Below, piece by piece: positions 1 to 64,000 of a DNA stretch of 64,000 nucleotides (position 1 is its first letter; each line of letters begins with the position of its first letter). The notes under the pieces were generated by a model. The model saw only the letters and a program-made list of their open reading frames with translations, did not search any database and was not told the DNA's origin. Origin of the DNA: Xylanimicrobium pachnodae JCM 13526 = NBRC 107786 (GTDB taxonomy: Bacteria; Actinomycetota; Actinomycetes; Actinomycetales; Cellulomonadaceae); assembly GCA_001592145.1 (NCBI GenBank), contig BCWJ01000003.1, positions 124,001 through 188,000 on the forward strand, in the 5' to 3' direction. A program made the position numbers and the translations under genes.

Positions 1-74
1 GCGGCCCGCCGGGGCCGATGTTGCCTGGAGCGCGGACGGCTTGCTCGCGGCGTGGAACGCCTGACCGCCGTCGG

Positions 75-746
75 TCACACCGCCTGCGGGCGGCGGGTGG
101 AACGCGCGGCGACGTCGTCGGTGACCTCGGAGGCTGCCTCGGAGCCAGGCCGGTGGCGGACCTCCTGGCCGAGCCGTGCGAGCTGCCGGGTGCGGCGTCG
201 CCGCAGCAGCGCTCCGGCCCCCTGGACGACGGCGCTGAGCGCGACGGCGATGACGATGGCGAGGACGATCCCCCACAGCGGGTGGTTGGCCAGCCGCCCG
301 CCGAGGGCCCCGATCGCGGCGTAGACGGCGGCCCACAGCGCGCAGGCCACGGCGTCGTACGCCACGAATCGCCGCAGCGGGTAGCGGCCCAGGCCGAGCG
401 CCATGATGACGGGCGCGCGCCCGCCGGGAACGAGTCGCCCGGTCACGACGGCGCTGAAGGCGTTGAGGTGCAGCTTCCGCTCGGCCTGGTGGACGCGGGC
501 CGCGAAGGTGCGCTGGTCGATCCACCGGCGGATGCGGCGGGCGCCGAGCCGGGCTTCCAGCAGGAGCGCGGTGTCGCCGACGACGGACGCGGCCCAGGCG
601 ATGAGGAAGATGACGACGACGTTGCCGTGGGAATGGGCCGCGAGCGCGGCCGCTCCGCTGACCATCTCGCCGGTCGGGAGGAAGGGGATGGCGGATCCGG
701 CGGCGACTGCTGCGAAGAGCAGCAGGTAGCTGCTGGTCAGGTCCAC
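75..746 (-). CDS. DedA-family membrane protein
   Basis: A 223-residue multi-pass membrane protein of the DedA/SNARE-associated (VTT) family, whose members act in lipid flipping and envelope homeostasis. Visible features are an N-terminal hydrophobic segment, a central segment with GRLVPGGRAPV matching the family's re-entrant motif, and two C-terminal hydrophobic helices followed by an Arg-rich tail. The GTG start lies 6 bases after a good -10 box (TAGCAT, complement of 753-758), so the mRNA is probably leaderless. It is transcribed towards the left edge and stands apart from the sugar transporter genes. The substrate is not deducible. Confidence 0.85.
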   Translation of the reverse strand: MDLTSSYLLLFAAVAAGSAIPFLPTGEMVSGAAALAAHSHGNVVVIFLIAWAASVVGDTALLLEARLGARRIRRWIDQRTFAARVHQAERKLHLNAFSAVVTGRLVPGGRAPVIMALGLGRYPLRRFVAYDAVACALWAAVYAAIGALGGRLANHPLWGIVLAIVIAVALSAVVQGAGALLRRRRTRQLARLGQEVRHRPGSEAASEVTDDVAARSTRRPQAV

Positions 747-834
747 CGTCGCATGCTAGGGGGCGTGCCGCCCAGGAACGGCATCGCGGGGCCGATTGTG
801 GCGAGCGCAACACCGGCACCGGCCCCGCAGCCGG

Positions 835-1680
835 TCACTTCAGCCCGGACATCGCCTCGAGCCCGCGCATGTAGGGCCGTTCCAGGATGAGGAAGAACAC
901 CAGCGGTGGGACGATCGCGATCGTGGCCCCCGCCATCCACACCTGGTAGTCGGTCTGGAAGGTGGCGCCGATGCCGAGCAGCGACAACCCGAGCGGGGCG
1001 GTGAAGTTCCGCTGGGACGACTCGACGACCAGTGGCCACAGGAACATGGTCCACGAGGTCATGAACGTCATCACGGCCACCGTGGTGATGACCGGGCCGG
1101 ACATCGGCACGATGATGCTGCGGAAGACGCGCCACTCCGAGGCCCCGTCGAGCCGGGCGGCCTCCAGGTAGTCGTCGGGGACGGCCGTGAGGAACTGCCG
1201 GGAGATGAAGACGGCCTGGCCGGACACGACGAACGGGATGATCAGTGCGATCAGGGAGTCGTACGCGCCCATCGACTTGATGATCAGGAACAGCGGGATC
1301 ACCACGGAGGAGAACGGCAGCAGCGTCGAGCCGAGCAGCGTCCACAGCAGCGCCTCCCGCCCGCGGAAGCGGAACTTTGCGAAGCCGTAGCCGACCGCGA
1401 TCGACAGGCCGACCGCGGCCAGCGCCGTGACGGTCGCGACGATCGTGCTGTTCACCAGGAACTCCCCGAAGGAATGCCCCGAGAAGCGTGGCTCCAGCAG
1501 CGCCCTGGCGAAGTTCTCCGGATGCCAGGACGGCGGGATCCACTCCACGGGCACCGCCAGGACGTCCTCGCGGGCCTTGAACGCGGCGGACAGCATCCAG
1601 GCCAGCGGGAGCAGGGCGAACACCAGGTAGCCGGCGAGCAGCGCGTACTTCAGGGCGAGCCCGGTGCTGAAGTGCTTCAT
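835..1680 (-). CDS. Sugar ABC transporter permease, MalG type (CUT1)
   Basis: A 281-residue inner-membrane subunit of a carbohydrate uptake transporter. It has about six hydrophobic segments and the permease signature EAARLDGASEWRVF near residue 190, the cytoplasmic loop that docks on the ATPase. The start at 1680 overlaps the stop of the upstream permease as ATGA, so the two are translationally coupled. It is last in an operon of binding protein, MalF-type permease and MalG-type permease. No ATPase is encoded here; in actinobacteria such CUT1 transporters commonly share a distant MsiK-type ATPase. The sugar is not identifiable. Confidence 0.9.
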   Translation of the reverse strand: MKHFSTGLALKYALLAGYLVFALLPLAWMLSAAFKAREDVLAVPVEWIPPSWHPENFARALLEPRFSGHSFGEFLVNSTIVATVTALAAVGLSIAVGYGFAKFRFRGREALLWTLLGSTLLPFSSVVIPLFLIIKSMGAYDSLIALIIPFVVSGQAVFISRQFLTAVPDDYLEAARLDGASEWRVFRSIIVPMSGPVITTVAVMTFMTSWTMFLWPLVVESSQRNFTAPLGLSLLGIGATFQTDYQVWMAGATIAIVPPLVFFLILERPYMRGLEAMSGLK

Positions 1681-2552
1681 GACTCCTCCTTCATGATCCG
1701 GGAGCACACGACGGCGAAGACGAGCGACCCGACCAGGAACAGCACCCCGGCGGCGGAGGCGTACCCGCTGCGTGCGTACGTGAAGAAGTTCTCGTACAGG
1801 AAGATCGGGAGCGTTCGGGTCGCGTTCGCCGGCCCGCCCCCGGTGAGCATGTACACCGGCTCGAAGAGGCCGAGGGTCGTGATGAACGACAGCACCACGA
1901 CGAACACCGTGATGGGCCGCATGAGCGGCCACTTGATCCGCCAGAAGACCTGCCAGCCGGTGGCGCCGTCGACGTGCGCGGCCTCGACCACGTCGCCGGG
2001 GACCGAACGGATCGCGGCGTACAGGAAGATCGTGGAGAGCGACGTCTGCTTCCAGATGATGAAGAGGGCGATGGCGATGGGCGCGAGCGTGGCGTCCGAC
2101 GTCCAGGGCACCCGCACCAGGAAGTCCAGCCCGAGCGACTGGGCGACGCTCGCGATCACGCCCTGGTTGGGCAGCAGGATGAGCTGCCACACGAGCCCGG
2201 TGGCCACCCAGTCGGTGACGACGGGGATCATGAACAGCACCCGCCAGGCGCGGCCGGCGCGGATGCGGGGGTCGGCGAGCGAGATGGCGAGCAGCATCGC
2301 CAGGATCAGGCTCGGGATGACGGCGTAGGCGGCGATCCGCAGGGAGGCGCCGGCCGCCTTGAGGAACAGCGGGTCCCGCAGCAGGTCCAGGTAGTTCCCG
2401 GCCCCGATGAACGCCGGGTCGGAGCCGAGCCGCCAGTTCGCGAACGAGTAGGTGAGCGTCAGGGCGACGGGTGCCAGCCAGAAGACGAGGAACGCGAGGA
2501 TCGCGGGTGACGTGAAGGCGAGGCCGGTCGCGGCCTGGCGGCGGTTTCTCAC
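1677..2552 (-). CDS. Sugar ABC transporter permease, MalF type (CUT1)
   Basis: A 291-residue permease with six or so hydrophobic segments. The binding-protein-dependent transport signature is VEAAHVDGATGWQVFWRIKWP, about 90 residues from the C-terminus. It should form the heterodimeric membrane channel with the MalG-type product. Both junctions overlap by 4 bases (ATGA with the binding protein at 2549-2552 and with the second permease at 1677-1680), which points to equal translation of the three genes. The short N-terminus, without the large MalF periplasmic extension, is usual for Gram-positive CUT1 permeases. Confidence 0.9.
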   Translation of the reverse strand: MRNRRQAATGLAFTSPAILAFLVFWLAPVALTLTYSFANWRLGSDPAFIGAGNYLDLLRDPLFLKAAGASLRIAAYAVIPSLILAMLLAISLADPRIRAGRAWRVLFMIPVVTDWVATGLVWQLILLPNQGVIASVAQSLGLDFLVRVPWTSDATLAPIAIALFIIWKQTSLSTIFLYAAIRSVPGDVVEAAHVDGATGWQVFWRIKWPLMRPITVFVVVLSFITTLGLFEPVYMLTGGGPANATRTLPIFLYENFFTYARSGYASAAGVLFLVGSLVFAVVCSRIMKEES

Positions 2553-3916
2553 TGGTCGATGCGCTCGAGGGCGGCCTGCAGCTCCTTCGCGGCGTCCGCA
2601 GGGGCGGCGTGGTCGTAGACCACCGCGTCGACGGCCGCGACGATCGCGGCGCCCGCCTCGTCGTAGACGTGCTGCGGGGGTGAGACCTGGTAGTTCGTCA
2701 GGGCGTCGATGAAGGTCTGCAGGTACGGCGACTTCTTCACGGCCGCGGAGAACTCGTCGGACTCGAGGTACGCGGTGCTCGGCTGGAGGTAGCCGAGCTG
2801 GGTGAACCAGTAGTCGGCCTGCTCCGTCTGGCCCTTGGTGCCCAGGATGAACGCGAGGAACTTCTGGGCGGCTGCCTGGTGCGCGTCGTCGGCGTGGGAG
2901 TTGACGGCCCAGCCCCAGAAGTACGACACGTCCTTGTAGGTGTCCTTGTTGTCCGGGTCGACGACGGGGTTCGGGGCGACCTTGAACTGGAAGTCGGGGT
3001 TGTTGGCGAGGGCGGCCCCCGCGTACCAGGTGCCGGCGCTCACCATCGCGGCGCGGCCGTCGGGCACGTCCGCGAACCAGTTGTTGAGGAACGTGGGGTC
3101 GTACGCCTTGTACTTGTAGACGAAGTCGCTGAACACCTGCAGGGCGTTCCTGACCGCCTCCGTGTCACCCGCGGGCTTGCCGTCCACGTAGACGTCGTCC
3201 TGGCCGTACTGGCGCAGCAGCGTGTAGAAGTTCTGCGAGTACCACTGCGCGTCCTTGAAGTTCGCGAAGAAGCCGAACTGGTACCCGGTGCGCGTGACGG
3301 CCCCGTTCTCCTCCTGATGCAGCGTGGCGGCGATCTCACCGATCTGGTCCCAGGAGACGGGCTTGTCGGTGGGCAGGTCGGGGATGCCCGCCTCGGCGAA
3401 CACCTGGGTGTTGTAGTAGGTCGCGAGCGTGTCGAACTCGCTGAACATGCCGTAGAGCTGGCCGTCGTAGCTCAGCTCCTTGAGCGAGGCGGGGTCGTAG
3501 GCGCCGACCAGGTCCGCCGCGTCGTCGTACCCGAAGGTCTTGGCGTCGATCGGGGCGAGGTAGCCCTGCTCGTGAAAGCCGGGGAAGTTCCAGCTGCCCA
3601 TGTCCCACACGTCGGGGCCGGCCCCGCTGGACAGGGTCGAGAGCAGCTTGGAGTCGTAGGACACCGCCCCGGCGAGCGGCACGCTCGTCATCTTCACGGT
3701 GATGCCGGGGTTGGCCTTCTCGAACTCGGGGATCCACTTGTCCTGCATGGACTTCTGCAGGGGTTCGAACTCGTGCGTCCACAGGGTCAGCTCGACCGGG
3801 CTGTCGGTGGCGTCGTCGCCTCCCGACCCGTTGAGCGAGCAGCCGGTGGTCGCGGATGCCGCGAGCACCGTGATCGCCGTGAGGACGGCGGCGGTGCGCC
3901 TGCGCCTTTGCATCAT
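2549..3916 (-). CDS. Extracellular sugar-binding lipoprotein (CUT1)
   Basis: Solute-binding protein of about 455 residues, first gene of the importer operon. The start at 3916 is chosen because GGAGGAG lies 7 to 9 bases upstream; an in-frame ATG further up (3982) has no such site. The N-terminus has Arg residues, a hydrophobic core and a Cys at residue 26 (SATTGC). The lipobox is weak, but the Ser/Gly/Asp-rich stretch after it is typical of a lipoprotein. The mature part begins VELTLWTHEF and has the family-1 binding-protein look, including WDMGSWNFPGF and the late FFWGWAVNS-like segment (YFWGWAVNSHADD). Ligand unknown, probably an oligosaccharide. Confidence 0.88.
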   Translation of the reverse strand: MMQRRRRTAAVLTAITVLAASATTGCSLNGSGGDDATDSPVELTLWTHEFEPLQKSMQDKWIPEFEKANPGITVKMTSVPLAGAVSYDSKLLSTLSSGAGPDVWDMGSWNFPGFHEQGYLAPIDAKTFGYDDAADLVGAYDPASLKELSYDGQLYGMFSEFDTLATYYNTQVFAEAGIPDLPTDKPVSWDQIGEIAATLHQEENGAVTRTGYQFGFFANFKDAQWYSQNFYTLLRQYGQDDVYVDGKPAGDTEAVRNALQVFSDFVYKYKAYDPTFLNNWFADVPDGRAAMVSAGTWYAGAALANNPDFQFKVAPNPVVDPDNKDTYKDVSYFWGWAVNSHADDAHQAAAQKFLAFILGTKGQTEQADYWFTQLGYLQPSTAYLESDEFSAAVKKSPYLQTFIDALTNYQVSPPQHVYDEAGAAIVAAVDAVVYDHAAPADAAKELQAALERIDQ

Positions 3917-4043
3917 CTCTGTCTCCTCCGTCGGGGAAGCGGCGTGGCCGGCTGGGTCGGCCACGCCCGCTTGAGGAGGCATCTAAGTGGAACCGGCGAG
4001 GCGTTCGGAGGCTGCGAACCGGTGCGAACGCAGGGAGCGGGCC

Positions 4044-4067
4044 GGCGGCCGGGTCACACCGGCCGCC
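4044..4067 (-). terminator. Hairpin after the ClpN-domain gene
   Basis: A perfect 9-base-pair inverted repeat (GGCGGCCGG / CCGGCCGCC) with a 6-base loop lies just past the stop of the ClpN-domain gene and before the sugar transporter operon. There is no T tract, as is common for G+C-rich actinobacterial terminators. Confidence 0.5.
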
Positions 4068-4074
4068 GCGCGCG

Positions 4075-4650
4075 TCAGGCGGCGCGCTCCGCCTGGTCCA
4101 GGGCGGTACGGAGCGCCGTCAGGTCGACCCCGGCGTCGACGCAGGCACCGTCGAGCACCCGCCCACCGGGGGAGTCGGCGCGCAGGATGCCGAGCAGCAG
4201 GTGCCGGGCGCCGATGGACTTCTCGCGCAGGCGCATCGCCTCGCGCAGGCTGAGCTCGAGCGCCTTCTTGGCGTCGGGGGCAAAGGGGAGGTGCGCCCGC
4301 GCGGGGCCGCGGTTCTGCGCGGCATCCAGGGAGCCCGGGCCGAAGAACGCGTCGGTCGCGGCCCGCACGGCGTCGAGGTCGATGCCGAGCGAGGCGAGGG
4401 CCGCGCGGTCCAGAGGGTCGTCGCCGACGATCGCGGTGCGAGCGCGGGCGGCGACGTCGTCGGGGTCGAGGCCCACGGCCCGCAGGGTGTCGTAGATGCC
4501 GGGGTGCGCGGTGTCGTGCACGCCGGGGCGGGCGGCGACGAGCGCGACGAGCAGGTGCCTCGTGTCGATCCTGGGCGAGTGCAGCTCGCGCGCCACCTGC
4601 TGGGCGTCGACGACGGCGCTGCGGGCGTCCTGGGTGAAGCGTTCGAACAT
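4075..4650 (-). CDS. Clp N-domain protein
   Basis: A 191-residue protein starting MFERFTQDARSAVVDAQQ, with two Clp N-terminal repeats (about residues 3-75 and 100-175; each has a helix pair with RHLLVAL or RHLLLGIL). This domain binds substrates or adaptors in ClpA/ClpC, but here no AAA+ ATPase module follows, so the protein stands alone. It starts 6 bases after the stop of the small HTH gene and is surely co-transcribed with it. Such ClpN/HTH pairs occur in many actinobacteria. An adaptor role towards a Clp protease is a guess. Confidence 0.85.
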   Translation of the reverse strand: MFERFTQDARSAVVDAQQVARELHSPRIDTRHLLVALVAARPGVHDTAHPGIYDTLRAVGLDPDDVAARARTAIVGDDPLDRAALASLGIDLDAVRAATDAFFGPGSLDAAQNRGPARAHLPFAPDAKKALELSLREAMRLREKSIGARHLLLGILRADSPGGRVLDGACVDAGVDLTALRTALDQAERAA

Positions 4651-4655
4651 GATGA

Positions 4656-4865
4656 TCACGCCTTCCGGTGCTTCTTGTGGGCCGCCTGCTTGCTGACGCC
4701 GAGGGCAGCCGCGATGTGCTCCCACGACCAGCCGAGCTGCCGAGCGCGGCGCACCTGGAGGGTTTCGAGCCGGTCGGCGAGCTCGCGCAGCGCGCGGACG
4801 GCCCGCAGGCCCTGTTCGGGGTCGGCCCCGGCGGCGGCGCCGACGAGGGTGGAGGTGTCGTCCAT
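4656..4865 (-). CDS. Small HTH regulator paired with the ClpN-domain protein
   Basis: A 69-residue protein starting MDDTSTLVGAAAGADP. The C-terminal half reads LGWSWEHIAAALGVSKQAAHKKH, a clear helix-turn-helix of the kind found beside ClpN-domain proteins. A further in-frame ATG at 4901 exists, but the start at 4865 is preferred: it lies 7 bases after a good -10 box (TACGGT) with a -35 (TTGACG) at 17-base spacing, giving a leaderless mRNA. The longer form would run through both palindromes. It probably represses its own promoter. Confidence 0.8.
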   Translation of the reverse strand: MDDTSTLVGAAAGADPEQGLRAVRALRELADRLETLQVRRARQLGWSWEHIAAALGVSKQAAHKKHRKA

Positions 4866-4868
4866 GAC

Positions 4869-4912
4869 GTCAACCGTAGTTGACGACGCCGAAATCGTCA
4901 ACCACGGTTGAC
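4869..4912 (-). promoter_or_regulatory. Promoter embedded in two 16-bp palindromes
   Basis: Two perfect palindromes, GTCAACCGTAGTTGAC (4869-4884; arms of 6) and GTCAACCACGGTTGAC (4897-4912; arms of 7), are spaced 28 bases start to start. On the minus strand the -35 TTGACG (4896-4901) overlaps the distal one, and the -10 TACGGT (4873-4878) lies in the proximal one with a 17-base spacer. A dimeric repressor bound at either site would block polymerase. The HTH protein encoded immediately downstream is the obvious candidate. Confidence 0.75.
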
Positions 4913-5058
4913 GAGCCGATGGCGGGCAGGGTGCCCTTGAGGCGGAGTGCGGGATCGGTGTGGTGCGGATCGCGTTTCGTCCGGTGCGGACGCCGGGCTA
5001 CCCTTGCCGGGATGTCTTGACGTCGAGACATCTCGGAACCACGGAGGGACGCAACACG

Positions 5059-6261
5059 GTGGACCTGTTCGAGTACCAGGCGCGCGACATGTTCGAGAAG
5101 CACGGGGTCCCCGTGCTCGGCGGCATCGTCGCGACGACGCCGGAGGAGGCCCGCGCGGCGGCTGAGAAGCTGGGCGGCGGGGTTGTGGTCGTGAAGGCCC
5201 AGGTCAAGACCGGCGGCCGCGGCAAGGCCGGCGGCGTGAAGGTGGTCAAGTCCCCGGCCGAGGCGGCCGAGAAGGCCGGGCAGATCCTCGGCATGGACAT
5301 CAAGGGCCACACGGTCCACCGCGTGATGATCGCGCAGGGCGCCCAGATCGAGCAGGAGTTCTACTTCTCCGTGCTGCTGGACCGCGCCAACCGCAACTAC
5401 CTGGCCATGTGCTCGGTCGAGGGCGGCATGGAGATCGAGCAGCTCGCCGTCGAGCGCCCGGACGCCCTCGCCAAGGTCGCCATCGATCCGCTGGTGGGCA
5501 TCGACGCCGCCAAGGCGGCCGAGATCGTCGCCGAGGCCCGCTTCCCGCAGGAGCTGCGTGACGACGTCGCCGCCGTCATCCAGCAGCTGTGGACCGTGTT
5601 CACCGCCGAGGACGCCACGCTCGTCGAGGTCAACCCGCTGGTGCGCACGGCCGACGGCCGGATCGTCGCGCTCGACGGCAAGGTCACCCTCGACGACAAC
5701 GCCTCCGAGGTGCGCCACCCGGACCACGAGGCGCTGGAGGACAAGGCGTCCTCCGACCCGCTCGAGGCCAAGGCCAAGGCGCACGGACTCAACTACGTCA
5801 AGCTCGACGGCGAGGTGGGCGTCATCGGCAACGGTGCCGGCCTGGTCATGTCCACGCTCGACGTCGTCGCCTACGCGGGCGAGAACCACGGTGGCGTCAA
5901 GCCCGCCAACTTCCTGGACATCGGCGGCGGCGCCAACGCGCAGGTCATGGCCGCCGGCCTGGACGTCATCCTGAACGACCCGCAGGTCAAGGCCGTCTTC
6001 GTCAACGTGTTCGGCGGCATCACCGCGTGCGACGAGGTCGCCAACGGCATCGTCGGTGCGCTGAAGATCCTGGGTGACGAGGCCACCAAGCCCCTCGTGG
6101 TGCGCCTCGACGGCAACAACGTGGACCTCGGCCGCGCCATCCTGCGCGAGGCGAACCACCCGCTCGTCACGCTCGCCGAGACGATGGACGGCGGCGCCGA
6201 CAAGGCTGCCGAGCTCGCCCACGTGTCGATCGCCGGCGCGACCGCGCCGGCCGCCGTCTGA
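5059..6261 (+). CDS. sucC: Succinyl-CoA synthetase (ADP-forming) subunit beta
   Basis: A 400-residue TCA-cycle enzyme subunit that binds nucleotide and succinate and couples succinyl-CoA cleavage to ATP or GTP formation. The GTG start at 5059 gives the family's N-terminus ([15 protein letters not shown]) and follows GGAGG at 5043-5047. An upstream ATG in frame would add unrelated residues. The ATP-grasp part includes [19 protein letters not shown]. The C-terminal half has [14 protein letters not shown] and FLDIGGGA, which face the alpha subunit. It is followed by sucD after 31 bases. Confidence 0.97.
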
Positions 6262-6292
6262 TCCCGCCCGCGAAGACCTGGAAAGCAGAACA

Positions 6293-7189
6293 ATGTCGAT
6301 CTACCTGAACAAGGACTCCAAGATCATCGTCCAGGGCATCACGGGCGGCATGGGTGCCAAGCACACCGCCCTCATGCTCGACTCGGGCGCCACGATCGTC
6401 GGCGGCGTCAACGCCCGCAAGGCCGGCACCACCGTCACCCACAAGGACGCGACCGGCGCCGACGTCGAGCTGCCCGTGTTCGGCACGGTCACGGAGGCCA
6501 TGGCCGCCACCGGTGCCAACGTCTCCGTGCTGTTCGTGCCCCCGGCGTTCACCAAGGACGCCGCCATCGAGGCCATCGATGCCCAGATGCCGCTCATCGT
6601 GGTCATCACCGAGGGCGTCCCGGTGCAGGACACCGCCGAGGTGTTCGCCTACCTGGCCGGCAAGAACACCCGCATGATCGGCCCGAACTGCCCCGGCATC
6701 ATCACGCCGGGCGAGTCGCTCGCCGGCATCACCCCGCACACCATCACCGGCAAGGGCCCCGTGGGCCTGGTGTCCAAGTCGGGCACGCTGACCTACCAGA
6801 TGATGTACGAGCTGCGCGACCTGGGCTTCTCCACCGCCATCGGCATCGGCGGCGACCCCATCGTGGGCACCACCCACATCGACGCGCTCGAGGCCTTCGA
6901 GAACGACCCGGAGACCAAGGCCATCGTGATGATCGGCGAGATCGGCGGCGACGCCGAGGAGCGCGCCGCGGCCTACATCAAGGAGCACGTGACCAAGCCC
7001 GTCGTGGGCTACGTCGCCGGGTTCACCGCTCCCGAGGGCAAGACCATGGGCCACGCCGGCGCCATCGTCTCCGGATCGGCCGGCACCGCGCAGGCCAAGA
7101 AGGAAGCCCTGGAGGCCGTGGGCGTGCGCGTGGGCAAGACCCCGTCGGAGACCGCGTCGCTGCTGCGAGAGGTGCTCGCCGCCGCCTGA
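6293..7189 (+). CDS. sucD: Succinyl-CoA synthetase subunit alpha
   Basis: A 298-residue subunit with a CoA-binding Rossmann fold. Starts [19 protein letters not shown]. It carries [12 protein letters not shown] (about 130-141) and the phosphorylated active-site histidine at residue 254 in GHAGAIVSG. Length and order match the family. It is the second gene of the sucCD operon; the hairpin just after its stop suggests the transcript ends there. Confidence 0.97.
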
Positions 7190-7200
7190 TCCCCCCGACA

Positions 7201-7233
7201 GCGGGCCCGACCACCACCGGTGGCCGGGCCCGC
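7201..7233 (+). terminator. Hairpin after sucD
   Basis: GCGGGCCCG and CGGGCCCGC form a perfect 9-base-pair stem 11 bases after the sucD stop, with further pairing (CCACC/GGTGG) inside the loop. No long T run follows. Confidence 0.65.
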
Positions 7234-7304
7234 GGTCGTTCAGGTTGGGGCGCGCTCGGTGTGGGACCCCCCGGAGCGCGGCGCGCAGCAGGCACCATCG
7301 GGGC

Positions 7305-8531
7305 ATGGGAACCCGCACCGCACCGCGCACGGTGGACGCCGCCGTCAAGGCGAGCCCTGGCGTGGAACGGTTCGCGCCCGCGATGTCAGGGGTCTGGGCC
7401 GTGGTGCAGGCCGTCGCGCTGAGCTTCACGTTCGTGCTGCTGCTCGCCGTCGTCGCACTGCTCGGCTCGCCCGACGCCGGGGCCGACCACGTGCCGTGGG
7501 CCGCCGCAGGGCGGGTTGCCACCGGGCTGTGGCTGCTGGGCCACGGCGTACCGACCGGGGACCTCACCCTGGTCCCCCTGGGAATGAGTGCGCTGGCCCT
7601 GTTCACCGCCTATGTCAGCGCGAAGCGGTCCGCCATCGCGTCGCCGGTCGCGGCGGGCACGGGAACCGCGCTGTACCTGACCGTCGTCCTCGGCGTGGCC
7701 GCGGCCTTCGGGGTGCGGGGTGGCGGGCTGGCGCTCGCAGCCGTCGGCGCCGTCGTCGTCGGCGGGGGCGGCATGGTGCTGGGCACGCTCGCCCAACCGG
7801 AGGCACCCCGGATCGCCGACGTCGCCGACCGTGCGCTGGGTGCCCTGCCCCCGGTGCTGCGCCTGGGGCTGCGCGCGGGCGCGGTGGCGCTCGCGGCGCT
7901 GACCGCGATGAGCGCGGTGCTGGTCGGGGCGTGGGTGATCTCGGGGCGCAGCGTGTCGAGCGACGTCATCACGGCGTTGGCGCCCGGGTGGATCGGCGGG
8001 ATCGTGCTGGCCGTGGCGCAGTTGGCCCTGGTGCCGAACCTGGTGGTGTGGGCGTCGGCGTGGATCGCGGGGCCGGGGTTCGCCGTGGGCGCCGACACGT
8101 CGTTCTCGACCCGCGGCATCGTCGAGGGGCCGCTGCCCGCGCTGCCGCTGCTGGGCGCGCTGCCGGGGACGGGGTGGTCAGGCACGCTGGGGTCTCTCTC
8201 CCCGGTCGCGGTGGTGGCGTGCGGCGCGCTGGCCGGGTGGTTCGCGTGGCGGCGGCTGGAGCCGGAGCTCGTGCGGTGGCCGGACGTCGCGTGGGTGCTG
8301 GGCGGAGCCGCGGGTTCGGCCGGCGTGGCCACGATCGTGCTCCAGTTCTGGGCCGGGGGTGCGGCCGGCACGGGGCGCCTCGCGGTGATCGGCGCGGACC
8401 CGCTGGTCACCGGGGGACTGGTGGCCGCCGAGGTGCTCGTGGGTGCGGCGGCCGTGGTGGTCGCGGCGCACACGCGGCCCTGGCGGTTCGTGTCGAGGAG
8501 CGTCGTGCCGGAGGCATGGCGGCGCCGCTAG
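7305..8531 (+). CDS. DUF6350 membrane protein (PerM-like)
   Basis: A protein of about 408 residues with many hydrophobic segments (roughly eight to ten) and small-residue-rich helices. Location between sucD and purN matches Mycobacterium perM (Rv0955), a DUF6350 membrane protein linked to cell division and persistence, and that synteny is the main basis of the call. The start at 7305 (MGTRTAPRTVDAAVK) is preferred over an ATG at 7245, which would add 20 Arg-rich residues. The stop codon overlaps the presumed -10 box of purN. Confidence 0.75.
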   Translation: MGTRTAPRTVDAAVKASPGVERFAPAMSGVWAVVQAVALSFTFVLLLAVVALLGSPDAGADHVPWAAAGRVATGLWLLGHGVPTGDLTLVPLGMSALALFTAYVSAKRSAIASPVAAGTGTALYLTVVLGVAAAFGVRGGGLALAAVGAVVVGGGGMVLGTLAQPEAPRIADVADRALGALPPVLRLGLRAGAVALAALTAMSAVLVGAWVISGRSVSSDVITALAPGWIGGIVLAVAQLALVPNLVVWASAWIAGPGFAVGADTSFSTRGIVEGPLPALPLLGALPGTGWSGTLGSLSPVAVVACGALAGWFAWRRLEPELVRWPDVAWVLGGAAGSAGVATIVLQFWAGGAAGTGRLAVIGADPLVTGGLVAAEVLVGAAAVVVAAHTRPWRFVSRSVVPEAWRRR

Positions 8532-8540
8532 GCTGCGGCC

Positions 8541-9188
8541 GTGCACACCCCTTCCGGTCACCCTGTCGCGGCCACGTCGGTCGCCCGCGTCGTCGTCCTC
8601 GCCTCGGGGGCGGGGTCCAACCTGGCCGCCCTGCTCGCCGCACATGACAGTCCCGGGTTCGGGGCCCGCGTCGTCGGGCTCGTGACGGACAAGCCGGATG
8701 CAGGCGCTCTCGACCTGGCGCGCGGCGCGGGCATCGCCTCGGCCGTGGTCGCCCCCGCCGACTTCGCCGACCGCGCCGACTGGGACCGCGGCGTGGGTGA
8801 GGCGGTCGCCGTGTTCCGCCCCGACCTGGTGGTGCTGGCCGGGTTCATGCGGATCCTCAGCCCCGCGTTCCTGGACCGGTTCCCCGGCCGGGTGGTCAAC
8901 ACGCACCCCGCGCTGCTGCCCGCGTTCCCGGGCGCGCACGGGGTCCGTGACGCCCTCGCGCACGGCGTCAAGGTCACGGGCTGCACCGTGCACGTGGTCG
9001 ACGCCGGGGTGGACACCGGGCCGATCCTCGCCCAGGTCGCCGTGCCCGTGCTGCCCGACGACGACGAGGCCGCCCTGCACGAGCGCATCAAGGTCGCCGA
9101 GCGGGCGCTGCTGGTCGAGACGGTGGGCCGGATCGCGCGCGAGGGCCTGACGGTCACCGGCGGGCGAGCGGTTGTCGGCGCCCACTGA
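8541..9188 (+). CDS. purN: Phosphoribosylglycinamide formyltransferase
   Basis: A 215-residue enzyme that transfers a formyl group from 10-formyl-THF to GAR in purine synthesis. Visible motifs are VVLASGAGSNLAALL (phosphate binding), AGFMRILSPAFLDRFPGRVVNTHPALLPAFPGAHG with the catalytic Asn/His pair, and VDAGVDTGPILAQ with the catalytic Asp. The GTG start lies 6 bases after TAGGCT (8529-8534), so it is probably leaderless. That -10 overlaps the stop of the preceding gene. In many relatives purH follows directly; here two unrelated genes intervene. Confidence 0.95.
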   Translation: MHTPSGHPVAATSVARVVVLASGAGSNLAALLAAHDSPGFGARVVGLVTDKPDAGALDLARGAGIASAVVAPADFADRADWDRGVGEAVAVFRPDLVVLAGFMRILSPAFLDRFPGRVVNTHPALLPAFPGAHGVRDALAHGVKVTGCTVHVVDAGVDTGPILAQVAVPVLPDDDEAALHERIKVAERALLVETVGRIAREGLTVTGGRAVVGAH

Positions 9189-9223
9189 GGCGGGGCGTGC
9201 GGCGGGCCTGAGGCCGTGCGACG

Positions 9224-10258
9224 TCAGACGGCCGACCACCCGCCGTCCGACGCGATGACGGCGCCGTTGACGTTGGTCGAGTCCCGGCTGGCCAGGAACG
9301 CGATCGAGGCGGCGAGCTCCTCCGCCATCGCCAGCGACGGGATGTTCGACTGGTAGCCGCGCAGCACGGGCGCGCCGAACTCGGCGGCCCCAGGGATCGG
9401 GATGCCCGTGGCCACGCCACCCGGCGCGAGCGCGTTGACCCGGATGCCGTGCTTGGCGTACATCACCGCGGCGGACCTGGTGAGCCCGATGACGGCGTGC
9501 TTGGACGCCGTGTATGCCACGCCGGCCGCCGAGCCGCGCAACCCCGCCTCGGAGGTCACGTTGACGATCCGGCCGTGCCCGGCCGCGAGCATCACGGGCA
9601 GCACCGCGCGGCTCAGCATCATCACGCCCGTCAGGTTCACGCGCAGCACGCGCTCCCACATCTCGTCGCTGACCTCGTGCAGCGCGGACATGTCGTCCAT
9701 GACTCCGGCAACGTTGGCGAGCGCGTCGATCCGGCCGTCCGCGGCGCGCACGATCTGGGCGACGTCGTCGCCGCTGCTGATGTCTCCCGCGACGGGGACG
9801 ATCCCGGCACCCGGGGGGAGCGTGCCGGCGAGGGATTCGACGAGCTCGTCCAACTTCTCCTTGGCGACGTCGGCGGCGACCACGCGGCCGCCCTCGCGGG
9901 CGATGCGCGACGTCACGGCCCGGCCGATGCCTGCGGCGGCCCCCGTGACGATGACGGTCTGGCCGGTGAACCGGCCGGGAGTGATGACCTCGGTCCAGGC
10001 GGCGGCGGGCTCCCCGGCGGCATCGGCGGCGGCCGCGTCCTCGGGGGAGGCCTGCCGGTACGCGGCGAGCATGCCGTCCACGGCCGCGGCGGGGAACTTC
10101 CCGCCCGACATCGCGACGAGCTGGTTCAGCGGCAGCCCGCGAGCGGGGGAGAGGGAGTCGGTGGTGGCGCCGCCCTCGGCGAGCAGCGCGGCAAAGATCG
10201 GCCCTCCGACGGGGTGGTCCAGCCAGTCCCCGACGGTCGAGTGGGTGGTCAAGGGCAT
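9224..10258 (-). CDS. Short-chain dehydrogenase/reductase with N-terminal extension
   Basis: A 344-residue protein. The SDR core starts near residue 97 with VIVTGAAAGIGRA (NAD(P)-binding TGxxxGIG). It continues with LANVAGVMDD (an NAG-like motif), the catalytic Ser in NVTSEAG and YTASKHAVIGL (YxxxK), and ends with DGGWSAV. The first 90 or so residues are not SDR. They include STVGDWLDHPVGGPIFAALL and a Pro/Ala-rich linker, and loosely resemble segments seen at the ends of bacterial GH3 enzymes. Substrate unknown. It is convergent with purN and lies before the xylanase gene on the same strand. Confidence 0.85.
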   Translation of the reverse strand: MPLTTHSTVGDWLDHPVGGPIFAALLAEGGATTDSLSPARGLPLNQLVAMSGGKFPAAAVDGMLAAYRQASPEDAAAADAAGEPAAAWTEVITPGRFTGQTVIVTGAAAGIGRAVTSRIAREGGRVVAADVAKEKLDELVESLAGTLPPGAGIVPVAGDISSGDDVAQIVRAADGRIDALANVAGVMDDMSALHEVSDEMWERVLRVNLTGVMMLSRAVLPVMLAAGHGRIVNVTSEAGLRGSAAGVAYTASKHAVIGLTRSAAVMYAKHGIRVNALAPGGVATGIPIPGAAEFGAPVLRGYQSNIPSLAMAEELAASIAFLASRDSTNVNGAVIASDGGWSAV

Positions 10259-10395
10259 GGTGGCCTCCTTCGCACGGGCCGGACGGCGTCGTCCGGTCTC
10301 GCCACGTTACGAGCGCGTGGTACGACAGCGACCGGCCGTGGCGCTGTGCGAGGCGCGCGATGGCGTCGAACGGTGCGTCGGCGACGCCGACGACA

Positions 10396-10429
10396 GCGGG
10401 CCGGCGCCGCGTGGGCGACGCCGGCCCGC
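10396..10429 (-). terminator. Hairpin after the xylanase gene
   Basis: A perfect 11-base-pair inverted repeat (GCGGGCCGGCG / CGCCGGCCCGC) with a 12-base loop, 40 bases beyond the xylanase stop. The rest of the 210-base gap to the dehydrogenase start shows no gene. Confidence 0.6.
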
Positions 10430-10468
10430 CCCGCTCAGGCGGGTTGCCCGCTCATGTGGCTCGCGCGC

Positions 10469-11476
10469 TCACGTGGTGGAACACGTGGCCGTGGGCAGCG
10501 TGGAGCTGCCGTTCTTGTACACCGTGATGCCGAAGCTGTTGCCGGACCCGTTGGGGGTGGCGGTCAGCGTGCCGGTCGAGCCGGTGACGTTGGCGCTCCA
10601 CGAGTTCTGCAGGCTCTGCCCGCCGCTCAGGGCGATGGCGACCTTCCAGGAGGAGGAGCCGGAGACGGTGAAGCTCACGTTGAACCGGTCGCCCCACTCG
10701 TCGCCCTTGGTCACCTGGACCGTGCAGCCGTTGTTCGTGGGCGGCGTCGTCGTCCCGCCGCCGCTGCCTCCGCCGCCGGACGTCGAGCCGATGGTGATGT
10801 TCGACGACCCCGAGGACTGGTAGCCCTCGGTGGCGAGGATCTGGTAGTCGTGCCGGCCCAGGTTCATCCCGTGGGACGCCCACGCGTTGAAGTGGTTGGC
10901 GGTGGTGATGGTCCCGCCCACGCGCTTGGACTGGCGTACCGACCAGTACTGCGTGAACGTCGCCGTGCCCTCGATGGACGGGGCGTTCGTGCGCGTCGTC
11001 TTGTAGATGTCATAGGTGCCGCCGTCGCTGTTGACGGTGCCCATGAAGGTGCCCGTGGGTCGGTAGGTGCCCCACGAGTCGACGATGTAGTACTCGACCA
11101 GCGGGTCGTGCGACCAGCCGTAGACGGCCAGGTAGGCGTTGCCGGACGGGTTGAACGTGCCCGAGTAGGAGATGGTGCGGGCCGATCCGGTGGACCATCC
11201 CTTGCCGGCCACGAAGTTGCCGGTGTTGCTCCATGACGTGGAGTAGTTGCCTCCGGAGCCGAGGTTCATCGAGACCGTGCCGGGGGCGTCGGTCCAGAAC
11301 GAGTAGAAGTACCCGCCGCTGCTCCCGGTGCTGTTGGAGTCGACCGCTGCCGCAGGCTGGGCGGCGGCGACGCCGGCGATCACCATGGCCACGGTGGCAC
11401 CCGCAGCTGCGAGTGCGCGGGCGATCCGCCCGCCTGCCGGCGGCCGGTGGGCCGCTCTCGAAATCGTTCTCGTCAT
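10469..11476 (-). CDS. Secreted GH11 endo-1,4-beta-xylanase with CBM2
   Basis: A 335-residue xylan-degrading enzyme. It has a long signal peptide with twin Arg-containing N-region and probable cleavage after Ala44 (PAAA/VDSN). The GH11 jelly-roll spans about 46-229, with nucleophile Glu128 ([10 protein letters not shown]) and acid/base Glu217 (ATEGYQSSG). A Gly/Ser/Thr/Pro linker (231-250) leads to a family-2 carbohydrate-binding module from Cys251 to the C-terminal Cys, with three Trp residues typical of the binding face. It sits alone between purN-side and purH-side genes and has its own promoter and operator-like palindrome. Confidence 0.95.
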
Positions 11477-11590
11477 CGTGTGGTACTCCCTTGTGCAGTG
11501 CTTCTTGGTGAGGATGCTTGCGACGCAAGGAGTTGCTGTGTCCTCCGGGCGACGTCGCCGCGGTGGACCACGCCAGGCGTCCCTGGCGAG

Positions 11591-11643
11591 TGGAAAACGT
11601 TCTCCACCGTGTCAGTGTGACCAGGAACATCCCAATAAGTCAA
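11591..11643 (-). promoter_or_regulatory. Xylanase promoter with LacI-type operator
   Basis: On the minus strand, TTGACT (complement of 11638-11643) and TCACAC (11615-11620) are 17 bases apart. Just downstream lies TGGAAAACGTTCTCCA (11591-11606), a 16-bp near-palindrome centred on CG with one mismatched pair, the form of LacI/CebR-family operators that govern glycoside hydrolases. A repressor bound there would cover the transcription start. The start codon is about 115 bases further on. The remainder of 11477-11590 has no gene. Confidence 0.6.
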
Positions 11644-11737
11644 CGGTTGTCCGTAATGTGGGTCACAGTTGCGGCCTGGACCGGGGGCCGCGCGTGGGCC
11701 ACGAGCCCGTGGCTCGACACCGCCTACACTGGTCGTG

Positions 11738-11833
11738 GCCGTGACTGGCGAAGGTGGGTCACCACCGGGGAGCGGCCCGGGCACCGTCGGCTTCGTCGTG
11801 GGTGCCCCGCCTTAGTGCGCCGCCCGCCTGGGC
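11738..11833 (+). ncRNA. ZTP riboswitch (pfl motif) upstream of purH
   Basis: The leader has the conserved blocks in order: GTGACTGGCG (11741-11750), GGTGGGTCACCACC forming a short hairpin, GGGGAGCG right after it, and GCCTGGGC at 11826-11833. These are the hallmarks of the pfl/ZTP aptamer, which senses ZTP/ZMP when 10-formyl-THF is short. A -10 TACACT (11725-11730) places the RNA start near 11738. Downstream, CCTGGGG (11835-11841) can pair with CCCCAGG (11872-11878) and cover the purH Shine-Dalgarno, suggesting translational control. Confidence 0.88.
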
Positions 11834-11886
11834 GCCTGGGGTCCTTCGATCGCAGACCGCCCGAACGACCTCCCCAGGAGCCACTG

Positions 11887-13512
11887 ATGTCCGGTACCGA
11901 CAAGGTCCACTCCACCGCCCCCGACGTCGCCCTCGCCGACGACTCCCAGCGCCCGATCACGCGGGCCCTGCTCTCCGTGTTCGACAAGACCGGCCTGGTC
12001 GAGCTCGCCACCGCGCTGCACGCGGCGGGCGTCGAGCTGGTCTCCACCGGGTCGACGGCGTCCACCATCGCCGCCGCGGGACTGCCCGTGGTGCGCGTCG
12101 AGGACCTCACCGGGTTCCCCGAGTGCCTCGAGGGGCGCGTCAAGACGCTCCACCCGCGCGTGCACGCCGGCATCCTCGCCGACTCCCGCAAGGCCGACCA
12201 CCTGCGTCAGCTGGGTGAGCTGGGCATCGCGCCGTTCGAGCTCGTCGTGGTGAACCTGTACCCGTTCGCCGCGACGCTGGCCACCGGCGCGGACGAGAAC
12301 ACCATGGTCGAGCAGATCGACATCGGCGGGCCGTCCATGGTGCGCGCCGCGGCGAAGAACCACCCGTCCGTCGCCGTCGTCGTCGACCCCGCCCGGTACC
12401 CCGCCGTGGTCGACGCCGTCGCCGCGGGCGGCTTCACGTACGCCGAGCGCAAGGCGCTCGCGGCCGCCGCGTTCGTGCACACGGCCACGTACGACGTCGC
12501 CGTCGCCTCCTGGATGACGACGGCGGTGGCTCCGGCCGACGAGACCGGCTTCCCGGCCTGGACGGGCGCCACATGGGACCGGGCCGCCGTGCTCCGCTAC
12601 GGCGAGAACCCGCACCAGGCGGCCGCGCTGTACACGAACGGTGACGGGTCGCGTGGCCTGGCCCAGGGCGAGCAGCTCCACGGCAAGGAGATGAGCTACA
12701 ACAACTACCAGGACGCCGACGCCGCCTGGCGTGCCGCCTGGGACTTCGACGAGCCGGCCGTCGCCGTCGTCAAGCACGCCAACCCGTGCGGCGTGGCCGT
12801 GGGCGCTGACATCGCCGAGGCGCACCGCCGGGCGCACGCCACCGACCCGGTCTCCGCGTACGGCGGCGTCATCGCCGCCAACCGGATCATCACCCAGGAG
12901 GCGGCGGAGGGCATCGCCCCCATCTTCACCGAGGTGATCGTGGCCCCCGGGTTCGAGCCGGAGGCGCTGAAGATCCTCACGGCCAAGAAGAACCTGCGCC
13001 TGCTCGTGGTGGACGCCCCGCCGCGCGCCGTGCTGGAGACCAAGCCGATCAGCGGCGGGCTGCTCGTCCAGGTGGCCGACCGCTTCCAGGCCGTGGGTGA
13101 CGACCCCGCGTCCTGGACCCTGGCGGCGGGTGAGCCCGCGGACGACGCCACGCTCGCCGAGCTCGCGTTCGCGTGGAAGGCCGTGCGGTCTGCGAAGTCG
13201 AACGCGATCCTGCTCGCCTCGGGCGGTGCCGCCGTCGGCATCGGCATGGGGCAGGTCAACCGGGTCGACTCGTGCCGCCTGGCCGTGGAGCGCGCCAACA
13301 CCCTGGCCGGCGACGCCGAGCGGGCACGCGGTGCGGTCGCGGCGTCGGATGCGTTCTTCCCGTTCGCGGACGGCCTGCAGGTGCTGCTCGACGCCGGGGT
13401 GCGCGCCGTGGTGCAGCCGGGCGGCTCGATCCGCGACGCCGAGGTGATCGAGGCGGCCGCGGCGGCCGGGGTCACCATGTACCTGACGGCCACCCGCCAC
13501 TTCGCCCACTGA
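11887..13512 (+). CDS. purH: Bifunctional AICAR formyltransferase/IMP cyclohydrolase
   Basis: A 541-residue enzyme for the last two steps of IMP synthesis. The N-terminal MGS-like cyclohydrolase domain has [19 protein letters not shown] and [16 protein letters not shown]. The C-terminal AICAR formyltransferase domain has [22 protein letters not shown] and the late [15 protein letters not shown]. The start at 11887 follows AGGAG (11876-11880) by 6 bases. The same frame is open far upstream, but that part is the riboswitch leader. Expression is expected to rise when ZTP accumulates. Its own substrate, AICAR, is ZMP. Confidence 0.97.
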
Positions 13513-13521
13513 CACCCGAGC

Positions 13522-13562
13522 CCCGCACCGGTCACCTCGAACGTGGGGGAGGCCGGTGCGGG
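13522..13562. terminator. Bidirectional hairpin between purH and the oxidoreductase gene
   Basis: CCCGCACCGG and CCGGTGCGGG form a perfect 10-base-pair stem, extended inward by CCTC/GAGG. It lies between two convergent genes, 10 bases after the purH stop. Confidence 0.7.
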
Positions 13563-13613
13563 ACCTGACGCGTCACTGGGGATCACGGTGGTCCACCGTG
13601 GGTCGGTGGTTCG

Positions 13614-14951
13614 TCAGCGGCTGGCCGGCGCGAGCGCGGTGTCGCGCAGGCGGACGGCCGGGTCCTGGGCGCGCGCCGGGTCGACGTAGAGCGGCTCCGG
13701 TCCACCCATGAGCCGGCGCAGGGCGCCCACCTCGCGCGGGGAGTCCGCCAGGAGCACGGCCCGCACCAGCGCCGCCCGCCCGTCCCGGGCCCCGGTGGGT
13801 GCGACGTAGAACGCCGCCCAGGGCCCGCCCGCGGCCGGGTCTCCGCGCAGCAGCACCCGGTCGTCGGGCGTCGGCAGCCCGACGAGCGCGAGGTCGTGGC
13901 CGAGCTGGCGGGAGAACACGTACGGCGCGTGCGGGGCGACCGGGGCCAGGCCGAGCATCGCGCGCACCGTGGGCTGCGGGTCGTGCAGCGCGGCGGACCA
14001 GTGCCCGCCGGGCACCGGCCCGAACACCGGGTGGCTGCGCACGGCGACGTCACCGACCGCCCAGACGCGATCCGTGAGTCGCCCGACGCCGTCGACGGGC
14101 ACGCGGCCGGTCGCGTCGAGCGGCACGGCCCCGGTGAGCCAGCCGGTTGCGGGCCGCGCCCCGACGGCGGCGATCACGACGTCGGCGGGCAGCCGTCGGC
14201 CGGTGTCGAGCGTGACACCCCCGGCGTCGACGCCGGTCACGGCCGTCCCGGTGAGCAGCCGGACGCCGGCCGCCGCGTACCAGGGGGTCAGGTGCGCCCC
14301 GACGGTCGCGCCGAGCTGCCGGTCCAGCGGTGTCGCGGCCGCCTCGACCACCGTGACGTCCGCGCCCTCGTGCGCCGCGACCCCGGCCAGCTCGGCGCCG
14401 ATCCAGCCCGCGCCCACGATCACGAGCCGCAGCCCCGGCCCCGATGGGACAGGTTGCAACGCGGCCCGCAGCCGGGCGGCGTCGACGGTGGTGTTCAGCG
14501 TCCACGCGGCCTCCCAGCCGGGCGGGAGCAGGGGTGTCGACCCGGTCGCGAGGACGACGGCGTCGGCGGTGACCTCGGCTCCCGACGCCGTCTCGACGAC
14601 GACGCCGCCGGGCACGGCCCGCAACCGTCCCGCGGGGTCGGCGAGCCGGACGTCGTCGGCCAGGGTGGTGATGTCGACGCCGATGTCCTCGCTCAGCCAC
14701 ACCGGGCCGGGCCGCGAGATCAGCTCCTTGGACAGCGGCGGACGGTCGTAGGGCGGGACGCCCTCCGCGCCCAGGACCGTGATGGTGCCGTCGAAACCGT
14801 GCTCGCGCAGGGCGCCGACGGTCTGTGCCCCGGCCAGCCCGGCCCCGACGACGACGACGGAGCGCGGCACCTCGGCGGGCGCGGGGGTGGCGCCCGCCGC
14901 CGGTACCGGCGCGGGCAGGGGCGGGAAGCGGCGAGGAGCGGGACGCGGCAC
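13614..14951 (-). CDS. FAD-dependent ferredoxin-reductase-like oxidoreductase
   Basis: A 445-residue flavoprotein. The FAD-binding Rossmann motif VVVVGAGLAGAQTVGAL starts near residue 32, PPYDRPPLSKELI follows, then VVLATGSTP. The NAD(P)H Rossmann motif is LVIVGAGWIGAELAGVA, and VWAVGDVA marks the second FAD motif. This is the layout of ferredoxin/rubredoxin reductases that serve oxygenases, but no ferredoxin or oxygenase gene is nearby. The Pro/Ala-rich first 30 residues may be outside the true gene, so the start is uncertain. Confidence 0.85.
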   Translation of the reverse strand: MPRPAPRRFPPLPAPVPAAGATPAPAEVPRSVVVVGAGLAGAQTVGALREHGFDGTITVLGAEGVPPYDRPPLSKELISRPGPVWLSEDIGVDITTLADDVRLADPAGRLRAVPGGVVVETASGAEVTADAVVLATGSTPLLPPGWEAAWTLNTTVDAARLRAALQPVPSGPGLRLVIVGAGWIGAELAGVAAHEGADVTVVEAAATPLDRQLGATVGAHLTPWYAAAGVRLLTGTAVTGVDAGGVTLDTGRRLPADVVIAAVGARPATGWLTGAVPLDATGRVPVDGVGRLTDRVWAVGDVAVRSHPVFGPVPGGHWSAALHDPQPTVRAMLGLAPVAPHAPYVFSRQLGHDLALVGLPTPDDRVLLRGDPAAGGPWAAFYVAPTGARDGRAALVRAVLLADSPREVGALRRLMGGPEPLYVDPARAQDPAVRLRDTALAPASR

Positions 14952-15056
14952 GCTGCCACGCTATCGAAGGGAGGCACCGGGCACGGCGGATCGCGCGGAC
15001 CGGCTTCGTGAGGTCCGTCGCTGTGGGCGCCGTCGCAGACCCGTAGGCTGGCGGGC

Positions 15057-15377
15057 GTGTATGAGCGTCCGCCGTTTCCCGAGCCCGTCCCGCGGCCGCA
15101 GCCGCAGTACCGGGGGCCGAACCCCAAGGGCGGGCTCGTGCTGGCGGTGTCGGGCGTCGCGGCGACCGCGCTGCTCGGTGGGCTGGTCAGCGCGAAGTCC
15201 GGTGCGCTGGCCCTCGCCGTGACGCTCGCGATCGCGGGCACCTGGCGTGCGGTCGCGCCGCGCGCCACGCACGCCGCGGGCATCGTGGTGCGGTCCAAGA
15301 CGCTCGACGTGGTCCTCTACTGGGGCGCCGCCGTGGCGATCACGGCCCTCGCGCTCACGGTGCCCTACCTGAGCTGA
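15057..15377 (+). CDS. DUF3017 membrane protein
   Basis: A 106-residue protein with a Pro-rich cytoplasmic N-terminus and three hydrophobic segments (about 27-46, 49-66 and 86-104). This matches DUF3017, a small actinobacterial membrane family of unknown function usually encoded near folD, purH or mdh, as here. The GTG start is 7 bases after TAGGCT (15044-15049), indicating a leaderless mRNA. Confidence 0.8.
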   Translation: MYERPPFPEPVPRPQPQYRGPNPKGGLVLAVSGVAATALLGGLVSAKSGALALAVTLAIAGTWRAVAPRATHAAGIVVRSKTLDVVLYWGAAVAITALALTVPYLS

Positions 15378-15407
15378 CGCCCGTCGGGGACACAGCCTGG
15401 CAACGGC

Positions 15408-15456
15408 GCGGCCCCCGTCCCGGGCCACCTCGACGGGTGGCGGGAACGGGGGCCGC
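15408..15456. terminator. Bidirectional hairpin between DUF3017 and aquaporin genes
   Basis: GCGGCCCCCGT and ACGGGGGCCGC form a perfect 11-base-pair stem, with additional pairing inside (CCCG/CGGG and CCACC/GGTGG). It lies between convergent genes. Confidence 0.7.
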
Positions 15457-15502
15457 ACCGTGGTGCCGGCCGGGCTGGTGCGCCGGCCGGCCCGGTGGTT
15501 CG

Positions 15503-17667
<2,165 letters not shown>

Positions 17668-17753
17668 GGCCCAGCGACCGCCGGCGCGCGGCCGCCGTCG
17701 ACCGGGCGAAAATCGTTCCGATCGCGGGCGTTCCCCCACCTAGGCTGGGGCCG

Positions 17754-20700
17754 ATGTCCACCAAGACCTTGACCCCTGCCACAGGCCTGCCCGCGGTGAC
17801 CCCGCCGGAGCCTCGTGACAGCGCGCCCGCCCGCCGCCTGGACTGGCGGCGGCTGCGTTCGCTCACCGCGCTGCTGTCCTTGTCCGCGCTGGCCGTCGCG
17901 ACGGTCGCCACGTCGATCGGTACGGTCGCGGCCGGACGGATGGCGGAGCACCCGACGGGCCGCACCCTGCTGGTGCTCGCCGCGTGCGTCGTCGGCGGGG
18001 CGCTGCTCGACACGGCGGGCCGGATCGCGTGGGCGGGCGTCGTCGACCGCGCGGAGGGCCGCCTGCGCGCGGACCTTCTCACCGCGGCCCTGCACCAGCC
18101 GCTGCACCAGCTCGGCGCGACGGCCGTGGGCGAGATCCTGGACCGGGTGGACGACGACTCGCGGGCGGTCGGATTCCTGGTGCGCATGCAGCTGTGGGGT
18201 GCGCTGCGCACGCTGTTCGGCATCGTGCCCATGTGGATCGTGGCGGGCGTGACGTGGGCACCGGCCTGGTTCGTCTTCCCGCTGCTCACCGCGCTGGTGC
18301 TGCTCGTGGCGCGGCCGTTCCTGGCGGAGATCTCGACGCGCAAGGTGGTCGAGGAGGCCGCCTGGACCGAGCATGCCGCGGCGTTCGAGGAGGCGGTGGC
18401 GGCGCGCGACGACCTGCGCACCAGCCTGGGCCAGCCGTTCGCGGTCCGGCGCCTGGCCGAGCTCTCGGCCGCCTGCCATCGCCTGTTCGAACGGGTGCTG
18501 CAGGTGGAGACGCGACTGCTGCGTCGCACGGGCCTGCTGCTCGCGGTGCTGCTCTCGGCGGTCGCCGTGACGGGCGTGGTGCTCGCGTCCGGCGGCGAGC
18601 TGTCGGTGGCCCGCCTGGTGACCCTGTTCCTCATCACGTCGGGGTTCGTGGGGTCGATCGACCAGCTCATCCACCACCTGCCGGACATCCAGGAGGGCAT
18701 GGGCGCCGTGACGCGCCTGCGCCAGATGATGGCCGTGGCGCCGGAGGCCGACGGCGGGGACCCGGTCCCGGACGGGCCGCTCGACCTGCAGGTGCGCGGC
18801 CTGCGGTTCGCCTACCCCTCGGAGTCGCCGCGAGTCCCCTCTGCGGAGCGCGGAGAATCGCGGGGTGGGGGCGAGGGCACGTTCGCCCTGCAGGACGTCA
18901 ACCTGACGGTGCCGGCCGGGCACACGATCGCCCTGGTGGGTCGCACCGGCTCGGGCAAGTCGACGCTCGCGTCGATGCTGTCACGCGCCGTCGAACCACC
19001 GCCCGGGTCCGTGTTCCTGGGCGGGGCCGACGTCGTCGCCCTCGACCTGCAGGCGCTGCGAGCCACCGTCGGCGTCGTCACCCAGCGCACCGAGCTGGTG
19101 GCCGGAACCCTGCGCGAGAACATCACGCTGTTCGACGACGCCCACCCCGGCGTGGTCGAGGCGGCCGTGCGCGACCTGGGCCTGGAGGACTGGGTGGCGG
19201 GGTTGCCGAAGGGTCTCGAGACCCCGCTCGGGCCGGGGGGCACCCGCCTGTCCGCCGGCGAGGAGCAGCTCGTCGCGTTCGCACGCCTGCTGGTGCGCGA
19301 CGTGCAGGTGGTGGTGCTCGACGAGGCGACCGCCCGCATGGACCCGCTCACCGAGGCGCGCGTGGTCGCGGCGTCGGAACGACTCCTGCGCGGCCGCACC
19401 GGCGTGCTCGTCGCGCACCGCCTGAGCACCATCGAGCGCGCCGAGCTCGTCGCGGTGCTCGACCACGGCCGCGTCGTCCAGCAGGGCCCCCGCGAGGAGC
19501 TCGCCGTCGTCGACGGCCCGTTCCGCACGCTGCGCGAGGCCGGCGGTGCTGCGCTCGCCGCGCCGAGCAGCGCCGACGACAGCGCTGGCACCCCTGCCGG
19601 CACCCCTCCCGGCACCCCTGCCGACGACGGCGCCCGTGCCGCGGGTACGGCCCAGCCGGGCGTGGGCGGTCGGCGCCGCACCGGCGTCCCCCCGGAGCGC
19701 CCCGCGCCGCGGGAGGGCATGAGCCTGGCCCGGGCCGTGGTCCGGCAGCTCAGCGTGCGGCCCTGGTGGGGCATCGGCGGTGCCGTCGCGTTCCTGGTCT
19801 CCAGCCTGCTGTCCGCGCAGGGCGCGCTCACCGGGTTCCTGTGGGGGCACATCGTCGACGACCTGCGCGCCGGCGGGGGAGCCGTCGCCGTGCTCACCGG
19901 GCTCATGGTCGTGTTCCTGCTGGTCAACCCCGTGGTGCTCGCCCGCGCCATCTACGTCTACCCGCGCTGGTGGGTCGAGGTGCTCCTGCGGGTGCGCATG
20001 GTGGTCATGGCCGGGCAGACCCAGCAGCGCCGCCTGCCCCCGACGCCACCCGGCGAGATCGTGGCCCGCTCCATGGACGCCGACCGGTTCGTGCGGTACG
20101 CCGACCGGTGGGTCGACTTCACCAACGGCCTGGTGATCGTGGGCATCACCGCGCTGATCAGCGGCTCCTGGCAGGCGGGCGCGGTGCTGCTCGCCGTCAT
20201 GGTGGTCTCGGCGCTCGCGGCCACGGTGGGGCGCCCGATCGCGGGCCGCTCCGTCGCGCGGTCCTCGACGGCCCGCGCCGTGTTCGGCCGCGCGCTCGTC
20301 TCCTGCCTGGACGCGGCGCGCACCGTCAAGCTCGCGGCGCGCACCCCGCAGGTGCACGCGCACCTGAGCCGGGTGGACGCGGGGCGGGTCGACGCGGCGA
20401 TCTTCGAGCACCGGGTGCAGGCCGTGCTCGACGGCGTGCCCACCGTGATGATCCAGCTCGGCCTGGTCGCGTCGTGGTTCATGCTCCTGCGTGACTACTG
20501 GACGTTGCCGACGACGCTGCTCGTCGCGAGCGCGGTGACCGGTTTCGGCTGGTTCGGCGTGGTCGCGGGGGCGGTGGTCACGGAGGCGCCCGGTACGCGG
20601 GCGTGGTTGCGCGCCACGGCGAGCTTCGCCGACGGCGCGGACCTCACCACCCCGCCGTCGGGCGTGGACCTGGTGGCCGGCACCGCCCCCGCGACGGTCG

Positions 20701-21401
20701 TCCCCGCCCGCGACCGCCTGGAGCACCTGGAGCTGCGCGGTCTCGCGGCCCGCCACGACGACGGGACCGTCGGCGTGGCCGGGGTGGACCTGAGCGTCGA
20801 CCGCGGTGAGCTCGTGCTGCTGCTCGGGCAGGTGGGTGCGGGCAAGTCGAGCCTGCTCGCCGCGCTGGCCGGGTTGGTCCACCATGACGGCGAGGTGCGC
20901 TGGAACGGCACCGTCGTCGCGTCCCCGGAGGAGTTCCTGCGTCCCGGGCGCGTCGCCTACGTGGCCCAGGTGCCGCGCGTGCTGTCGGGCACCTTCGCGG
21001 ACAACGTGCGGCTCGACCACGACGCGCGACTCATCGACGTCCCGCTCGACGTCGCGCGCATGTCTCGTGACGTCGCCGACGCCGGTGGCCCGCACGCCCT
21101 GGTGGGGCATCGCGGCGTCCGGCTCTCGGGCGGCCAGGTGCAGCGGCTCGCGCTCGCTCGCGCGCTGGCGGCCGACGCCGAGCTGCTCATCGCCGACGAC
21201 GTCTCCTCCGCGTTGGACGCCGCCACCGAGATCGAGCTGTGGGAGTCGTTGCGCGAGCGAGGCACCACGGTGCTCGGGTCGACGTCGAAGCAGGCGGCGC
21301 TGGCTCGGGCCGACCGCGTCGTGGTGCTCGTCGACGGCGGCGTCGCGGCCGTGGGGCCGTGGAACGCCCTGGTGGCGCGCTGGGGGCACCTGGCGGGCTG
21401 A
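17754..21401 (+). CDS. Fused ABC exporter (TMD-NBD-TMD-NBD)
   Basis: A 1,215-residue protein containing two half-transporters. NBD1 has Walker A GRTGSGKST (about 395), signature LSAGE, Walker B VVVLDEAT and the H-loop LVAHRLST. NBD2 has Walker A GQVGAGKSS (about 1025), signature LSGGQ, Walker B LLIADDVSS with Asp in place of the catalytic Glu, and Ser/Thr (GSTSKQ) where the H-loop His should be. Thus one composite ATP site is canonical and the other degenerate, as in heterodimeric exporters. A Thr/Pro/Gly linker joins the halves. The start is 7 bases after TAGGCT (17741-17746), so leaderless. Substrate unknown. Confidence 0.9.
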   Translation: MSTKTLTPATGLPAVTPPEPRDSAPARRLDWRRLRSLTALLSLSALAVATVATSIGTVAAGRMAEHPTGRTLLVLAACVVGGALLDTAGRIAWAGVVDRAEGRLRADLLTAALHQPLHQLGATAVGEILDRVDDDSRAVGFLVRMQLWGALRTLFGIVPMWIVAGVTWAPAWFVFPLLTALVLLVARPFLAEISTRKVVEEAAWTEHAAAFEEAVAARDDLRTSLGQPFAVRRLAELSAACHRLFERVLQVETRLLRRTGLLLAVLLSAVAVTGVVLASGGELSVARLVTLFLITSGFVGSIDQLIHHLPDIQEGMGAVTRLRQMMAVAPEADGGDPVPDGPLDLQVRGLRFAYPSESPRVPSAERGESRGGGEGTFALQDVNLTVPAGHTIALVGRTGSGKSTLASMLSRAVEPPPGSVFLGGADVVALDLQALRATVGVVTQRTELVAGTLRENITLFDDAHPGVVEAAVRDLGLEDWVAGLPKGLETPLGPGGTRLSAGEEQLVAFARLLVRDVQVVVLDEATARMDPLTEARVVAASERLLRGRTGVLVAHRLSTIERAELVAVLDHGRVVQQGPREELAVVDGPFRTLREAGGAALAAPSSADDSAGTPAGTPPGTPADDGARAAGTAQPGVGGRRRTGVPPERPAPREGMSLARAVVRQLSVRPWWGIGGAVAFLVSSLLSAQGALTGFLWGHIVDDLRAGGGAVAVLTGLMVVFLLVNPVVLARAIYVYPRWWVEVLLRVRMVVMAGQTQQRRLPPTPPGEIVARSMDADRFVRYADRWVDFTNGLVIVGITALISGSWQAGAVLLAVMVVSALAATVGRPIAGRSVARSSTARAVFGRALVSCLDAARTVKLAARTPQVHAHLSRVDAGRVDAAIFEHRVQAVLDGVPTVMIQLGLVASWFMLLRDYWTLPTTLLVASAVTGFGWFGVVAGAVVTEAPGTRAWLRATASFADGADLTTPPSGVDLVAGTAPATVVPARDRLEHLELRGLAARHDDGTVGVAGVDLSVDRGELVLLLGQVGAGKSSLLAALAGLVHHDGEVRWNGTVVASPEEFLRPGRVAYVAQVPRVLSGTFADNVRLDHDARLIDVPLDVARMSRDVADAGGPHALVGHRGVRLSGGQVQRLALARALAADAELLIADDVSSALDAATEIELWESLRERGTTVLGSTSKQAALARADRVVVLVDGGVAAVGPWNALVARWGHLAG
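19587..19622 (+). repeat. Three 12-bp tandem repeats in the exporter linker
   Basis: Three successive copies of GGCACCCCTGCC (the middle one with one change) encode Gly-Thr-Pro-Ala/Pro units in the linker between the first NBD and the second membrane domain. Likely to vary in copy number between strains without harming function. Confidence 0.8.
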
Positions 21402-21414
21402 GCCGCCGGGAAGC

Positions 21415-22356
21415 TCAGCGGAACACGACGGTGCGGTGGCCGTCGAGCAGCACCCGGTGCTCGGCGTGCCACCGCACGGCGCGTGCCAGCGTGGCCCGCT
21501 CGACGTCCTCGCCGATCGAGACCAGGTCGGTCACCGCGCGCGAGTGGTCCACGCGTGCGACGTCCTGCTCGATGATCGGACCCTCGTCGAGGTCACCGGT
21601 CACGTAGTGCGACGTGGCGCCGATGAGCTTCACGCCGCGGTCGTAGGCCTGCGCGTAGGGCCGCGCGCCCTTGAACGACGGCAGGAACGAGTGGTGGATG
21701 TTGATCACCTGTCCGGCCAGGTCGCGGCACAGCTCGTCCGAGAGGATCTGCATGTAGCGCGCCAGCACCACGAGCTCGACGTCGAGCTCCGTGACCAGCT
21801 CCCGCAGCCGCGCCTCCGCCTGCGGCTTCGTCGCGGTGGTCACGGGCACGTGGTGGAACGGCTTGCCGTAGAACGCGGCGATGTCGGCCAGGTCGGCGTG
21901 GTTCCCAACGACGCCGACGACGTCGATCGGCATCCCCTGGGACCGTTCGCGGTACAGCAGGTCCACCAGGCAGTGCGGGGCCTTGCTCACCAGCAGCAGG
22001 GTGCGCATCCGGCGTCCGACGACGTCGAGGTTCCATGACATCGAGAAGTTCTCGAAGGTGGGGGTCAGCGCGGCGACGAGTGCCTCGCGGGTGGCTGCGG
22101 ACACCACCTGGACCCGCAGGAAGAACAGGCCCGAGGCGGGGTCGCCGAACTGCTGCGACTCGGTGATGTTGGCGCCGCGGGCGGCCAGCGCCCCGGTGAC
22201 GGCGGCCACGATCCCCGGGCCGTCCGGGCAGGAGAGCGTGAGCACCCACTCGGTGGGGGCGGTTCCCGTGGGGGTGGCGGTGCTGGAGGTCGCGTCGGTC
22301 GTAGTCGTGGAGCTGGTGTTCGCGGCGGCGGGGTTCGCGGAGTCGGCGTCGTGCAC
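21415..22356 (-). CDS. purU: Formyltetrahydrofolate deformylase
   Basis: About 313 residues. It hydrolyses 10-formyl-THF to THF and formate, balancing the one-carbon pool and supplying formate for purine synthesis. An N-terminal ACT domain (WVLTLSCPDGPGIVAAVTGA) is followed by a formyltransferase-fold domain with GVVGNHADL, INIHHSFLPSFKGARPY (catalytic His) and SHYVTGDLDEGPIIEQD (catalytic Asp). The GTG at 22356 is the most likely start but leaves about 35 low-complexity Thr/Ala residues before the ACT domain, so a later start is possible. Divergent from the GNAT gene with 58 bases between. Confidence 0.93.
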   Translation of the reverse strand: MHDADSANPAAANTSSTTTTDATSSTATPTGTAPTEWVLTLSCPDGPGIVAAVTGALAARGANITESQQFGDPASGLFFLRVQVVSAATREALVAALTPTFENFSMSWNLDVVGRRMRTLLLVSKAPHCLVDLLYRERSQGMPIDVVGVVGNHADLADIAAFYGKPFHHVPVTTATKPQAEARLRELVTELDVELVVLARYMQILSDELCRDLAGQVINIHHSFLPSFKGARPYAQAYDRGVKLIGATSHYVTGDLDEGPIIEQDVARVDHSRAVTDLVSIGEDVERATLARAVRWHAEHRVLLDGHRTVVFR

Positions 22357-22414
22357 GGGACAACGGTACGGCCAGCGCGCGCGGGCGCATGCCCGGGCCT
22401 GGTTGGATGGACCC

Positions 22415-22936
22415 ATGACGGACGTCAACGCGGCACCTGACACGCAGGCCACCCGGATCGCGCTCATCGAGGACGCCGACGCCGGGGAGCTGCTCACCTT
22501 GCGCCGTGCCGCCTTCGTCACGGAGGCTCAGCTGTGCGGCGACCCGAACATCCCGCCGCTCACCCAGACGCTGCCGGAGCTGCGTGAGGACCTGGCGCGG
22601 GACGACGTCGTCACCATCGGCGCCTGGGACGGATCTCGCCTGGTCGGGTCGATCCGCATCGAGCTGGAGGACCACAAGGCGACGCTGGGCCGGCTCGCCG
22701 TGGCGCCGGACATGCAGGGCCGCGGCCTGGGCACGTCGCTGCTGTTCGCGATCATCCCGCACCTGCCGGCCGAGGTCACGGAGATCTGGGTCTTCACGGG
22801 CAAGGACTCGAAGGCCAACCTGAGCATGTACGCCAAGCACGGCTTCGAGGAGCACCACGACGAGTCGGCGGGAGCGCTGACCTACACGTATCTGCGCCGC
22901 GTGTTGCATGAGGTCGAGGCGCGCGGCGGAGCGTAG
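22415..22936 (+). CDS. GNAT-family N-acetyltransferase
   Basis: A 173-residue acetyltransferase. The acetyl-CoA binding motif A is visible as LGRLAVAPDMQGRGLGTSLLFAII, and motif B includes NLSMYAKHGFEE. The substrate cannot be read from the sequence. The coding region ends within the first copy of a 31-bp direct repeat, so the last residues (VEARGGA) and the stop are part of duplicated DNA. Confidence 0.85.
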   Translation: MTDVNAAPDTQATRIALIEDADAGELLTLRRAAFVTEAQLCGDPNIPPLTQTLPELREDLARDDVVTIGAWDGSRLVGSIRIELEDHKATLGRLAVAPDMQGRGLGTSLLFAIIPHLPAEVTEIWVFTGKDSKANLSMYAKHGFEEHHDESAGALTYTYLRRVLHEVEARGGA

Positions 22937-23036
22937 GGGACGGTGGGCGCCGAGGGACGAGGCGTGCGCCGGGCCCGGAGCGCAGCCGGGCGCCGACCAG
23001 AGAGAGTCGAGGCGCGCGGCGGAGCGTAGGGGACGG
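22913..23036. repeat. 31-bp direct repeat flanking a 62-bp segment
   Basis: The 31 bases at 22913-22943 recur exactly at 23006-23036. The first copy contains the end of the GNAT gene; the second lies just before the ATPase stop. The in-frame readthrough in both copies would encode the same Val-Glu-Ala-Arg-Gly-Gly-Ala and a TAG stop, so the second copy looks like a duplicated gene end. Confidence 0.85.
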
Positions 23037-23041
23037 CCGAC

Positions 23042-23821
23042 CTACCGTCGTGTCACGCCGGTGATGGCGGCCAGGATCTCCTCGTGGCTGGCGCGGGACG
23101 CGACGAAGCTGCCGTTGTTCCGGCCGTGACGGAGCACCTCGATGCGGTCGGCGACGGCGCGCACGTCGGCCATGTTGTGGCTGATGAGGATCACGGCGTG
23201 GCCGAGCTCGCGCAGGGAGTCGACGTGGGTGAGCACCTCGGCGGTCTGGGCCACGGACAGTGAGGCGGTCGGTTCGTCGAGCACGACGACGCGGGGCCGT
23301 CCGAGCAGGGTGCGCGCGATCGCGACGGTCTGGCGTTGGCCGGCGGAGAGCCCGTGGACCGGAGTGCGGACGGACGGGATGCGCGAGGTGAGGGCCGTGA
23401 GGATCTCGCGTGCCTCGTCCTCCATGGCGGCGTCGTCGACGGCGAGGGTGCGACGCTGGTCGCCGCGGAGCCAGGAGCGCCGGTGCCGGTGCAGCTCACG
23501 GCCGAGGAACAGGTTGTCGACGACGTCGAGGTTCTCGCACAGGGCGAGGTCCTGGAACACGGTCGCGATGCCCAGTGCGTGGGCGGCGGCAGCGGACGGG
23601 ATGGTCACGGGTTGTCCGTCGAGCTCGATGAGCCCGGCATCGGGCTGGAGCACTCCGGCGATGATCTTGGCGAGCGTGGACTTCCCGGCAGCGTTGTCGC
23701 CGACCAGGGCGACCACCTCGTGGCGGTGCACCTCCAGGAAGACGTCGGTGAGTGCCTCGACGTGCCCGAACGACTTGTCGATGCCCCGCACACAGAGCAC
23801 GGGTCCCTCGGGGTGGGTCAC
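23042..23821 (-). CDS. Single-domain sugar ABC ATPase (FrcA-like)
   Basis: A 259-residue nucleotide-binding protein of the carbohydrate-uptake-2 type but with a single domain. Walker A is GDNAAGKST (about 40), the Q-loop TVFQDLAL, signature LSAGQ, Walker B VVVLDEPTASL and H-loop ILISHNMAD. It overlaps the stop of the ROK regulator gene by 4 bases (ATGA), so they form one operon. No permease or binding protein accompanies it. It may serve the divergent ChvE-type transporter or a permease elsewhere. Confidence 0.85.
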   Translation of the reverse strand: MTHPEGPVLCVRGIDKSFGHVEALTDVFLEVHRHEVVALVGDNAAGKSTLAKIIAGVLQPDAGLIELDGQPVTIPSAAAAHALGIATVFQDLALCENLDVVDNLFLGRELHRHRRSWLRGDQRRTLAVDDAAMEDEAREILTALTSRIPSVRTPVHGLSAGQRQTVAIARTLLGRPRVVVLDEPTASLSVAQTAEVLTHVDSLRELGHAVILISHNMADVRAVADRIEVLRHGRNNGSFVASRASHEEILAAITGVTRR

Positions 23822-24999
23822 CCGGTCACTCCTTCCGCGACGTCGGTCTGAGCACGTGCCAGCTCGAGCGCGCCGAGCAGCTCGGCCCGCGTCCCGAGGC
23901 TCCCTGCGACCACGTCCGCAGTGGCGAAGCGGTGCGGCAGGGAGTTCCTGCGCACCGATTCTCTCAGGGCTTCGACGGCGCCTGCGTCAGCGTGCGCCAG
24001 CTCGCCGCCGACGACGACGAGCTGCGGGTCGAGCACGGTCACGAGCCCCGCGACGACCTCGCCGGTGCGCCGGGCCGCGTCGGTGAGGACGCGCGCGCAC
24101 CCGGGGTCCCCGGTGCGTGCGCGCCGGATGACGTCGCGCAGGGTCACGTCGCCGAGCGCGGGGCGGACGTGCTCGAGCAGGGCGGCCTCCCCGACCTCCG
24201 TGTCGAGGCAGCCTCGGTTGCCGCAGGGGCACAGGGGTCCGGTGGGGTCGACGCGTACGTGCCCGAGCTGGCCGGCGGTGCCGGTGCCGCCGCGGTGCAG
24301 GCGTCCGCCGAGGACGAGTCCGGCGGAGGTGGCGTAGGAGAGGCGGACGTACAGGAGGTCGCGCACGGGCCGCCCGGCGCCGAGCAGGTGTTCGGCGAAC
24401 GCGCCGAGCGTGGCGTCGGTGTCGAGGTGCACGGGTTTGCCGAGCCGCTTCTCGAGCACGGGACCGACCGCGGTGTCCTCCCAGCCGGGAAGGGCTCCGC
24501 GGACGGCGACGATGCCGGTGGCGGCGTCGACGGGCGCGGCGAGGGCGACGCCCACGGCCTGGAGCTCGTCGAGGGAGGCGCCGACCTTCTCGAACAGGTC
24601 GACGACGAGCAGCGCGACGCGGTCCAGCGTGGTGTCGGCGCGGTGGTCGACGGGCAGGGGGAGCGACTGGTCGGCGACGACCTCGTGGGCCAGGTCGCCC
24701 AGCGCCACGGTCAGGCCGCGCGGGCCGATGTGGACGCCGGCGACCAGCCCGGCCTGACGCGCGATGGTGACGCGCAGGGCGCGCCGGCCGGATCGGGAGG
24801 TTGTGGTGGTCTCGAGGACGCCGGCGGCGGCGAGCTCCTTGACGATGGTGGACACGGTGGCGGCGGAGAGCCCGGTGGCGGCCGCCAGCTCGACCTGCGT
24901 CAGGCCGCCGAACCGCTTGACCGCGGCCATGATGCGGCTCCGGTTCGCCTCCCGGAGCGAGGTCTGCGAACCGGGCGACGGTGAGGTCTCCCGTGACAC
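23818..24999 (-). CDS. ROK-family transcriptional regulator
   Basis: A 393-residue sugar-responsive regulator. An N-terminal winged helix (about 14-75; LTQVELAAATGLSAATVSTIVKEL contains the recognition helix) precedes a ROK domain. That domain has a zinc site pattern CPCGNRGCLDTEVG and GGTGTAGQLGHVRVD, close to the usual ROK sugar-binding consensus. It is divergent from the sugar ABC operon, with repeated TTCGACTGTTGAAC-like sites in the 207-base gap. It therefore probably controls both units in response to the imported sugar (XylR-like role). Confidence 0.9.
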   Translation of the reverse strand: MSRETSPSPGSQTSLREANRSRIMAAVKRFGGLTQVELAAATGLSAATVSTIVKELAAAGVLETTTTSRSGRRALRVTIARQAGLVAGVHIGPRGLTVALGDLAHEVVADQSLPLPVDHRADTTLDRVALLVVDLFEKVGASLDELQAVGVALAAPVDAATGIVAVRGALPGWEDTAVGPVLEKRLGKPVHLDTDATLGAFAEHLLGAGRPVRDLLYVRLSYATSAGLVLGGRLHRGGTGTAGQLGHVRVDPTGPLCPCGNRGCLDTEVGEAALLEHVRPALGDVTLRDVIRRARTGDPGCARVLTDAARRTGEVVAGLVTVLDPQLVVVGGELAHADAGAVEALRESVRRNSLPHRFATADVVAGSLGTRAELLGALELARAQTDVAEGVTG

Positions 25000-25028
25000 G
25001 CGCTGAGGGTACCGCCCTCCACCCTTGA

Positions 25029-25111
25029 GTTCGACTGTTGAACACAGTTTGGTCTCGATTCCGAGGCGTGGACGGGTTGGCGTTGAAAGTCGAACACAGC
25101 GGAGGTACGTT
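25029..25111 (+). promoter_or_regulatory. Divergent control region: two ROK-type operators and a promoter
   Basis: GTTCGACTGTTGAAC (25029-25043) and GTTGAAAGTCGAAC (25082-25095) are related near-palindromes, each followed by ACAG. On the plus strand TTGAAA (25083-25088) and TACGTT (25106-25111) are 17 bases apart, giving a good promoter whose -35 lies in the second operator. The 5' untranslated region would be about 90 bases. A repressor at these sites could silence the transporter and also the regulator's own gene. Confidence 0.65.
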
Positions 25112-25206
25112 CTCGGCTAGTCCCGGTGCCGTCACCTCGCGTGACGGCTCGGTGCAACGGGCGAAGCCGCCCGCATCCCGACCCGACGAAGACGAAGGAA
25201 TGGACG

Positions 25207-26334
25207 ATGAGGTCTTGGCGCAAGCTCGTGGCCGTGGCCACCGCCGCACTCACCCTGACCGCTCTTGGCGCGTGCTCGGACACGCGTGACGAGGGCGGGT
25301 CGGGCGGCGACGGTACCGCGGACGCCTCCGACACCCTGATCGGCATCGCGATGCCGACCCGCTCCCTGGAGCGGTGGAACAACGACGGTGCTCACCTGGA
25401 GGAGCTCCTCAAGAACGAGGGCTTCCAGACGTCCCTCCAGTTCGCGGACAACAAGGTCGACCAGCAGATCACCCAGATCCAGAACATGATCAACGAGGGC
25501 GCCGACGTCCTCGTGATCGCGTCGATCGACGGCACCGCGCTCGGCCCGGTCCTCCAGACCGCCGCCGACGCCGGGATCAAGGTCCTCGCGTACGACCGCC
25601 TGATCAACGACACCCCGAACGTCGACTACTACGCGACCTTCGACAACGAGCTGGTCGGCACCATGCAGGGCCAGTTCATCGAGGACCAGCTGGGCCTCAA
25701 GGACGGGAAGGGCCCGTTCAACATCGAGCTGTTCGCCGGCTCGCCGGACGACAACAACGCGCGCTTCTTCTTCAAGGGCGCCTTCGACGTGCTCAAGCCG
25801 TACCTCGACTCCGGCAAGCTCGTCTCGCCGTCGGGCAAGGTCCCGGCCTCGCTGGACCAGTGGACGCAGATCGGCATCCAGGGCTGGTCGTCGCAGACGG
25901 CGCAGTCCGAGATGGAGAACCGCCTCAACTCGTTCTACACGGACGGCAAGTCGGTGGACGTCATCCTGTCCCCGAACGACTCGCTCGCGCTCGGTATCGC
26001 GCAGGCGCTCGACGGCGCCGGCTACACGGTGGGCGACGACTGGCCGCTCCTGACCGGCCAGGACGCCGACGTCGCGAACGTCCGCAACATCCTCGCCGGC
26101 AAGCAGGCCATGACGGTCTGGAAGGACACCCGCACCCTGGGCGACCAGGTGGCCAAGATGGTCACCCAGATCGTCAACGGTGAGGACGTGGACGTCAACG
26201 ACACCAAGTCGTACGACAACGGCGTCAAGGTCGTCCCGTCGTTCCTGCTCAAGCCCCAGGTCGTCGTCAAGGACGACGTGCAGTCGGTGCTGGTCGACTC
26301 GGGCTTCATCAAGGCCTCCGACGTCGGTCTGTGA
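25207..26334 (+). CDS. ChvE-type sugar-binding lipoprotein
   Basis: A 375-residue lipoprotein with a clear lipobox (LGAC, Cys23) after a short Arg/Lys N-region. The mature protein has IGIAMPTRSLERW, LQFADN, VLVIASIDGTALGPVL, VLAYDRLI and YYATFDN, all close to the ChvE/multiple-sugar-binding subgroup (xylose, arabinose, galactose, glucose). It is first in an operon with a two-domain ATPase and a permease. A start at 25207 puts a purine-rich GAAGGAATGG stretch 6-16 bases upstream. Xylose is an attractive substrate because the window also encodes a xylanase, but this is inference. Confidence 0.9.
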   Translation: MRSWRKLVAVATAALTLTALGACSDTRDEGGSGGDGTADASDTLIGIAMPTRSLERWNNDGAHLEELLKNEGFQTSLQFADNKVDQQITQIQNMINEGADVLVIASIDGTALGPVLQTAADAGIKVLAYDRLINDTPNVDYYATFDNELVGTMQGQFIEDQLGLKDGKGPFNIELFAGSPDDNNARFFFKGAFDVLKPYLDSGKLVSPSGKVPASLDQWTQIGIQGWSSQTAQSEMENRLNSFYTDGKSVDVILSPNDSLALGIAQALDGAGYTVGDDWPLLTGQDADVANVRNILAGKQAMTVWKDTRTLGDQVAKMVTQIVNGEDVDVNDTKSYDNGVKVVPSFLLKPQVVVKDDVQSVLVDSGFIKASDVGL

Positions 26335-26342
26335 TCCCCCGG

Positions 26343-26419
26343 CCGGGCCGGGCGCAGCACGCGTCCCGGCCCGGTCGCCCTGACCGCCGTCGTCCCGAAT
26401 CATGAGGACGACGGCGGTC
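26343..26419 (+). terminator. Two hairpins between binding-protein and ATPase genes
   Basis: First, CCGGGCCGGG / CCCGGCCCGG (26343-26374), a 10-base-pair stem just after the binding-protein stop. Second, GACCGCCGTCGTCC / GGACGACGGCGGTC (26382-26419), a 14-base-pair stem with a 10-base loop. Placement inside the operon suggests partial termination or 3' mRNA protection, so that more binding protein is made than ATPase and permease. Confidence 0.7.
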
Positions 26420-26461
26420 GCCGTACGAGACCAGCAGCACAGGAACGAGGAGGAGGCCGTC

Positions 26462-28087
26462 ATGGCCACCGATGCGACGGCGCAGGACGGACGCGGCGCA
26501 GGCGGGGGAGCACCCGCAGGCGACCTGATCCTCCAGATGCGAAGCATCAGCAAGGAGTTCCCCGGCGTCAAGGCACTGAGCGACGTGACGCTCGAGGTGC
26601 GCCGGGGCGAAGTACACGCGATCTGCGGCGAGAACGGCGCCGGGAAGTCGACCCTGATGAAGGTGCTCTCGGGGGTCTACCCGCACGGCACCTACACGGG
26701 CGACATCCTGCTGGGCGGCGAGGAGGTGCGGTTCAAGGGCATCCGCGACTCCGAGGAAGCCGGGATCGTCATCATCCACCAGGAGCTCGCGCTCGTCCCA
26801 CGGCTCTCGCTCGCCGAGAACATGTTCCTGGGCAACGAGCAGGCGTCCGGCGGCGTCGTCGACTGGAACAAGACGCGCTCGCAGGCGGCCAAGCTGCTGC
26901 GCCGCGTGGGGCTGCACGACAACCCCGACGTCACCCCCCTCGACATCGGGGTGGGCAAGCAGCAGCTCGTCGAGATCGCCAAGGCGCTGTCCAAGAAGGT
27001 GGACCTGCTCATCCTCGACGAGCCGACCGCCGCCCTGAACGACGAGGACTCCGCGCACCTGCTCGGCCTGATCGCGGAGTTCCGCGATCAGGGCATCACC
27101 TCGATCATCATCAGCCACAAGCTCAACGAGATCGCCGCGATCGCCGACCGCGTCACCGTGATCCGTGACGGGCAGACGATCGAGACCCTCGACTTCCACG
27201 GCGCCGAGACCATCACCGAGGACCGCATCATCAAGGGCATGGTGGGCCGCCCGCTCGACAACCGGTTCCCCGACCACGAGCCCCAGATCGGGGCCGAGGC
27301 GCTGCGGGTCGAGGACTGGACCGTGTACCACCCGATCGACACGGAGCGCATGGTCGTCGACCACGCCCACCTCACGGTGCACCAGGGCGAGATCGTGGGG
27401 CTCGCCGGCCTCATGGGCGCCGGCCGCACCGAGCTGGCCATGAGCGTGTTCGGCCGGTCCTACGGCGCGAACATCTCGGGGCGCATCTACAAGAACGGCC
27501 AGGAGATCTCGATCCGCACCGTGCGGGACGCGATCAAGCACGGCATCGCCTACACGACCGAGGACCGCAAGGCGCTCGGGCTCAACCTCATCCAGACGAT
27601 CCGCGAGAACATCTCCGCGTCCGCACTCGGCAAGGTGTCGAACTGGTGGGGCGTGGTGCGCGGTGGCGCCGAGGACGTGGTCGCGGAGAAGTACCGCAAG
27701 GAGTTCCGCATCAAGGCACCCACCGTCGAGTCGGTGGTGGGCAAGCTCTCGGGCGGCAACCAGCAGAAGGTCGTGCTGTCCAAGTGGGTGAACGCCGACC
27801 CGGACGTGCTGATCCTCGACGAGCCGACGCGAGGCATCGACGTCGGCGCGAAGTACGAGATCTACGGCATCATCAACGCCCTCGCCGCCGCCGGCAAGGC
27901 CGTGATCGTGATCTCCTCCGAGCTGCCCGAGCTCATCGGCGTGTGCGACCGCATCTACGCCGTCAGCCAGGGCCGCATCACGGGCGAGGTGGCGCGCGCG
28001 GACGCGACCCAGGAAGAACTCATGCGCTACATGACGATGGAGAAGACCCCGGCTGGTGCCGGCCAGGCTCAGGAAGGGACCAACTGA
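26462..28087 (+). CDS. Sugar ABC ATPase with two nucleotide-binding domains (CUT2)
   Basis: A 541-residue energy-coupling subunit. Domain 1 has Walker [11 protein letters not shown]-loop VIIHQELAL and Walker [12 protein letters not shown]. Domain 2 has a degenerate Walker A ([10 protein letters not shown]), signature LSGGNQQKV, and Walker [12 protein letters not shown]. This asymmetry is normal for GguA/XylG/RbsA proteins. The start at 26462 follows a strong GGAGGAGG; the open frame upstream is not coding. Its stop overlaps the permease start (TGATG). Confidence 0.93.
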
Positions 28088-29259
28088 TGAACGTGCTGAG
28101 GGAGTACTTCGGCCGCAACGTCCGCCAGTACGGCATCGTGCTGGCGCTCCTGCTGATCGTGCTGCTGTTCCAGCTGCTGACGGACGGCCGCCTGCTCGCG
28201 CCGAACAACATCGCCGCGCTGTTCATGCAGAACGCCTACGTCATGATCCTGGCGATCGGCATGGTCGCGGTGATCGTCGCCGGGCACATCGACCTCTCCG
28301 TGGGTTCGGTGGTCGCATTCATCGGCGGTCTGGTCGCCATCATGATGCACAACTGGGGCTGGTCCGTCCCGCTCGCGATCCTCGCGGCCCTCGTGGTCGG
28401 CGCGCTCGTCGGGGCCTGGCAGGGCTTCTGGATCGCCTTCGTGGGCATCCCGGCGTTCATCGTGACCCTCGCGGGCATGCTCATCTTCCGCGGCCTCGCC
28501 ATCGTGCTCGTGGGCCAGACGATCGCCCCGCTGCCCAGCTCGTTCAACCGGATCGGCAACGGCTCGGTGGCGAACTTCCTCGGGTTCGCCGGGCAGATGG
28601 ACGTCGTCACCCTGGTGATCGGCGTGATCGCGATCGTCGGGCTCGTCGTCTCGCAGGTGCGTGCCCGCGCCAACCTCATCAAGCACGAGCTCACCGTCGA
28701 GGTGTTCGGCGTGTTCATCGGCAAGCTCGTGGTCATGGGCGCCCTCATCGCGCTCGTCACCTACTGGCTGTCGCTCTCGCGTGGCGGCACGCCGATCATC
28801 CTGCTGATCGTCGGCGTCCTGGTCCTCGGCTTCACGTTCCTCATGAACCGCACGGTGTTCGGGCGCCACGTCTACGCCGTGGGCGGCAACCGCAACGCGG
28901 CCATCCTGTCCGGCGTCTCGGCGCGCAACGTGGACTTCATGCTGTTCGTCAACATCGGTCTGCTGTCCGCCGTCGCCGCCATCGCGACCACGGCCCGCGC
29001 GGGGGCCGGCGTGGCCGCCGCGGGCCAGAACTTCGAGCTCGACGCCATCGCCGCCTGCTTCATCGGTGGCACGGCCGTCGCGGGTGGTGTGGGCAAGATC
29101 TCGGGCGCCATGATCGGTGCGCTCATCATGGGCGTGCTCAACATGGGCCTGTCGATCCTCGCGGTCGACGCCGCCTGGCAGCAGGCCATCAAGGGCCTGG
29201 TGCTGCTGCTCGCCGTCGCGCTGGACATCGTGTCCAAGCGCAAGGGCGCGCTGCGCTGA
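28087..29259 (+). CDS. Sugar ABC permease (GguB/XylH-like)
   Basis: A 390-residue CUT2 permease with about ten hydrophobic segments, starting [16 protein letters not shown]. Conserved family stretches include VAGHIDLSVGSVVAFIGG, GIPAFIVTLAGML, FGRHVYAVGGN and ACFIGGTAVAGGVGKI. The long central loop (LIKHELTVEVFG) is shared with the xylose/multiple-sugar permeases rather than with short RbsC. It shares one base with the ATPase stop. It is the last gene before a strong hairpin. Confidence 0.92.
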   Translation: MNVLREYFGRNVRQYGIVLALLLIVLLFQLLTDGRLLAPNNIAALFMQNAYVMILAIGMVAVIVAGHIDLSVGSVVAFIGGLVAIMMHNWGWSVPLAILAALVVGALVGAWQGFWIAFVGIPAFIVTLAGMLIFRGLAIVLVGQTIAPLPSSFNRIGNGSVANFLGFAGQMDVVTLVIGVIAIVGLVVSQVRARANLIKHELTVEVFGVFIGKLVVMGALIALVTYWLSLSRGGTPIILLIVGVLVLGFTFLMNRTVFGRHVYAVGGNRNAAILSGVSARNVDFMLFVNIGLLSAVAAIATTARAGAGVAAAGQNFELDAIAACFIGGTAVAGGVGKISGAMIGALIMGVLNMGLSILAVDAAWQQAIKGLVLLLAVALDIVSKRKGALR

Positions 29260-29291
29260 TCCGCTTGCGCTGATCCTGCGCCGTCACGGTT

Positions 29292-29336
29292 GCGACAGGC
29301 TCGACCACCGACCGACCCGGTGGTTGAGCCTGTCGC
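29292..29336 (+). terminator. 19-bp stem hairpin ending the sugar operon; GGTTGAGCCTGTCG element
   Basis: An inverted repeat with 19-base arms and a single G-U type mismatch lies 33 bases after the permease stop. The right arm contains GGTGGTTGAGCCTGTCG, an element that recurs in variant form at 46418 and 48678. It probably terminates the operon, and it looks like a member of a dispersed intergenic repeat family. Confidence 0.75.
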
Positions 29337-29385
29337 CGTCCCCCGCGCATGACGCCCGGCGCGGCGCGTGCGTTAGGCTGGGCGC

Positions 29386-29483
29386 CGTCGCAACTGGCGA
29401 AGCTCCGCCGCCTGGCGGGGGAGCAGGTGGGTCACCACCAGGAAGCGGCAACGCTGTCACGACGACGGGTCGAACGCCTGGGC
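29386..29483 (+). ncRNA. ZTP riboswitch (pfl motif) upstream of glyA-folD
   Basis: Conserved blocks in order: GCAACTGGCG (29390-29399), GGTGGGTCACCACC (29427-29440), AGGAAGCG (29440-29447), and CGCCTGGGC (29475-29483). The arrangement parallels the purH leader, with a longer arm between the first two blocks. A -10 TAGGCT (29374-29379) sets the RNA start near 29386. The 79 bases from the aptamer to glyA include a hairpin (CGCAGCGG / CCGCTGCG, 29518-29540) and the Shine-Dalgarno GGGAG. Together with the terminator this accounts for the 303-base gap. Confidence 0.85.
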
Positions 29484-29562
29484 CTGTGTCCGTGGACCCC
29501 TCACGTCCATCGTCCGTCGCAGCGGCGCTCGTCCGCTGCGGTTCGCAGCCTGGGAGACCCTC

Positions 29563-30855
29563 ATGAGCGCACACACCCCCGACCCCCTCCTGACCGGCAA
29601 CATCGCCGACGTCGACCCGGAGATCGCCGCCGTGCTCGACGGTGAGCTGGCCCGCCAGCGCGACACCCTCGAGATGATCGCGTCCGAGAACTTCGTGCCC
29701 ACCGCCGTCCTGCAGGCGCAGGGCTCGGTGCTCACCAACAAGTACGCCGAGGGCTACCCGGGCCGCCGTTACTACGGCGGCTGCGAGCAGGTGGACGTCG
29801 CCGAGAACCTGGCCATCGCCCGCGCCCAGGCCCTGTTCGGCGCCGAGCACGTCAACGTCCAGCCGCACTCGGGTGCGCAGGCCAACGCGGCCGTGCTGCA
29901 CGCGCTCGCCACCGCCGGTGACCGCATCCTGGGCCTGGAGCTGGCCCACGGCGGCCACCTCACGCACGGCATGAAGATCAACTTCTCCGGCCGCCTGTAC
30001 GACGTCGGCGCGTACGGCGTCGACCCGCAGACGTACCGCATCGAGATGGACGAGGTGCGCAAGAAGGCCCTGGAGCACCGCCCCGAGGTGCTCATCGCGG
30101 GCTGGTCGGCCTACCCGCGCCACCTCGACTTCGCCGCGTTCCGTGAGATCGCGGACGAGGTGGGCGCCAAGCTGTGGGTGGACATGGCCCACTTCGCGGG
30201 CCTGGTGGCCGCGGGCCTGCACCCGTCGCCCGTGCCGCACGCCGACGTCGTCTCCTCCACCGTGCACAAGACGATCGGCGGCCCCCGCTCCGGCTTCATC
30301 CTGGCCAAGGAGCAGTGGGCCAAGAAGATCGACTCGGCCGTGTTCCCCGGCCAGCAGGGCGGCCCGCTCATGCACGTCGTGGCCGCCAAGGCCGTCGCGT
30401 TCAAGGTGGCCGCGTCCGACGGCTTCAAGGACCGCCAGGAGCGCACCCTGCGCGGCGCTCAGATCATCGCCGACCGCCTCGCGCAGCCCGACGTCGCCGC
30501 CGCGGGTGCGTCCGTGCTGACGGGTGGCACCGACGTGCACCTGGTGCTCGTGGACCTGCGCAACTCCGCCCTCGACGGCCAGCAGGCCGAGGACCTGCTG
30601 CACGAGGCCGGCATCACCGTGAACCGCAACGCCGTCCCGTGGGACCCGCGCCCCCCGCGCGTCACCTCCGGCCTGCGCATCGGTACGCCCGCGCTCGCGA
30701 CGCGCGGCTTCGGCGACGTCGAGTTCACCGAGGTGGCGGACATCATCGCGATCGCCCTGCGCGACGGCGCGGCCGCCGACGTCGAGGCGCTGCGCGCCCG
30801 CGTGACCGCGCTGACCGCGGACTTCCCGCTGTACCCCGGCCTGGTGCAGTACTGA
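29563..30855 (+). CDS. glyA: Serine hydroxymethyltransferase
   Basis: A 430-residue PLP enzyme converting serine and THF to glycine and 5,10-methylene-THF, the main entry of one-carbon units. Landmarks are [54 protein letters not shown], and the PLP-binding Lys236 in [18 protein letters not shown] precedes the ATG by about 7 bases. It is co-transcribed with folD (one-base overlap TGATG) behind a ZTP riboswitch, so falling formyl-THF should raise expression of both enzymes. Confidence 0.97.
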
Positions 30856-31739
30856 TGGTCGCCCAGAAGCTCGACGGCACCGCGACCGCCAAGGCCATCA
30901 AGGCCGAGCTGACCGCGCGGGTGGCCGCGCTGGCCGAGCGCGGCGTCGTGCCCGGGCTCGGCACGCTGCTGGTGGGGGACGACCCCGGCTCGCAGTGGTA
31001 CGTGGCCGGCAAGCACAAGGACTGCGCGGAGGTGGGCATCGCGTCGATCCGCGAGGACCTGCCCGCCGACGCCACGCAGGAGCAGATCGAGGCGGCCGTG
31101 CGTCGCCTCAACGAGGACCCGGCCTGCACCGGGTTCATCGTGCAGCTCCCGCTGCCGAAGGGCATCGACACCAACCGGGTCCTCGAGCTCGTCGACCCGG
31201 CCAAGGACGCGGACGGCCTGCACCCCACCAACCTGGGACGCCTGGTGCTGCGCGTGAACGAGGAGGTCACCTCGCCGCTGCCGTGCACGCCGCGCGGCAT
31301 CGTCGAGCTGATCGAGCGCCACGGGGTGGACCTGGCGGGCAAGCACGTGGTCGTCCTCGGGCGCGGCGTGACCGTGGGGCGTCCCATCGGGCTGCTGCTG
31401 ACCCGGCGTGCCGTCAACGCGACCGTCACCCTGACCCACACGGGCACCCGTGACCTCGCGGGCCTGGTACGGCAGGCCGACGTCGTCGTCGCGGCGGCCG
31501 GGGTCAAGGGCATCGTGACGGCCGACATGGTCAAGCCGGGCGCGATCCTCGTCGACGTCGGCGTCTCGCGCGAGACCGACCCGGCCACGGGCAGGTCCCG
31601 CGTGGTCGGTGACGTGGACCCGGCCGCGCTGGAGCACGCCGCCTGGTACAGCCCGAACCCGGGCGGCGTCGGCCCGATGACCCGCGCGATGCTCCTGGCC
31701 AACGTCGTCGAGACGGCCGAACGCACCGCCCCCGCCTGA
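30855..31739 (+). CDS. folD: Methylene-THF dehydrogenase / cyclohydrolase
   Basis: A 294-residue bifunctional enzyme that oxidises 5,10-methylene-THF and hydrolyses the product to 10-formyl-THF, the donor used by PurN and PurH. It shows [17 protein letters not shown] with the catalytic Lys region, [23 protein letters not shown], and the NADP-binding [14 protein letters not shown]. The C-terminal signature is [14 protein letters not shown]. Translationally coupled to glyA. A 34-bp-stem repeat hairpin follows 12 bases after its stop. Confidence 0.97.
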
Positions 31740-31750
31740 CCCACCCTCCC

Positions 31751-31825
31751 CGCGAGGTAGTCCCCTCCGCTCGCGAGGTAGTCCCCCTAACGGACTACCT
31801 CGCGAGCGGCGGGGACTACCTCGCG
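31751..31825. repeat. Long inverted repeat built from a CGCGAGGTAGTCC unit
   Basis: Two 34-base arms (31751-31784 and 31792-31825) differ at one position and enclose a 7-base loop. Each arm contains two copies of CGCGAGGTAGTCC, so the unit occurs four times: two direct, two inverted. It lies right after folD and could act as a terminator, but its composite structure is more like a small interspersed intergenic repeat. Confidence 0.85.
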
Positions 31826-31912
31826 AGCGTTCGTCGTCCCGCGTTGGCGCGCAGGATGATGAGGCGCCGGGTGGGGGTAGACAGGGGGGCCGCGGGGGCG
31901 GACCGTGGAGCG

Positions 31913-32389
31913 ATGGGCATCGTCAGACCGCATCTGTGGTTCGCGCACGGGGCCGAGCAGGCCGCCGAGTTCTACGCGAGCGTCATCCCCAACTCCCGGG
32001 TCACGGACGTCGTCCGCGCCCCGGCGGGTGTTCCCGACGTCGTCGAGGGTGAACCGTTCATCGTCCGGCTGGACCTGGACGGGCTCCCGATCGAGATGAT
32101 CAACGCCGGACCGGCCTTCACGCTCGACGAGGCGTTCAGCCTCATCGTCGAGTGCGACGACCAGGCACAGGTGGACCACTACTGGGAGGTCCTCACCTCC
32201 GACGGCGGTAGACCCGGCCAGTGCGGCTGGCTCACCGACCGCTTCGGCGTCTCCTGGCAGGTGGTCCCACGGCAGCTCGACCAGATCTTCGGCGACTACA
32301 GCACCGACGGCAGCAAGAAGGCGCTGGCGGCGATGTTCACGATGACGAAGCTGGACGTCGCCGCGCTGGAGGCCGCCGCCCGGTCCTGA
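31913..32389 (+). CDS. VOC-superfamily (PhnB-type) protein
   Basis: A 158-residue protein of the glyoxalase/bleomycin-resistance fold, 3-demethylubiquinone-9 methyltransferase-like (PhnB) branch. It starts MGIVRPHLWFAHGAEQAAEFYASV and has LDGLPIEMINAGPAF, HYWEVLTSDGG, QCGWLTDRFGVSWQVVP. The start at 31913 follows GGAG (31906-31909); 23 extra upstream residues in frame are Arg/Gly-rich and unlikely to be coding. Function beyond fold is unknown. Confidence 0.82.
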   Translation: MGIVRPHLWFAHGAEQAAEFYASVIPNSRVTDVVRAPAGVPDVVEGEPFIVRLDLDGLPIEMINAGPAFTLDEAFSLIVECDDQAQVDHYWEVLTSDGGRPGQCGWLTDRFGVSWQVVPRQLDQIFGDYSTDGSKKALAAMFTMTKLDVAALEAAARS

Positions 32390-32432
32390 CGGGCGTACGT
32401 CCGTGTCGGTGGGGTAGGGGAGAATTCCCTGC

Positions 32433-33257
32433 GTGCTGACGGTCGCAACTGCCAACGTGAACGGGATCCGTGCCGCCATGCGGCGGGGGATGGGGGACTG
32501 GCTCGCCGATCGCGGGCCCGACGTGCTGCTGCTGCAGGAGGTCCGCGCGCCCGACGCCGTCGTGGACGGGTTCTTCGACGGCTGGCACGTGGCGCACCAG
32601 GCGAGCGAGGTCAAGGGTCGCGCGGGAGTCGCGGTGCTGTCCCGGCTCCCGCTCGGCGCGGTGCGGGTGGGGCTCGCCGCGCACGCCCCGGACGGCCTGC
32701 CGGAGCCTCCCGTGGACACGGGGCGCTGGGTGGAGGCCGATGTCGAGCTGCCGGGCGGCGGCACCGTGACCGCCGTCTCCGCCTACATCCACTCGGGATC
32801 CACCTGGCCCGAGGACAACCCGGTCAAGATGATCGAGAAGTACGCGTACCTGGAGAAGGTCACGGCACGGCTCGCCGAGCTCGCTGCCGCACCCACCCCC
32901 GCCCTGGTGGCCGGGGACCTCAACATCGCGCACCAGAACGTGGACATCGCGAACTGGAAGGGCAACCTCAAGAACGCCGGCTTCCTGCCGCAGGAGCGGG
33001 CATACCTGGACCGCTGGTTCGACGAGCTCGGCTGGACCGACCTGGGGCGAGCACACGGCGGCGAGGGTCCCGGGCCGTACACGTGGTGGTCGTGGCGCGG
33101 CCAGGCGTTCGTCAACGACCGCGGGTGGCGGATCGACTACCAGCTCGCCAACCCGGCCCTCGCACCGGCGGCGGTCAAGGTCGAGGTGGACCGGGCGGCG
33201 ACGTACGACGCGCGGTGGAGCGACCACGCACCCGTGATCGTCACCTACGACCTCTGA
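32433..33257 (+). CDS. xth: Exodeoxyribonuclease III
   Basis: A 274-residue AP endonuclease / 3'-5' exonuclease for base-excision repair. All active-site motifs are present: ANVNGIRAA, LLLQEVRAPD (metal-binding Glu), SAYIHSG, GDLNIAH (Asp/Asn), WRIDYQLAN, and SDHAPVIV with the general-base His. The GTG start is 7 bases after a -10-like GAGAAT (32420-32425), suggesting a leaderless mRNA. It is convergent with galK with 27 bases between. Confidence 0.93.
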   Translation: MLTVATANVNGIRAAMRRGMGDWLADRGPDVLLLQEVRAPDAVVDGFFDGWHVAHQASEVKGRAGVAVLSRLPLGAVRVGLAAHAPDGLPEPPVDTGRWVEADVELPGGGTVTAVSAYIHSGSTWPEDNPVKMIEKYAYLEKVTARLAELAAAPTPALVAGDLNIAHQNVDIANWKGNLKNAGFLPQERAYLDRWFDELGWTDLGRAHGGEGPGPYTWWSWRGQAFVNDRGWRIDYQLANPALAPAAVKVEVDRAATYDARWSDHAPVIVTYDL

Positions 33258-33284
33258 CGGTCCGGCGGGGGCCGGGCGTGGGGC

Positions 33285-34568
33285 TCAGGCGTCGCGGCCC
33301 GCGGCGGCCGACGGCGGCGCGGTCAGGAACGCGGGCGCGGTCAGGCCGGCCTCGGCGAACGCGGCGGCCACGTGCTCGGCCACCCGCTCGACGTCGCCCA
33401 GGCGCACCAGGGCGATGGTCGAGCCGCCGAACCCGCCGCCCGTCATGCGGGCCCCCACGGCGCCTCCGGCCAGCGAGGCGTCCACGGCCAGGTCCGTCTC
33501 GCGCACCGTGACCTCGTAGTCGTCACGCAGGGAGGCGTGGGAGGCGTTCATGAGCGCGCCGGCCTGCGCGACGGCCGCCTCGTCAGGGACGCCGTCGGCG
33601 CCCAGCCCGCCGCGCACCAGCTGGGCCAGCTCGGCGGTGCGCGCGGTCTCGGTGACCACGTGCCGGGTGCGACGGCGCAGGGTGCCGTCGGCATCGTGCG
33701 GGGCGAGGCGGGCCAGGGCGTCGTCGAGGCCGTCCGTGGTGATGCGCCGCAGGCTGTCCACGCCCAGGTGGGCGGCGGCGGCCTCGCAGGCAGCACGGCG
33801 CTCGGCGTACTGGCCGTCGACGAGCTGGTGCGGTGCACGGGAGTCGATGACCAGCAGCGTGAGCCCGGCGGCAGCCAGGTCGAACGGGACGTGCTGGGCG
33901 AACTCCTGCGCGTCGAGCCCGGGCCGGAAGTCGAGCAGCAGCGCCTGCCCCGGCGCGCACAGCAACGCGGCGGACTGGTCGAGCCCGCCCGTGGGCGCCC
34001 CGGCGATCTCGTTCTCGGCGCGGCGTGCGGCCGCCACGAGCACGGTGCGACCGGCGTCGTCGTCGCCGAGGCCCAGGTCGAACACGTCCGAGAGTGCGAT
34101 CGCGAACGCACATCCGAGCGCGGCGGAGCTCGACAGGGACGCCCCGAAGGGCACGCACGAGTCCACCACGGCGTCGAAGCCGGTGACGGGATACCCGGCC
34201 TCGCGCAGGGCCCAGGCGACCCCGGCCACGTAGGCGCCCCAGCCCTCGGCCTCACCGGGTCGCACGTCGGACAGGCGGGCGGTCCAGGGCTCGTCGGCCT
34301 GCGCGGAGGCGAGGCGTACGACGTCGTCGGCGCGCTTCTCCAGCGCGATGTAGGTGCGGTGCGGCAGCGCGGTGGGCAGGCACAGCCCGGCGTTGTAGTC
34401 GGTGTGCTCGCCGATGATGTTCACGCGCCCGGGCGCGGACCAGACGCCGTCGGCGGTGCCGGGCACGGGGCCGAGCTCGCCGTCGTCGTGAAAGGTGGCC
34501 GAGAACTGGCGCCGGACGCGCTCGGCGCCTTCCTCACGGCTCCAGGCGGGCAACCACTGTGCGGACAT
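33285..34568 (-). CDS. galK: Galactokinase
   Basis: A 427-residue GHMP kinase that phosphorylates galactose at C1 in the Leloir pathway. The signature APGRVNIIGEHTDYNAG (motif 1, sugar binding), VPFGASLSSSAAL (motif 2, ATP), GLDQSAALL (catalytic Asp region) and MTGGGFGGSTIAL (motif 3) are intact. galT and galE are not adjacent, so the pathway is scattered. The gene stands alone between xth and the two-component system. Confidence 0.93.
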   Translation of the reverse strand: MSAQWLPAWSREEGAERVRRQFSATFHDDGELGPVPGTADGVWSAPGRVNIIGEHTDYNAGLCLPTALPHRTYIALEKRADDVVRLASAQADEPWTARLSDVRPGEAEGWGAYVAGVAWALREAGYPVTGFDAVVDSCVPFGASLSSSAALGCAFAIALSDVFDLGLGDDDAGRTVLVAAARRAENEIAGAPTGGLDQSAALLCAPGQALLLDFRPGLDAQEFAQHVPFDLAAAGLTLLVIDSRAPHQLVDGQYAERRAACEAAAAHLGVDSLRRITTDGLDDALARLAPHDADGTLRRRTRHVVTETARTAELAQLVRGGLGADGVPDEAAVAQAGALMNASHASLRDDYEVTVRETDLAVDASLAGGAVGARMTGGGFGGSTIALVRLGDVERVAEHVAAAFAEAGLTAPAFLTAPPSAAAGRDA

Positions 34569-34645
34569 GCGGGAACTCCTCGGGCGGGGGATGGACGCAA
34601 CGGGTCGTGGCCCAGTCTCCCAGGCCGCGCGGGGTGGTGGTGTCC

Positions 34646-35305
34646 TCAGACGTCTCCTGCGTCGTGAACGAGGATCGCGACCTGCACGCGGTTCTCCACG
34701 CCGAGCTTGGCGAGCACGCGGGACACGTGAGTCTTCACCGTCGCGACGCCCATGTACAGCGTGCCGGCGATCTCCGTGTTCGACAGGCCGCGCCCGATGG
34801 CGACGGCGACCTCACGCTCCCGGTCGGTGAGCTCGGCGAGGCGCTGCGTGGCGTGCGCGCGACGGCCGCCGTCGGACCCGGCGACGTTCGCGATCAGCGA
34901 CGCGGTGACGGTCGGGGACAGGGCGGGTTCGCCCGCGGCCGCGGCGTGGACCGCGGCGACGAGCCGTTCGGGCGGCGTGTCCTTGAGCAGGAACCCGGCG
35001 GCTCCGGCCCGGAGGGCTTCGAGCACCATCGCGTCGGCGTCGAACGTGGTCAGCACGATGACCCGGGACGCCGTCCCGGCGCTCACGAGGCGCCGGGTGG
35101 CTTCCAGCCCGTCGAGCCGGGGCATGCGGATGTCCATGAGCACGACGTCGGGGCGGACGCGTTGCACGAGGTCGAGCGCGGCGAGGCCGTCCGCCGCCTC
35201 GCCGACGATGTCGAGTGCCGGGTCCCCACCCAGGATCAGGGACAGGCCCGCGCGGACCAAGGCGTCGTCGTCGACGAGCACGACGGACGTGGTGGCGGTC
35301 GTCAT
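34646..35305 (-). CDS. NarL/LuxR-family response regulator
   Basis: A 219-residue regulator. The receiver domain has an acidic pocket (VDDD at 11-14), phosphoacceptor Asp58 (VVLMDIRMP), Thr in VLTTFD, and Lys in FLLKDTPPERL. A C-terminal LuxR-type HTH (LTDREREVAVAIGRGLSNTEIAGTL...) binds DNA. Its ATG overlaps the kinase stop as ATGA, so kinase and regulator are made together. The divergent ABC transporter is a likely target. Confidence 0.93.
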   Translation of the reverse strand: MTTATTSVVLVDDDALVRAGLSLILGGDPALDIVGEAADGLAALDLVQRVRPDVVLMDIRMPRLDGLEATRRLVSAGTASRVIVLTTFDADAMVLEALRAGAAGFLLKDTPPERLVAAVHAAAAGEPALSPTVTASLIANVAGSDGGRRAHATQRLAELTDREREVAVAIGRGLSNTEIAGTLYMGVATVKTHVSRVLAKLGVENRVQVAILVHDAGDV

Positions 35306-36639
35306 GCGGGCCACGGTAGCCAACCGTGCAGCTCGAAGACGTCGTCGGCCCGGGTGTGGGCCAGCGTCCCGCCGGCCACCTCGGCCCGCTCCTTCATGCC
35401 GGTCAGGCCGAGCCCGGCGCCGGGTGGGCCGGAGGCGACGCTGCGGTACACGCGGTTGGCGGCCCGGATCGTCAGACCGTCGCCGGGGCCGCCCCGCACC
35501 TCGACCTCCACGCGGGCGCCGGGGGCGTGCTTGCGGGCGTTGGTCAGGGCCTCCTGGATGAGCCGGAACGCGGTGCGAGACGTCGCCGTCGGCAGCGCCG
35601 TGCCCCGGTCCAGGTCCACGACCAGCCGCACCGGGTTGCCGGCGGAGCGCGTCTGCGCGACGAGCTCGTCGAGGTCGTCGAGCGTGGGCTGCGGGCGCTC
35701 GGGGCGACGGACCGGGGCGGCGGTGCTGGTGGCGGCGGCGGGAGCGGCATCCCTGCTGCGGATCAGTCCGAGCACCCCGCGCAGCTCCTCGAGGGCCTGG
35801 TGCGTGCCGTCGCGGATGATGGTGGCCGTCTCCCGGACCTGGTCCGGAGGCAGGTCGATGCGGTAGGCGAGCGCTCCCGCGTGCATCGCCACCAGGGAGA
35901 GGCGGTGGGCGAGCACGTCGTGCATCTCGCGGGCGATCCTGTCCCGTTCGCACAGGCGCGCCTGCTCGGCACGGCGCGCCTGCTCCGCCTCGGTCGCGGC
36001 GGCCTGCTGGCGCAAGGAGCGCACCAGGTCACGCCGTGCCCCGATGAACGCCCCGGTGATCACGGTGATGGCGTAGCCGAGCAGGCCCGCACCCAGCTCC
36101 ATCACCCAGTCGGGGATGCGGGTGAACAGAGGCTCCGCCATCGGGTAGAACCAGCCGAACAGCACGAGGTTCGGGACGAACAGGGTGCCGAGGACGACGA
36201 TCTCGTGCGGCTTGCGACGCGTGGCGAGCGAGACGGTGGCGATGAGCGCGGCGCCGCCGGCCGTCGCCGTCGCCAGTGACATCGCGACCAGGAGCAGCGC
36301 GACCATGAGCGGTGCCCGGCGGCGCAGCAGCAGGAGGCCCACGGCGAGCGTCCCGAGCAGCGGGTCGATGAGGGGCCACATCGCGAACCGGGCACTCTGG
36401 CTTCCGGTGTCGATCTCGCCCATCGTCCAGCCGAACGCCATGAGCCCCAGGAGGAGCGCGACGATCACCCGCCAGGTCTCCCCCCACACCAGGGTGCCGC
36501 GCGTTAGCTCGGGTGCTCCGGGCGCGGGCACGGGCGTGCGCACCGGGCCCGCGCGAGGCGGCCGCGCACGGTCCGGAGGCGGCATGGCGTCGTCCGCCCA
36601 CGCCGGCAAGGGGGCAGGCAGCGACGACGGGGTGGGCAC
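35302..36639 (-). CDS. Sensor histidine kinase (HisKA_3 type)
   Basis: About 445 residues. A Pro-rich N-terminus precedes five or six hydrophobic segments. The dimerisation box ERDRIAREMHDVLAHRLSLV carries the phosphorylated His, and the HATPase domain has EALTNARKHAPG (N-box) and GAGLGLTGMKERAE (G-box). This is the NarX/DesK-like class that pairs with LuxR-type regulators. GTG at 36639 is preferred over ATG at 36675 because TAGAGT lies 7 bases upstream, as in other leaderless genes of this window. An insert rich in Ala/Thr/Pro separates the two catalytic domains. Confidence 0.9.
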   Translation of the reverse strand: MPTPSSLPAPLPAWADDAMPPPDRARPPRAGPVRTPVPAPGAPELTRGTLVWGETWRVIVALLLGLMAFGWTMGEIDTGSQSARFAMWPLIDPLLGTLAVGLLLLRRRAPLMVALLLVAMSLATATAGGAALIATVSLATRRKPHEIVVLGTLFVPNLVLFGWFYPMAEPLFTRIPDWVMELGAGLLGYAITVITGAFIGARRDLVRSLRQQAAATEAEQARRAEQARLCERDRIAREMHDVLAHRLSLVAMHAGALAYRIDLPPDQVRETATIIRDGTHQALEELRGVLGLIRSRDAAPAAATSTAAPVRRPERPQPTLDDLDELVAQTRSAGNPVRLVVDLDRGTALPTATSRTAFRLIQEALTNARKHAPGARVEVEVRGGPGDGLTIRAANRVYRSVASGPPGAGLGLTGMKERAEVAGGTLAHTRADDVFELHGWLPWPA

Positions 36640-36791
36640 GGCATCGACTCTACGGGCGGGCCCGCGGCGGGGCATCGGTCTCTTGGCGTGCCGGGGTCCG
36701 TCACAGGATGTACCCCCGTCGAGCCGTTCGCAGTACCGGAACGAGCCCGCAGGTAGACGCGCGTCACCACCTGCCCCGGCAGCGTGGAGCC

Positions 36792-37520
36792 ATGATCACC
36801 GCAGAGCACCTGACGCGCCGTTACGGCACGTTCACCGCCGTGGACGACGTGTCGTTCACCGTCGAACCCGGCCGGGTCACCGGCTTCCTGGGGCCGAACG
36901 GGGCCGGCAAGTCCACCGTCATGCGCATGCTCGTGGGGCTGTCGCGGCCCACCGCGGGTGTCGCGCACCTCTTCGGCCGCCCGTACGCGGCCCTGCCGAA
37001 CCCGGGGCGGCGCGTGGGCATCCTGCTCGACGCCGCCGCCCAGCACGCCGGCCGCACCGGCCGTGAGGTCCTGACCCTGTCCGCCCTGATGACCGGGGTG
37101 GAGCGGGCGCGGGTCGACGAGGTCCTCGCCGTCGTCGGCCTCACGGACAAGGAGGCCGCACGGCGGGTGCGCAACTACTCGCTGGGCATGCGGCAGCGGC
37201 TCGGCATCGCGAACGCCCTCCTGGGGGATCCGGAGGTCCTCATCCTCGACGAGCCGGCCAACGGTCTCGACCCGGCCGGCATCCGCTGGATGCGCGCCCT
37301 GCTGTCGGGCTTCGCGGCGAAGGGCGGCACCGTGCTGCTCTCCTCGCACCTGCTCAGCGAGATCGAGAAGGTCGCCGACGACCTGATCGTCATCGGCGGA
37401 GGCCGCATCGTGGCCCAGGGCACCCAGGAGGAGCTGCTCGCCCAGGCCGGGGACCAGGGGCTCGAGGAGCTGTTCTTCGACCTCACCGCCAGCACCGCAC
37501 GTGAGGGAGTCGTCGCATGA
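36792..37520 (+). CDS. ABC transporter ATP-binding protein (drug/lantibiotic-exporter type)
   Basis: A 242-residue ATPase with Walker A GPNGAGKST, signature YSLGMRQRL, Walker B VLILDEPANGLDP and H-loop LLSSHLLSE. The YSLGM form of the signature is typical of the BcrA/CcmA/NodI group of exporters. It overlaps the membrane-subunit gene by 4 bases. The divergent two-component system across 116 bases suggests the envelope-stress or antimicrobial-sensing arrangement, in which the pair induces the exporter. Confidence 0.9.
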   Translation: MITAEHLTRRYGTFTAVDDVSFTVEPGRVTGFLGPNGAGKSTVMRMLVGLSRPTAGVAHLFGRPYAALPNPGRRVGILLDAAAQHAGRTGREVLTLSALMTGVERARVDEVLAVVGLTDKEAARRVRNYSLGMRQRLGIANALLGDPEVLILDEPANGLDPAGIRWMRALLSGFAAKGGTVLLSSHLLSEIEKVADDLIVIGGGRIVAQGTQEELLAQAGDQGLEELFFDLTASTAREGVVA

Positions 37521-38314
37521 GTTCCGTCGTCATGGTTCCGGAGACCGGGGCGGCGTCGCGCGCCGCGCAGTCCGGGGGCGTCCCGTTCGGTCGGCTGCTG
37601 CTGACCGAGTGGCGCAAGCAGATCGACACGCGCGCCGGACGCTGGCTGCTGATCACGATCGGCATCGTCGCGGCGGGCCTGCTCACCTTGATGGCCCTCA
37701 CGGGTGGCGAGCTGAGGACGTACGAGTTCTTCATCGGCACGCTGGCGCAGCCGTTCGCGCTGCTCCTGCCCGTCATCGGCATCCTGGCCGCGACGGCGGA
37801 GTGGTCGCAGCGCACGGGACTGGTCACGTTCGTGCTGGAACCGCGCCGCGTGCGGGTCGGCGTGGCCAAGCTCGTCGCGTCGCTGCTGACGGGGGCGGTC
37901 GCGATCGTCGTCGGGGCGGCGCTCGCCGCGGCGGTACACCTGCTCGTCCACCTCGGTGACGGCGCGGGGGACTGGTCCCTGTCGTCTGGCCTGCCCGGCG
38001 GCATCGCCCTCGCCCTGGTGGTCGCCATGGTGCAGGGTGTCGCGTTCGGTCTCGTGCTCCAGAACACACCGGCGGCGATCGTCGTCTTCTTCGTGCTGCC
38101 GAGGGCGTTCGCGCTCGTGGGAATGCTGGTGGCGGCGGTCAAGGACGTCTGGCCGTGGATCGACCTGAACTCCGCCATGACCCCGCTGTTCGTCGGGGAC
38201 CCGCTCGGTGGCACGGACTGGGCACACCTGGGCACGGCGGCCACGATCTGGGTGGTGCTCCCGCTGGTGCTGGGCCTGATCCGGCTGAACCGGTCGGAGA
38301 TCAAGTCCGCCTGA
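37517..38314 (+). CDS. ABC transporter permease (ABC-2 type)
   Basis: A 265-residue membrane subunit with six hydrophobic segments. The first follows a cytoplasmic N-terminus containing LLLTEWRKQIDTRAGRWL, typical of ABC-2 exporters (EWxKxxxTR). Paired with the overlapping ATPase gene. The exported substrate is unknown. A strong hairpin 16 bases after the stop separates it from the convergent mrp gene. Confidence 0.87.
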   Translation: MSSVVMVPETGAASRAAQSGGVPFGRLLLTEWRKQIDTRAGRWLLITIGIVAAGLLTLMALTGGELRTYEFFIGTLAQPFALLLPVIGILAATAEWSQRTGLVTFVLEPRRVRVGVAKLVASLLTGAVAIVVGAALAAAVHLLVHLGDGAGDWSLSSGLPGGIALALVVAMVQGVAFGLVLQNTPAAIVVFFVLPRAFALVGMLVAAVKDVWPWIDLNSAMTPLFVGDPLGGTDWAHLGTAATIWVVLPLVLGLIRLNRSEIKSA

Positions 38315-38329
38315 TCCGCCCCGTACCCG

Positions 38330-38373
38330 GGACGACGACGCCGCAACAACCGAGGGACCCGGCGTCGTCGTCC
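38330..38373. terminator. Bidirectional hairpin between ABC permease and mrp genes
   Basis: GGACGACGACGCCG and CGGCGTCGTCGTCC form a perfect 14-base-pair stem with a 16-base loop between convergent genes. Confidence 0.8.
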
Positions 38374-38380
38374 TCGCGGA

Positions 38381-39517
38381 TCAGTGCGCGGAGCGCACGG
38401 GCGTGACGCCCAGGTGCATCCCGGCCAGACCCCGCTTGCGCGACCCGAGCGCGGCGGCGACGTCGCGCAGCGCCCGCCCGCCCGCGGACTCGGGGGCCGC
38501 GAGCACCACGGGGGTGCCGTCGTCGCCGGCCTGGCGCACCGCGATGTCGAGCGGCACCTGGCCCAGCAGCGGCACGTCGGTGCCCAGCGTCTCGCTCAGC
38601 GTCGCGGCGACCTGTGCCCCGCCGCCCGCGCCGAACACCTCCAGGCGGGTGCCGTCCGGCTGCTCCAGCCACGACATGTTCTCGACGACGCCGACGACGC
38701 CCTGGTTCGTCTGGGTGGCGATCGCCCCGGCGCGGGCGGCCACCTCGGCTGCGGCCACCTGCGGCGTGGTGACCACGACGATCTCCGAGCCGGGCAGGAG
38801 CTGGGCCACCGAGATGGCGATGTCGCCCGTGCCGGGCGGCAGGTCGAGCAGCAGCACGTCGAGGTCGCCCCAGTAGACGTCCGCGAGGAACTGCTCGAGC
38901 GCCCGGTGCAGCATGGGGCCACGCCACACGACGGGCTGCCCCGCCGGCACGAACATGCCGATCGAGACCACCTTCACGCCGTGCGCGATGGGCGGCAGCA
39001 GCATGGAGTCCACGCGGGTGGGCTGGCGGTCCACGCCCAGCATGCGCGGGATGGAGAACCCGTAGATGTCGGCGTCGAGCACGCCCACCCGCACGCCCTG
39101 CGCCGCCATCGCCACGGCCAGGTTCGCGGTCACCGACGACTTGCCGACGCCGCCCTTGCCCGACGCGATCGCGTACACCTTGGTCAGGGACCCGGGCTGC
39201 GAGAACGGGATCACGGGGTCGCCGTTGCCGCCGCGCAGCTTGGACCGCATCTTCGCGCGCTGCTCGGGCGTCATCACACCCAGGTCCACGTCCACGTCGG
39301 TCACGCCGTCGACCCGCTGCGCGGCGGCCGTCACGTCGCGCACGATGGTCGACTTGAGCGGGCAGCCCGCCACCGTGAGGTCCACGCCGACGACGACGTG
39401 CCCGCCGTCGGAGACCTCCACGGAGCGCACCATGTCCAGGTCGGTGATCGGTTTGCGGATCTCCGGATCGATGACGGTGGTGAGCGCTTCACGGACGCGG
39501 TCGGCGAGTGAGGTCAT
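38381..39517 (-). CDS. mrp: Mrp/NBP35-family Fe-S cluster carrier ATPase
   Basis: A 378-residue P-loop protein that carries Fe-S clusters to apoproteins. The N-terminal DUF59/MIP18 domain (VIDPEIRKPITDLDMV, DLTVAGCPLKS) precedes the deviant Walker A SGKGGVGKSS (about 120), GVLDADIYGFSIPRML and LLLDLPPGTGD. The CxxC cluster ligands known from many Mrp proteins are not seen in the C-terminal part (the region reads NMSWLEQPDGTRLEVFG). This is the form common in actinobacteria. An extra Arg/Lys tail closes the protein. Confidence 0.92.
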   Translation of the reverse strand: MTSLADRVREALTTVIDPEIRKPITDLDMVRSVEVSDGGHVVVGVDLTVAGCPLKSTIVRDVTAAAQRVDGVTDVDVDLGVMTPEQRAKMRSKLRGGNGDPVIPFSQPGSLTKVYAIASGKGGVGKSSVTANLAVAMAAQGVRVGVLDADIYGFSIPRMLGVDRQPTRVDSMLLPPIAHGVKVVSIGMFVPAGQPVVWRGPMLHRALEQFLADVYWGDLDVLLLDLPPGTGDIAISVAQLLPGSEIVVVTTPQVAAAEVAARAGAIATQTNQGVVGVVENMSWLEQPDGTRLEVFGAGGGAQVAATLSETLGTDVPLLGQVPLDIAVRQAGDDGTPVVLAAPESAGGRALRDVAAALGSRKRGLAGMHLGVTPVRSAH

Positions 39518-39526
39518 GCCGCGACC

Positions 39527-40084
39527 CTACTTCTGCGCGGGGCGGGTCCGGGGCGGTGCGACGGTGTGATCTCGCCTGTCGTCGCGATCTCGCCTGTCGT
39601 CGTCCTCGTCCTGACGCTCCGCCAGGTCCTCCAGCAGGTTGCGCAGCTCGGAGCGCACGAAGTCGCGCGTCGCCACCTCGCTCAGCGCGAGCCGCAGCGC
39701 CGCCATCTCCCGCGCCAGGTACTCGGTGTCCGCGAGGTTGCGCTCGGCGCGCTGGCGGTCCTGCTCGGCGGTGACGCGGTCGCGGTCGTCCTGCCGGTTC
39801 TGGGCCAGCAGGATCAGCGGCGCGGCGTACGACGCCTGCAGAGAGAGCATCAGGGTCAGCGCGGTGAAGCCGTTGTCCGCCTTGTCGAACCGCAACCCCA
39901 CCGGCCCCCAGGCGTTCCAGGCCAGCCAGACGGCGCAGAACACGGTGAGCCAGATGAGGAACCGCGGCGTGCCCAGGAACCGGGCGATGCCCTCAGTGGC
40001 CCGGCCCACCGCGTCCTGGTCCAGCCGCAGGCGTGGCACCAGGGTGCGGCGTGCCTCCTTCGGGGTGTCGAACCGGTCAGCCAC
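39527..40084 (-). CDS. DUF1003 membrane protein
   Basis: A 185-residue protein with two hydrophobic segments (FLIWLTVFCAVWLAWNAW and a second ending in LMLSLQASYAAPLILLAQNRQ) and a long charged C-terminal helix. That layout is diagnostic for DUF1003, function unknown. Its start overlaps the end of the MgtE-like gene by 8 bases, so the two are translationally coupled and probably act together. The Asp/Arg-rich end (DEDDDRRDRDDRRD) is encoded by short near-repeats. Confidence 0.88.
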   Translation of the reverse strand: MADRFDTPKEARRTLVPRLRLDQDAVGRATEGIARFLGTPRFLIWLTVFCAVWLAWNAWGPVGLRFDKADNGFTALTLMLSLQASYAAPLILLAQNRQDDRDRVTAEQDRQRAERNLADTEYLAREMAALRLALSEVATRDFVRSELRNLLEDLAERQDEDDDRRDRDDRRDHTVAPPRTRPAQK

Positions 40085-41384
40085 GGGCCACCTCCCCGGT
40101 CGGACTCACGTGGGTCACGTTCTCGTGGGTCAGCCCCTCGCTGTGCGACTCGCGCCAGTCGGCGGGCAGCAGGTGGTCGAGCACGTCGTCCACCGAGACG
40201 GCGCCCAGCAGCCGGCGCTGGTCGTCGAGCACAGGCAGGGCCAGCAGGTCGTAGGCGGCCAGGAGCCGGCTGACCCGGCCCAGCGGGGCGTCCGGCGTCA
40301 GCGACTCGGTGTCGGTGTCGACGACGGTGCCGATGGCGGCGTGCGGGGGCTCGCGCAACAGGCGCTGGAAGTGCGCGACACCCAGGAACCGGCCCGTCGG
40401 GGTCTCCAGGGGCGGGCGCGCCACGAACACGACGGACGCCAGCGCGGGCGCCAGGTCCTGCTTGCGGATCTGCGCGAGCGCGTCCGCGATGGTGGCCTCC
40501 GGCCCCAGGATCACGGGCTCGGTGGTCATCAGACCGCCGGCCGTGTCCTCGTCGTACGCGAGCAGGCGGCGCACGTCCTCCGCCTCGTCGGGCTCCATGA
40601 GGTCCAGGAAGCGGGCCGCCTGGGCGTCCGGCATCTCGTGCAGCAGGTCGGCGGCGTCGTCGGGCTCCATCGCCTCCAGGACGTCGACGGCGCGGGACGT
40701 GTCCAGGCCGGACAGGATCGACACCTGGTCGTCCTCGGGCAGCTCCTCCAGCACGTCGGCCAGCCGGTTGTTGTCGAGCGCGGCGGCCACCTCCAGGCGG
40801 CGCGTGTCGCCCAGCTCGTGCAGCACGTCCGCGAGGTCCGCGGGCCGCAGGTCCTCGTACGCCTCCAGCAGCGCGGTGGCGCCCTGCCCGCGCGTGCTGG
40901 TGGCCAGCGTGGCGATGGCGTCGATGCCCACCAGGACGGTGTCGCCGCGGCGGCGCAGGCCCAGCGTGGACCGGCCCGGGACGTGACGGCGCACGAACAC
41001 CTGGTGGATGAACCAGTCGCCCCGGCGCTCGCGGGCGATCGACACGTCCTCGACCGTGACCTCGCCCGAACCGTCCCGCATCGCCACCTTCCGGTCCAGC
41101 AGTTCGCCGAGCACCAGGGACTCCATGGCGCGCTGCTCGAACCGGCGCAGGTTCACCAGCCCGGTGGTGATCACCTGCCCGGCGTCGATGCTGGTCACGC
41201 GGGTCATGGGCACGAACACGCGCCGTCGTCCCGGCACCTCGACCACCAGGCCCACCACCCGCGGGGCGCCCTTGGCGCGGACCAGCACGACGACGTCGCG
41301 CACGCGCCCCACCGCGTCCCCGATCGGGTCGAAGACGGCGGTGCCGGCCAGGCGCGCCACGAAGACTGGTGTTCCCCCGTTCAC
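40077..41384 (-). CDS. PRC-barrel/MgtE-N/CBS protein without membrane domain
   Basis: A 435-residue soluble protein. A PRC-barrel-like N-terminus (about 8-85) is followed by the MgtE N-terminal superhelix (about 190-290; LADVLEELPEDDQVSIL, VLEAMEPDDAADLL) and two CBS domains (about 295-420; GGLMTTEPVILGP, LLALPVLDDQRRLLGAVSVDDVL). Full MgtE magnesium channels continue with five helices; these are absent. The Mg-sensing module therefore stands alone and may gate a partner, perhaps the coupled DUF1003 membrane protein. That link is inference. Confidence 0.85.
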   Translation of the reverse strand: MNGGTPVFVARLAGTAVFDPIGDAVGRVRDVVVLVRAKGAPRVVGLVVEVPGRRRVFVPMTRVTSIDAGQVITTGLVNLRRFEQRAMESLVLGELLDRKVAMRDGSGEVTVEDVSIARERRGDWFIHQVFVRRHVPGRSTLGLRRRGDTVLVGIDAIATLATSTRGQGATALLEAYEDLRPADLADVLHELGDTRRLEVAAALDNNRLADVLEELPEDDQVSILSGLDTSRAVDVLEAMEPDDAADLLHEMPDAQAARFLDLMEPDEAEDVRRLLAYDEDTAGGLMTTEPVILGPEATIADALAQIRKQDLAPALASVVFVARPPLETPTGRFLGVAHFQRLLREPPHAAIGTVVDTDTESLTPDAPLGRVSRLLAAYDLLALPVLDDQRRLLGAVSVDDVLDHLLPADWRESHSEGLTHENVTHVSPTGEVARG

Positions 41385-41524
41385 GCCGGTCAGCCTACGT
41401 CGGCGGTGTCCGTCATCCCGGGCGACGTCGCCGGACCCACCGCACCCGTCGGCCGCAGCCCGGCTTCACAACCTCCACAAGCCGCTTTGTGGTAACGCAC
41501 AGGCAGGTGGGCCACACTGGACCC

Positions 41525-42337
41525 ATGAGCTTTGGACGCCCCCAGCCCGTGCCCCGCACGCCCACCTTGCCGCAGGGCGACCCGATTGCCGCGTACCCCA
41601 CCTACCTGGAGGCGCAGCAGGCCGTCGACTACCTGTCCGACCAGAAGTTCCCGGTGCAGGGCGTGACCATCGTGGGCACCGACCTGCGCATGGTCGAACG
41701 GGTCACGGGCCGGCTCTCGTACGGGCGCGTGGCCATCGCGGGCGCCGGGTCGGGCGCCTGGTTCGGCCTGTTCGTGGGCCTGCTGCTCTCGATGGTGGGC
41801 ACCGCGGGCACGGGCGGCGTGTTCATCGGCGTGACGCTCGGCGCCGGGTTCGGCCTGCTGTTCTCCGTGCTCTCCTACTCGCTGGCCCGCGGCAAGCGGG
41901 ACTTCACGTCGCAGTCGCAGATCGTCGCGACGACGTACGCGATCCTGTGCGACCCCGCCTCCGCAGGGGAGGCGCGCTCGCTGCTCCTGCGGTCGCCCGG
42001 CGGCCTGGGCCGCGCCCGGCCCGCCGCGCAGGCGACACCCGCGGCACCGTTCCCGACGCAGCAGGGGACCGGCACTCCGGGCCAGTTCGGTGCCCCCGCC
42101 GCGCCGCCGGCGCCGCCCGCACCGCGCTCCCCGGACCCGCGGTGGACGACGCCGTCGGGCGAGCCCCGGTACGGCGCGATGCTCCCGACGCCGGACGCGC
42201 CCGCCGCCCCACAGCCGCAGGCGCCACAGGCAGGCCAGCCGCAGCCGCAGCAGCCGGGGCAACCGGGGCAGTCGGTCGGCGAGCAGGACCCGGCCCGGCC
42301 CGCCGACCCCTACGCACCGCCGCGCAACGACGGCTGA
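41525..42337 (+). CDS. General-stress-protein-like (YflT-fold) membrane protein
   Basis: A 270-residue protein. Residues about 20-70 (YPTYLEAQQAVDYLSDQKFPVQGVTIVGTDL) match the YflT/general-stress-17M heat-induced domain. Two Gly-rich hydrophobic helices follow (AIAGAGSGAWFGLFVGLLLSM and a second with GAGFGLLFSVLSYSLA). The last 110 residues are Pro/Gln/Ala-rich and probably disordered. Function unknown. It is divergent from the MgtE-like gene; the 140-base gap contains a small palindrome (CCACAA/TTGTGG, 41475-41492). Confidence 0.75.
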   Translation: MSFGRPQPVPRTPTLPQGDPIAAYPTYLEAQQAVDYLSDQKFPVQGVTIVGTDLRMVERVTGRLSYGRVAIAGAGSGAWFGLFVGLLLSMVGTAGTGGVFIGVTLGAGFGLLFSVLSYSLARGKRDFTSQSQIVATTYAILCDPASAGEARSLLLRSPGGLGRARPAAQATPAAPFPTQQGTGTPGQFGAPAAPPAPPAPRSPDPRWTTPSGEPRYGAMLPTPDAPAAPQPQAPQAGQPQPQQPGQPGQSVGEQDPARPADPYAPPRNDG

Positions 42338-42375
42338 CCGGATCGCCCGGCACGCGGGAAGCGGCACCGCAACGT

Positions 42376-42413
42376 CCGACGGGCGGCACCCTTGATGGGG
42401 TGCCGCCCGTCGG
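42376..42413. terminator. Bidirectional hairpin between convergent genes
   Basis: A perfect 16-base-pair stem (arms CCGACGGGCGGCACCC and its complement) with a 6-base loop, between the general-stress-like gene and the aminopeptidase gene. One of the strongest terminators in the window. Confidence 0.85.
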
Positions 42414-42448
42414 TGTCGGTGCGGTCGCGTTCGGTGTCGGTGGGGCGG

Positions 42449-44008
42449 TCAGTCGCGCAGCGACGCCATCCATGCCTCGACGGCGTCGGGGTCGCGCGGC
42501 AGGGCGGCCGAGAGGTTCTCGACGCCGTCGGCCGTGACCAGCACGTCGTCCTCGATGCGCACGCCGATGCCGCGGTACTCGGCGGGCACGGCCTCGTCGT
42601 CGGCCTTGAAGTACAGGCCCGGCTCGATGGTGAAGACCATGCCCTCCTGCAGCAGTCCCTCGCGGTACAGCTCGTTGCGCGCCTGGGCGCAGTCGTGCAC
42701 GTCGAGGCCCAGGTGGTGCGAGGTGCCGTGCACCATCCAGCGGCGGTGCTGCTGGCCCTGCTCGCTGAGCGACACCTCCGCGGTGACGCCGTCGGGTAGC
42801 AGGCCCCACTCCTCCAGCCGTTCGGCGATGACCTTCATGGCCGCCTCGTGCACGTCCAGGAACCGCACGCCGGGCTTGGCGACGGCGAACGCGGCGTCGG
42901 CGGCGTCGAGCACGGCCTGGTAGACGCGGCGCTGCACGTCGGAGAAGGTGCCGCTGACGGGCAGGGTGCGCGTGACGTCGGCCGTGTACAGCGAGTCGGC
43001 CTCGACGCCCGCGTCGAGGAGCACCAGGTCGCCCTCGTGGACCTCGCCGTCGTTGGTGATCCAGTGCAGCGTCGTGGCGTGCTCGCCCGCGGCCGCGATG
43101 GTCTCGTAGCCGACGGCGTAGCCCTCCAGGCGGGCGTGCGCGTCGAACGTCGTCTCGATGACACGCTCGCCGCGACGGTGCGCGACCGCGCGGGGGAGGG
43201 CGCGGACCACCTCGGCGAAGCCCTCGATCGTGAGGTTCACCGCGTGGCGCATCTGCTCGATCTCGAGCTCGTCCTTGACCAGGCGCAGCTCGCTGGTGGC
43301 GCGCACCAGGTCGGCGTCCGTGAGCTCCCCGGCCGCGGCGTCCTCCGCACCGGCCTCGGCACGGATCGCCTCGACCAGCGTCTCGATCTCGTCGTCCGAG
43401 CCGGTGACCACGAGCAGCACGACGCCGTCGCCCACGTCCTTGGCGAGCGCGTCGCGCAGCTCGTCGATGTGCCGGGCCTCGATGCCCGTCAGCGTGGTGA
43501 CGTCGTCGAGCGAGGGGCGGGCGCCCACCCAGAACTCGCCGTAGCGCGCGTCCGCGTAGAACTCCTCGGTGTCGCGGGCGGCCAGCGGGCGCACATAGAG
43601 CACGGCGTGATGGCTCGTGGGTCCATCGGGGCCGTCGTCCCCGGTGCCGGGCTCCACCGGGTGCAGCACCAGGACGGCGTCGGGCTCCTGGTCCGTGCCC
43701 AGGCCGGTGAGGTGCGCGAACGCCGAGTGCGGGCGGAACCGGTAGTCCGTGTCGTTCGAGCGCACGGTGAGCGAGCCGGCCGGGACCACCAGGCGGGCGC
43801 CGGGCAGCTCCTGCGCGAGCCTGGCGCGGCGCGCGGCGGAGAACGGGATCGCGGCGCCCGGCCGCACCCCCAGGTCGGCACGCGGCGCCCAGCCGGAGGT
43901 GATGAAGTCGACGAATGCCTTCGAGCGCGGCCGGTTGCGGTGGTCGGTCTCGGTGGCTTCGACCGGGGTGGACTCGGCGGGGGTGGGTGCCGTGATGCTC
44001 TCGCTCAT
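42449..44008 (-). CDS. pepP: Xaa-Pro aminopeptidase (M24B)
   Basis: A 519-residue metallopeptidase that removes N-terminal residues preceding proline. The N-terminal creatinase-like domain is followed by the pita-bread catalytic domain with metal ligands in LLDAGVE (Asp), DVTRTLPVSG (Asp), HGTSHHLGLDVHD (His), TIEPGLYF (Glu) and GVRIEDDVLV (Glu). The order and spacing fit aminopeptidase P. The first 30 residues are Thr/Pro/Glu-rich. Single-gene unit. Confidence 0.93.
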   Translation of the reverse strand: MSESITAPTPAESTPVEATETDHRNRPRSKAFVDFITSGWAPRADLGVRPGAAIPFSAARRARLAQELPGARLVVPAGSLTVRSNDTDYRFRPHSAFAHLTGLGTDQEPDAVLVLHPVEPGTGDDGPDGPTSHHAVLYVRPLAARDTEEFYADARYGEFWVGARPSLDDVTTLTGIEARHIDELRDALAKDVGDGVVLLVVTGSDDEIETLVEAIRAEAGAEDAAAGELTDADLVRATSELRLVKDELEIEQMRHAVNLTIEGFAEVVRALPRAVAHRRGERVIETTFDAHARLEGYAVGYETIAAAGEHATTLHWITNDGEVHEGDLVLLDAGVEADSLYTADVTRTLPVSGTFSDVQRRVYQAVLDAADAAFAVAKPGVRFLDVHEAAMKVIAERLEEWGLLPDGVTAEVSLSEQGQQHRRWMVHGTSHHLGLDVHDCAQARNELYREGLLQEGMVFTIEPGLYFKADDEAVPAEYRGIGVRIEDDVLVTADGVENLSAALPRDPDAVEAWMASLRD

Positions 44009-44051
44009 CCCCCCAGTCTCGCACCGCGCCGCGCTCCGGCGTCGTGAACCG

Positions 44052-44858
44052 TCACCCGTGGTGGGAGAAGTCGCGCAGCGCGCGCGTGAGCACCTCGTTG
44101 AACGCCTCCGGAGCGTCCGTGTTCACGTCGTGACCCGCGCCCGGGACGACGACGAGCACGCCCTGGTAGGCCGCCGCCAGATGCCGCTGCTCCTGGAGGC
44201 GCAGGTGGTCGCGTGAACCGTTGACCAGCCACACGGGCACCCGCACGGCCCGCACGTCGGCCACCGAGGAACGCCCCGCCAGGTGGGTCAGCGCATCCGT
44301 CACGACGTCCCACCCGGGTCGGTACGGGCCCACGGTCGCCGCGCCCCCGAGCACGGCGGCGACGTCGGACCCGCCCGAGCGCAGGCCGTGCCGGGAGCGG
44401 CGGGCATGCCATCGGGTGGACATGGAGCGGGCGGCGTTCCCGGCCGCCGTCGCCCCCGACACCGTGACGCGGGCGACGTCGCGGAACAGCGCGACGGGCT
44501 TGCCCTTCGGGTCGGAGCAGCACGCGCACGCCACCACGCCCGCCAACCGGCCCGGCCGGCCCAGCGCGCCCGCGGGCAGGGTCGCCTCGCGCGCCGCGTA
44601 CGCCAGGGCGGTGTACCCGCCCAGGCTCAGCCCGACGAGGGCCACCGGCTGGTCGGCGCCGAACGACCCCACGGCGTCGTCGATGACGTCGAAGGCCCGT
44701 TCCAGCGTGAAGCGCTCGTCCCGGTGCTCGCCGTGCGCGGGAAGGTCGACGGCGGCGGCGTCATACCCGAGCCGGTGCACGTGATCGACCTGACGGCCCC
44801 AGATCGCGGAGGACGTGCGCATCCCGTGGACGAAGACGACGGCCGGATCAGTTGCCAT
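44052..44858 (-). CDS. Alpha/beta-hydrolase
   Basis: A 268-residue hydrolase starting MATDPAVVFVHGMRTSSAIW (oxyanion region HG). The nucleophile elbow is VGLSLGGYTAL, the acid is in WLVNGSRDHL, and the catalytic His is in VPGAGHDVN. There is no signal peptide. Substrate unknown. An in-frame ATG at 45050 would overlap the divergent PHP gene and is rejected. A short Arg/Ser-rich segment (RWHARRSRHGLRSGG) in the cap is unusual. Confidence 0.87.
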   Translation of the reverse strand: MATDPAVVFVHGMRTSSAIWGRQVDHVHRLGYDAAAVDLPAHGEHRDERFTLERAFDVIDDAVGSFGADQPVALVGLSLGGYTALAYAAREATLPAGALGRPGRLAGVVACACCSDPKGKPVALFRDVARVTVSGATAAGNAARSMSTRWHARRSRHGLRSGGSDVAAVLGGAATVGPYRPGWDVVTDALTHLAGRSSVADVRAVRVPVWLVNGSRDHLRLQEQRHLAAAYQGVLVVVPGAGHDVNTDAPEAFNEVLTRALRDFSHHG

Positions 44859-44934
44859 GCCTCGATCGTCGCGCAGTGTGCTGAGAGCCGCGACAACGGG
44901 TTCGCGGCGGTGGCGCCGGATAGTCTTGACCCCC

Positions 44935-45774
44935 GTGATCGACCTCCACACCCACTCGACGGCGTCGGACGGCACCGATGCGCCCGAGGAGGTCATGGCC
45001 GCCGCGGCACGGGCCGGCCTCGCCGTCGTCGGCCTCACGGACCATGACACGGCCGCGGGCTGGGACGAGGCCGCGCGTGCGGCCGCGCGCCATGGCGTCG
45101 CGCTGGTGCGTGGGGCGGAGATCTCGACGACGAGCAGCGGGATCAGCTGCCACCTGCTCGCCTACCTGTACGACCCGGCCACCCCGGAGCTGGCCGCCGA
45201 GCTGGAGCTGACGCGGTCCTCGCGCCTGACCCGGCTCGCGCGGATGGCCGACCTGATCGGGCAGGACTACCCGATCACCTGGCAGGACGTGCTCGACCAG
45301 ACGGGCGACGGTGCCACGGTGGGTCGCCCCCACATCGCCGACGCGCTCGTGGCCGCCGGCGTCGTCACCACGCGCGACCAGGCGTTCGCCACGATCCTGC
45401 AGCCCGGCTCGAAGTACTACGTGCCGCACCACTCGCCCGACACGCTGTGGGCGGTGCGCGCCGTCCGCGCCGCCGGGGGAGTGCCCGTGTTCGCACACCC
45501 GGGGGCGTCGCAGCGAGGGCGCGTGGTGGGCGAGGAACGGATCGAGGAGCTCGCCGCGGCCGGGCTGGGCGGGCTCGAGGTGGACCACCGCGACCACGAC
45601 GACGCCACCCGGCGGCGGCTGCGCGACCTCGCGGGGGCGCTCGGGCTGTTCGTCACCGGCTCGTCCGACTACCACGGGACGGGCAAGCCCAACCGCCTGG
45701 GCGAGCACACCACCGCCCCCGACGTGCTGGCCCGCATCGAGGACGAAGGGACGCTCGAGGTGCTGCGACCATGA
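44935..45774 (+). CDS. PHP-domain phosphoesterase
   Basis: A 279-residue metal-dependent phosphoesterase. The four PHP motifs are visible: IDLHTHSTASDG (His pair), GLTDHDTAAG, HHSPDT/PVFAHPGASQRG, and TGSSDYHGTGKPN. This resembles the YciV/RNase AM group (5'-3' exonuclease or 3',5'-nucleotide phosphatase), but the exact substrate is unsure. The GTG start is 8 bases after TAGTCT (44921-44926), so probably leaderless. Its stop overlaps the marC start (ATGA). Confidence 0.88.
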   Translation: MIDLHTHSTASDGTDAPEEVMAAAARAGLAVVGLTDHDTAAGWDEAARAAARHGVALVRGAEISTTSSGISCHLLAYLYDPATPELAAELELTRSSRLTRLARMADLIGQDYPITWQDVLDQTGDGATVGRPHIADALVAAGVVTTRDQAFATILQPGSKYYVPHHSPDTLWAVRAVRAAGGVPVFAHPGASQRGRVVGEERIEELAAAGLGGLEVDHRDHDDATRRRLRDLAGALGLFVTGSSDYHGTGKPNRLGEHTTAPDVLARIEDEGTLEVLRP

Positions 45775-46406
45775 GCCGGATCATGGACGTCACGCTGTTC
45801 ATCGAGGTGTTCGTGACCCTCTTCGTGATCATGGACCCGCCCGGGACCGTGCCCGTCTTCCTGGCCCTGACCAGCCGGATGAACCCCCGGCAGCGCAACC
45901 GCGCGGCCCGGCAGGCGATCCTCGTCGCGTTCGGCGTCATCGTCGTGTTCGCCCTGTTCGGCCAGCAGCTCCTCCAGTACATGGGCATCTCGCTGCCGGC
46001 GCTGCAGGCGTCCGGCGGCCTGCTGCTGCTGTTCGTCGCCCTGGAGCTGCTGACCGGCAAGGCGGAGGAGCCCGCACCGGCCAAGGGCGGAGCCGTGAAC
46101 GTGGCGCTCGTGCCGCTCGGCACGCCCCTGCTCGCCGGGCCGGGCGCGATCGTCGCCACCATGGTGTTCGTCCAGGGCCGCATCGCCGCCGACGACTCCG
46201 CCGTGCGGCACTGGGTCGCGATCGCGTTGGGTGTCATCGCCGTGCACCTGTCCGTGTACCTGGCGATGCGGTTCGCGAACACCATCCAGCGCGTCCTCAA
46301 GGACTCCGGCGTCACCCTCATCACGCGCATCGCCGGCCTGCTGCTCGCCGCGATCGCCGTGCAGATGATCGCCACGGCGATCACGGAGTTCGTGCGCGCG
46401 GCGTAG
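45771..46406 (+). CDS. MarC-family membrane protein
   Basis: A 211-residue protein with six hydrophobic segments, beginning MSRIMDVTLFIEVFVTLFVIMDPPGTVPVFLAL. It has the family's PLGTPLLAGPGAIVATM and ends with helix LLAAIAVQMIATAI. MarC/UPF0056 proteins are of unknown function despite the name. Translationally coupled to the PHP gene by a 4-base overlap. Confidence 0.9.
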   Translation: MSRIMDVTLFIEVFVTLFVIMDPPGTVPVFLALTSRMNPRQRNRAARQAILVAFGVIVVFALFGQQLLQYMGISLPALQASGGLLLLFVALELLTGKAEEPAPAKGGAVNVALVPLGTPLLAGPGAIVATMVFVQGRIAADDSAVRHWVAIALGVIAVHLSVYLAMRFANTIQRVLKDSGVTLITRIAGLLLAAIAVQMIATAITEFVRAA

Positions 46407-46417
46407 CCCCGCCCCGC

Positions 46418-46440
46418 CGGTGGTTGAGTCTGCCGAGCCC
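46418..46440. repeat. Variant GGTTGAG(C/T)CTG element
   Basis: CGGTGGTTGAGTCTGCCGAG between the convergent marC and DUF1905 genes closely matches the right arm of the hairpin at 29292-29336. Probably a degenerate copy of the same dispersed repeat. Confidence 0.5.
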
Positions 46441-46443
46441 CCG

Positions 46444-46737
46444 TCACCTCACCGGCGTCAGGACGACGTCGACGACGCCGCCGTCCGCGATCTTCTCCGC
46501 CACCCGCACCGCCCGCTTGACGGGCAGGACGTAACCCTTCTGCTCCTCGCTGGGGAACACGGACGTGGACCACGTGGTCGCCCCGACGGTGACCGTGACC
46601 TTGACGGACCCGAACCCGCGCGGCGGCAGCGGCAGCTCGGCGAGCTCGTCGGAGACGTCCGGTGGCACGGTCACGAACCACCACGCGTCGGTGCGAGCCG
46701 CCCACTGCCAGAGTCGCGCGGAGAACGTGAACTGCAC
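46444..46737 (-). CDS. DUF1905 protein
   Basis: A 97-residue protein starting MQFTFSARLWQWAARTDAWWFVTVP and ending with AEKIADGGVVDVVLTPVR. The pattern of a small beta-barrel with WWFVTVP and GYVLPVK fits DUF1905, function unknown. Single-gene unit, convergent with marC. Confidence 0.85.
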   Translation of the reverse strand: MQFTFSARLWQWAARTDAWWFVTVPPDVSDELAELPLPPRGFGSVKVTVTVGATTWSTSVFPSEEQKGYVLPVKRAVRVAEKIADGGVVDVVLTPVR

Positions 46738-46844
46738 CCGCCCACGCTAACCGCGTGGGTCGGGCGTCGCGGTCTGTCACGGCAACCCGTCGGTTGCCGT
46801 GACACACCGCGACACGGAACGCCCCGAGACTGGGCCGGACATGG

Positions 46845-46888
46845 CGGAGCCCGCCGCAGCCCCGGGCGGTGGGGTGCGGCGGGCTCCG
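46845..46888 (-). terminator. Hairpin after the DEAD-box helicase gene
   Basis: CGGAGCCCGCCGCA and TGCGGCGGGCTCCG form a perfect 14-base-pair stem, with extra CCCC/GGGG pairing inside, 15 bases beyond the helicase stop. The rest of 46738-46902 holds no gene. Confidence 0.8.
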
Positions 46889-46902
46889 TGGTGTTGCGTC
46901 GG

Positions 46903-48624
46903 TCAGGACTCCGGGGTCGGCGTCGTCGTCCCCTCGACCGGGCGGCCGCCGCGTGTGCGGCGCCGGTTGCGGGTGCGGCGACGCGGTGCGTCACCGGCCT
47001 GCGTGCTCCCGGAGGTGGCCGACGACGACGCGGCGTCTGCGGAGCCGGCGGCGTGGTCCGCCGAACCCTGATCGCGGGCCGGACGCTCGCCCGAGCCGCC
47101 GCGGCTGCGCCCGCCGCCCTCACGCCCGCCACCCTCACGGCCGCCGCTGTCTCGGCCGCCGCCGCGAGGACCGCGGCCCCCGTCGCGCGAACCACCGGAC
47201 CGGGTGCCCTGGGCGCGCTGCGGGCTGTTGCGCTTGCCGGTCTCGCCCAGGTCCTCGACCGCCTCGGCATCCAGGCCGGCGAGCGTGCGCCGGTCCTTGG
47301 GCAGGCGCCCCTTGGTGCCCTCGGGGATGTGCAGGTCGGTGAACAGGTGCGGCGACGTCGAGTACGTCTCGACCGGCTCGGGGTGGCCCGTCTCCAGCGC
47401 CTTGTCGATGAGCGACCAGCGCGGCATGTCGTCCCAGTCCACGAACGTGACGGCCGTGCCCTTGTTGCCGGCGCGGCCCGTGCGGCCCACGCGGTGCAGG
47501 TAGGTGCGCTCGTCCTCCGGGCACTGGTAGTTGACCACGTGCGTCACGTCGTCCACGTCGATGCCGCGAGCCGCCACGTCGGTGGCCACGAGTACGTCGA
47601 TGTTGCCGTTGCGCAGCGCGCGCAGGGCCTGCTCGCGGGCGCCCTGGCCCAGGTCGCCGTGCAGCGCTCCGGCCGCGAACCCGCGCTCACGCAGCTCGTC
47701 GCTCACCTTCGCGGCCGTGCGCTTGGTGCGCGCGAACACGATGGTGCGCCCCCGGCCCTCGGCCTGGAGCAGACGCGCGAGCACCTCGATCTTGTCGAGC
47801 GCGTGCGCCCGGTACACCACCTGCGTGATGTTCTTGACGGTCGCGCCCGCGTCGTCGGGGTCGGCCGCGCGGATGTGCGTGGGCTGCGACATGTACCGGC
47901 GGGCCATCGACACGACCGCGCCCGGCATGGTCGCCGAGAACAGCATGGTGTGCCGCTTGGCGGGCAGGCGCGACAGGATCTTCTCGACGTCGGGCAGGAA
48001 GCCCAGGTCGAGCATCTCGTCCGCCTCGTCCAGCACGATGGTCGCGGCGCGCAGCAGGCTCAGGTGGCCCTGGTTGAGCAGGTCGACCATGCGGCCCGGC
48101 GTGCCCACCACGACCTCCGCGCCGCGCACGAGCTGCTCGATCTGCGGCTCGTACGCACGCCCGCCGTAGATCTGGATGACGCGAAGGCTCGGGCGGTGGG
48201 CGCTCGCGGTGGCGAGGTCACCGGCCACCTGCACGGCGAGCTCGCGCGTCGGCGCGATGACGACGGCCTGCGGCTTGCCGGGGGCGACCAGCTCGTCCCA
48301 GCCGGGCTCGCCGGGGGCGACCACGCGGTTGAGCAGCGGGATGCCGAAGCCCAGCGTCTTGCCGGTACCCGTCTTGGCCTGGCCGATGATGTCGTGCCCC
48401 TGGAGGGCGACGGGCAGCGTCATCGCCTGGATGGGGAAGGGGTGGGTGATGCCGACGTCGGTGAGCGCGTCGACGATCTCCTGGCGGACGCCGAAGTCCG
48501 CGAAGGAGACGTCCTGGCGCTGGATGGAGGACGCGGCGTGGTGCGCCTTGGTGGCATTGGGGGCGGCGAGCGCGGACGCGGCGGAACCCGCCGGCGCGAC
48601 GGCCGTTTCTTCGATGGAGGTCAC
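46903..48624 (-). CDS. DEAD-box RNA helicase
   Basis: A 573-residue ATP-dependent RNA helicase. Motifs in order: Q-motif region (FADFGVRQEIVDALTDVGITHPFPIQ), AKTGTGKT, PTRELA, TPGRMVD, DEADEML, SAT, IVFARTKR, ATDVAARGIDV and HRVGRTGRAG. After residue 440 comes a disordered tail with RGG-like repeats (GGRGPRGGGRDSGGREGGG) and a basic end (RRRTRNRRRTRGGR), typical of RNA-binding CsdA/RhlE types. The synteny with the ferritin-like and DUF3107 genes matches mycobacterial Rv3211. It has a leader of up to 279 bases shared with the divergent gene. Confidence 0.95.
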   Translation of the reverse strand: MTSIEETAVAPAGSAASALAAPNATKAHHAASSIQRQDVSFADFGVRQEIVDALTDVGITHPFPIQAMTLPVALQGHDIIGQAKTGTGKTLGFGIPLLNRVVAPGEPGWDELVAPGKPQAVVIAPTRELAVQVAGDLATASAHRPSLRVIQIYGGRAYEPQIEQLVRGAEVVVGTPGRMVDLLNQGHLSLLRAATIVLDEADEMLDLGFLPDVEKILSRLPAKRHTMLFSATMPGAVVSMARRYMSQPTHIRAADPDDAGATVKNITQVVYRAHALDKIEVLARLLQAEGRGRTIVFARTKRTAAKVSDELRERGFAAGALHGDLGQGAREQALRALRNGNIDVLVATDVAARGIDVDDVTHVVNYQCPEDERTYLHRVGRTGRAGNKGTAVTFVDWDDMPRWSLIDKALETGHPEPVETYSTSPHLFTDLHIPEGTKGRLPKDRRTLAGLDAEAVEDLGETGKRNSPQRAQGTRSGGSRDGGRGPRGGGRDSGGREGGGREGGGRSRGGSGERPARDQGSADHAAGSADAASSSATSGSTQAGDAPRRRTRNRRRTRGGRPVEGTTTPTPES

Positions 48625-48677
48625 TTGTGCCTTCGGTCTGTAGGCGGCGCGGCGCGCTGGCGGGGGCTCCGGGCTTC

Positions 48678-48708
48678 GTCGGTCGAGCGTGTCGAGACCT
48701 TCGAAACC
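48678..48708. repeat. GGTCGAGCGTGTCGAGACC-type element
   Basis: GTCGGTCGAGCGTGTCGAGA followed by CCTTCGAAACC lies in the leader between the divergent helicase and ferritin-like genes. It resembles the dispersed actinobacterial GGTTGAG-CTTGTCGAAACC repeat, related to those at 29292 and 46418. Confidence 0.5.
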
Positions 48709-48909
48709 GTCGCAACGACCGGGATCGGCGCGTCACACCGTGCGGACGGCAGCCGATCGTGAAAGGAACGTGCGAGGCCCCGCCGTGAGCGGCGGGCCGT
48801 CGCAGAAGATCTGCACGGGACGACCGGGCAACCGTGGTACGCACGCCATGGTACGCGAACCGGACGCGCTCCGGGGTATCGCGGGCGCCCCGCCCGTATC
48901 CTGATGGTC

Positions 48910-49575
48910 ATGACCACCCCCGACGACGCCGCCGTCATCGAGCTCGCCGGTCTCGCGGCGTACGTGCGGTTGCGGCTGTTCGGACTGGTCGGAGGGCACG
49001 TCATCGACGCCCCCGATCTCGACGCCGCGCACCGCATGATGACGGTGGCCTCGCGCGTGGGTGAGCAGCAGAAGGAGCTGCTCGCGATCGGCGCCGCACA
49101 CGGGTTGGAACCCGTCGAGTTCATGGGGCCGTTCGTCGGCATCCTCGACTCGTTCGAGTCGCGCACCGCGTCGTCCACCTGGTGGGAGGGCCTGCTCAAG
49201 GGCATCGTGGGGCACGGCGTGTCGTCCGACCTGTGCCGCCTGCTCGCGCGCGGCCTGCCCGACGACGACGCCGCCGCGATCCTCGCCGCCCTCACCTACG
49301 ACGCCGACGCCCCCGAACGGGTGACCTCCGTGGTGCGCGAGGCCACCGACGCCGACCCGCGCCTGGGCGCACGCCTGGCCCTGTGGGGCCGCCGCGTCGT
49401 CGGCGAGTCCCTGTCGCTGTGCCAGGAGCTGCTGGTCACGCGCCCCGGGCTCGGCGAACTCGCGCGTCAGGCGGCGTCGTCGTCGGACGCCTCGGTGGAC
49501 GCCGTCGCGTGGGTGATGAGCGAGCTGACCGCCGAGCACTCCCGGCGCATGGACCGCATGGGGCTGGCCGCCTGA
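48910..49575 (+). CDS. Ferritin-like-fold protein
   Basis: A 221-residue all-helical protein starting MTTPDDAAVIELAGLAAYVRLRLFG. Regularly spaced acidic and His residues (AHRMMTVASRVGEQQKEL, and later WVMSELTAEHSRRMDRMG) fit a ferritin-like di-iron or tRNA-hydroxylase-like four-helix bundle. Actinobacterial homologues sit beside the RNA helicase and DUF3107, as here. The start at 48910 is 7 bases after TATCCT (48897-48902), so leaderless; the ATG at 48904 lies between. Function unknown. Confidence 0.75.
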   Translation: MTTPDDAAVIELAGLAAYVRLRLFGLVGGHVIDAPDLDAAHRMMTVASRVGEQQKELLAIGAAHGLEPVEFMGPFVGILDSFESRTASSTWWEGLLKGIVGHGVSSDLCRLLARGLPDDDAAAILAALTYDADAPERVTSVVREATDADPRLGARLALWGRRVVGESLSLCQELLVTRPGLGELARQAASSSDASVDAVAWVMSELTAEHSRRMDRMGLAA

Positions 49576-49600
49576 CCGGCGCCCGTCGAGGGCGTGAGGC

Positions 49601-49825
49601 TCAGAGCGAGCCGAAGCCCACCCGGCGCGTCTCCTCCGGGCCCACCTCGACGTACCCGATCGTGGCGGTCGGCACCAGCACGCGACGCCCGCGGGTGTCC
49701 GTCAGCTCGAGCACGCCGCCGTCGGCGAGCGCCTTGGTGAGGACCTCGCCCACCTGGTCGGCCGTGAGGTCCGTCTCGACGGACAGCTCGCGCGGCAGGT
49801 TCTGCACGCCGATGGTGATCTCCAC
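49601..49825 (-). CDS. DUF3107 protein
   Basis: A 74-residue protein beginning EITIGVQNLPRELSVETDL and ending GYVEVGPEETRRVGFGSL, a good match to DUF3107 (mycobacterial TB9.4/Rv3208A group), function unknown. GTG at 49825 is chosen because AAGGAG lies 5 bases upstream; the ATG at 49846 would put that ribosome-binding site inside the gene. It is convergent with the ferritin-like gene and marks the left border of the accessory island. Confidence 0.85.
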   Translation of the reverse strand: MEITIGVQNLPRELSVETDLTADQVGEVLTKALADGGVLELTDTRGRRVLVPTATIGYVEVGPEETRRVGFGSL

Positions 49826-49956
49826 GATGACTCCTTGTGTCGGCACCTGACGGCGCGCTGAACGGACTGTGTCGATCCTATGGCGGGCGCCGGGCCGGGT
49901 GGCCGGGCGGCGTGGTGGTTTCGCGCAGGGCCGAGCGGGAGGTGAGGTGCGTGCCG

Positions 49957-50001
49957 TTGACGCCGCTGACCCGGGTGGCGAGAATGTAGCAACGTTGCTA
50001 C
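49957..50001 (+). promoter_or_regulatory. Toxin-antitoxin promoter and palindromic operator
   Basis: TTGACG (49957-49962) and GAGAAT (49980-49985) are 17 bases apart. Directly after the -10 comes the perfect 16-bp palindrome GTAGCAACGTTGCTAC (49986-50001), which would cover the transcription start. The ribosome-binding site GGAGGAG follows before the antitoxin ATG. The arrangement fits autoregulation by a Phd-type antitoxin. Confidence 0.75.
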
Positions 50002-50013
50002 GCAGGAGGAGTC

Positions 50014-50265
50014 ATGGTTCAGATGACGAGCCGGGAGTTCAACCACGACACCGCGGGCGCCAAGCGCGCCGCCGCTGAGGGCCCCGTCGTCGTCACGGAT
50101 CGAGGGCAGCCGTCGCACGTGCTGCTGACCTACTCCGATTACCTCGAGCTCGCCGGACTGCGACTCGACTTCACGGACCTCCTGGGCAGGCCGCACGGTG
50201 TCGAGGACGTCCACTTCGAGGTGCCGACGAACCGTGAGCTCCCGAGGCCCGCGGAGTTCGCATGA
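50014..50265 (+). CDS. Phd/YefM-family antitoxin
   Basis: An 83-residue antitoxin. The N-terminal part VQMTSREFNHDTAGAKRAAAEGPVVVTDRGQPSHVLL is the Phd/YefM DNA-binding fold. The C-terminal part (DVHFEVPTNRELPRPAEFA) would wrap the toxin. GGAGGAG precedes the ATG. It overlaps the toxin gene by 4 bases (ATGA) and should repress its own promoter at the upstream palindrome. Confidence 0.92.
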   Translation: MVQMTSREFNHDTAGAKRAAAEGPVVVTDRGQPSHVLLTYSDYLELAGLRLDFTDLLGRPHGVEDVHFEVPTNRELPRPAEFA

Positions 50266-50690
50266 GCTTCCTCCTGGACACCAACGTCGTCTCGGAGCTG
50301 CGCAAGGTGCGCTCCGGCCGCGCCGACGTCAACGTCGCTGCGTGGGTGCGCGGCGTGCCTGCTGTCGAGCTCCACGTCTCCGCCGTGAGCATCCACGAGC
50401 TCGAGTATGGCGTCCGGCTCGCCGAGGCCCGCGACCCCGCGCAGGGCGAGATCCTGCGTCAGTGGCTGGACCGGTCCGTCCTGGTGGCGTTCGCCGGGCG
50501 CATCGTCCCTGTCGACGACGTCGTCGCCCGGCACGCCGCGGCCCTGCACGTGCCGGACCCGGCGCCGTACCGCGACGCGTTCATCGGCGCGACCGCACTG
50601 GTACACCGGATGACCCTGGTGACGCGGAACGTGCGGGACTTCGAACGGTTCGACGGGCTCGCCGTGCTCGACCCGTGGCCGGGCGGGTGA
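50262..50690 (+). CDS. PIN-domain toxin (VapC/FitB family)
   Basis: A 142-residue predicted ribonuclease toxin. The PIN acidic residues are all present: Asp in FLLDTNVVSEL (residue 6), Glu in SIHELEYGV, Asp in DAFIGATA, and Asp in TRNVRDFERF. The family's usual RNA target is tRNA or rRNA; the specific target is unknown. The length and the Phd-type partner point to the FitB-like branch. Intact and probably functional. Confidence 0.93.
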   Translation: MSFLLDTNVVSELRKVRSGRADVNVAAWVRGVPAVELHVSAVSIHELEYGVRLAEARDPAQGEILRQWLDRSVLVAFAGRIVPVDDVVARHAAALHVPDPAPYRDAFIGATALVHRMTLVTRNVRDFERFDGLAVLDPWPGG

Positions 50691-50787
50691 GGGGCGGGAC
50701 ATGTCACACGATGTAACACGTCCCGCGAACGTGTAAAGAAGCGGCGCGATTCTTAACACGACGGATCCCGTGGCATGTGGCGCCGGC

Positions 50788-51578
50788 TCAACGCCGACGG
50801 CGGACCAGGGATCCCATGACCCTGCGGAAGCGCGTCGGCCAGTCGTCCGGGGTGAACCGGACCGGCGTCGTCGGTGGTGGCGGGGTGGTTACGTCCGGAA
50901 CCGCCCCCGCCGCATCTGCCTCGTCGTCCGCTGGTATGTGCTTGACGTAGGGGCGCACCGGTGCGACAGCCAGTTGGAGGGACTGTTCATTCAGGAACGA
51001 GAGTGTCCCCGGCTGGAGGAAGACGATGGCGCCAGTGCTCGGGAGGCTCCCGCTGGCATGAATTGTCTCGAAACTGACTACGTCGTCGCTTCCAGGCCTC
51101 CGCGTGTGGATCACCTTGCGGGGCGTGCCGTCCTCGACACCGATCACGAAGGTGGCACCTGAGCGCCGCCAGAGGTCGAGGTGGAGGGTGTCGACCATGC
51201 GCGGTCGTTGATTCGCGCCGCTACCAGGAAAAGGATCCCGATGCTCCGCGGTATCCGTGCAGGGGTGTTTCGGCCAGGGATGCCCCAGCTCGTCGAAGTA
51301 GACGCGTGAGCCGTGCTCGTTGGAATGGAAGTACACCAGCGCGCCACAGACTGGGCATCGTGCGTTGGGGACGACCAAGCGTGGCCGAGACCTTGCGATG
51401 GGGGATGGCCAGGAGTCGCGCCCCGTGCGGGTTGGAGCGGGAGCCGGCGTGGAACGGGGTGTGTACGTGCTGGCCGTGACTGACCTGAGCCTTCACGGGT
51501 GACCGAGTGCGCGTTGACCCACGTCCGGGTGCCGTTCTTGTTGGTGCGGTAGTGGCCCGAGCGGCGGTACGTCGTCAC
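50788..51578 (-). pseudogene. Zinc-ribbon protein gene with a frameshift
   Basis: The GTG at 51578 overlaps the Res stop (GTGA) and begins TTYRRSGHYRTNKNGTRTWV, then NAHSVTREGSGQ. In that frame the sequence then becomes unlike protein. In another frame, open from about 51485, a Pro/Thr/Arg-rich linker leads to VVPNARCPVCGALVYFHSNE, SRVYFDELGHPWPKHPC (a four-Cys/His zinc ribbon) and a C-terminal domain ending at 50788. Joining them needs one extra base near 51480. So the gene is frameshifted, or the sequence lacks a base, or expression starts internally (for example TTG at 51378, 196 residues). I recognise the two-part layout from actinobacterial hypothetical proteins, but not a function. Confidence 0.75.
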
Positions 51579-54500
51579 GAGGGCGCTCCCACGATCGTGA
51601 GCAGCTCCGCGTAGGAGTCGACGACGTCGTAGGTCACGTCGGCATTCTCCTTTGCGTTGAGCGCATCGAAGAACCGCTTGGCGCACTCGATCTTGGCCTC
51701 CTCAGCACCCTTGAGCTGGAGGGATGACAGCGACCCCTTCGTCTCGGCGACGAAGTAGATGTGCTTGGTGCGCCCCTCGTGGAAGGCGATCGCCCAGTCC
51801 GGGTTGTAGTCCCCGACGGGGGTGGGGATGAAGAACCCGCGGGGGAGCTTCGCGTAGACGGCCACCTCCGCCGCGGCATCGAGCTGCTCGACGAACCGCC
51901 GCTCTACCTTCGAGTCCGTCACCACGTAGTCGTACACGTGCTTGTTGAGCTTGCGCGACGCCTTGGTGAAGTCCTGCTTCGTCTGGTTCTGCGTGAAGAT
52001 CGCCGACTCGAAGTGCTCGTCAAGGGTGTCGTAGGCCAGGTGCTCGATGATCACCGTGGCCTTCTGTTCGGTGATGATCCGGGACGCCTCGGTGATGAAG
52101 TGTTCCGGGTTGGCCCGGTACAGGCTGAACGTGGCGGGGGAGATGCCCTGGAGGATGGCGGCGCAGGTGCGCCGCGTGAGCTTGGTCTTCTCCGCGACCT
52201 CGCCCAGCAGGTCGTACTTCACCTGTGACCGCGCCGAGGCCTCCGTATGCGTGCTGCTGCTGCGGCGCTCGAAGCCGTCACCGGTGCGCAGGCCGTCGGC
52301 GTCGAGCGCCTCGGACTGCAGGCCGGTCTCGACCACGTACTGGAGCGGCGCCACGCGCAGGGTCTTGTCGAGCTTGTCGACGCTCTTGCGGATGAGCTCG
52401 GCCGAGTCGAAAGCCACCTGGTAGACGACCTTGTGGTTGATGCGCGACCAGAGCTGCTGGAACTCCTTGCGGTGGAAGTTCGCGTCGTTGAGCGGGATCG
52501 CCTTGGGGCGCCGTCCGTCGCTCGGCTCGGGCAGGCCGCGCGCGACGACGTCGACGACGGGGAGCAACGCAGCGAGCACGGCGGGCGCAAGGAGACCCTT
52601 GGCCGGTGGGGCGGCGAAGTCCTGCGCGGCGCTCGCGGCCCGGTACTCGTCAGTGACGTGACCGTCGCCGGTGAGGTAGCCGTTGTACTCGAGGTAGGTG
52701 ACGAGCGCATGCGCCAGCTCCTTCTCGACGACGGTGGGTTCGCCGTCGAGGACGAACGTCTTGCCCACCAAGTACGCCTCGGTGACCTTGCGAGGCCGCC
52801 CGGCAGTAGCCTCGGCCAGCTCGTGCTGCAACCCGGAGACGAAGTCCGTGTACGACTCGTCGGTCACGACGGTCAGCTCGTTGATCTCGTGGACCAGCGC
52901 CTCGCCCACGGACTCCTTGTCGCGGCGGTTGCCCTGCTGATCGACGGCGAGGCGCAGCCCGCGGCCGATCTCCTGGCGCCGCGAGATGGTGTTGTCCGAC
53001 TTCTTGAGCATCCCCATGACGAACACGTTGGGGTTGTCCCACCCCTCACGCAGCGCCGAGTGGGAAAAGATGAATCGCACCGGCTCCTCGAACGACAGGA
53101 GTTGCTCCTTGTTCTTGAGGATCAGGTCGTACGCCGACGTGTCCGTCGAGCTGCCCTTCTCATCCCCTGTCCGGGCAACCTTCGGGTCGATCTGGCGGCC
53201 CTTCTTGTCGACGGAGAAGTACCCGGCGTGCGTGGCGGCGACGTCGATCGACTCCAAGTGGGCGCGATACCTTGCGGCGTCGTCGTCAAGGTCGAGCTGC
53301 GCATACGCGTCGTTCAACGCCTCGCGGTACTCCTCCTCGAACCAGCGCTGGTAGTCGCCCCGGGTGTCCTCGCGCTCGTAGTCGCGGTACTTGGCGACCT
53401 CGTCGATGAAGAACAGGGACAGCACCTTGATGCCCTGCGCGAAGAGCTGCCGCTCCTTGTCCAGGTGGGCGTGGATCACCTCGCGGATCTGGATGCGCCG
53501 CTTGGTCTCCTCAGTCACGTCCCGGTCGGCGAGCTGCCCGACGACGACGATGTCGCCGTTCGAGAGCTCGATGACGTCCCGGACGGCGTCGATGTCGGTG
53601 ACCACGAGGTTGCGGTACGCCTCAAGCCTGCCGGACAGGTCGTGCAGGCGGGTTCCCTTCTCCACCCAGCGCACCTGGCGGGTGATGGCCGTCTTACCCT
53701 GTACCGCGATCTCGACGCGCGCCCGGGGCAGGGCACCCTTGCGCACCTCGATGGTGTCGACGTACAGGTACGCGCTGGACCCTGACAGGCCCCGGACCGT
53801 GATGCCGCGCACCGCGATGCGCTTGACCAGCTTGTCGTTGTACGCGTCCACCGCGTCGAGCCGGTGCACCAGGTTGTGCCGCACCTTGTGCGTGGCCGAG
53901 TAGCGCAGGATGGCGAGGGCGTTGAACCGGGAGAGCGCCTCCAGTGACTTGGCGGCGCCGATCTTCTGCGGCTCGTCGATGATGACGATCGGGCGGTTCG
54001 CGGCGATCACGTCGATCGGCTTCCGGGACTGGAAGTCGTCGAGCTCCTCGTAGATGCGCCGGGCGTCCTTGCCGGTCGCGTTGAACGCCTGGATGTTGAT
54101 GATCATCACCTGCACGCCCGGGCTCGACGAGAACGACTCGACCTCGTGCAGGCGTGACGAGCTGTAGACGAACGCGCGCGGCTTGGTGCCGTACTCCTGC
54201 TGGAAGTGGTCGGCCGTGACCTCGAAGGACTTCATGACGCCCTCGCGGATCGCGATCGACGGCACGACCACGATGAACTTGCTCCACCCGTAGCGGCGGT
54301 TCAGTTCCATCATGGTCTTGATGTAGACGTAGGTCTTGCCCGTACCCGTCTCCATCTCGACGTCCAGGTTCGGGGCACCCTTCGCAGCGGCCGACGATGC
54401 CAGCGACGCGGACCGCTCGAGCAGAGGGTCCTGGGACTGAACCTGCTGGACGTTGCTGAGCAGGACGTCCGCCGGCAGCACGATCTCCGCGTTGCGGAAG

Positions 54501-54727
54501 CCGGAGTCCGGGGCATCAGGGCGAGTCCCGTGGGTCGCGCCTGTCGAGGCCCCGATCCCGAGTTCGCCCTGCACGGGTGTCCCCGCGGCGACCGACGCGG
54601 GCGCCGCGTGTCGACCCGGATCGATCCGGTACTCGACGCCCGACGTCTTCGGCTGGCCGGCGAAGCAGTCGACCACCGCGTCCACGGCCTCCGTCTGATA
54701 GCCCTGGACCTTGAACTGGAGCCGCAT
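51575..54727 (-). CDS. res: Type III restriction enzyme, Res subunit
   Basis: A 1,050-residue superfamily-2 helicase/nuclease. It carries METGTGKT (Walker A, 125-132), IIDEPQ (the DEPQ box of type III Res, 251-254), RYSATH (motif III), ALREGWDNPNVF and SRRQEIGRGLRL (motifs V and VI). At the C-terminus a PD-(D/E)XK nuclease site is seen: NPDWAI near 976 and VAETKGS near 994. It should cleave DNA in complex with Mod, driven by ATP. The ATG shares one base with the Mod stop (TGATG). Its length is typical of the family and all catalytic motifs are intact. Confidence 0.93.
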   Translation of the reverse strand: MRLQFKVQGYQTEAVDAVVDCFAGQPKTSGVEYRIDPGRHAAPASVAAGTPVQGELGIGASTGATHGTRPDAPDSGFRNAEIVLPADVLLSNVQQVQSQDPLLERSASLASSAAAKGAPNLDVEMETGTGKTYVYIKTMMELNRRYGWSKFIVVVPSIAIREGVMKSFEVTADHFQQEYGTKPRAFVYSSSRLHEVESFSSSPGVQVMIINIQAFNATGKDARRIYEELDDFQSRKPIDVIAANRPIVIIDEPQKIGAAKSLEALSRFNALAILRYSATHKVRHNLVHRLDAVDAYNDKLVKRIAVRGITVRGLSGSSAYLYVDTIEVRKGALPRARVEIAVQGKTAITRQVRWVEKGTRLHDLSGRLEAYRNLVVTDIDAVRDVIELSNGDIVVVGQLADRDVTEETKRRIQIREVIHAHLDKERQLFAQGIKVLSLFFIDEVAKYRDYEREDTRGDYQRWFEEEYREALNDAYAQLDLDDDAARYRAHLESIDVAATHAGYFSVDKKGRQIDPKVARTGDEKGSSTDTSAYDLILKNKEQLLSFEEPVRFIFSHSALREGWDNPNVFVMGMLKKSDNTISRRQEIGRGLRLAVDQQGNRRDKESVGEALVHEINELTVVTDESYTDFVSGLQHELAEATAGRPRKVTEAYLVGKTFVLDGEPTVVEKELAHALVTYLEYNGYLTGDGHVTDEYRAASAAQDFAAPPAKGLLAPAVLAALLPVVDVVARGLPEPSDGRRPKAIPLNDANFHRKEFQQLWSRINHKVVYQVAFDSAELIRKSVDKLDKTLRVAPLQYVVETGLQSEALDADGLRTGDGFERRSSSTHTEASARSQVKYDLLGEVAEKTKLTRRTCAAILQGISPATFSLYRANPEHFITEASRIITEQKATVIIEHLAYDTLDEHFESAIFTQNQTKQDFTKASRKLNKHVYDYVVTDSKVERRFVEQLDAAAEVAVYAKLPRGFFIPTPVGDYNPDWAIAFHEGRTKHIYFVAETKGSLSSLQLKGAEEAKIECAKRFFDALNAKENADVTYDVVDSYAELLTIVGAPS

Positions 54728-56619
54728 CAGATTGCCTTGAAGATCGTGTCAGGCGAGACCTCGCGGAAGACCTGCTCGGCGTTGATCCGCGCGGCATCAT
54801 CGGCGAACGCCGAGTCGCGAACGGCAACACCGACCGGCGCGCGCTCGGCGATCGCGCGAATCACGTCGACGGTCAGCGTGCTGTCGAAACATGCGACGAG
54901 GGTCCCCTCATCGACATCGAAGACCTCGGCCCCGGCGATGGTCACTCGCTCGATCGGCAAGTCGATCGGCAGGCCCCAATCGAGCAGCACCTGGAAGAGA
55001 AGGTCCTCGGCTGTGCGGCAGGGCTTGATCGAGTCGGTGCTGAGAGCGAGCGTTTCTTGCTCCTGCTCGTCAGGCGTGCGGAGGAGATCGGCCATGTTTG
55101 TCGACTCCACCCGGAACACTCGGAAGCCGACGTCGAGGCACTCGGCATCCAGTCCAGCAGTGGTGCGAACCTCCGCAGCGGATGTTCGAAGCCGCCTGCG
55201 TGCGACCTCCGCGACGCTTTCGGAACTCGATCCATGCTGGATCGGTTCCGCCACCTGAACGAGCGCAAACCGGCGCGCCCCGCCGTCTGCCGCGTTCTGA
55301 GCGATTACGGCATGGCCGGTCGTACCCGAGCCAGCGAAGAAGTCAAGCACAATATCATCATCAGAAGTGAGCCACCCAACTGCGCGGCGAACAAGTTCGA
55401 CATTTTTCTCAGTGTCGAACTCGCCCGTTTCACTCCCGGCTAGCGTAACGTCCATCCAATTGTCACTAAGCAGTTTCCCCTCGCTAGGCGGAACGTAGTA
55501 CTGCACGCTTCCCTCATCGTTGAGCCGTACGAAGTTTAGCTTTACGTTGGTTGACATGAGGTGATCAATGTAGTGTTCGTCGAGCGTCAGGCTCGTCCCG
55601 CTCGCAAGGAATCTCTCGTAGTTCGCTACTGCCGTCGCGGTGCGCGATTCCTCCCAGCGCCACTGACCTGATGTCGGACGAATTCCAAAAAGTTCGTAGC
55701 GCATTGTCGGTCGATCGGTTCCCCGCCAGAACGTGTCCCATTTCCCTGGCCTTCCCTGGGAGTGAGTCATGCTCAGTTTCGGGAGACGCATCATACCGCT
55801 TCGCGCGTACATGAGAATGTATTCGTGTCCCTGAGCGAGAGCTGACACGTCATCGAACTGAGCCTGGACATTCTTGATTCCGCGGCGGACGGCAATCACG
55901 TTTTTGAACGACGAAGCACCGAAGATCTCGTCGCACAATGAACGAAGCTGATGTACTTCGTGGGCGTCAATGCTGACCAGGATAACTCCACTCTCGGATA
56001 GAAGGTCGCGAGCGAGTCGAAGACGGGGCATCATCATGGAGAGCCACAGGGAGTGGAATCTTCCGATCGACTCAGAGTTCGTGTGAAGCTGAGCGCCCGT
56101 GTCGTTGTTCTGTCCAGAACGCTTGAGGTACTCCACGTTCGTCTCGGCGTAGTTATCGGGATATACAAACCGGTCTGAACCCGTGTTGTAGGGCGGATCG
56201 ATGTAGATGAGCTTGACCTTGCCCAGGTAGCTTTCCTGGAGGAGTTTGAGGGCGTCCAGGTTGTCGCCCTCGATGAAGATGTTCTTCGTGGTGTCGAAGT
56301 CGACGGACTCCTCGCGGACGGGGCGCAGGGTCTTGGCGATGGGTGCGTTCGCGGCGAAGAGGGCCTCACGCTTGCCGGGCCAGTCGAGCTGGTAGCGCTC
56401 CTGAGGGCCCTCGACGACGTGGTCGGAGAGCTCCTGGCGGAGCAGGTCGAAGTCGATGGCCTTGGCGTAGCAGTCGCGCGAGTGGGTGTGGGCAGTGGCT
56501 TCGATGGGCTCGACCACCGGGCACACCAGGCGCTCCGTGACCACCGTGGGGAACAGCTCAGCAATCTTGTCGATGTTCGCCTGGGTCAGGTCGGGCGAGT
56601 GCATTCTCAGCTTCTCCAC
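54727..56619 (-). CDS. mod: Type III DNA methyltransferase, Mod subunit
   Basis: A 630-residue adenine-N6 methyltransferase that gives the type III complex its sequence specificity. GTG at 56619 yields MEKLRMHSPDLTQANI, the standard Mod start, and follows GAGGA. The catalytic motif DPPYNTGSD is at about 141-149; the SAM-binding motif DFFAGSGTTGHAV is at about 426-438, so motif order is beta class. Between them lies the target-recognition domain, encoded by DNA much poorer in G+C (about 54% at 55321-55440 and 50% at 55441-55500 by hand count) than the rest, suggesting that this domain was exchanged. It overlaps DUF4391 by 13 bases. Confidence 0.94.
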   Translation of the reverse strand: MEKLRMHSPDLTQANIDKIAELFPTVVTERLVCPVVEPIEATAHTHSRDCYAKAIDFDLLRQELSDHVVEGPQERYQLDWPGKREALFAANAPIAKTLRPVREESVDFDTTKNIFIEGDNLDALKLLQESYLGKVKLIYIDPPYNTGSDRFVYPDNYAETNVEYLKRSGQNNDTGAQLHTNSESIGRFHSLWLSMMMPRLRLARDLLSESGVILVSIDAHEVHQLRSLCDEIFGASSFKNVIAVRRGIKNVQAQFDDVSALAQGHEYILMYARSGMMRLPKLSMTHSQGRPGKWDTFWRGTDRPTMRYELFGIRPTSGQWRWEESRTATAVANYERFLASGTSLTLDEHYIDHLMSTNVKLNFVRLNDEGSVQYYVPPSEGKLLSDNWMDVTLAGSETGEFDTEKNVELVRRAVGWLTSDDDIVLDFFAGSGTTGHAVIAQNAADGGARRFALVQVAEPIQHGSSSESVAEVARRRLRTSAAEVRTTAGLDAECLDVGFRVFRVESTNMADLLRTPDEQEQETLALSTDSIKPCRTAEDLLFQVLLDWGLPIDLPIERVTIAGAEVFDVDEGTLVACFDSTLTVDVIRAIAERAPVGVAVRDSAFADDAARINAEQVFREVSPDTIFKAI

Positions 56620-57380
56620 GGGGGTTCCTCTGCGGTCGGGGTGCTGGTCAGGGCGGTGAGGTCGGCGACGCGCGCGCGGAGGACCCGGTTGACCTCGGCG
56701 CGGCGGTTGAACTGCTTCTCGGTGCGCACGCGCCGCTCCAGGGCCGCGATCTCTCGTTCGAGCCGGCGGATCGCGGTGGTGCGCTCCGTGGACTGGACGA
56801 GGGACTCGCCGGGGCGTGCGGGGTGGGGGAGGAGCGGGGCCAGGAGGGCCGTGTGGAGCGCGGCGAGGTCGAGCGCGGGGGGCAGCGGGGCGCGCGGGGC
56901 GGTGGATGTGAGCCAGTCGGTGGTGAGAACGGGTGCCGTGCGGTCCTTCGTGGGGGTGGCCGCGAGGCGGATCCACGTGCCTGTTGAGGGCTCTGGGTTC
57001 CGCGACTTCGCGCGGAATGACGCAGGGTGCTCCGGTGAGGGGTGGTGGACCTCGAGGAGGAGGGGGGCGGGGATGGCTCGGTTGATCGTGGTGAGCACGG
57101 CGTCGGCGACGTCGTCGATGCCGGGCTTGAGGGCAACTTCCAGGACCTCGATCTCCGGGACCGCGTCGGTCGCGGGCAGGCCCGTCGTGGCGGGTGCGAG
57201 CTTGTAGGCCCAGGTCACCTGCGCCACCTGAGAGACGAACTGCTCACGAACCCGGTTCGGGACGTTGGCGTGCTCGTAGAACTTGGACTTGGGGACCACG
57301 CGGCCGAAGCGGGCGCGGGTGGGCCAGAGCCAGAGCGTGGGTCCTGTGGCGCTCCGCGATGACGAAGAGGGCTCAGTCAT
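56607..57380 (-). CDS. DUF4391 protein
   Basis: A 257-residue protein. It shows TRARFGRVVPKSKFYEHANV, QFVSQVAQVTWAYKLAPATTGLPAT, VPEIEVLEVAL and a C-terminal coiled-coil-like stretch (IRRLEREIAALERRVRTEKQFNRRAEVN), which together fit DUF4391. The family is usually encoded between a helicase and a DNA methyltransferase, as here, and its biochemical role is unknown. The LP-ARPGES-like segment (HPARPGESLV) is conserved in the family. Overlaps of 8 and 13 bases with its neighbours imply a fixed ratio with the helicase and Mod. Confidence 0.85.
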   Translation of the reverse strand: MTEPSSSSRSATGPTLWLWPTRARFGRVVPKSKFYEHANVPNRVREQFVSQVAQVTWAYKLAPATTGLPATDAVPEIEVLEVALKPGIDDVADAVLTTINRAIPAPLLLEVHHPSPEHPASFRAKSRNPEPSTGTWIRLAATPTKDRTAPVLTTDWLTSTAPRAPLPPALDLAALHTALLAPLLPHPARPGESLVQSTERTTAIRRLEREIAALERRVRTEKQFNRRAEVNRVLRARVADLTALTSTPTAEEPPWRS

Positions 57381-60300
57381 GAGGGGCTTCGACGATGGCG
57401 AGGAAGGCGATCAGCTCGAAGTCGTCGAGGCCCTGGATGACGCTCGTCAGCGCCGTCGTCGGACCCGGCGTGAACAGCGAGTCGACGTCCGACTCGGCGG
57501 CCTTTCCGATGATCGACTCGATCGCCGCCGTGAGCAGGTCGGAGTAGTGCCCCATCCGGGCGCCGTCGTCGGTCGCCTGGTTGAACACGCGTGTGACGGC
57601 GTCGACCGGTGCCGTGTGGGGTCGGCAGCCCGCGCGGGCCAGGTCGAGCAGCCGCTTGACTTCGGTGTGGTCGGCGATGACCTCGCCGTCGTCGGACAGG
57701 TAGACGAGGTAGTGCGGGTGCAGGCGGTTGCCGCGGTTGATGCGCTCGTCGGCGGTGAGGTTGCGCAGCGCGAAGATCACGCCAGGCCGCAGGCCCACGG
57801 CGGGATCGGCCGGGACGACGGCGTGCAGTCCCTTGGGGGCGCCGTCGAGCGGGCCGGACTCCTTGACGTACGCGAGCAGGTCCATGCGGAACTCGTTGAG
57901 GCCCAGGTCCGTGATCGAGACACCCGTGCGGACGTCCTCGAGCTCGATCACCTCGTCCTGGAGGCGGCGGAGCTGCTCGCGGCGGAACGCGGCGTCGCTC
58001 GACTCCTGCGTGAGCACGTTGTCGTCAGCCGTCGCGGACAGGTCCGCGATCACCATCCGGTTCTCGACCCGCTCCTTGAGGTTGATGTACGCATCGAGCG
58101 AGATGTCGGGCCAGAAGTTCACCATCTGGATCTGCGCGTTGGTCGACCCGATCCGGTCGATCCGGCCGAACCGCTGGATGATCCGTACCGGGTTCCAGTG
58201 GATGTCGTAGTTGACCAGGAAGTCGCAGTCCTGAAGGTTCTGGCCCTCCGAGATGCAGTCCGTGCCGATGAGCACGTCGATCTCGCGGGTGTCGCCCTTC
58301 ATCACCAGGTCGCGGTGTTTGGACCGCGGCGAGAACAGAGTGAGCACCTCCGCGAAGTCGAGGGTCTCGCGACTGTGACGGGGCAAGGTGGTTCTTGCGT
58401 GACCCGAGCCGGTGACGGCGGCGAGCTCCAAGCCCAGGTCGGCGGCGTACGGGGCGAGGTTCCGGAACAGGTAGTCCGCCGTGTCGGCGAACGCGGTGAA
58501 GATGATCGCCTTGCGGTTCCCGGTGTTGAGCGGGTTCTCCTGCTTGGCGCGCAGGCGAGCCGCGAGTGTCTGCAGCTTGGTGTCGTGCGCCGGGACGATC
58601 GGCTCGATCGCGGCGAGGATCAGATCGAGCGTCGCCGCGTCCGACGCCAGCTCGCGCCGCCACGAGATCGTGTCCATGTCGGCCAGGTCGATCTGCACCG
58701 TGCGGCCCACCGTCGCCGACGTCGGCACCTCGACGTCGTCGTCCTCGCCGACGTCGGCAAGGCCCGCCCCCAGGTCCGTGACGGTCATACCGTGGGTGTC
58801 GACGGCGTCGATCGCCTCGGTGATCGTGCCGCGGACCTTGCCGAGGGTGAGGCGGAACGCCTCGATGGACGACTCCAGCCGCTTGAGGAGGTTGACCGTC
58901 ATGAGCTTCTGCACGCCGCGCTCACGGTTCGCCTGCCCCAGGTTCGCCATCGACCCACCGGCCCGGTTGGGACCCTCCCCGGCGCCATACCTCTCCTCGT
59001 ACTTGGCGCGGGCACTCTCATGGACGAACGCCATGGGCGTGTAGACGGCGAGCGTCAACGACGCGAGCAGGTCGTACAGCTCGTCGAACGTCGGTGCGTC
59101 TGGCAGGTCGGTCAGCGCCGGCCGCAGCGCCTCGGGGCGCAGGCGCTGCGGGAACGCGCCGATGTCCGTCGTGTCGTAGAAGCGCTGGACCTGCTGGCGC
59201 GAGCGCGCGATCGTGACCGCGTCCAGGATCTCGAAGAAGTCGAAGTCGAGCCGGCGCAGGATCTCCGCCGTCGTCCGCTGCTCCGGGGGCAGCTCCGACC
59301 ACGCGTTGAACGCCGTCTGCGCCTGCCGGAAGATCGAGTCGATCGTCCCGTGGATCGGGAGCTTGCCCGCAAGCTGGTCCGCGTCACCCTCGTACGCGAG
59401 CTGGAGCTGGCTCTTCAAGTCGTTGAAGCGGTTGTTGACCGGGGTAGCCGAGAGCATCAGCACCTTCGTCTTGACGCCTTCCCGGATCACCCTGCGCATG
59501 AGGCGCTGGTAGCGGGACTCCCGGTCGATGAACTCCGCCGCGTTGCGGAAGTTGTGCGACTCGTCGATGACCACCAGGTCGTAGTTGCCCCAGTTGACCC
59601 GCGACAGGTCCATGCCCAGCGACTCGCCACGATCCCGGGACAGATCCGTGTGGGCGAGCACGTCGTACGCGAACCGGTCCTTCGCGAACAGGTTCGTCGT
59701 GTAGTTGCGGGTGTACGTGGTCCAGTTGTCCGCCAGCTTCTTGGGCGTCAGCACCAGCACCGACTTGTTGCGCAGCTCGTAGTACTTGATCACCGCCAGC
59801 GCCGTGAACGTCTTTCCCAGCCCCACGCTGTCCGCCAGGATGCAGCCGTTGTACGCCTCGAGCTTGTTGATGATCCCGACGGCGGCGTCGTGCTGGAAGT
59901 TGTACAGGGCCTGCCACACCTGCGAGGACTCATGGCCGACGTCCTCGTTGGGGAGCGAGTCCTCCGACAGGTCGCCGAGGAACTCCTCGAACACGTTGAA
60001 CAGGATGAGGAAGTAGATGCGCGCCGGGGAGTTCTCCGCGAACACCTGGCTGATGTGGTCGTAGACCGCCGACGTGACGTCATCGACCTGCGCCGGGTCG
60101 TGCCACACCTGCTCGAACAGGGTGGCGAACAGCGTGGTCTGCGGCGCCTCGACCTTCATGGTCAGACTCGACACCGCGTCTGACCGCTCGTAGCCGAGAT
60201 CGGCCGCCGTGAAGCCCTGCAGCGGCTGATACGCGGCGGCGTCGTCGACGACCGCGAACTGCTGCATCGGCCGCCCTGTGCGGTTCGAACGGAACCGTGC

Positions 60301-60651
60301 CTTGCGGCGCACCCAGTCGGCGCACTCGCGCGCGATCGCGCGCTGCGTGAGGCGATTGCGGAGCCGCACCTCGAACTCGGAGCCGTGAAGCCCACCACCC
60401 GACGACGACGGCGCCGGGATGAAGAACTGGCGGCGCTCACGGGCTGTCGCGCCCGGGACGGCCGTGGGCTCGGTGAACGTGGGGGAGGTGAAGACGAACT
60501 GGAGCTCGTCGACCTGCTCCAGTTCCTCGCGCAGCGCTTCGAACGCGAAGATCGAGAACGTGGCCGCCGCGATCCGGAGCCGTGAGCCGCGGTGAAGGGT
60601 CGCCTTGAGATCGTCGCCCAGCAGAGTGTTGACGTTGTCGATGATCTGCAC
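57373..60651 (-). CDS. SNF2-type helicase with PLD-like N-terminus
   Basis: A 1,092-residue superfamily-2 ATPase. Residues 22-60 (SRLRIAAATFSIFAFEALREEL) resemble the first strand-helix of a PLD-like module, but no HxKxxxxD is seen, so any nuclease activity is doubtful. The motor has ADSVGLGKT (273-281), VIDESHNF (DESH, 363-366), LSATPVNN (about 400), IGTDCISEGQNLQDCDFLVNYD and RIIQRFGRIDRIGS. That DESH/FGRIDRIGS set is the SNF2/RapA style of double-stranded DNA translocase. It is first in the defence operon, with a GTG start. Probably translocates on DNA or remodels the Mod-Res complex; this is inference. Confidence 0.9.
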   Translation of the reverse strand: MQIIDNVNTLLGDDLKATLHRGSRLRIAAATFSIFAFEALREELEQVDELQFVFTSPTFTEPTAVPGATARERRQFFIPAPSSSGGGLHGSEFEVRLRNRLTQRAIARECADWVRRKARFRSNRTGRPMQQFAVVDDAAAYQPLQGFTAADLGYERSDAVSSLTMKVEAPQTTLFATLFEQVWHDPAQVDDVTSAVYDHISQVFAENSPARIYFLILFNVFEEFLGDLSEDSLPNEDVGHESSQVWQALYNFQHDAAVGIINKLEAYNGCILADSVGLGKTFTALAVIKYYELRNKSVLVLTPKKLADNWTTYTRNYTTNLFAKDRFAYDVLAHTDLSRDRGESLGMDLSRVNWGNYDLVVIDESHNFRNAAEFIDRESRYQRLMRRVIREGVKTKVLMLSATPVNNRFNDLKSQLQLAYEGDADQLAGKLPIHGTIDSIFRQAQTAFNAWSELPPEQRTTAEILRRLDFDFFEILDAVTIARSRQQVQRFYDTTDIGAFPQRLRPEALRPALTDLPDAPTFDELYDLLASLTLAVYTPMAFVHESARAKYEERYGAGEGPNRAGGSMANLGQANRERGVQKLMTVNLLKRLESSIEAFRLTLGKVRGTITEAIDAVDTHGMTVTDLGAGLADVGEDDDVEVPTSATVGRTVQIDLADMDTISWRRELASDAATLDLILAAIEPIVPAHDTKLQTLAARLRAKQENPLNTGNRKAIIFTAFADTADYLFRNLAPYAADLGLELAAVTGSGHARTTLPRHSRETLDFAEVLTLFSPRSKHRDLVMKGDTREIDVLIGTDCISEGQNLQDCDFLVNYDIHWNPVRIIQRFGRIDRIGSTNAQIQMVNFWPDISLDAYINLKERVENRMVIADLSATADDNVLTQESSDAAFRREQLRRLQDEVIELEDVRTGVSITDLGLNEFRMDLLAYVKESGPLDGAPKGLHAVVPADPAVGLRPGVIFALRNLTADERINRGNRLHPHYLVYLSDDGEVIADHTEVKRLLDLARAGCRPHTAPVDAVTRVFNQATDDGARMGHYSDLLTAAIESIIGKAAESDVDSLFTPGPTTALTSVIQGLDDFELIAFLAIVEAPHD

Positions 60652-60787
60652 GTCACACCACCGAGCGGTGAGCAGAGGCCGGCGTGGGTAGGTACCAGCC
60701 GGCGGCGGCGTCGGACTGCATCGGCAGGTACTCCCGGATCAGGTGTGGCCTACGCAGTGCGACGCGCGCGGTCACCATGTTCACAAG

Positions 60788-60803
60788 GCCATGTATACAT
60801 GGC
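60788..60803. promoter_or_regulatory. Perfect palindrome in the helicase-XRE divergent region
   Basis: GCCATGTATACATGGC is a perfect 16-bp palindrome in the 186-base gap between the helicase gene (minus) and the XRE regulator gene (plus). Its centre, TATAC, could also serve as -10 on either strand. This is where an XRE controller protein would bind to tune both the restriction operon and itself. Confidence 0.65.
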
Positions 60804-60837
60804 TGACGGTACCGCGGGCCGTGCCCGACCGTGAGGT

Positions 60838-61203
60838 ATGCCCCGGGAGACGCCACTCGATCGCGAGACTGCTCTCGCGTTCGGCACGCGCCTTCAGATC
60901 CTCCGCAAAGCCGCGGGACTGACGCAGGAGCGGGCCGCGGAGCGGGCGCACATGAGCCGCAACCACTTCCAGCTGCTGGAGTCGGGGCTCTCGGACCGGG
61001 CCAAGAAATCACCCGCCAACCCGTGCCTGGGGACGCTCGTCAACCTGGCCACGGTCCTGGGGTGCACGGTCGGTGACCTGGTCGAAGGCATCCCGGGTGC
61101 CGGTGCGGTAGCACGGCGCGAGCCGGAGATCGTCGTGACCGCAGTGCCGGCGCATGCCCGGGCACGGCGCACGGCCGACTCGGCGGGCCGGCTCCGTTCC
61201 TGA
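60838..61203 (+). CDS. XRE-family HTH regulator
   Basis: A 121-residue regulator. The Cro/C1-type HTH spans about 14-78: FGTRLQILRKAAGLTQERAAERAHMSRNHFQLLESG, then LVNLATVLGCTVGDLVEGI. The C-terminal 40 residues are Arg/Ala-rich and of unknown role. Divergent from the restriction operon, so it is probably the controller that delays restriction until methylation is established, like C proteins of type II systems. Alternatively it is a plain local repressor. GAGG lies very near the ATG. Confidence 0.85.
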   Translation: MPRETPLDRETALAFGTRLQILRKAAGLTQERAAERAHMSRNHFQLLESGLSDRAKKSPANPCLGTLVNLATVLGCTVGDLVEGIPGAGAVARREPEIVVTAVPAHARARRTADSAGRLRS

Positions 61204-61278
61204 GACTGCTGTGCCGGGCTCGGCATCCGGGAGCTGTTCGCGCCGGAACCGTGACAGGACCGCGGTAAACATCGATTC

Positions 61279-61503
61279 ATGTCGCTGCTCTCACGGATCG
61301 TCACAGATCCGGACGTGGTCAAACGGCCGCCCTCGGATCGTGGGCACCCGCGTCCGTGTCTCGGACGTGCTCGCGATGCTCGCGGCGGGTACGGGCGAAG
61401 CGAAGATCCTGGAGGACTACCCGTTCCCGCCATCGAGGACATCAGGGCATGCCTTGTGTACGCCGCCGTCCAGTCCGACCGCGCCGTGCTCATCGCTTCA
61501 TAG
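61279..61503 (+). pseudogene. DUF433 antitoxin gene with two compensating frameshifts
   Basis: The frame opens MSLLSRIVTDPDVV and closes AIEDIRACLVYAAVQSDRAV, both typical of DUF433 antitoxins. The conserved middle (NGRPRIVGTRVRVSDVLAML, then AAGTGEAKILEDYPF) lies in another frame. One extra base near 61321 and one missing base near 61430 explain this. The frame stays open, but about 35 central residues, including the DNA-binding part, are scrambled, so the protein cannot be a working DUF433. Followed at once by a broken toxin gene. Confidence 0.8.
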
Positions 61504-61506
61504 CGC

Positions 61507-61611
61507 ATGCGGTTCCTCGTCGATGCGTAGATGCCAACCGCCCTGGCGCGCGTGATCGGCGTCGAGCACTCCGAGGTGCTGCCCCTTGGCTGCGCCGCCC
61601 CGCGTCCCTGA
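61507..61611 (+). pseudogene. DUF5615 PIN-like toxin remnant with a nonsense codon
   Basis: Starting 4 bases after the DUF433 frame ends: MRFLVDA, TAG, MPTALARVIGVEHSEVLPLG, then a stop at 61609. DUF5615 toxins begin MRFLVDAQLP, so a CAG to TAG change has interrupted the gene at codon 8, and the remainder is cut off after about 25 residues. Together with the damaged antitoxin it is a dead toxin-antitoxin pair. Confidence 0.75.
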
Positions 61612-61689
61612 GGGCTGCCGCGCCGCTCGCCGGGCGCCCCCGCGCCGTCGGTCGGGGTCGTGTCGGAGGCGCGTGGTTGCATTCCGCGC

Positions 61690-64000
61690 ATGACGTCGAC
61701 CTCCGCGCCCCGGCTCGTGCCCCCCGCACCGGTAGCCGGCCCGGAGGTCGGTCTCGATACCACGCAGGCGGCGGCGCTCGCGGCGGCGCGGACGGCGTCG
61801 GCCCTGCTGGTCGCGGGGGCGCCGGGTACGGGGAAGACGACGGTTGCGGCGGCGATCGCCGTCGAGGCCGTGACGGCGTGGGGGTTGGACCCGGCCCGCG
61901 TGCTGGTGCTCGCGGCGTCGCGGCGGTCCGCGGCACGGTTGCGGGATCAGGTGGCGGCGGCGTCGGGCCGCACGATCGGGGCGCCCATGGTGCGCACGGC
62001 GTCGTCGGCGGCGTTCGCGATCCTGCGCACGCGGGCGGCGGCGCTCGGCGAGCCGACGCCGATGCTGGTGTCCGGGCCGGAACAGGACATGGTGCTGGCC
62101 GAGCTGCTGGCGGGGCACGCCGACGGTGAGGGGGCGCCCCTGCCGCTGCCCGACGGGCTGCCCGAGGAGGCGCTGGGCCTGCGCGGGCTGCGCCAGGAGC
62201 TGCGCGACCTGCTGATGCGCGCCGCGGAGCGCGGTCTGGAACCCGCGGACCTGGCGGACCTGGGGCGCGCGCATGGGCGGGCCGAATGGGTCATGGCGGC
62301 GCAGCTCTATGAGGAGTACCGCGACGTCAACGCGCTCGGCACGGGTACCCCGGACTCGGGTGTGCGGTTCGACCCGGCCGTCGTGGTGGACGAGGCGGCG
62401 CACTCCCTGACCGCCTGGGACGACGAGGTGGACGGGGCGCCCTGCCCAGCATGGGACCTCGTCGTCGTCGACGACTACCAGGAGGCGACCGTCGCGACCG
62501 CGCGGCTGCTCCAGGCGCTGCACGGGGGCGGGGCGCGCCTGGTGCTGCTCGCCGACCCCGACTCCGCCGTGCAGGGTTTCCGCGGGGCGATGCCGGGCCT
62601 CGTGGGGCGTGCCGCGGCGCCGCCCCGGTCGCCGGGGGCGTTCGGCGCGGAGGAGATCGTTCTCGCCACGGCGTGGCGGCAGACGGCCGAGCTGCGCGAC
62701 GTCACCCGCACGGTGACCGCGCGCATCCCCACGGTGGGCGGGCCGCTGCAGCGCGGTGCCGCCGTGGCGACTCCAGCGGAGGGGGCCGCGGAGCCCGCCG
62801 TGGCCGTCGCCGTGCTCGCCGGGCAGGCGCAGGAGGCCGCGTACATCGCCCGCGAGCTGCGGGCCGAGCATCTGCTGCGCGGCACCCCGTGGGAGCAGAT
62901 GGTGGTCATCGCGCGCTCCGGGGACCGGTTGGGCGCCCTGCGCCGCGACCTGGTGGCCGCGTCCGTGCCGGTCGCCCTCCTGGGCTCCGACGTGCCGTTG
63001 CGTGACGAGCCCGCGGTCGCGCCGCTGCTCGCGGCGCTGCGGGTCAGCGCCGACGCCGCGTCGCCGTCCGCCGCCGACGACGACGCCTCGCCCGAACCCG
63101 GGACCGACGGGGGGACACCGTCGCACTATCCGCTGCTCGACGCCACCACGGCTGCGGCGCTGCTGACCTCCCCGATCGGTGGGCTGGACGCCGTCGCTCT
63201 GCGCCGTCTGCGGAGGGCGCTGCGTGCGGAGGAGCTGGCCGGAGGGGGCGGCCGATCCTCGGACGCCCTGCTGGTCGAGGCGCTTGGGGACGCGGCCCGC
63301 GCCACGACACTGCCGACGCCGGTGCGGCGCGCGCCGACCGCTGTCGCCCGGGTCCTCGCCGCCGGGCGGGCTGCGGCCCACGCGCCGGGGGCTACCGCGC
63401 AGACCGTGCTGTGGGCCGTCTGGGACGCGACCGGGCTGGCCACACGGTGGCGGGATGCGGCCCTCGCGGGCGGTCCGGCGGGGGTGCGCGCCGACCGCGA
63501 CCTCGACGCCGTCCTGGCCCTGTTCCGCGCGGCCGAGACGTACGTGGACCGGATGCCGGGGGCACCGGCGGCCGCGTTCGCCGACTACCTGGACTCGCAG
63601 GACCTCCCCGCTGACTCGCTGGCCGCTGCGGCGTCGGGGGCCGGGGCGGTCGAGGCGCTGACCCCGGCCGGCGCGGCGGGGCGGGAGTGGGAGTTCGCCG
63701 TCGTCGCGGGCGTGCAGGACGGCGTGTGGCCGGACCTGCGGCTGCGTGACTCGCTGCTCGGTTCGCAGGCCCTGGTCGAGCTGCTCGCGGGCCGGTCGCA
63801 GGACGCGCACGGGCTGGGGCCGCAGGCCCGTCAACAGGTGCTCGCCGACGAGCTGCGGGCGTTCGCGGTGGCCACGTCCCGGGCGCGACGTCGGCTCCTG
63901 GTCACGGCGGTCGAGGACGCCGAGGAGGCGCCCAGCGTGTTCTGTGACCTCGTGGTCCCGCCAGGTGACGGTGAGGGTCCAGACCCGCGCCGGGTCGCCG
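61690..64000 (+). CDS. adnA: UvrD-like helicase, AdnA type (partial, runs off the window)
   Basis: Open without a stop from ATG 61690 to the window end (770 residues). Superfamily-1 motifs: VAGAPGTGKTT (Walker A, about 37-47), VVVDDYQEAT (motif II), LLADPDSAVQGFRGA (motif III), LATAWRQT (motif IV region), and in the C-terminal half TPAGAAGREWEFAVVAGVQDGVWP (motif V) and ELRAFAVATSRARRRLL (motif VI). This fits actinobacterial AdnA, which with AdnB processes double-strand breaks. The expected C-terminal PD-(D/E)XK nuclease would lie beyond the edge. Its location downstream of the DUF3107 region agrees with mycobacterial adnA (Rv3202c). Confidence 0.85.
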   Translation, partial: MTSTSAPRLVPPAPVAGPEVGLDTTQAAALAAARTASALLVAGAPGTGKTTVAAAIAVEAVTAWGLDPARVLVLAASRRSAARLRDQVAAASGRTIGAPMVRTASSAAFAILRTRAAALGEPTPMLVSGPEQDMVLAELLAGHADGEGAPLPLPDGLPEEALGLRGLRQELRDLLMRAAERGLEPADLADLGRAHGRAEWVMAAQLYEEYRDVNALGTGTPDSGVRFDPAVVVDEAAHSLTAWDDEVDGAPCPAWDLVVVDDYQEATVATARLLQALHGGGARLVLLADPDSAVQGFRGAMPGLVGRAAAPPRSPGAFGAEEIVLATAWRQTAELRDVTRTVTARIPTVGGPLQRGAAVATPAEGAAEPAVAVAVLAGQAQEAAYIARELRAEHLLRGTPWEQMVVIARSGDRLGALRRDLVAASVPVALLGSDVPLRDEPAVAPLLAALRVSADAASPSAADDDASPEPGTDGGTPSHYPLLDATTAAALLTSPIGGLDAVALRRLRRALRAEELAGGGGRSSDALLVEALGDAARATTLPTPVRRAPTAVARVLAAGRAAAHAPGATAQTVLWAVWDATGLATRWRDAALAGGPAGVRADRDLDAVLALFRAAETYVDRMPGAPAAAFADYLDSQDLPADSLAAAASGAGAVEALTPAGAAGREWEFAVVAGVQDGVWPDLRLRDSLLGSQALVELLAGRSQDAHGLGPQARQQVLADELRAFAVATSRARRRLLVTAVEDAEEAPSVFCDLVVPPGDGEGPDPRRVA

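What the first reader, a model, noticed from the sequence alone, without database searches (positions are those of the whole stretch)
51575..60651. Expanded type III restriction operon: SNF2 helicase, DUF4391, Mod, Res and a zinc-ribbon gene
Five genes are chained by overlaps (8, 13, 1 and 4 bases), so they are made as one unit. Classical type III systems have only mod and res. Here a second large DNA translocase with a PLD-like start and a DUF4391 protein precede them, and a zinc-ribbon gene follows. The overlaps are seen directly; Mod and Res identities rest on family motifs. That the extra proteins change the defence mechanism is inference. I know of no established name for this combination.
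Basis: partly seen in the sequence, partly recalled or inferred. Interest (0 to 1): 0.8.

Follow-up and report, generated by a model that had tools for sequence, protein, structure and literature searches.

The report
Four-gene type III restriction system
The window holds a bacterial anti-phage restriction system in which the usual methylating and cutting proteins come with a second DNA motor, whose own cutting domain has lost its active site, and a small uncharacterised protein; the same four genes in the same order recur in many bacterial phyla, so this looks like a distinct, unnamed subtype.

Summary
The four large genes and their overlaps are real; the fifth (zinc-ribbon) gene reads as broken, split over two frames. 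SNF2 helicase (HEL), DUF4391, Mod and Res form a conserved module. Starting from HEL, 62 of 63 genome loci with room carry DUF4391-Mod-Res in order. Starting from DUF4391 in three phyla, 47 of 52 loci with room carry all four genes. HEL and DUF4391 are not passengers.

HEL begins with a phospholipase-D (PLD) fold like that of the restriction enzyme SauUSI. The active site is absent in 175 of 175 Mod+Res-linked HELs and present in one clade of 5 HELs found without Res, beside large methylases with a weak, remote DUF4391-like stretch. Evolutionary distances link DUF4391 to HEL, HEL to Res, Res to Mod.

Most likely HEL is a nuclease-dead translocase that DUF4391 couples to a type III enzyme. No function was tested. 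In the nearest published case, Eco86II (Murray 2021), the extra helicase is of another SNF2 subfamily and DUF4391 is absent. Verdict: a new, widespread variant of type III restriction-modification.

The parts
57373..60651 (-). HEL: SNF2-type helicase/translocase with N-terminal PLD-fold domain lacking the HxK/GSxN active site; helicase motifs present (GLGKT, DESH, SATP, QRFGR)
56607..57380 (-). DUF4391 protein (PF14335): alpha/beta domain plus C-terminal helical hairpin in the model; no convincing match among solved folds
54727..56619 (-). Mod: type III beta-class methyltransferase (DPPY, then FFAGSG) with a variable region between the motifs, taken as the target-recognition region
51575..54727 (-). 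Res: type III SF2 ATPase with C-terminal endonuclease domain PF19778 (PD...ExK motif present)
50788..51578 (-). zinc-ribbon gene that reads as broken: matching parts at about 51578-51489 and 51438-50956 lie in different frames (open frame of the second runs to 50788); occasional accessory, not core
60838..61203 (+). divergent HTH gene, possible regulator (HTH_31)
   Evidence: small HTH genes also lie upstream of HEL in L197, L203 and L212
60788..60803 (.). perfect 16-bp palindrome between the HTH gene and HEL, possible operator (inference)

Best explanation
It is a four-component type III restriction-modification system. Mod recognises and methylates an asymmetric site and Res is the nuclease (by family; shown for relatives such as EcoP15I, not here). 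HEL is a second ATP-driven motor: a PLD-helicase whose nuclease site is missing (shown by sequence) and that is kept as a double-strand DNA translocase (inferred). DUF4391 is the adaptor that binds HEL and couples it to the recognition and restriction machinery (inferred). Classical Mod2Res uses ATP mainly as a switch and then slides to find a second site; here HEL would add powered translocation, roadblock clearing or long-range communication before Res cuts (inferred).
For: Co-occurrence and order. HEL motifs identical in 114 of 114 aligned sequences; Res and Mod catalytic residues invariant or nearly so (for example Res D977 108 of 109, K997 109 of 109, Mod DPPY 113 of 113). PLD fold by Foldseek: PssA 8yr6 1.2e-4, SauUSI 7clg 2.7e-4, NgoAVII R protein 4rct 8.4e-3. 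Active site absent in 175 of 175 Mod+Res-linked HELs, present in 5 of 5 HELs of a sister clade with no Mod or Res detected behind them. Distance partial correlations over 114 sets: HEL-Res 0.73, HEL-DUF4391 0.53, Mod core-Res 0.33, HEL-Mod core 0.18, DUF4391-Mod core 0.03, DUF4391-Res -0.11. Sub-threshold DUF4391 matches in all 5 sister methylases; profile-profile score 47.8 against at most 25.2 in 100 column shuffles. Type III ATPase as switch, type I/ISP and SauUSI ATPase as translocase: PMC7913695 (passages).
Against: In the analogous Eco86II system the extra helicase (of another subfamily) was not needed for methylation, and no peptides of it were found in the active enzyme preparation (PMC8259958). 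The HELs with an active site form a single clade, so the loss pattern is one evolutionary contrast. Distance correlations can reflect shared history, not contact. The sister-methylase match is below Pfam's cut-off in all 5, and my own DUF4391 profile run over all ORFs found only 1 of the 5, at E 0.1. No translocation, complex or phenotype was tested.
Confidence: 0.45

Rival explanations
1. HEL-DUF4391 is a control module: it senses phage or replication-linked DNA, or restrains and licenses Res so that newly replicated or unmodified host DNA is not cut. It changes when Res cuts, not how.
For: HEL has no nuclease site and co-varies most with Res; operons also pick up other genes inside them; a helicase acts as sensor in Hachiman (PMC12278908, start of abstract in the listing).
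Against: No direct evidence; about half of Actinomycetota type III Res genes manage without it (11 of 22 PF19778 hits over 80 bits lie within 10 kb of DUF4391; my comparison).
Confidence: 0.25
2. HEL and DUF4391 are a separate second defence that shares the operon and acts on its own, for example on phages with modified DNA.
For: The HEL family occurs in another setting without Mod-Res (L170, L173, L177, L188).
Against: 47 of 52 DUF4391-first loci with room carry the full set; HEL tracks Res more closely than Mod does.
Confidence: 0.15
3. HEL-DUF4391 helps modification (Mod activity or specificity).
For: A remote DUF4391-like stretch lies in the methylase of the sister loci; two thermophile type III Mods need Res to methylate (PMC8259958).
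Against: Neither HEL nor DUF4391 distances follow the Mod target-recognition region (r = 0.05 and 0.08).
Confidence: 0.1
4. Plain type III system with passenger genes.
For: Some type III systems lack HEL and DUF4391 (L201, L205, L206, L207).
Against: Presence and order are conserved in loci from at least ten phyla, judged by record titles, and in DUF4391-first samples.
Confidence: 0.03

Closest known systems
Classical type III restriction-modification (EcoP15I)
   Same: Mod and Res are members by sequence: EcoP15I Mod 4zcf E 1.1e-43, Res 4zcf E 3.5e-66; same mod-res order and motifs.
   Different: Two extra conserved genes, HEL and DUF4391, upstream.
Eco86II/BspHIV group of m4C type III systems with an extra helicase (Murray et al. 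2021, PMC8259958, whole text read)
   Same: An additional SF2 helicase gene without a PD-ExK motif lies 5' of mod and res; consistently close in more than 500 genomes according to the paper.
   Different: The NCTC86 locus (L211) has no DUF4391; its helicase best matches DrmD (664 bits), has no PLD region before the motor, and matches HEL only in two helicase stretches (27% of 294 and 32% of 161 positions). Mod matches in two short stretches; Res has no significant match (best E 0.05). That L211 is Eco86II rests on strain and gene order.
SauUSI, a PLD-helicase restriction enzyme (PMC7913695, abstract and passages)
   Same: N-terminal PLD fold followed by an SF2 motor.
   Different: SauUSI has the HxK(x)4E nuclease motif and its own recognition domain; HEL lacks the motif and sits with Mod and Res.
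PADLOC model C3a139 'HKD+Snf2' and the sister loci L170, L173, L177, L178, L188
   Same: HEL matches this model best (391 bits in the window, 454 in L170, 408 in L188).
   Different: The sister loci keep the PLD active site and show no Res; an Eco57I-type methylase follows in L170, L173, L177 and L188, and in L178 the contig ends inside the next gene.

Membership tests
Type III restriction-modification | Mod with beta-class motifs and internal recognition region | tested here: met
Type III restriction-modification | Res with SF2 ATPase and C-terminal PD-(D/E)xK nuclease | tested here: met
Type III restriction-modification | adjacent mod-res operon | tested here: met
   1-base overlap
Type III restriction-modification | only two components | tested here: not met
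   HEL and DUF4391 conserved. This narrows the subtype rather than membership, since three-gene type III systems are published (PMC8259958)
Type III restriction-modification | single-strand methylation of an asymmetric site and ATP-dependent cleavage about 25 bp away | not testable with these tools
   needs SMRT sequencing and enzyme assays
Eco86II/BspHIV helicase group | extra helicase of the Eco86II family directly 5' of mod | tested here: not met
   the identity of L211 as Eco86II is inferred from strain and gene order
PLD-SF2 nucleases (SauUSI type) | PLD fold | tested here: met
   on a predicted model
PLD-SF2 nucleases (SauUSI type) | HxK catalytic motif | tested here: not met
DISARM | DrmD equivalog score for the helicase | tested here: not met
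   148 bits against a cut-off of 610; HEL also cross-matches a DrmA helicase model at 66 bits, and the PADLOC list shown was 25 of 44
Type-2 BREX-related system (PMC12839542, passages) | active HKD nuclease-Snf2 helicase; DUF3780 partner | tested here: not met
   HKD site absent; no DUF3780 hit in the 8 window proteins scanned

The most novel reading that the evidence does not exclude
A distinct subtype of restriction enzyme: a type III complex that works with an obligatory second motor, a nuclease-dead SNF2/PLD translocase docked through DUF4391, and so combines type III recognition and cleavage with type I/ISP-like powered translocation. It would have arisen when a PLD-helicase/methylase system merged with a type III system, handing cutting to Res, with the methylase's DUF4391-like domain living on as a separate subunit.
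Probability: 0.38. Interest if true: 0.78.

Novelty: new variant of a known kind. Interest (0 to 1): 0.6.

Why it matters
Type III systems are usually described as two-gene machines. The DUF4391 gene that marks the four-gene form was found in 13 of 396 genomes of the window's phylum (own genome included), 21 of 349 of a second and 31 of 348 of a third phylum (each count includes a centre genome picked because it has the system), and near about half of the strong Res-domain hits in the first. No PADLOC or NCBIfam model matched the window's DUF4391 protein at E 0.001, so annotation tools built on them would not join the parts. If the motor idea holds, this is a testable case of a restriction enzyme that separated cutting from translocation, and it gives DUF4391 a first function.

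Tried and rejected
Rejected: passengers. Rejected: HEL as an active PLD nuclease in this system. Rejected: identity with the Eco86II helicase group. Rejected: DISARM. Rejected: DUF4391 as a partner that follows Mod specificity. Led nowhere: DUF4391 fold search in solved structures (best E 0.25) and viral models (best E 0.49); DUF4391 relatives in viral contigs from the single sequence (none of 26 stretches confirmed); sequence search of solved structures for DUF4391 (E 2.6 and 2.8 only).

Caveats. In viral contigs 36 of 48 loci with room had the full order; 4 of the other 12 are sister loci. The Actinomycetota DUF4391-first loci include close kin of the window's genome. Exceptions among DUF4391-first loci with room on both sides: L023 and L025 (DUF4391 alone), L034 (no Res), L036 and L300 (no HEL); L258, at a contig edge, shows no Mod or Res in 7.9 kb. 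The narrow motif pattern was chosen after seeing the alignment; the wide pattern H.K gave 1 of 141 Mod+Res-linked HELs (L134, without GSxN). The HEL set holds some near-identical sequences. Gaps are measured stop to stop, so they overstate overlap. Of the hits, fragments, second pieces and the two centre genomes (already held as L074 and L118) were not fetched. In the sister loci the ATPase was tested by Pfam only in L170 (AAA_29 above cut-off, SMC_N below); in L177 and L188 it was recognised by eye; in L173 none was seen and L178 is cut short.
Full report
1. Observation. The genes lie on the minus strand as HEL 60651-57373, DUF4391 57380-56607, Mod 56619-54727 and Res 54727-51575, with overlaps of 8, 13 and 1 bases. 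A relative of Mod begins in much the same way (L073), which supports the GTG start. The fifth gene reads as broken: the intact relative directly behind res in L024 matches the window in two different frames. G+C is lower over the island (0.62-0.68 in the 2-kb windows from 50 to 60 kb) than in most of the window, in keeping with horizontal arrival (inference).

2. It is a module. Scanning the species-genome collection with a HEL profile gave 80 loci, the best of 579 candidates, from at least ten phyla judged by record titles. Of the 63 with 9 kb or more behind HEL, 62 carry DUF4391, Mod and Res in this order on the same strand; the exception, L073, carries DUF4391 and a truncated Mod. In viral contigs 36 of 48 do. 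Starting instead from DUF4391 (PF14335), the full set is present in 13 of 17 Actinomycetota loci with room (relatives and phylum draws), 12 of 12 loci of a second phylum draw (centred on the Pseudomonas genome of L074) and 22 of 23 of the remaining loci (centred on the Anaerotignum genome of L118, plus L301 from the second draw). Plasmid and chromosomal examples include E. coli, Acinetobacter, Mycolicibacterium, Shewanella, Enterococcus and E. coli CFT073 at a tRNA-Leu gene; CFT073 HEL is 58% identical to the window's. In a Listeria plasmid (L200) the middle genes are shorter and annotated apart, but the DUF4391 profile still matches (73 bits). At DNA level, relatives of the CFT073 HEL gene occur in 88 of 5426 E. 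coli genomes. Two-gene type III systems also exist: of 22 Res-domain hits over 80 bits in Actinomycetota, 11, the window's own included, lie within 10 kb of DUF4391 (my comparison).

3. HEL. The predicted N-terminal 245 residues (mean pLDDT 80) match PLD-fold enzymes, among them the restriction enzymes SauUSI and NgoAVII. In SauUSI the catalytic motif is HxK(x)4E (PMC7913695, passages). Among 215 HELs, none of the 175 linked to Mod and Res has HxK(M/L)Y at that place, whereas the 5 HELs of the sister loci have HGK(M/L)Y and GSSNF. Three Mod+Res-linked HELs keep only a GSxN- or GSC-like remnant, which suggests decay from an active ancestor (inference). The five form one clade (support 1.0), so this is one contrast, not many. 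Behind four of them (L170, L173, L177, L188) no Mod or Res was detected in about 10 kb but an Eco57I-type methylase was; in L178 the contig ends inside the next gene. The helicase motifs examined are identical in 114 of 114 aligned HELs.

4. DUF4391. The model is confident (mean pLDDT 88) but has no convincing match among solved folds. In the sister loci, 5 of 5 methylases have a DUF4391-like stretch near the N-terminus, each below Pfam's cut-off (E 8.6e-5 to 0.029). A profile comparison gives probability 88.7 and score 47.8; 100 column shuffles reach at most 25.2 and reversal 15.7. Against this, my own DUF4391 profile searched over all ORFs found only one of the five, at E 0.1. If real, the fusion suggests that DUF4391 links HEL to the recognising subunit (inference).

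5. Co-variation. Over 114 complete sets, partial correlations of distances are HEL-Res 0.73, HEL-DUF4391 0.53, Mod core-Res 0.33, HEL-Mod core 0.18, and near zero or slightly negative for DUF4391-Mod core (0.03) and DUF4391-Res (-0.11). The pattern persists when HEL, Mod core and Res are cut to the length of DUF4391. The variable Mod region correlates with nothing (r 0.04 to 0.08), as expected if it is exchanged between lineages. In the subset of 81 closer sets DUF4391-Res rises to 0.23. The chain DUF4391-HEL-Res-Mod suits an assembled machine, but shared ancestry contributes.

6. Mechanism. Shown: gene content, order, conserved motor motifs, missing nuclease site, conserved Res and Mod motifs. 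Inferred: HEL is a translocase, DUF4391 is its adaptor, and together they act in the restriction step. Support comes from the contrast drawn in PMC7913695: type III ATPases act mainly as a switch, while related motors in type I, type ISP and SauUSI translocate. Against: the helicase of Eco86II, analogous in position but of another subfamily, was dispensable for methylation and not detected in an active preparation (PMC8259958). I give this reading 0.45.

7. Known or new. Murray et al. 2021 (whole text read) describe type III systems with an extra helicase directly 5' of mod, including Eco86II of E. coli NCTC86. The type III locus that I found in that strain (L211) is SNF2-Mod-Res without DUF4391, with a DrmD-like helicase related to that of a Cupriavidus three-gene locus (45% identity) but only distantly to HEL, and a Res without significant similarity. 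That L211 is Eco86II rests on strain and gene order; the paper's text gives no accession that I could check. Searches of the held open-access library found DUF4391 in one paper, in an unrelated table, and no description of this combination (searches; passages of further papers). Most subscription papers and REBASE were not searched. I therefore file it as a new variant of type III restriction-modification.

Noticed in passing
L170, L173, L177, L178, L188: Sister loci: HEL with intact PLD active site, followed in four of them by a large Eco57I-type methylase with a weak DUF4391-like stretch; an SMC/RecF-like ATPase follows in L170 (Pfam) and, by eye, in L177 and L188. Possibly a separate defence system.
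   Followed up: partly
L020, L026, L042, L046, L086, L116, L122, L185: Two mod genes in one operon; a cluster of 12 ORFs between mod and res has a tested member (L116) with an SLFN_AlbA_2 domain.
   Followed up: partly
L058, L069, L105: Other genes inserted inside the operon: GmrSD_N, Bro-N and RhuM family proteins.
   Followed up: no
window 50014-50690 (+): Phd-like antitoxin (below Pfam cut-off) and PIN-domain gene side by side next to the operon's downstream end.
   Followed up: no
window 60788-60803: Perfect 16-bp palindrome between the divergent HTH gene and HEL, a possible operator.
   Followed up: no
L180: HEL followed directly by Res with no Mod detected.
   Followed up: no
L023, L025: DUF4391 genes with no HEL, Mod or Res detected within about 9 kb.
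   Followed up: partly
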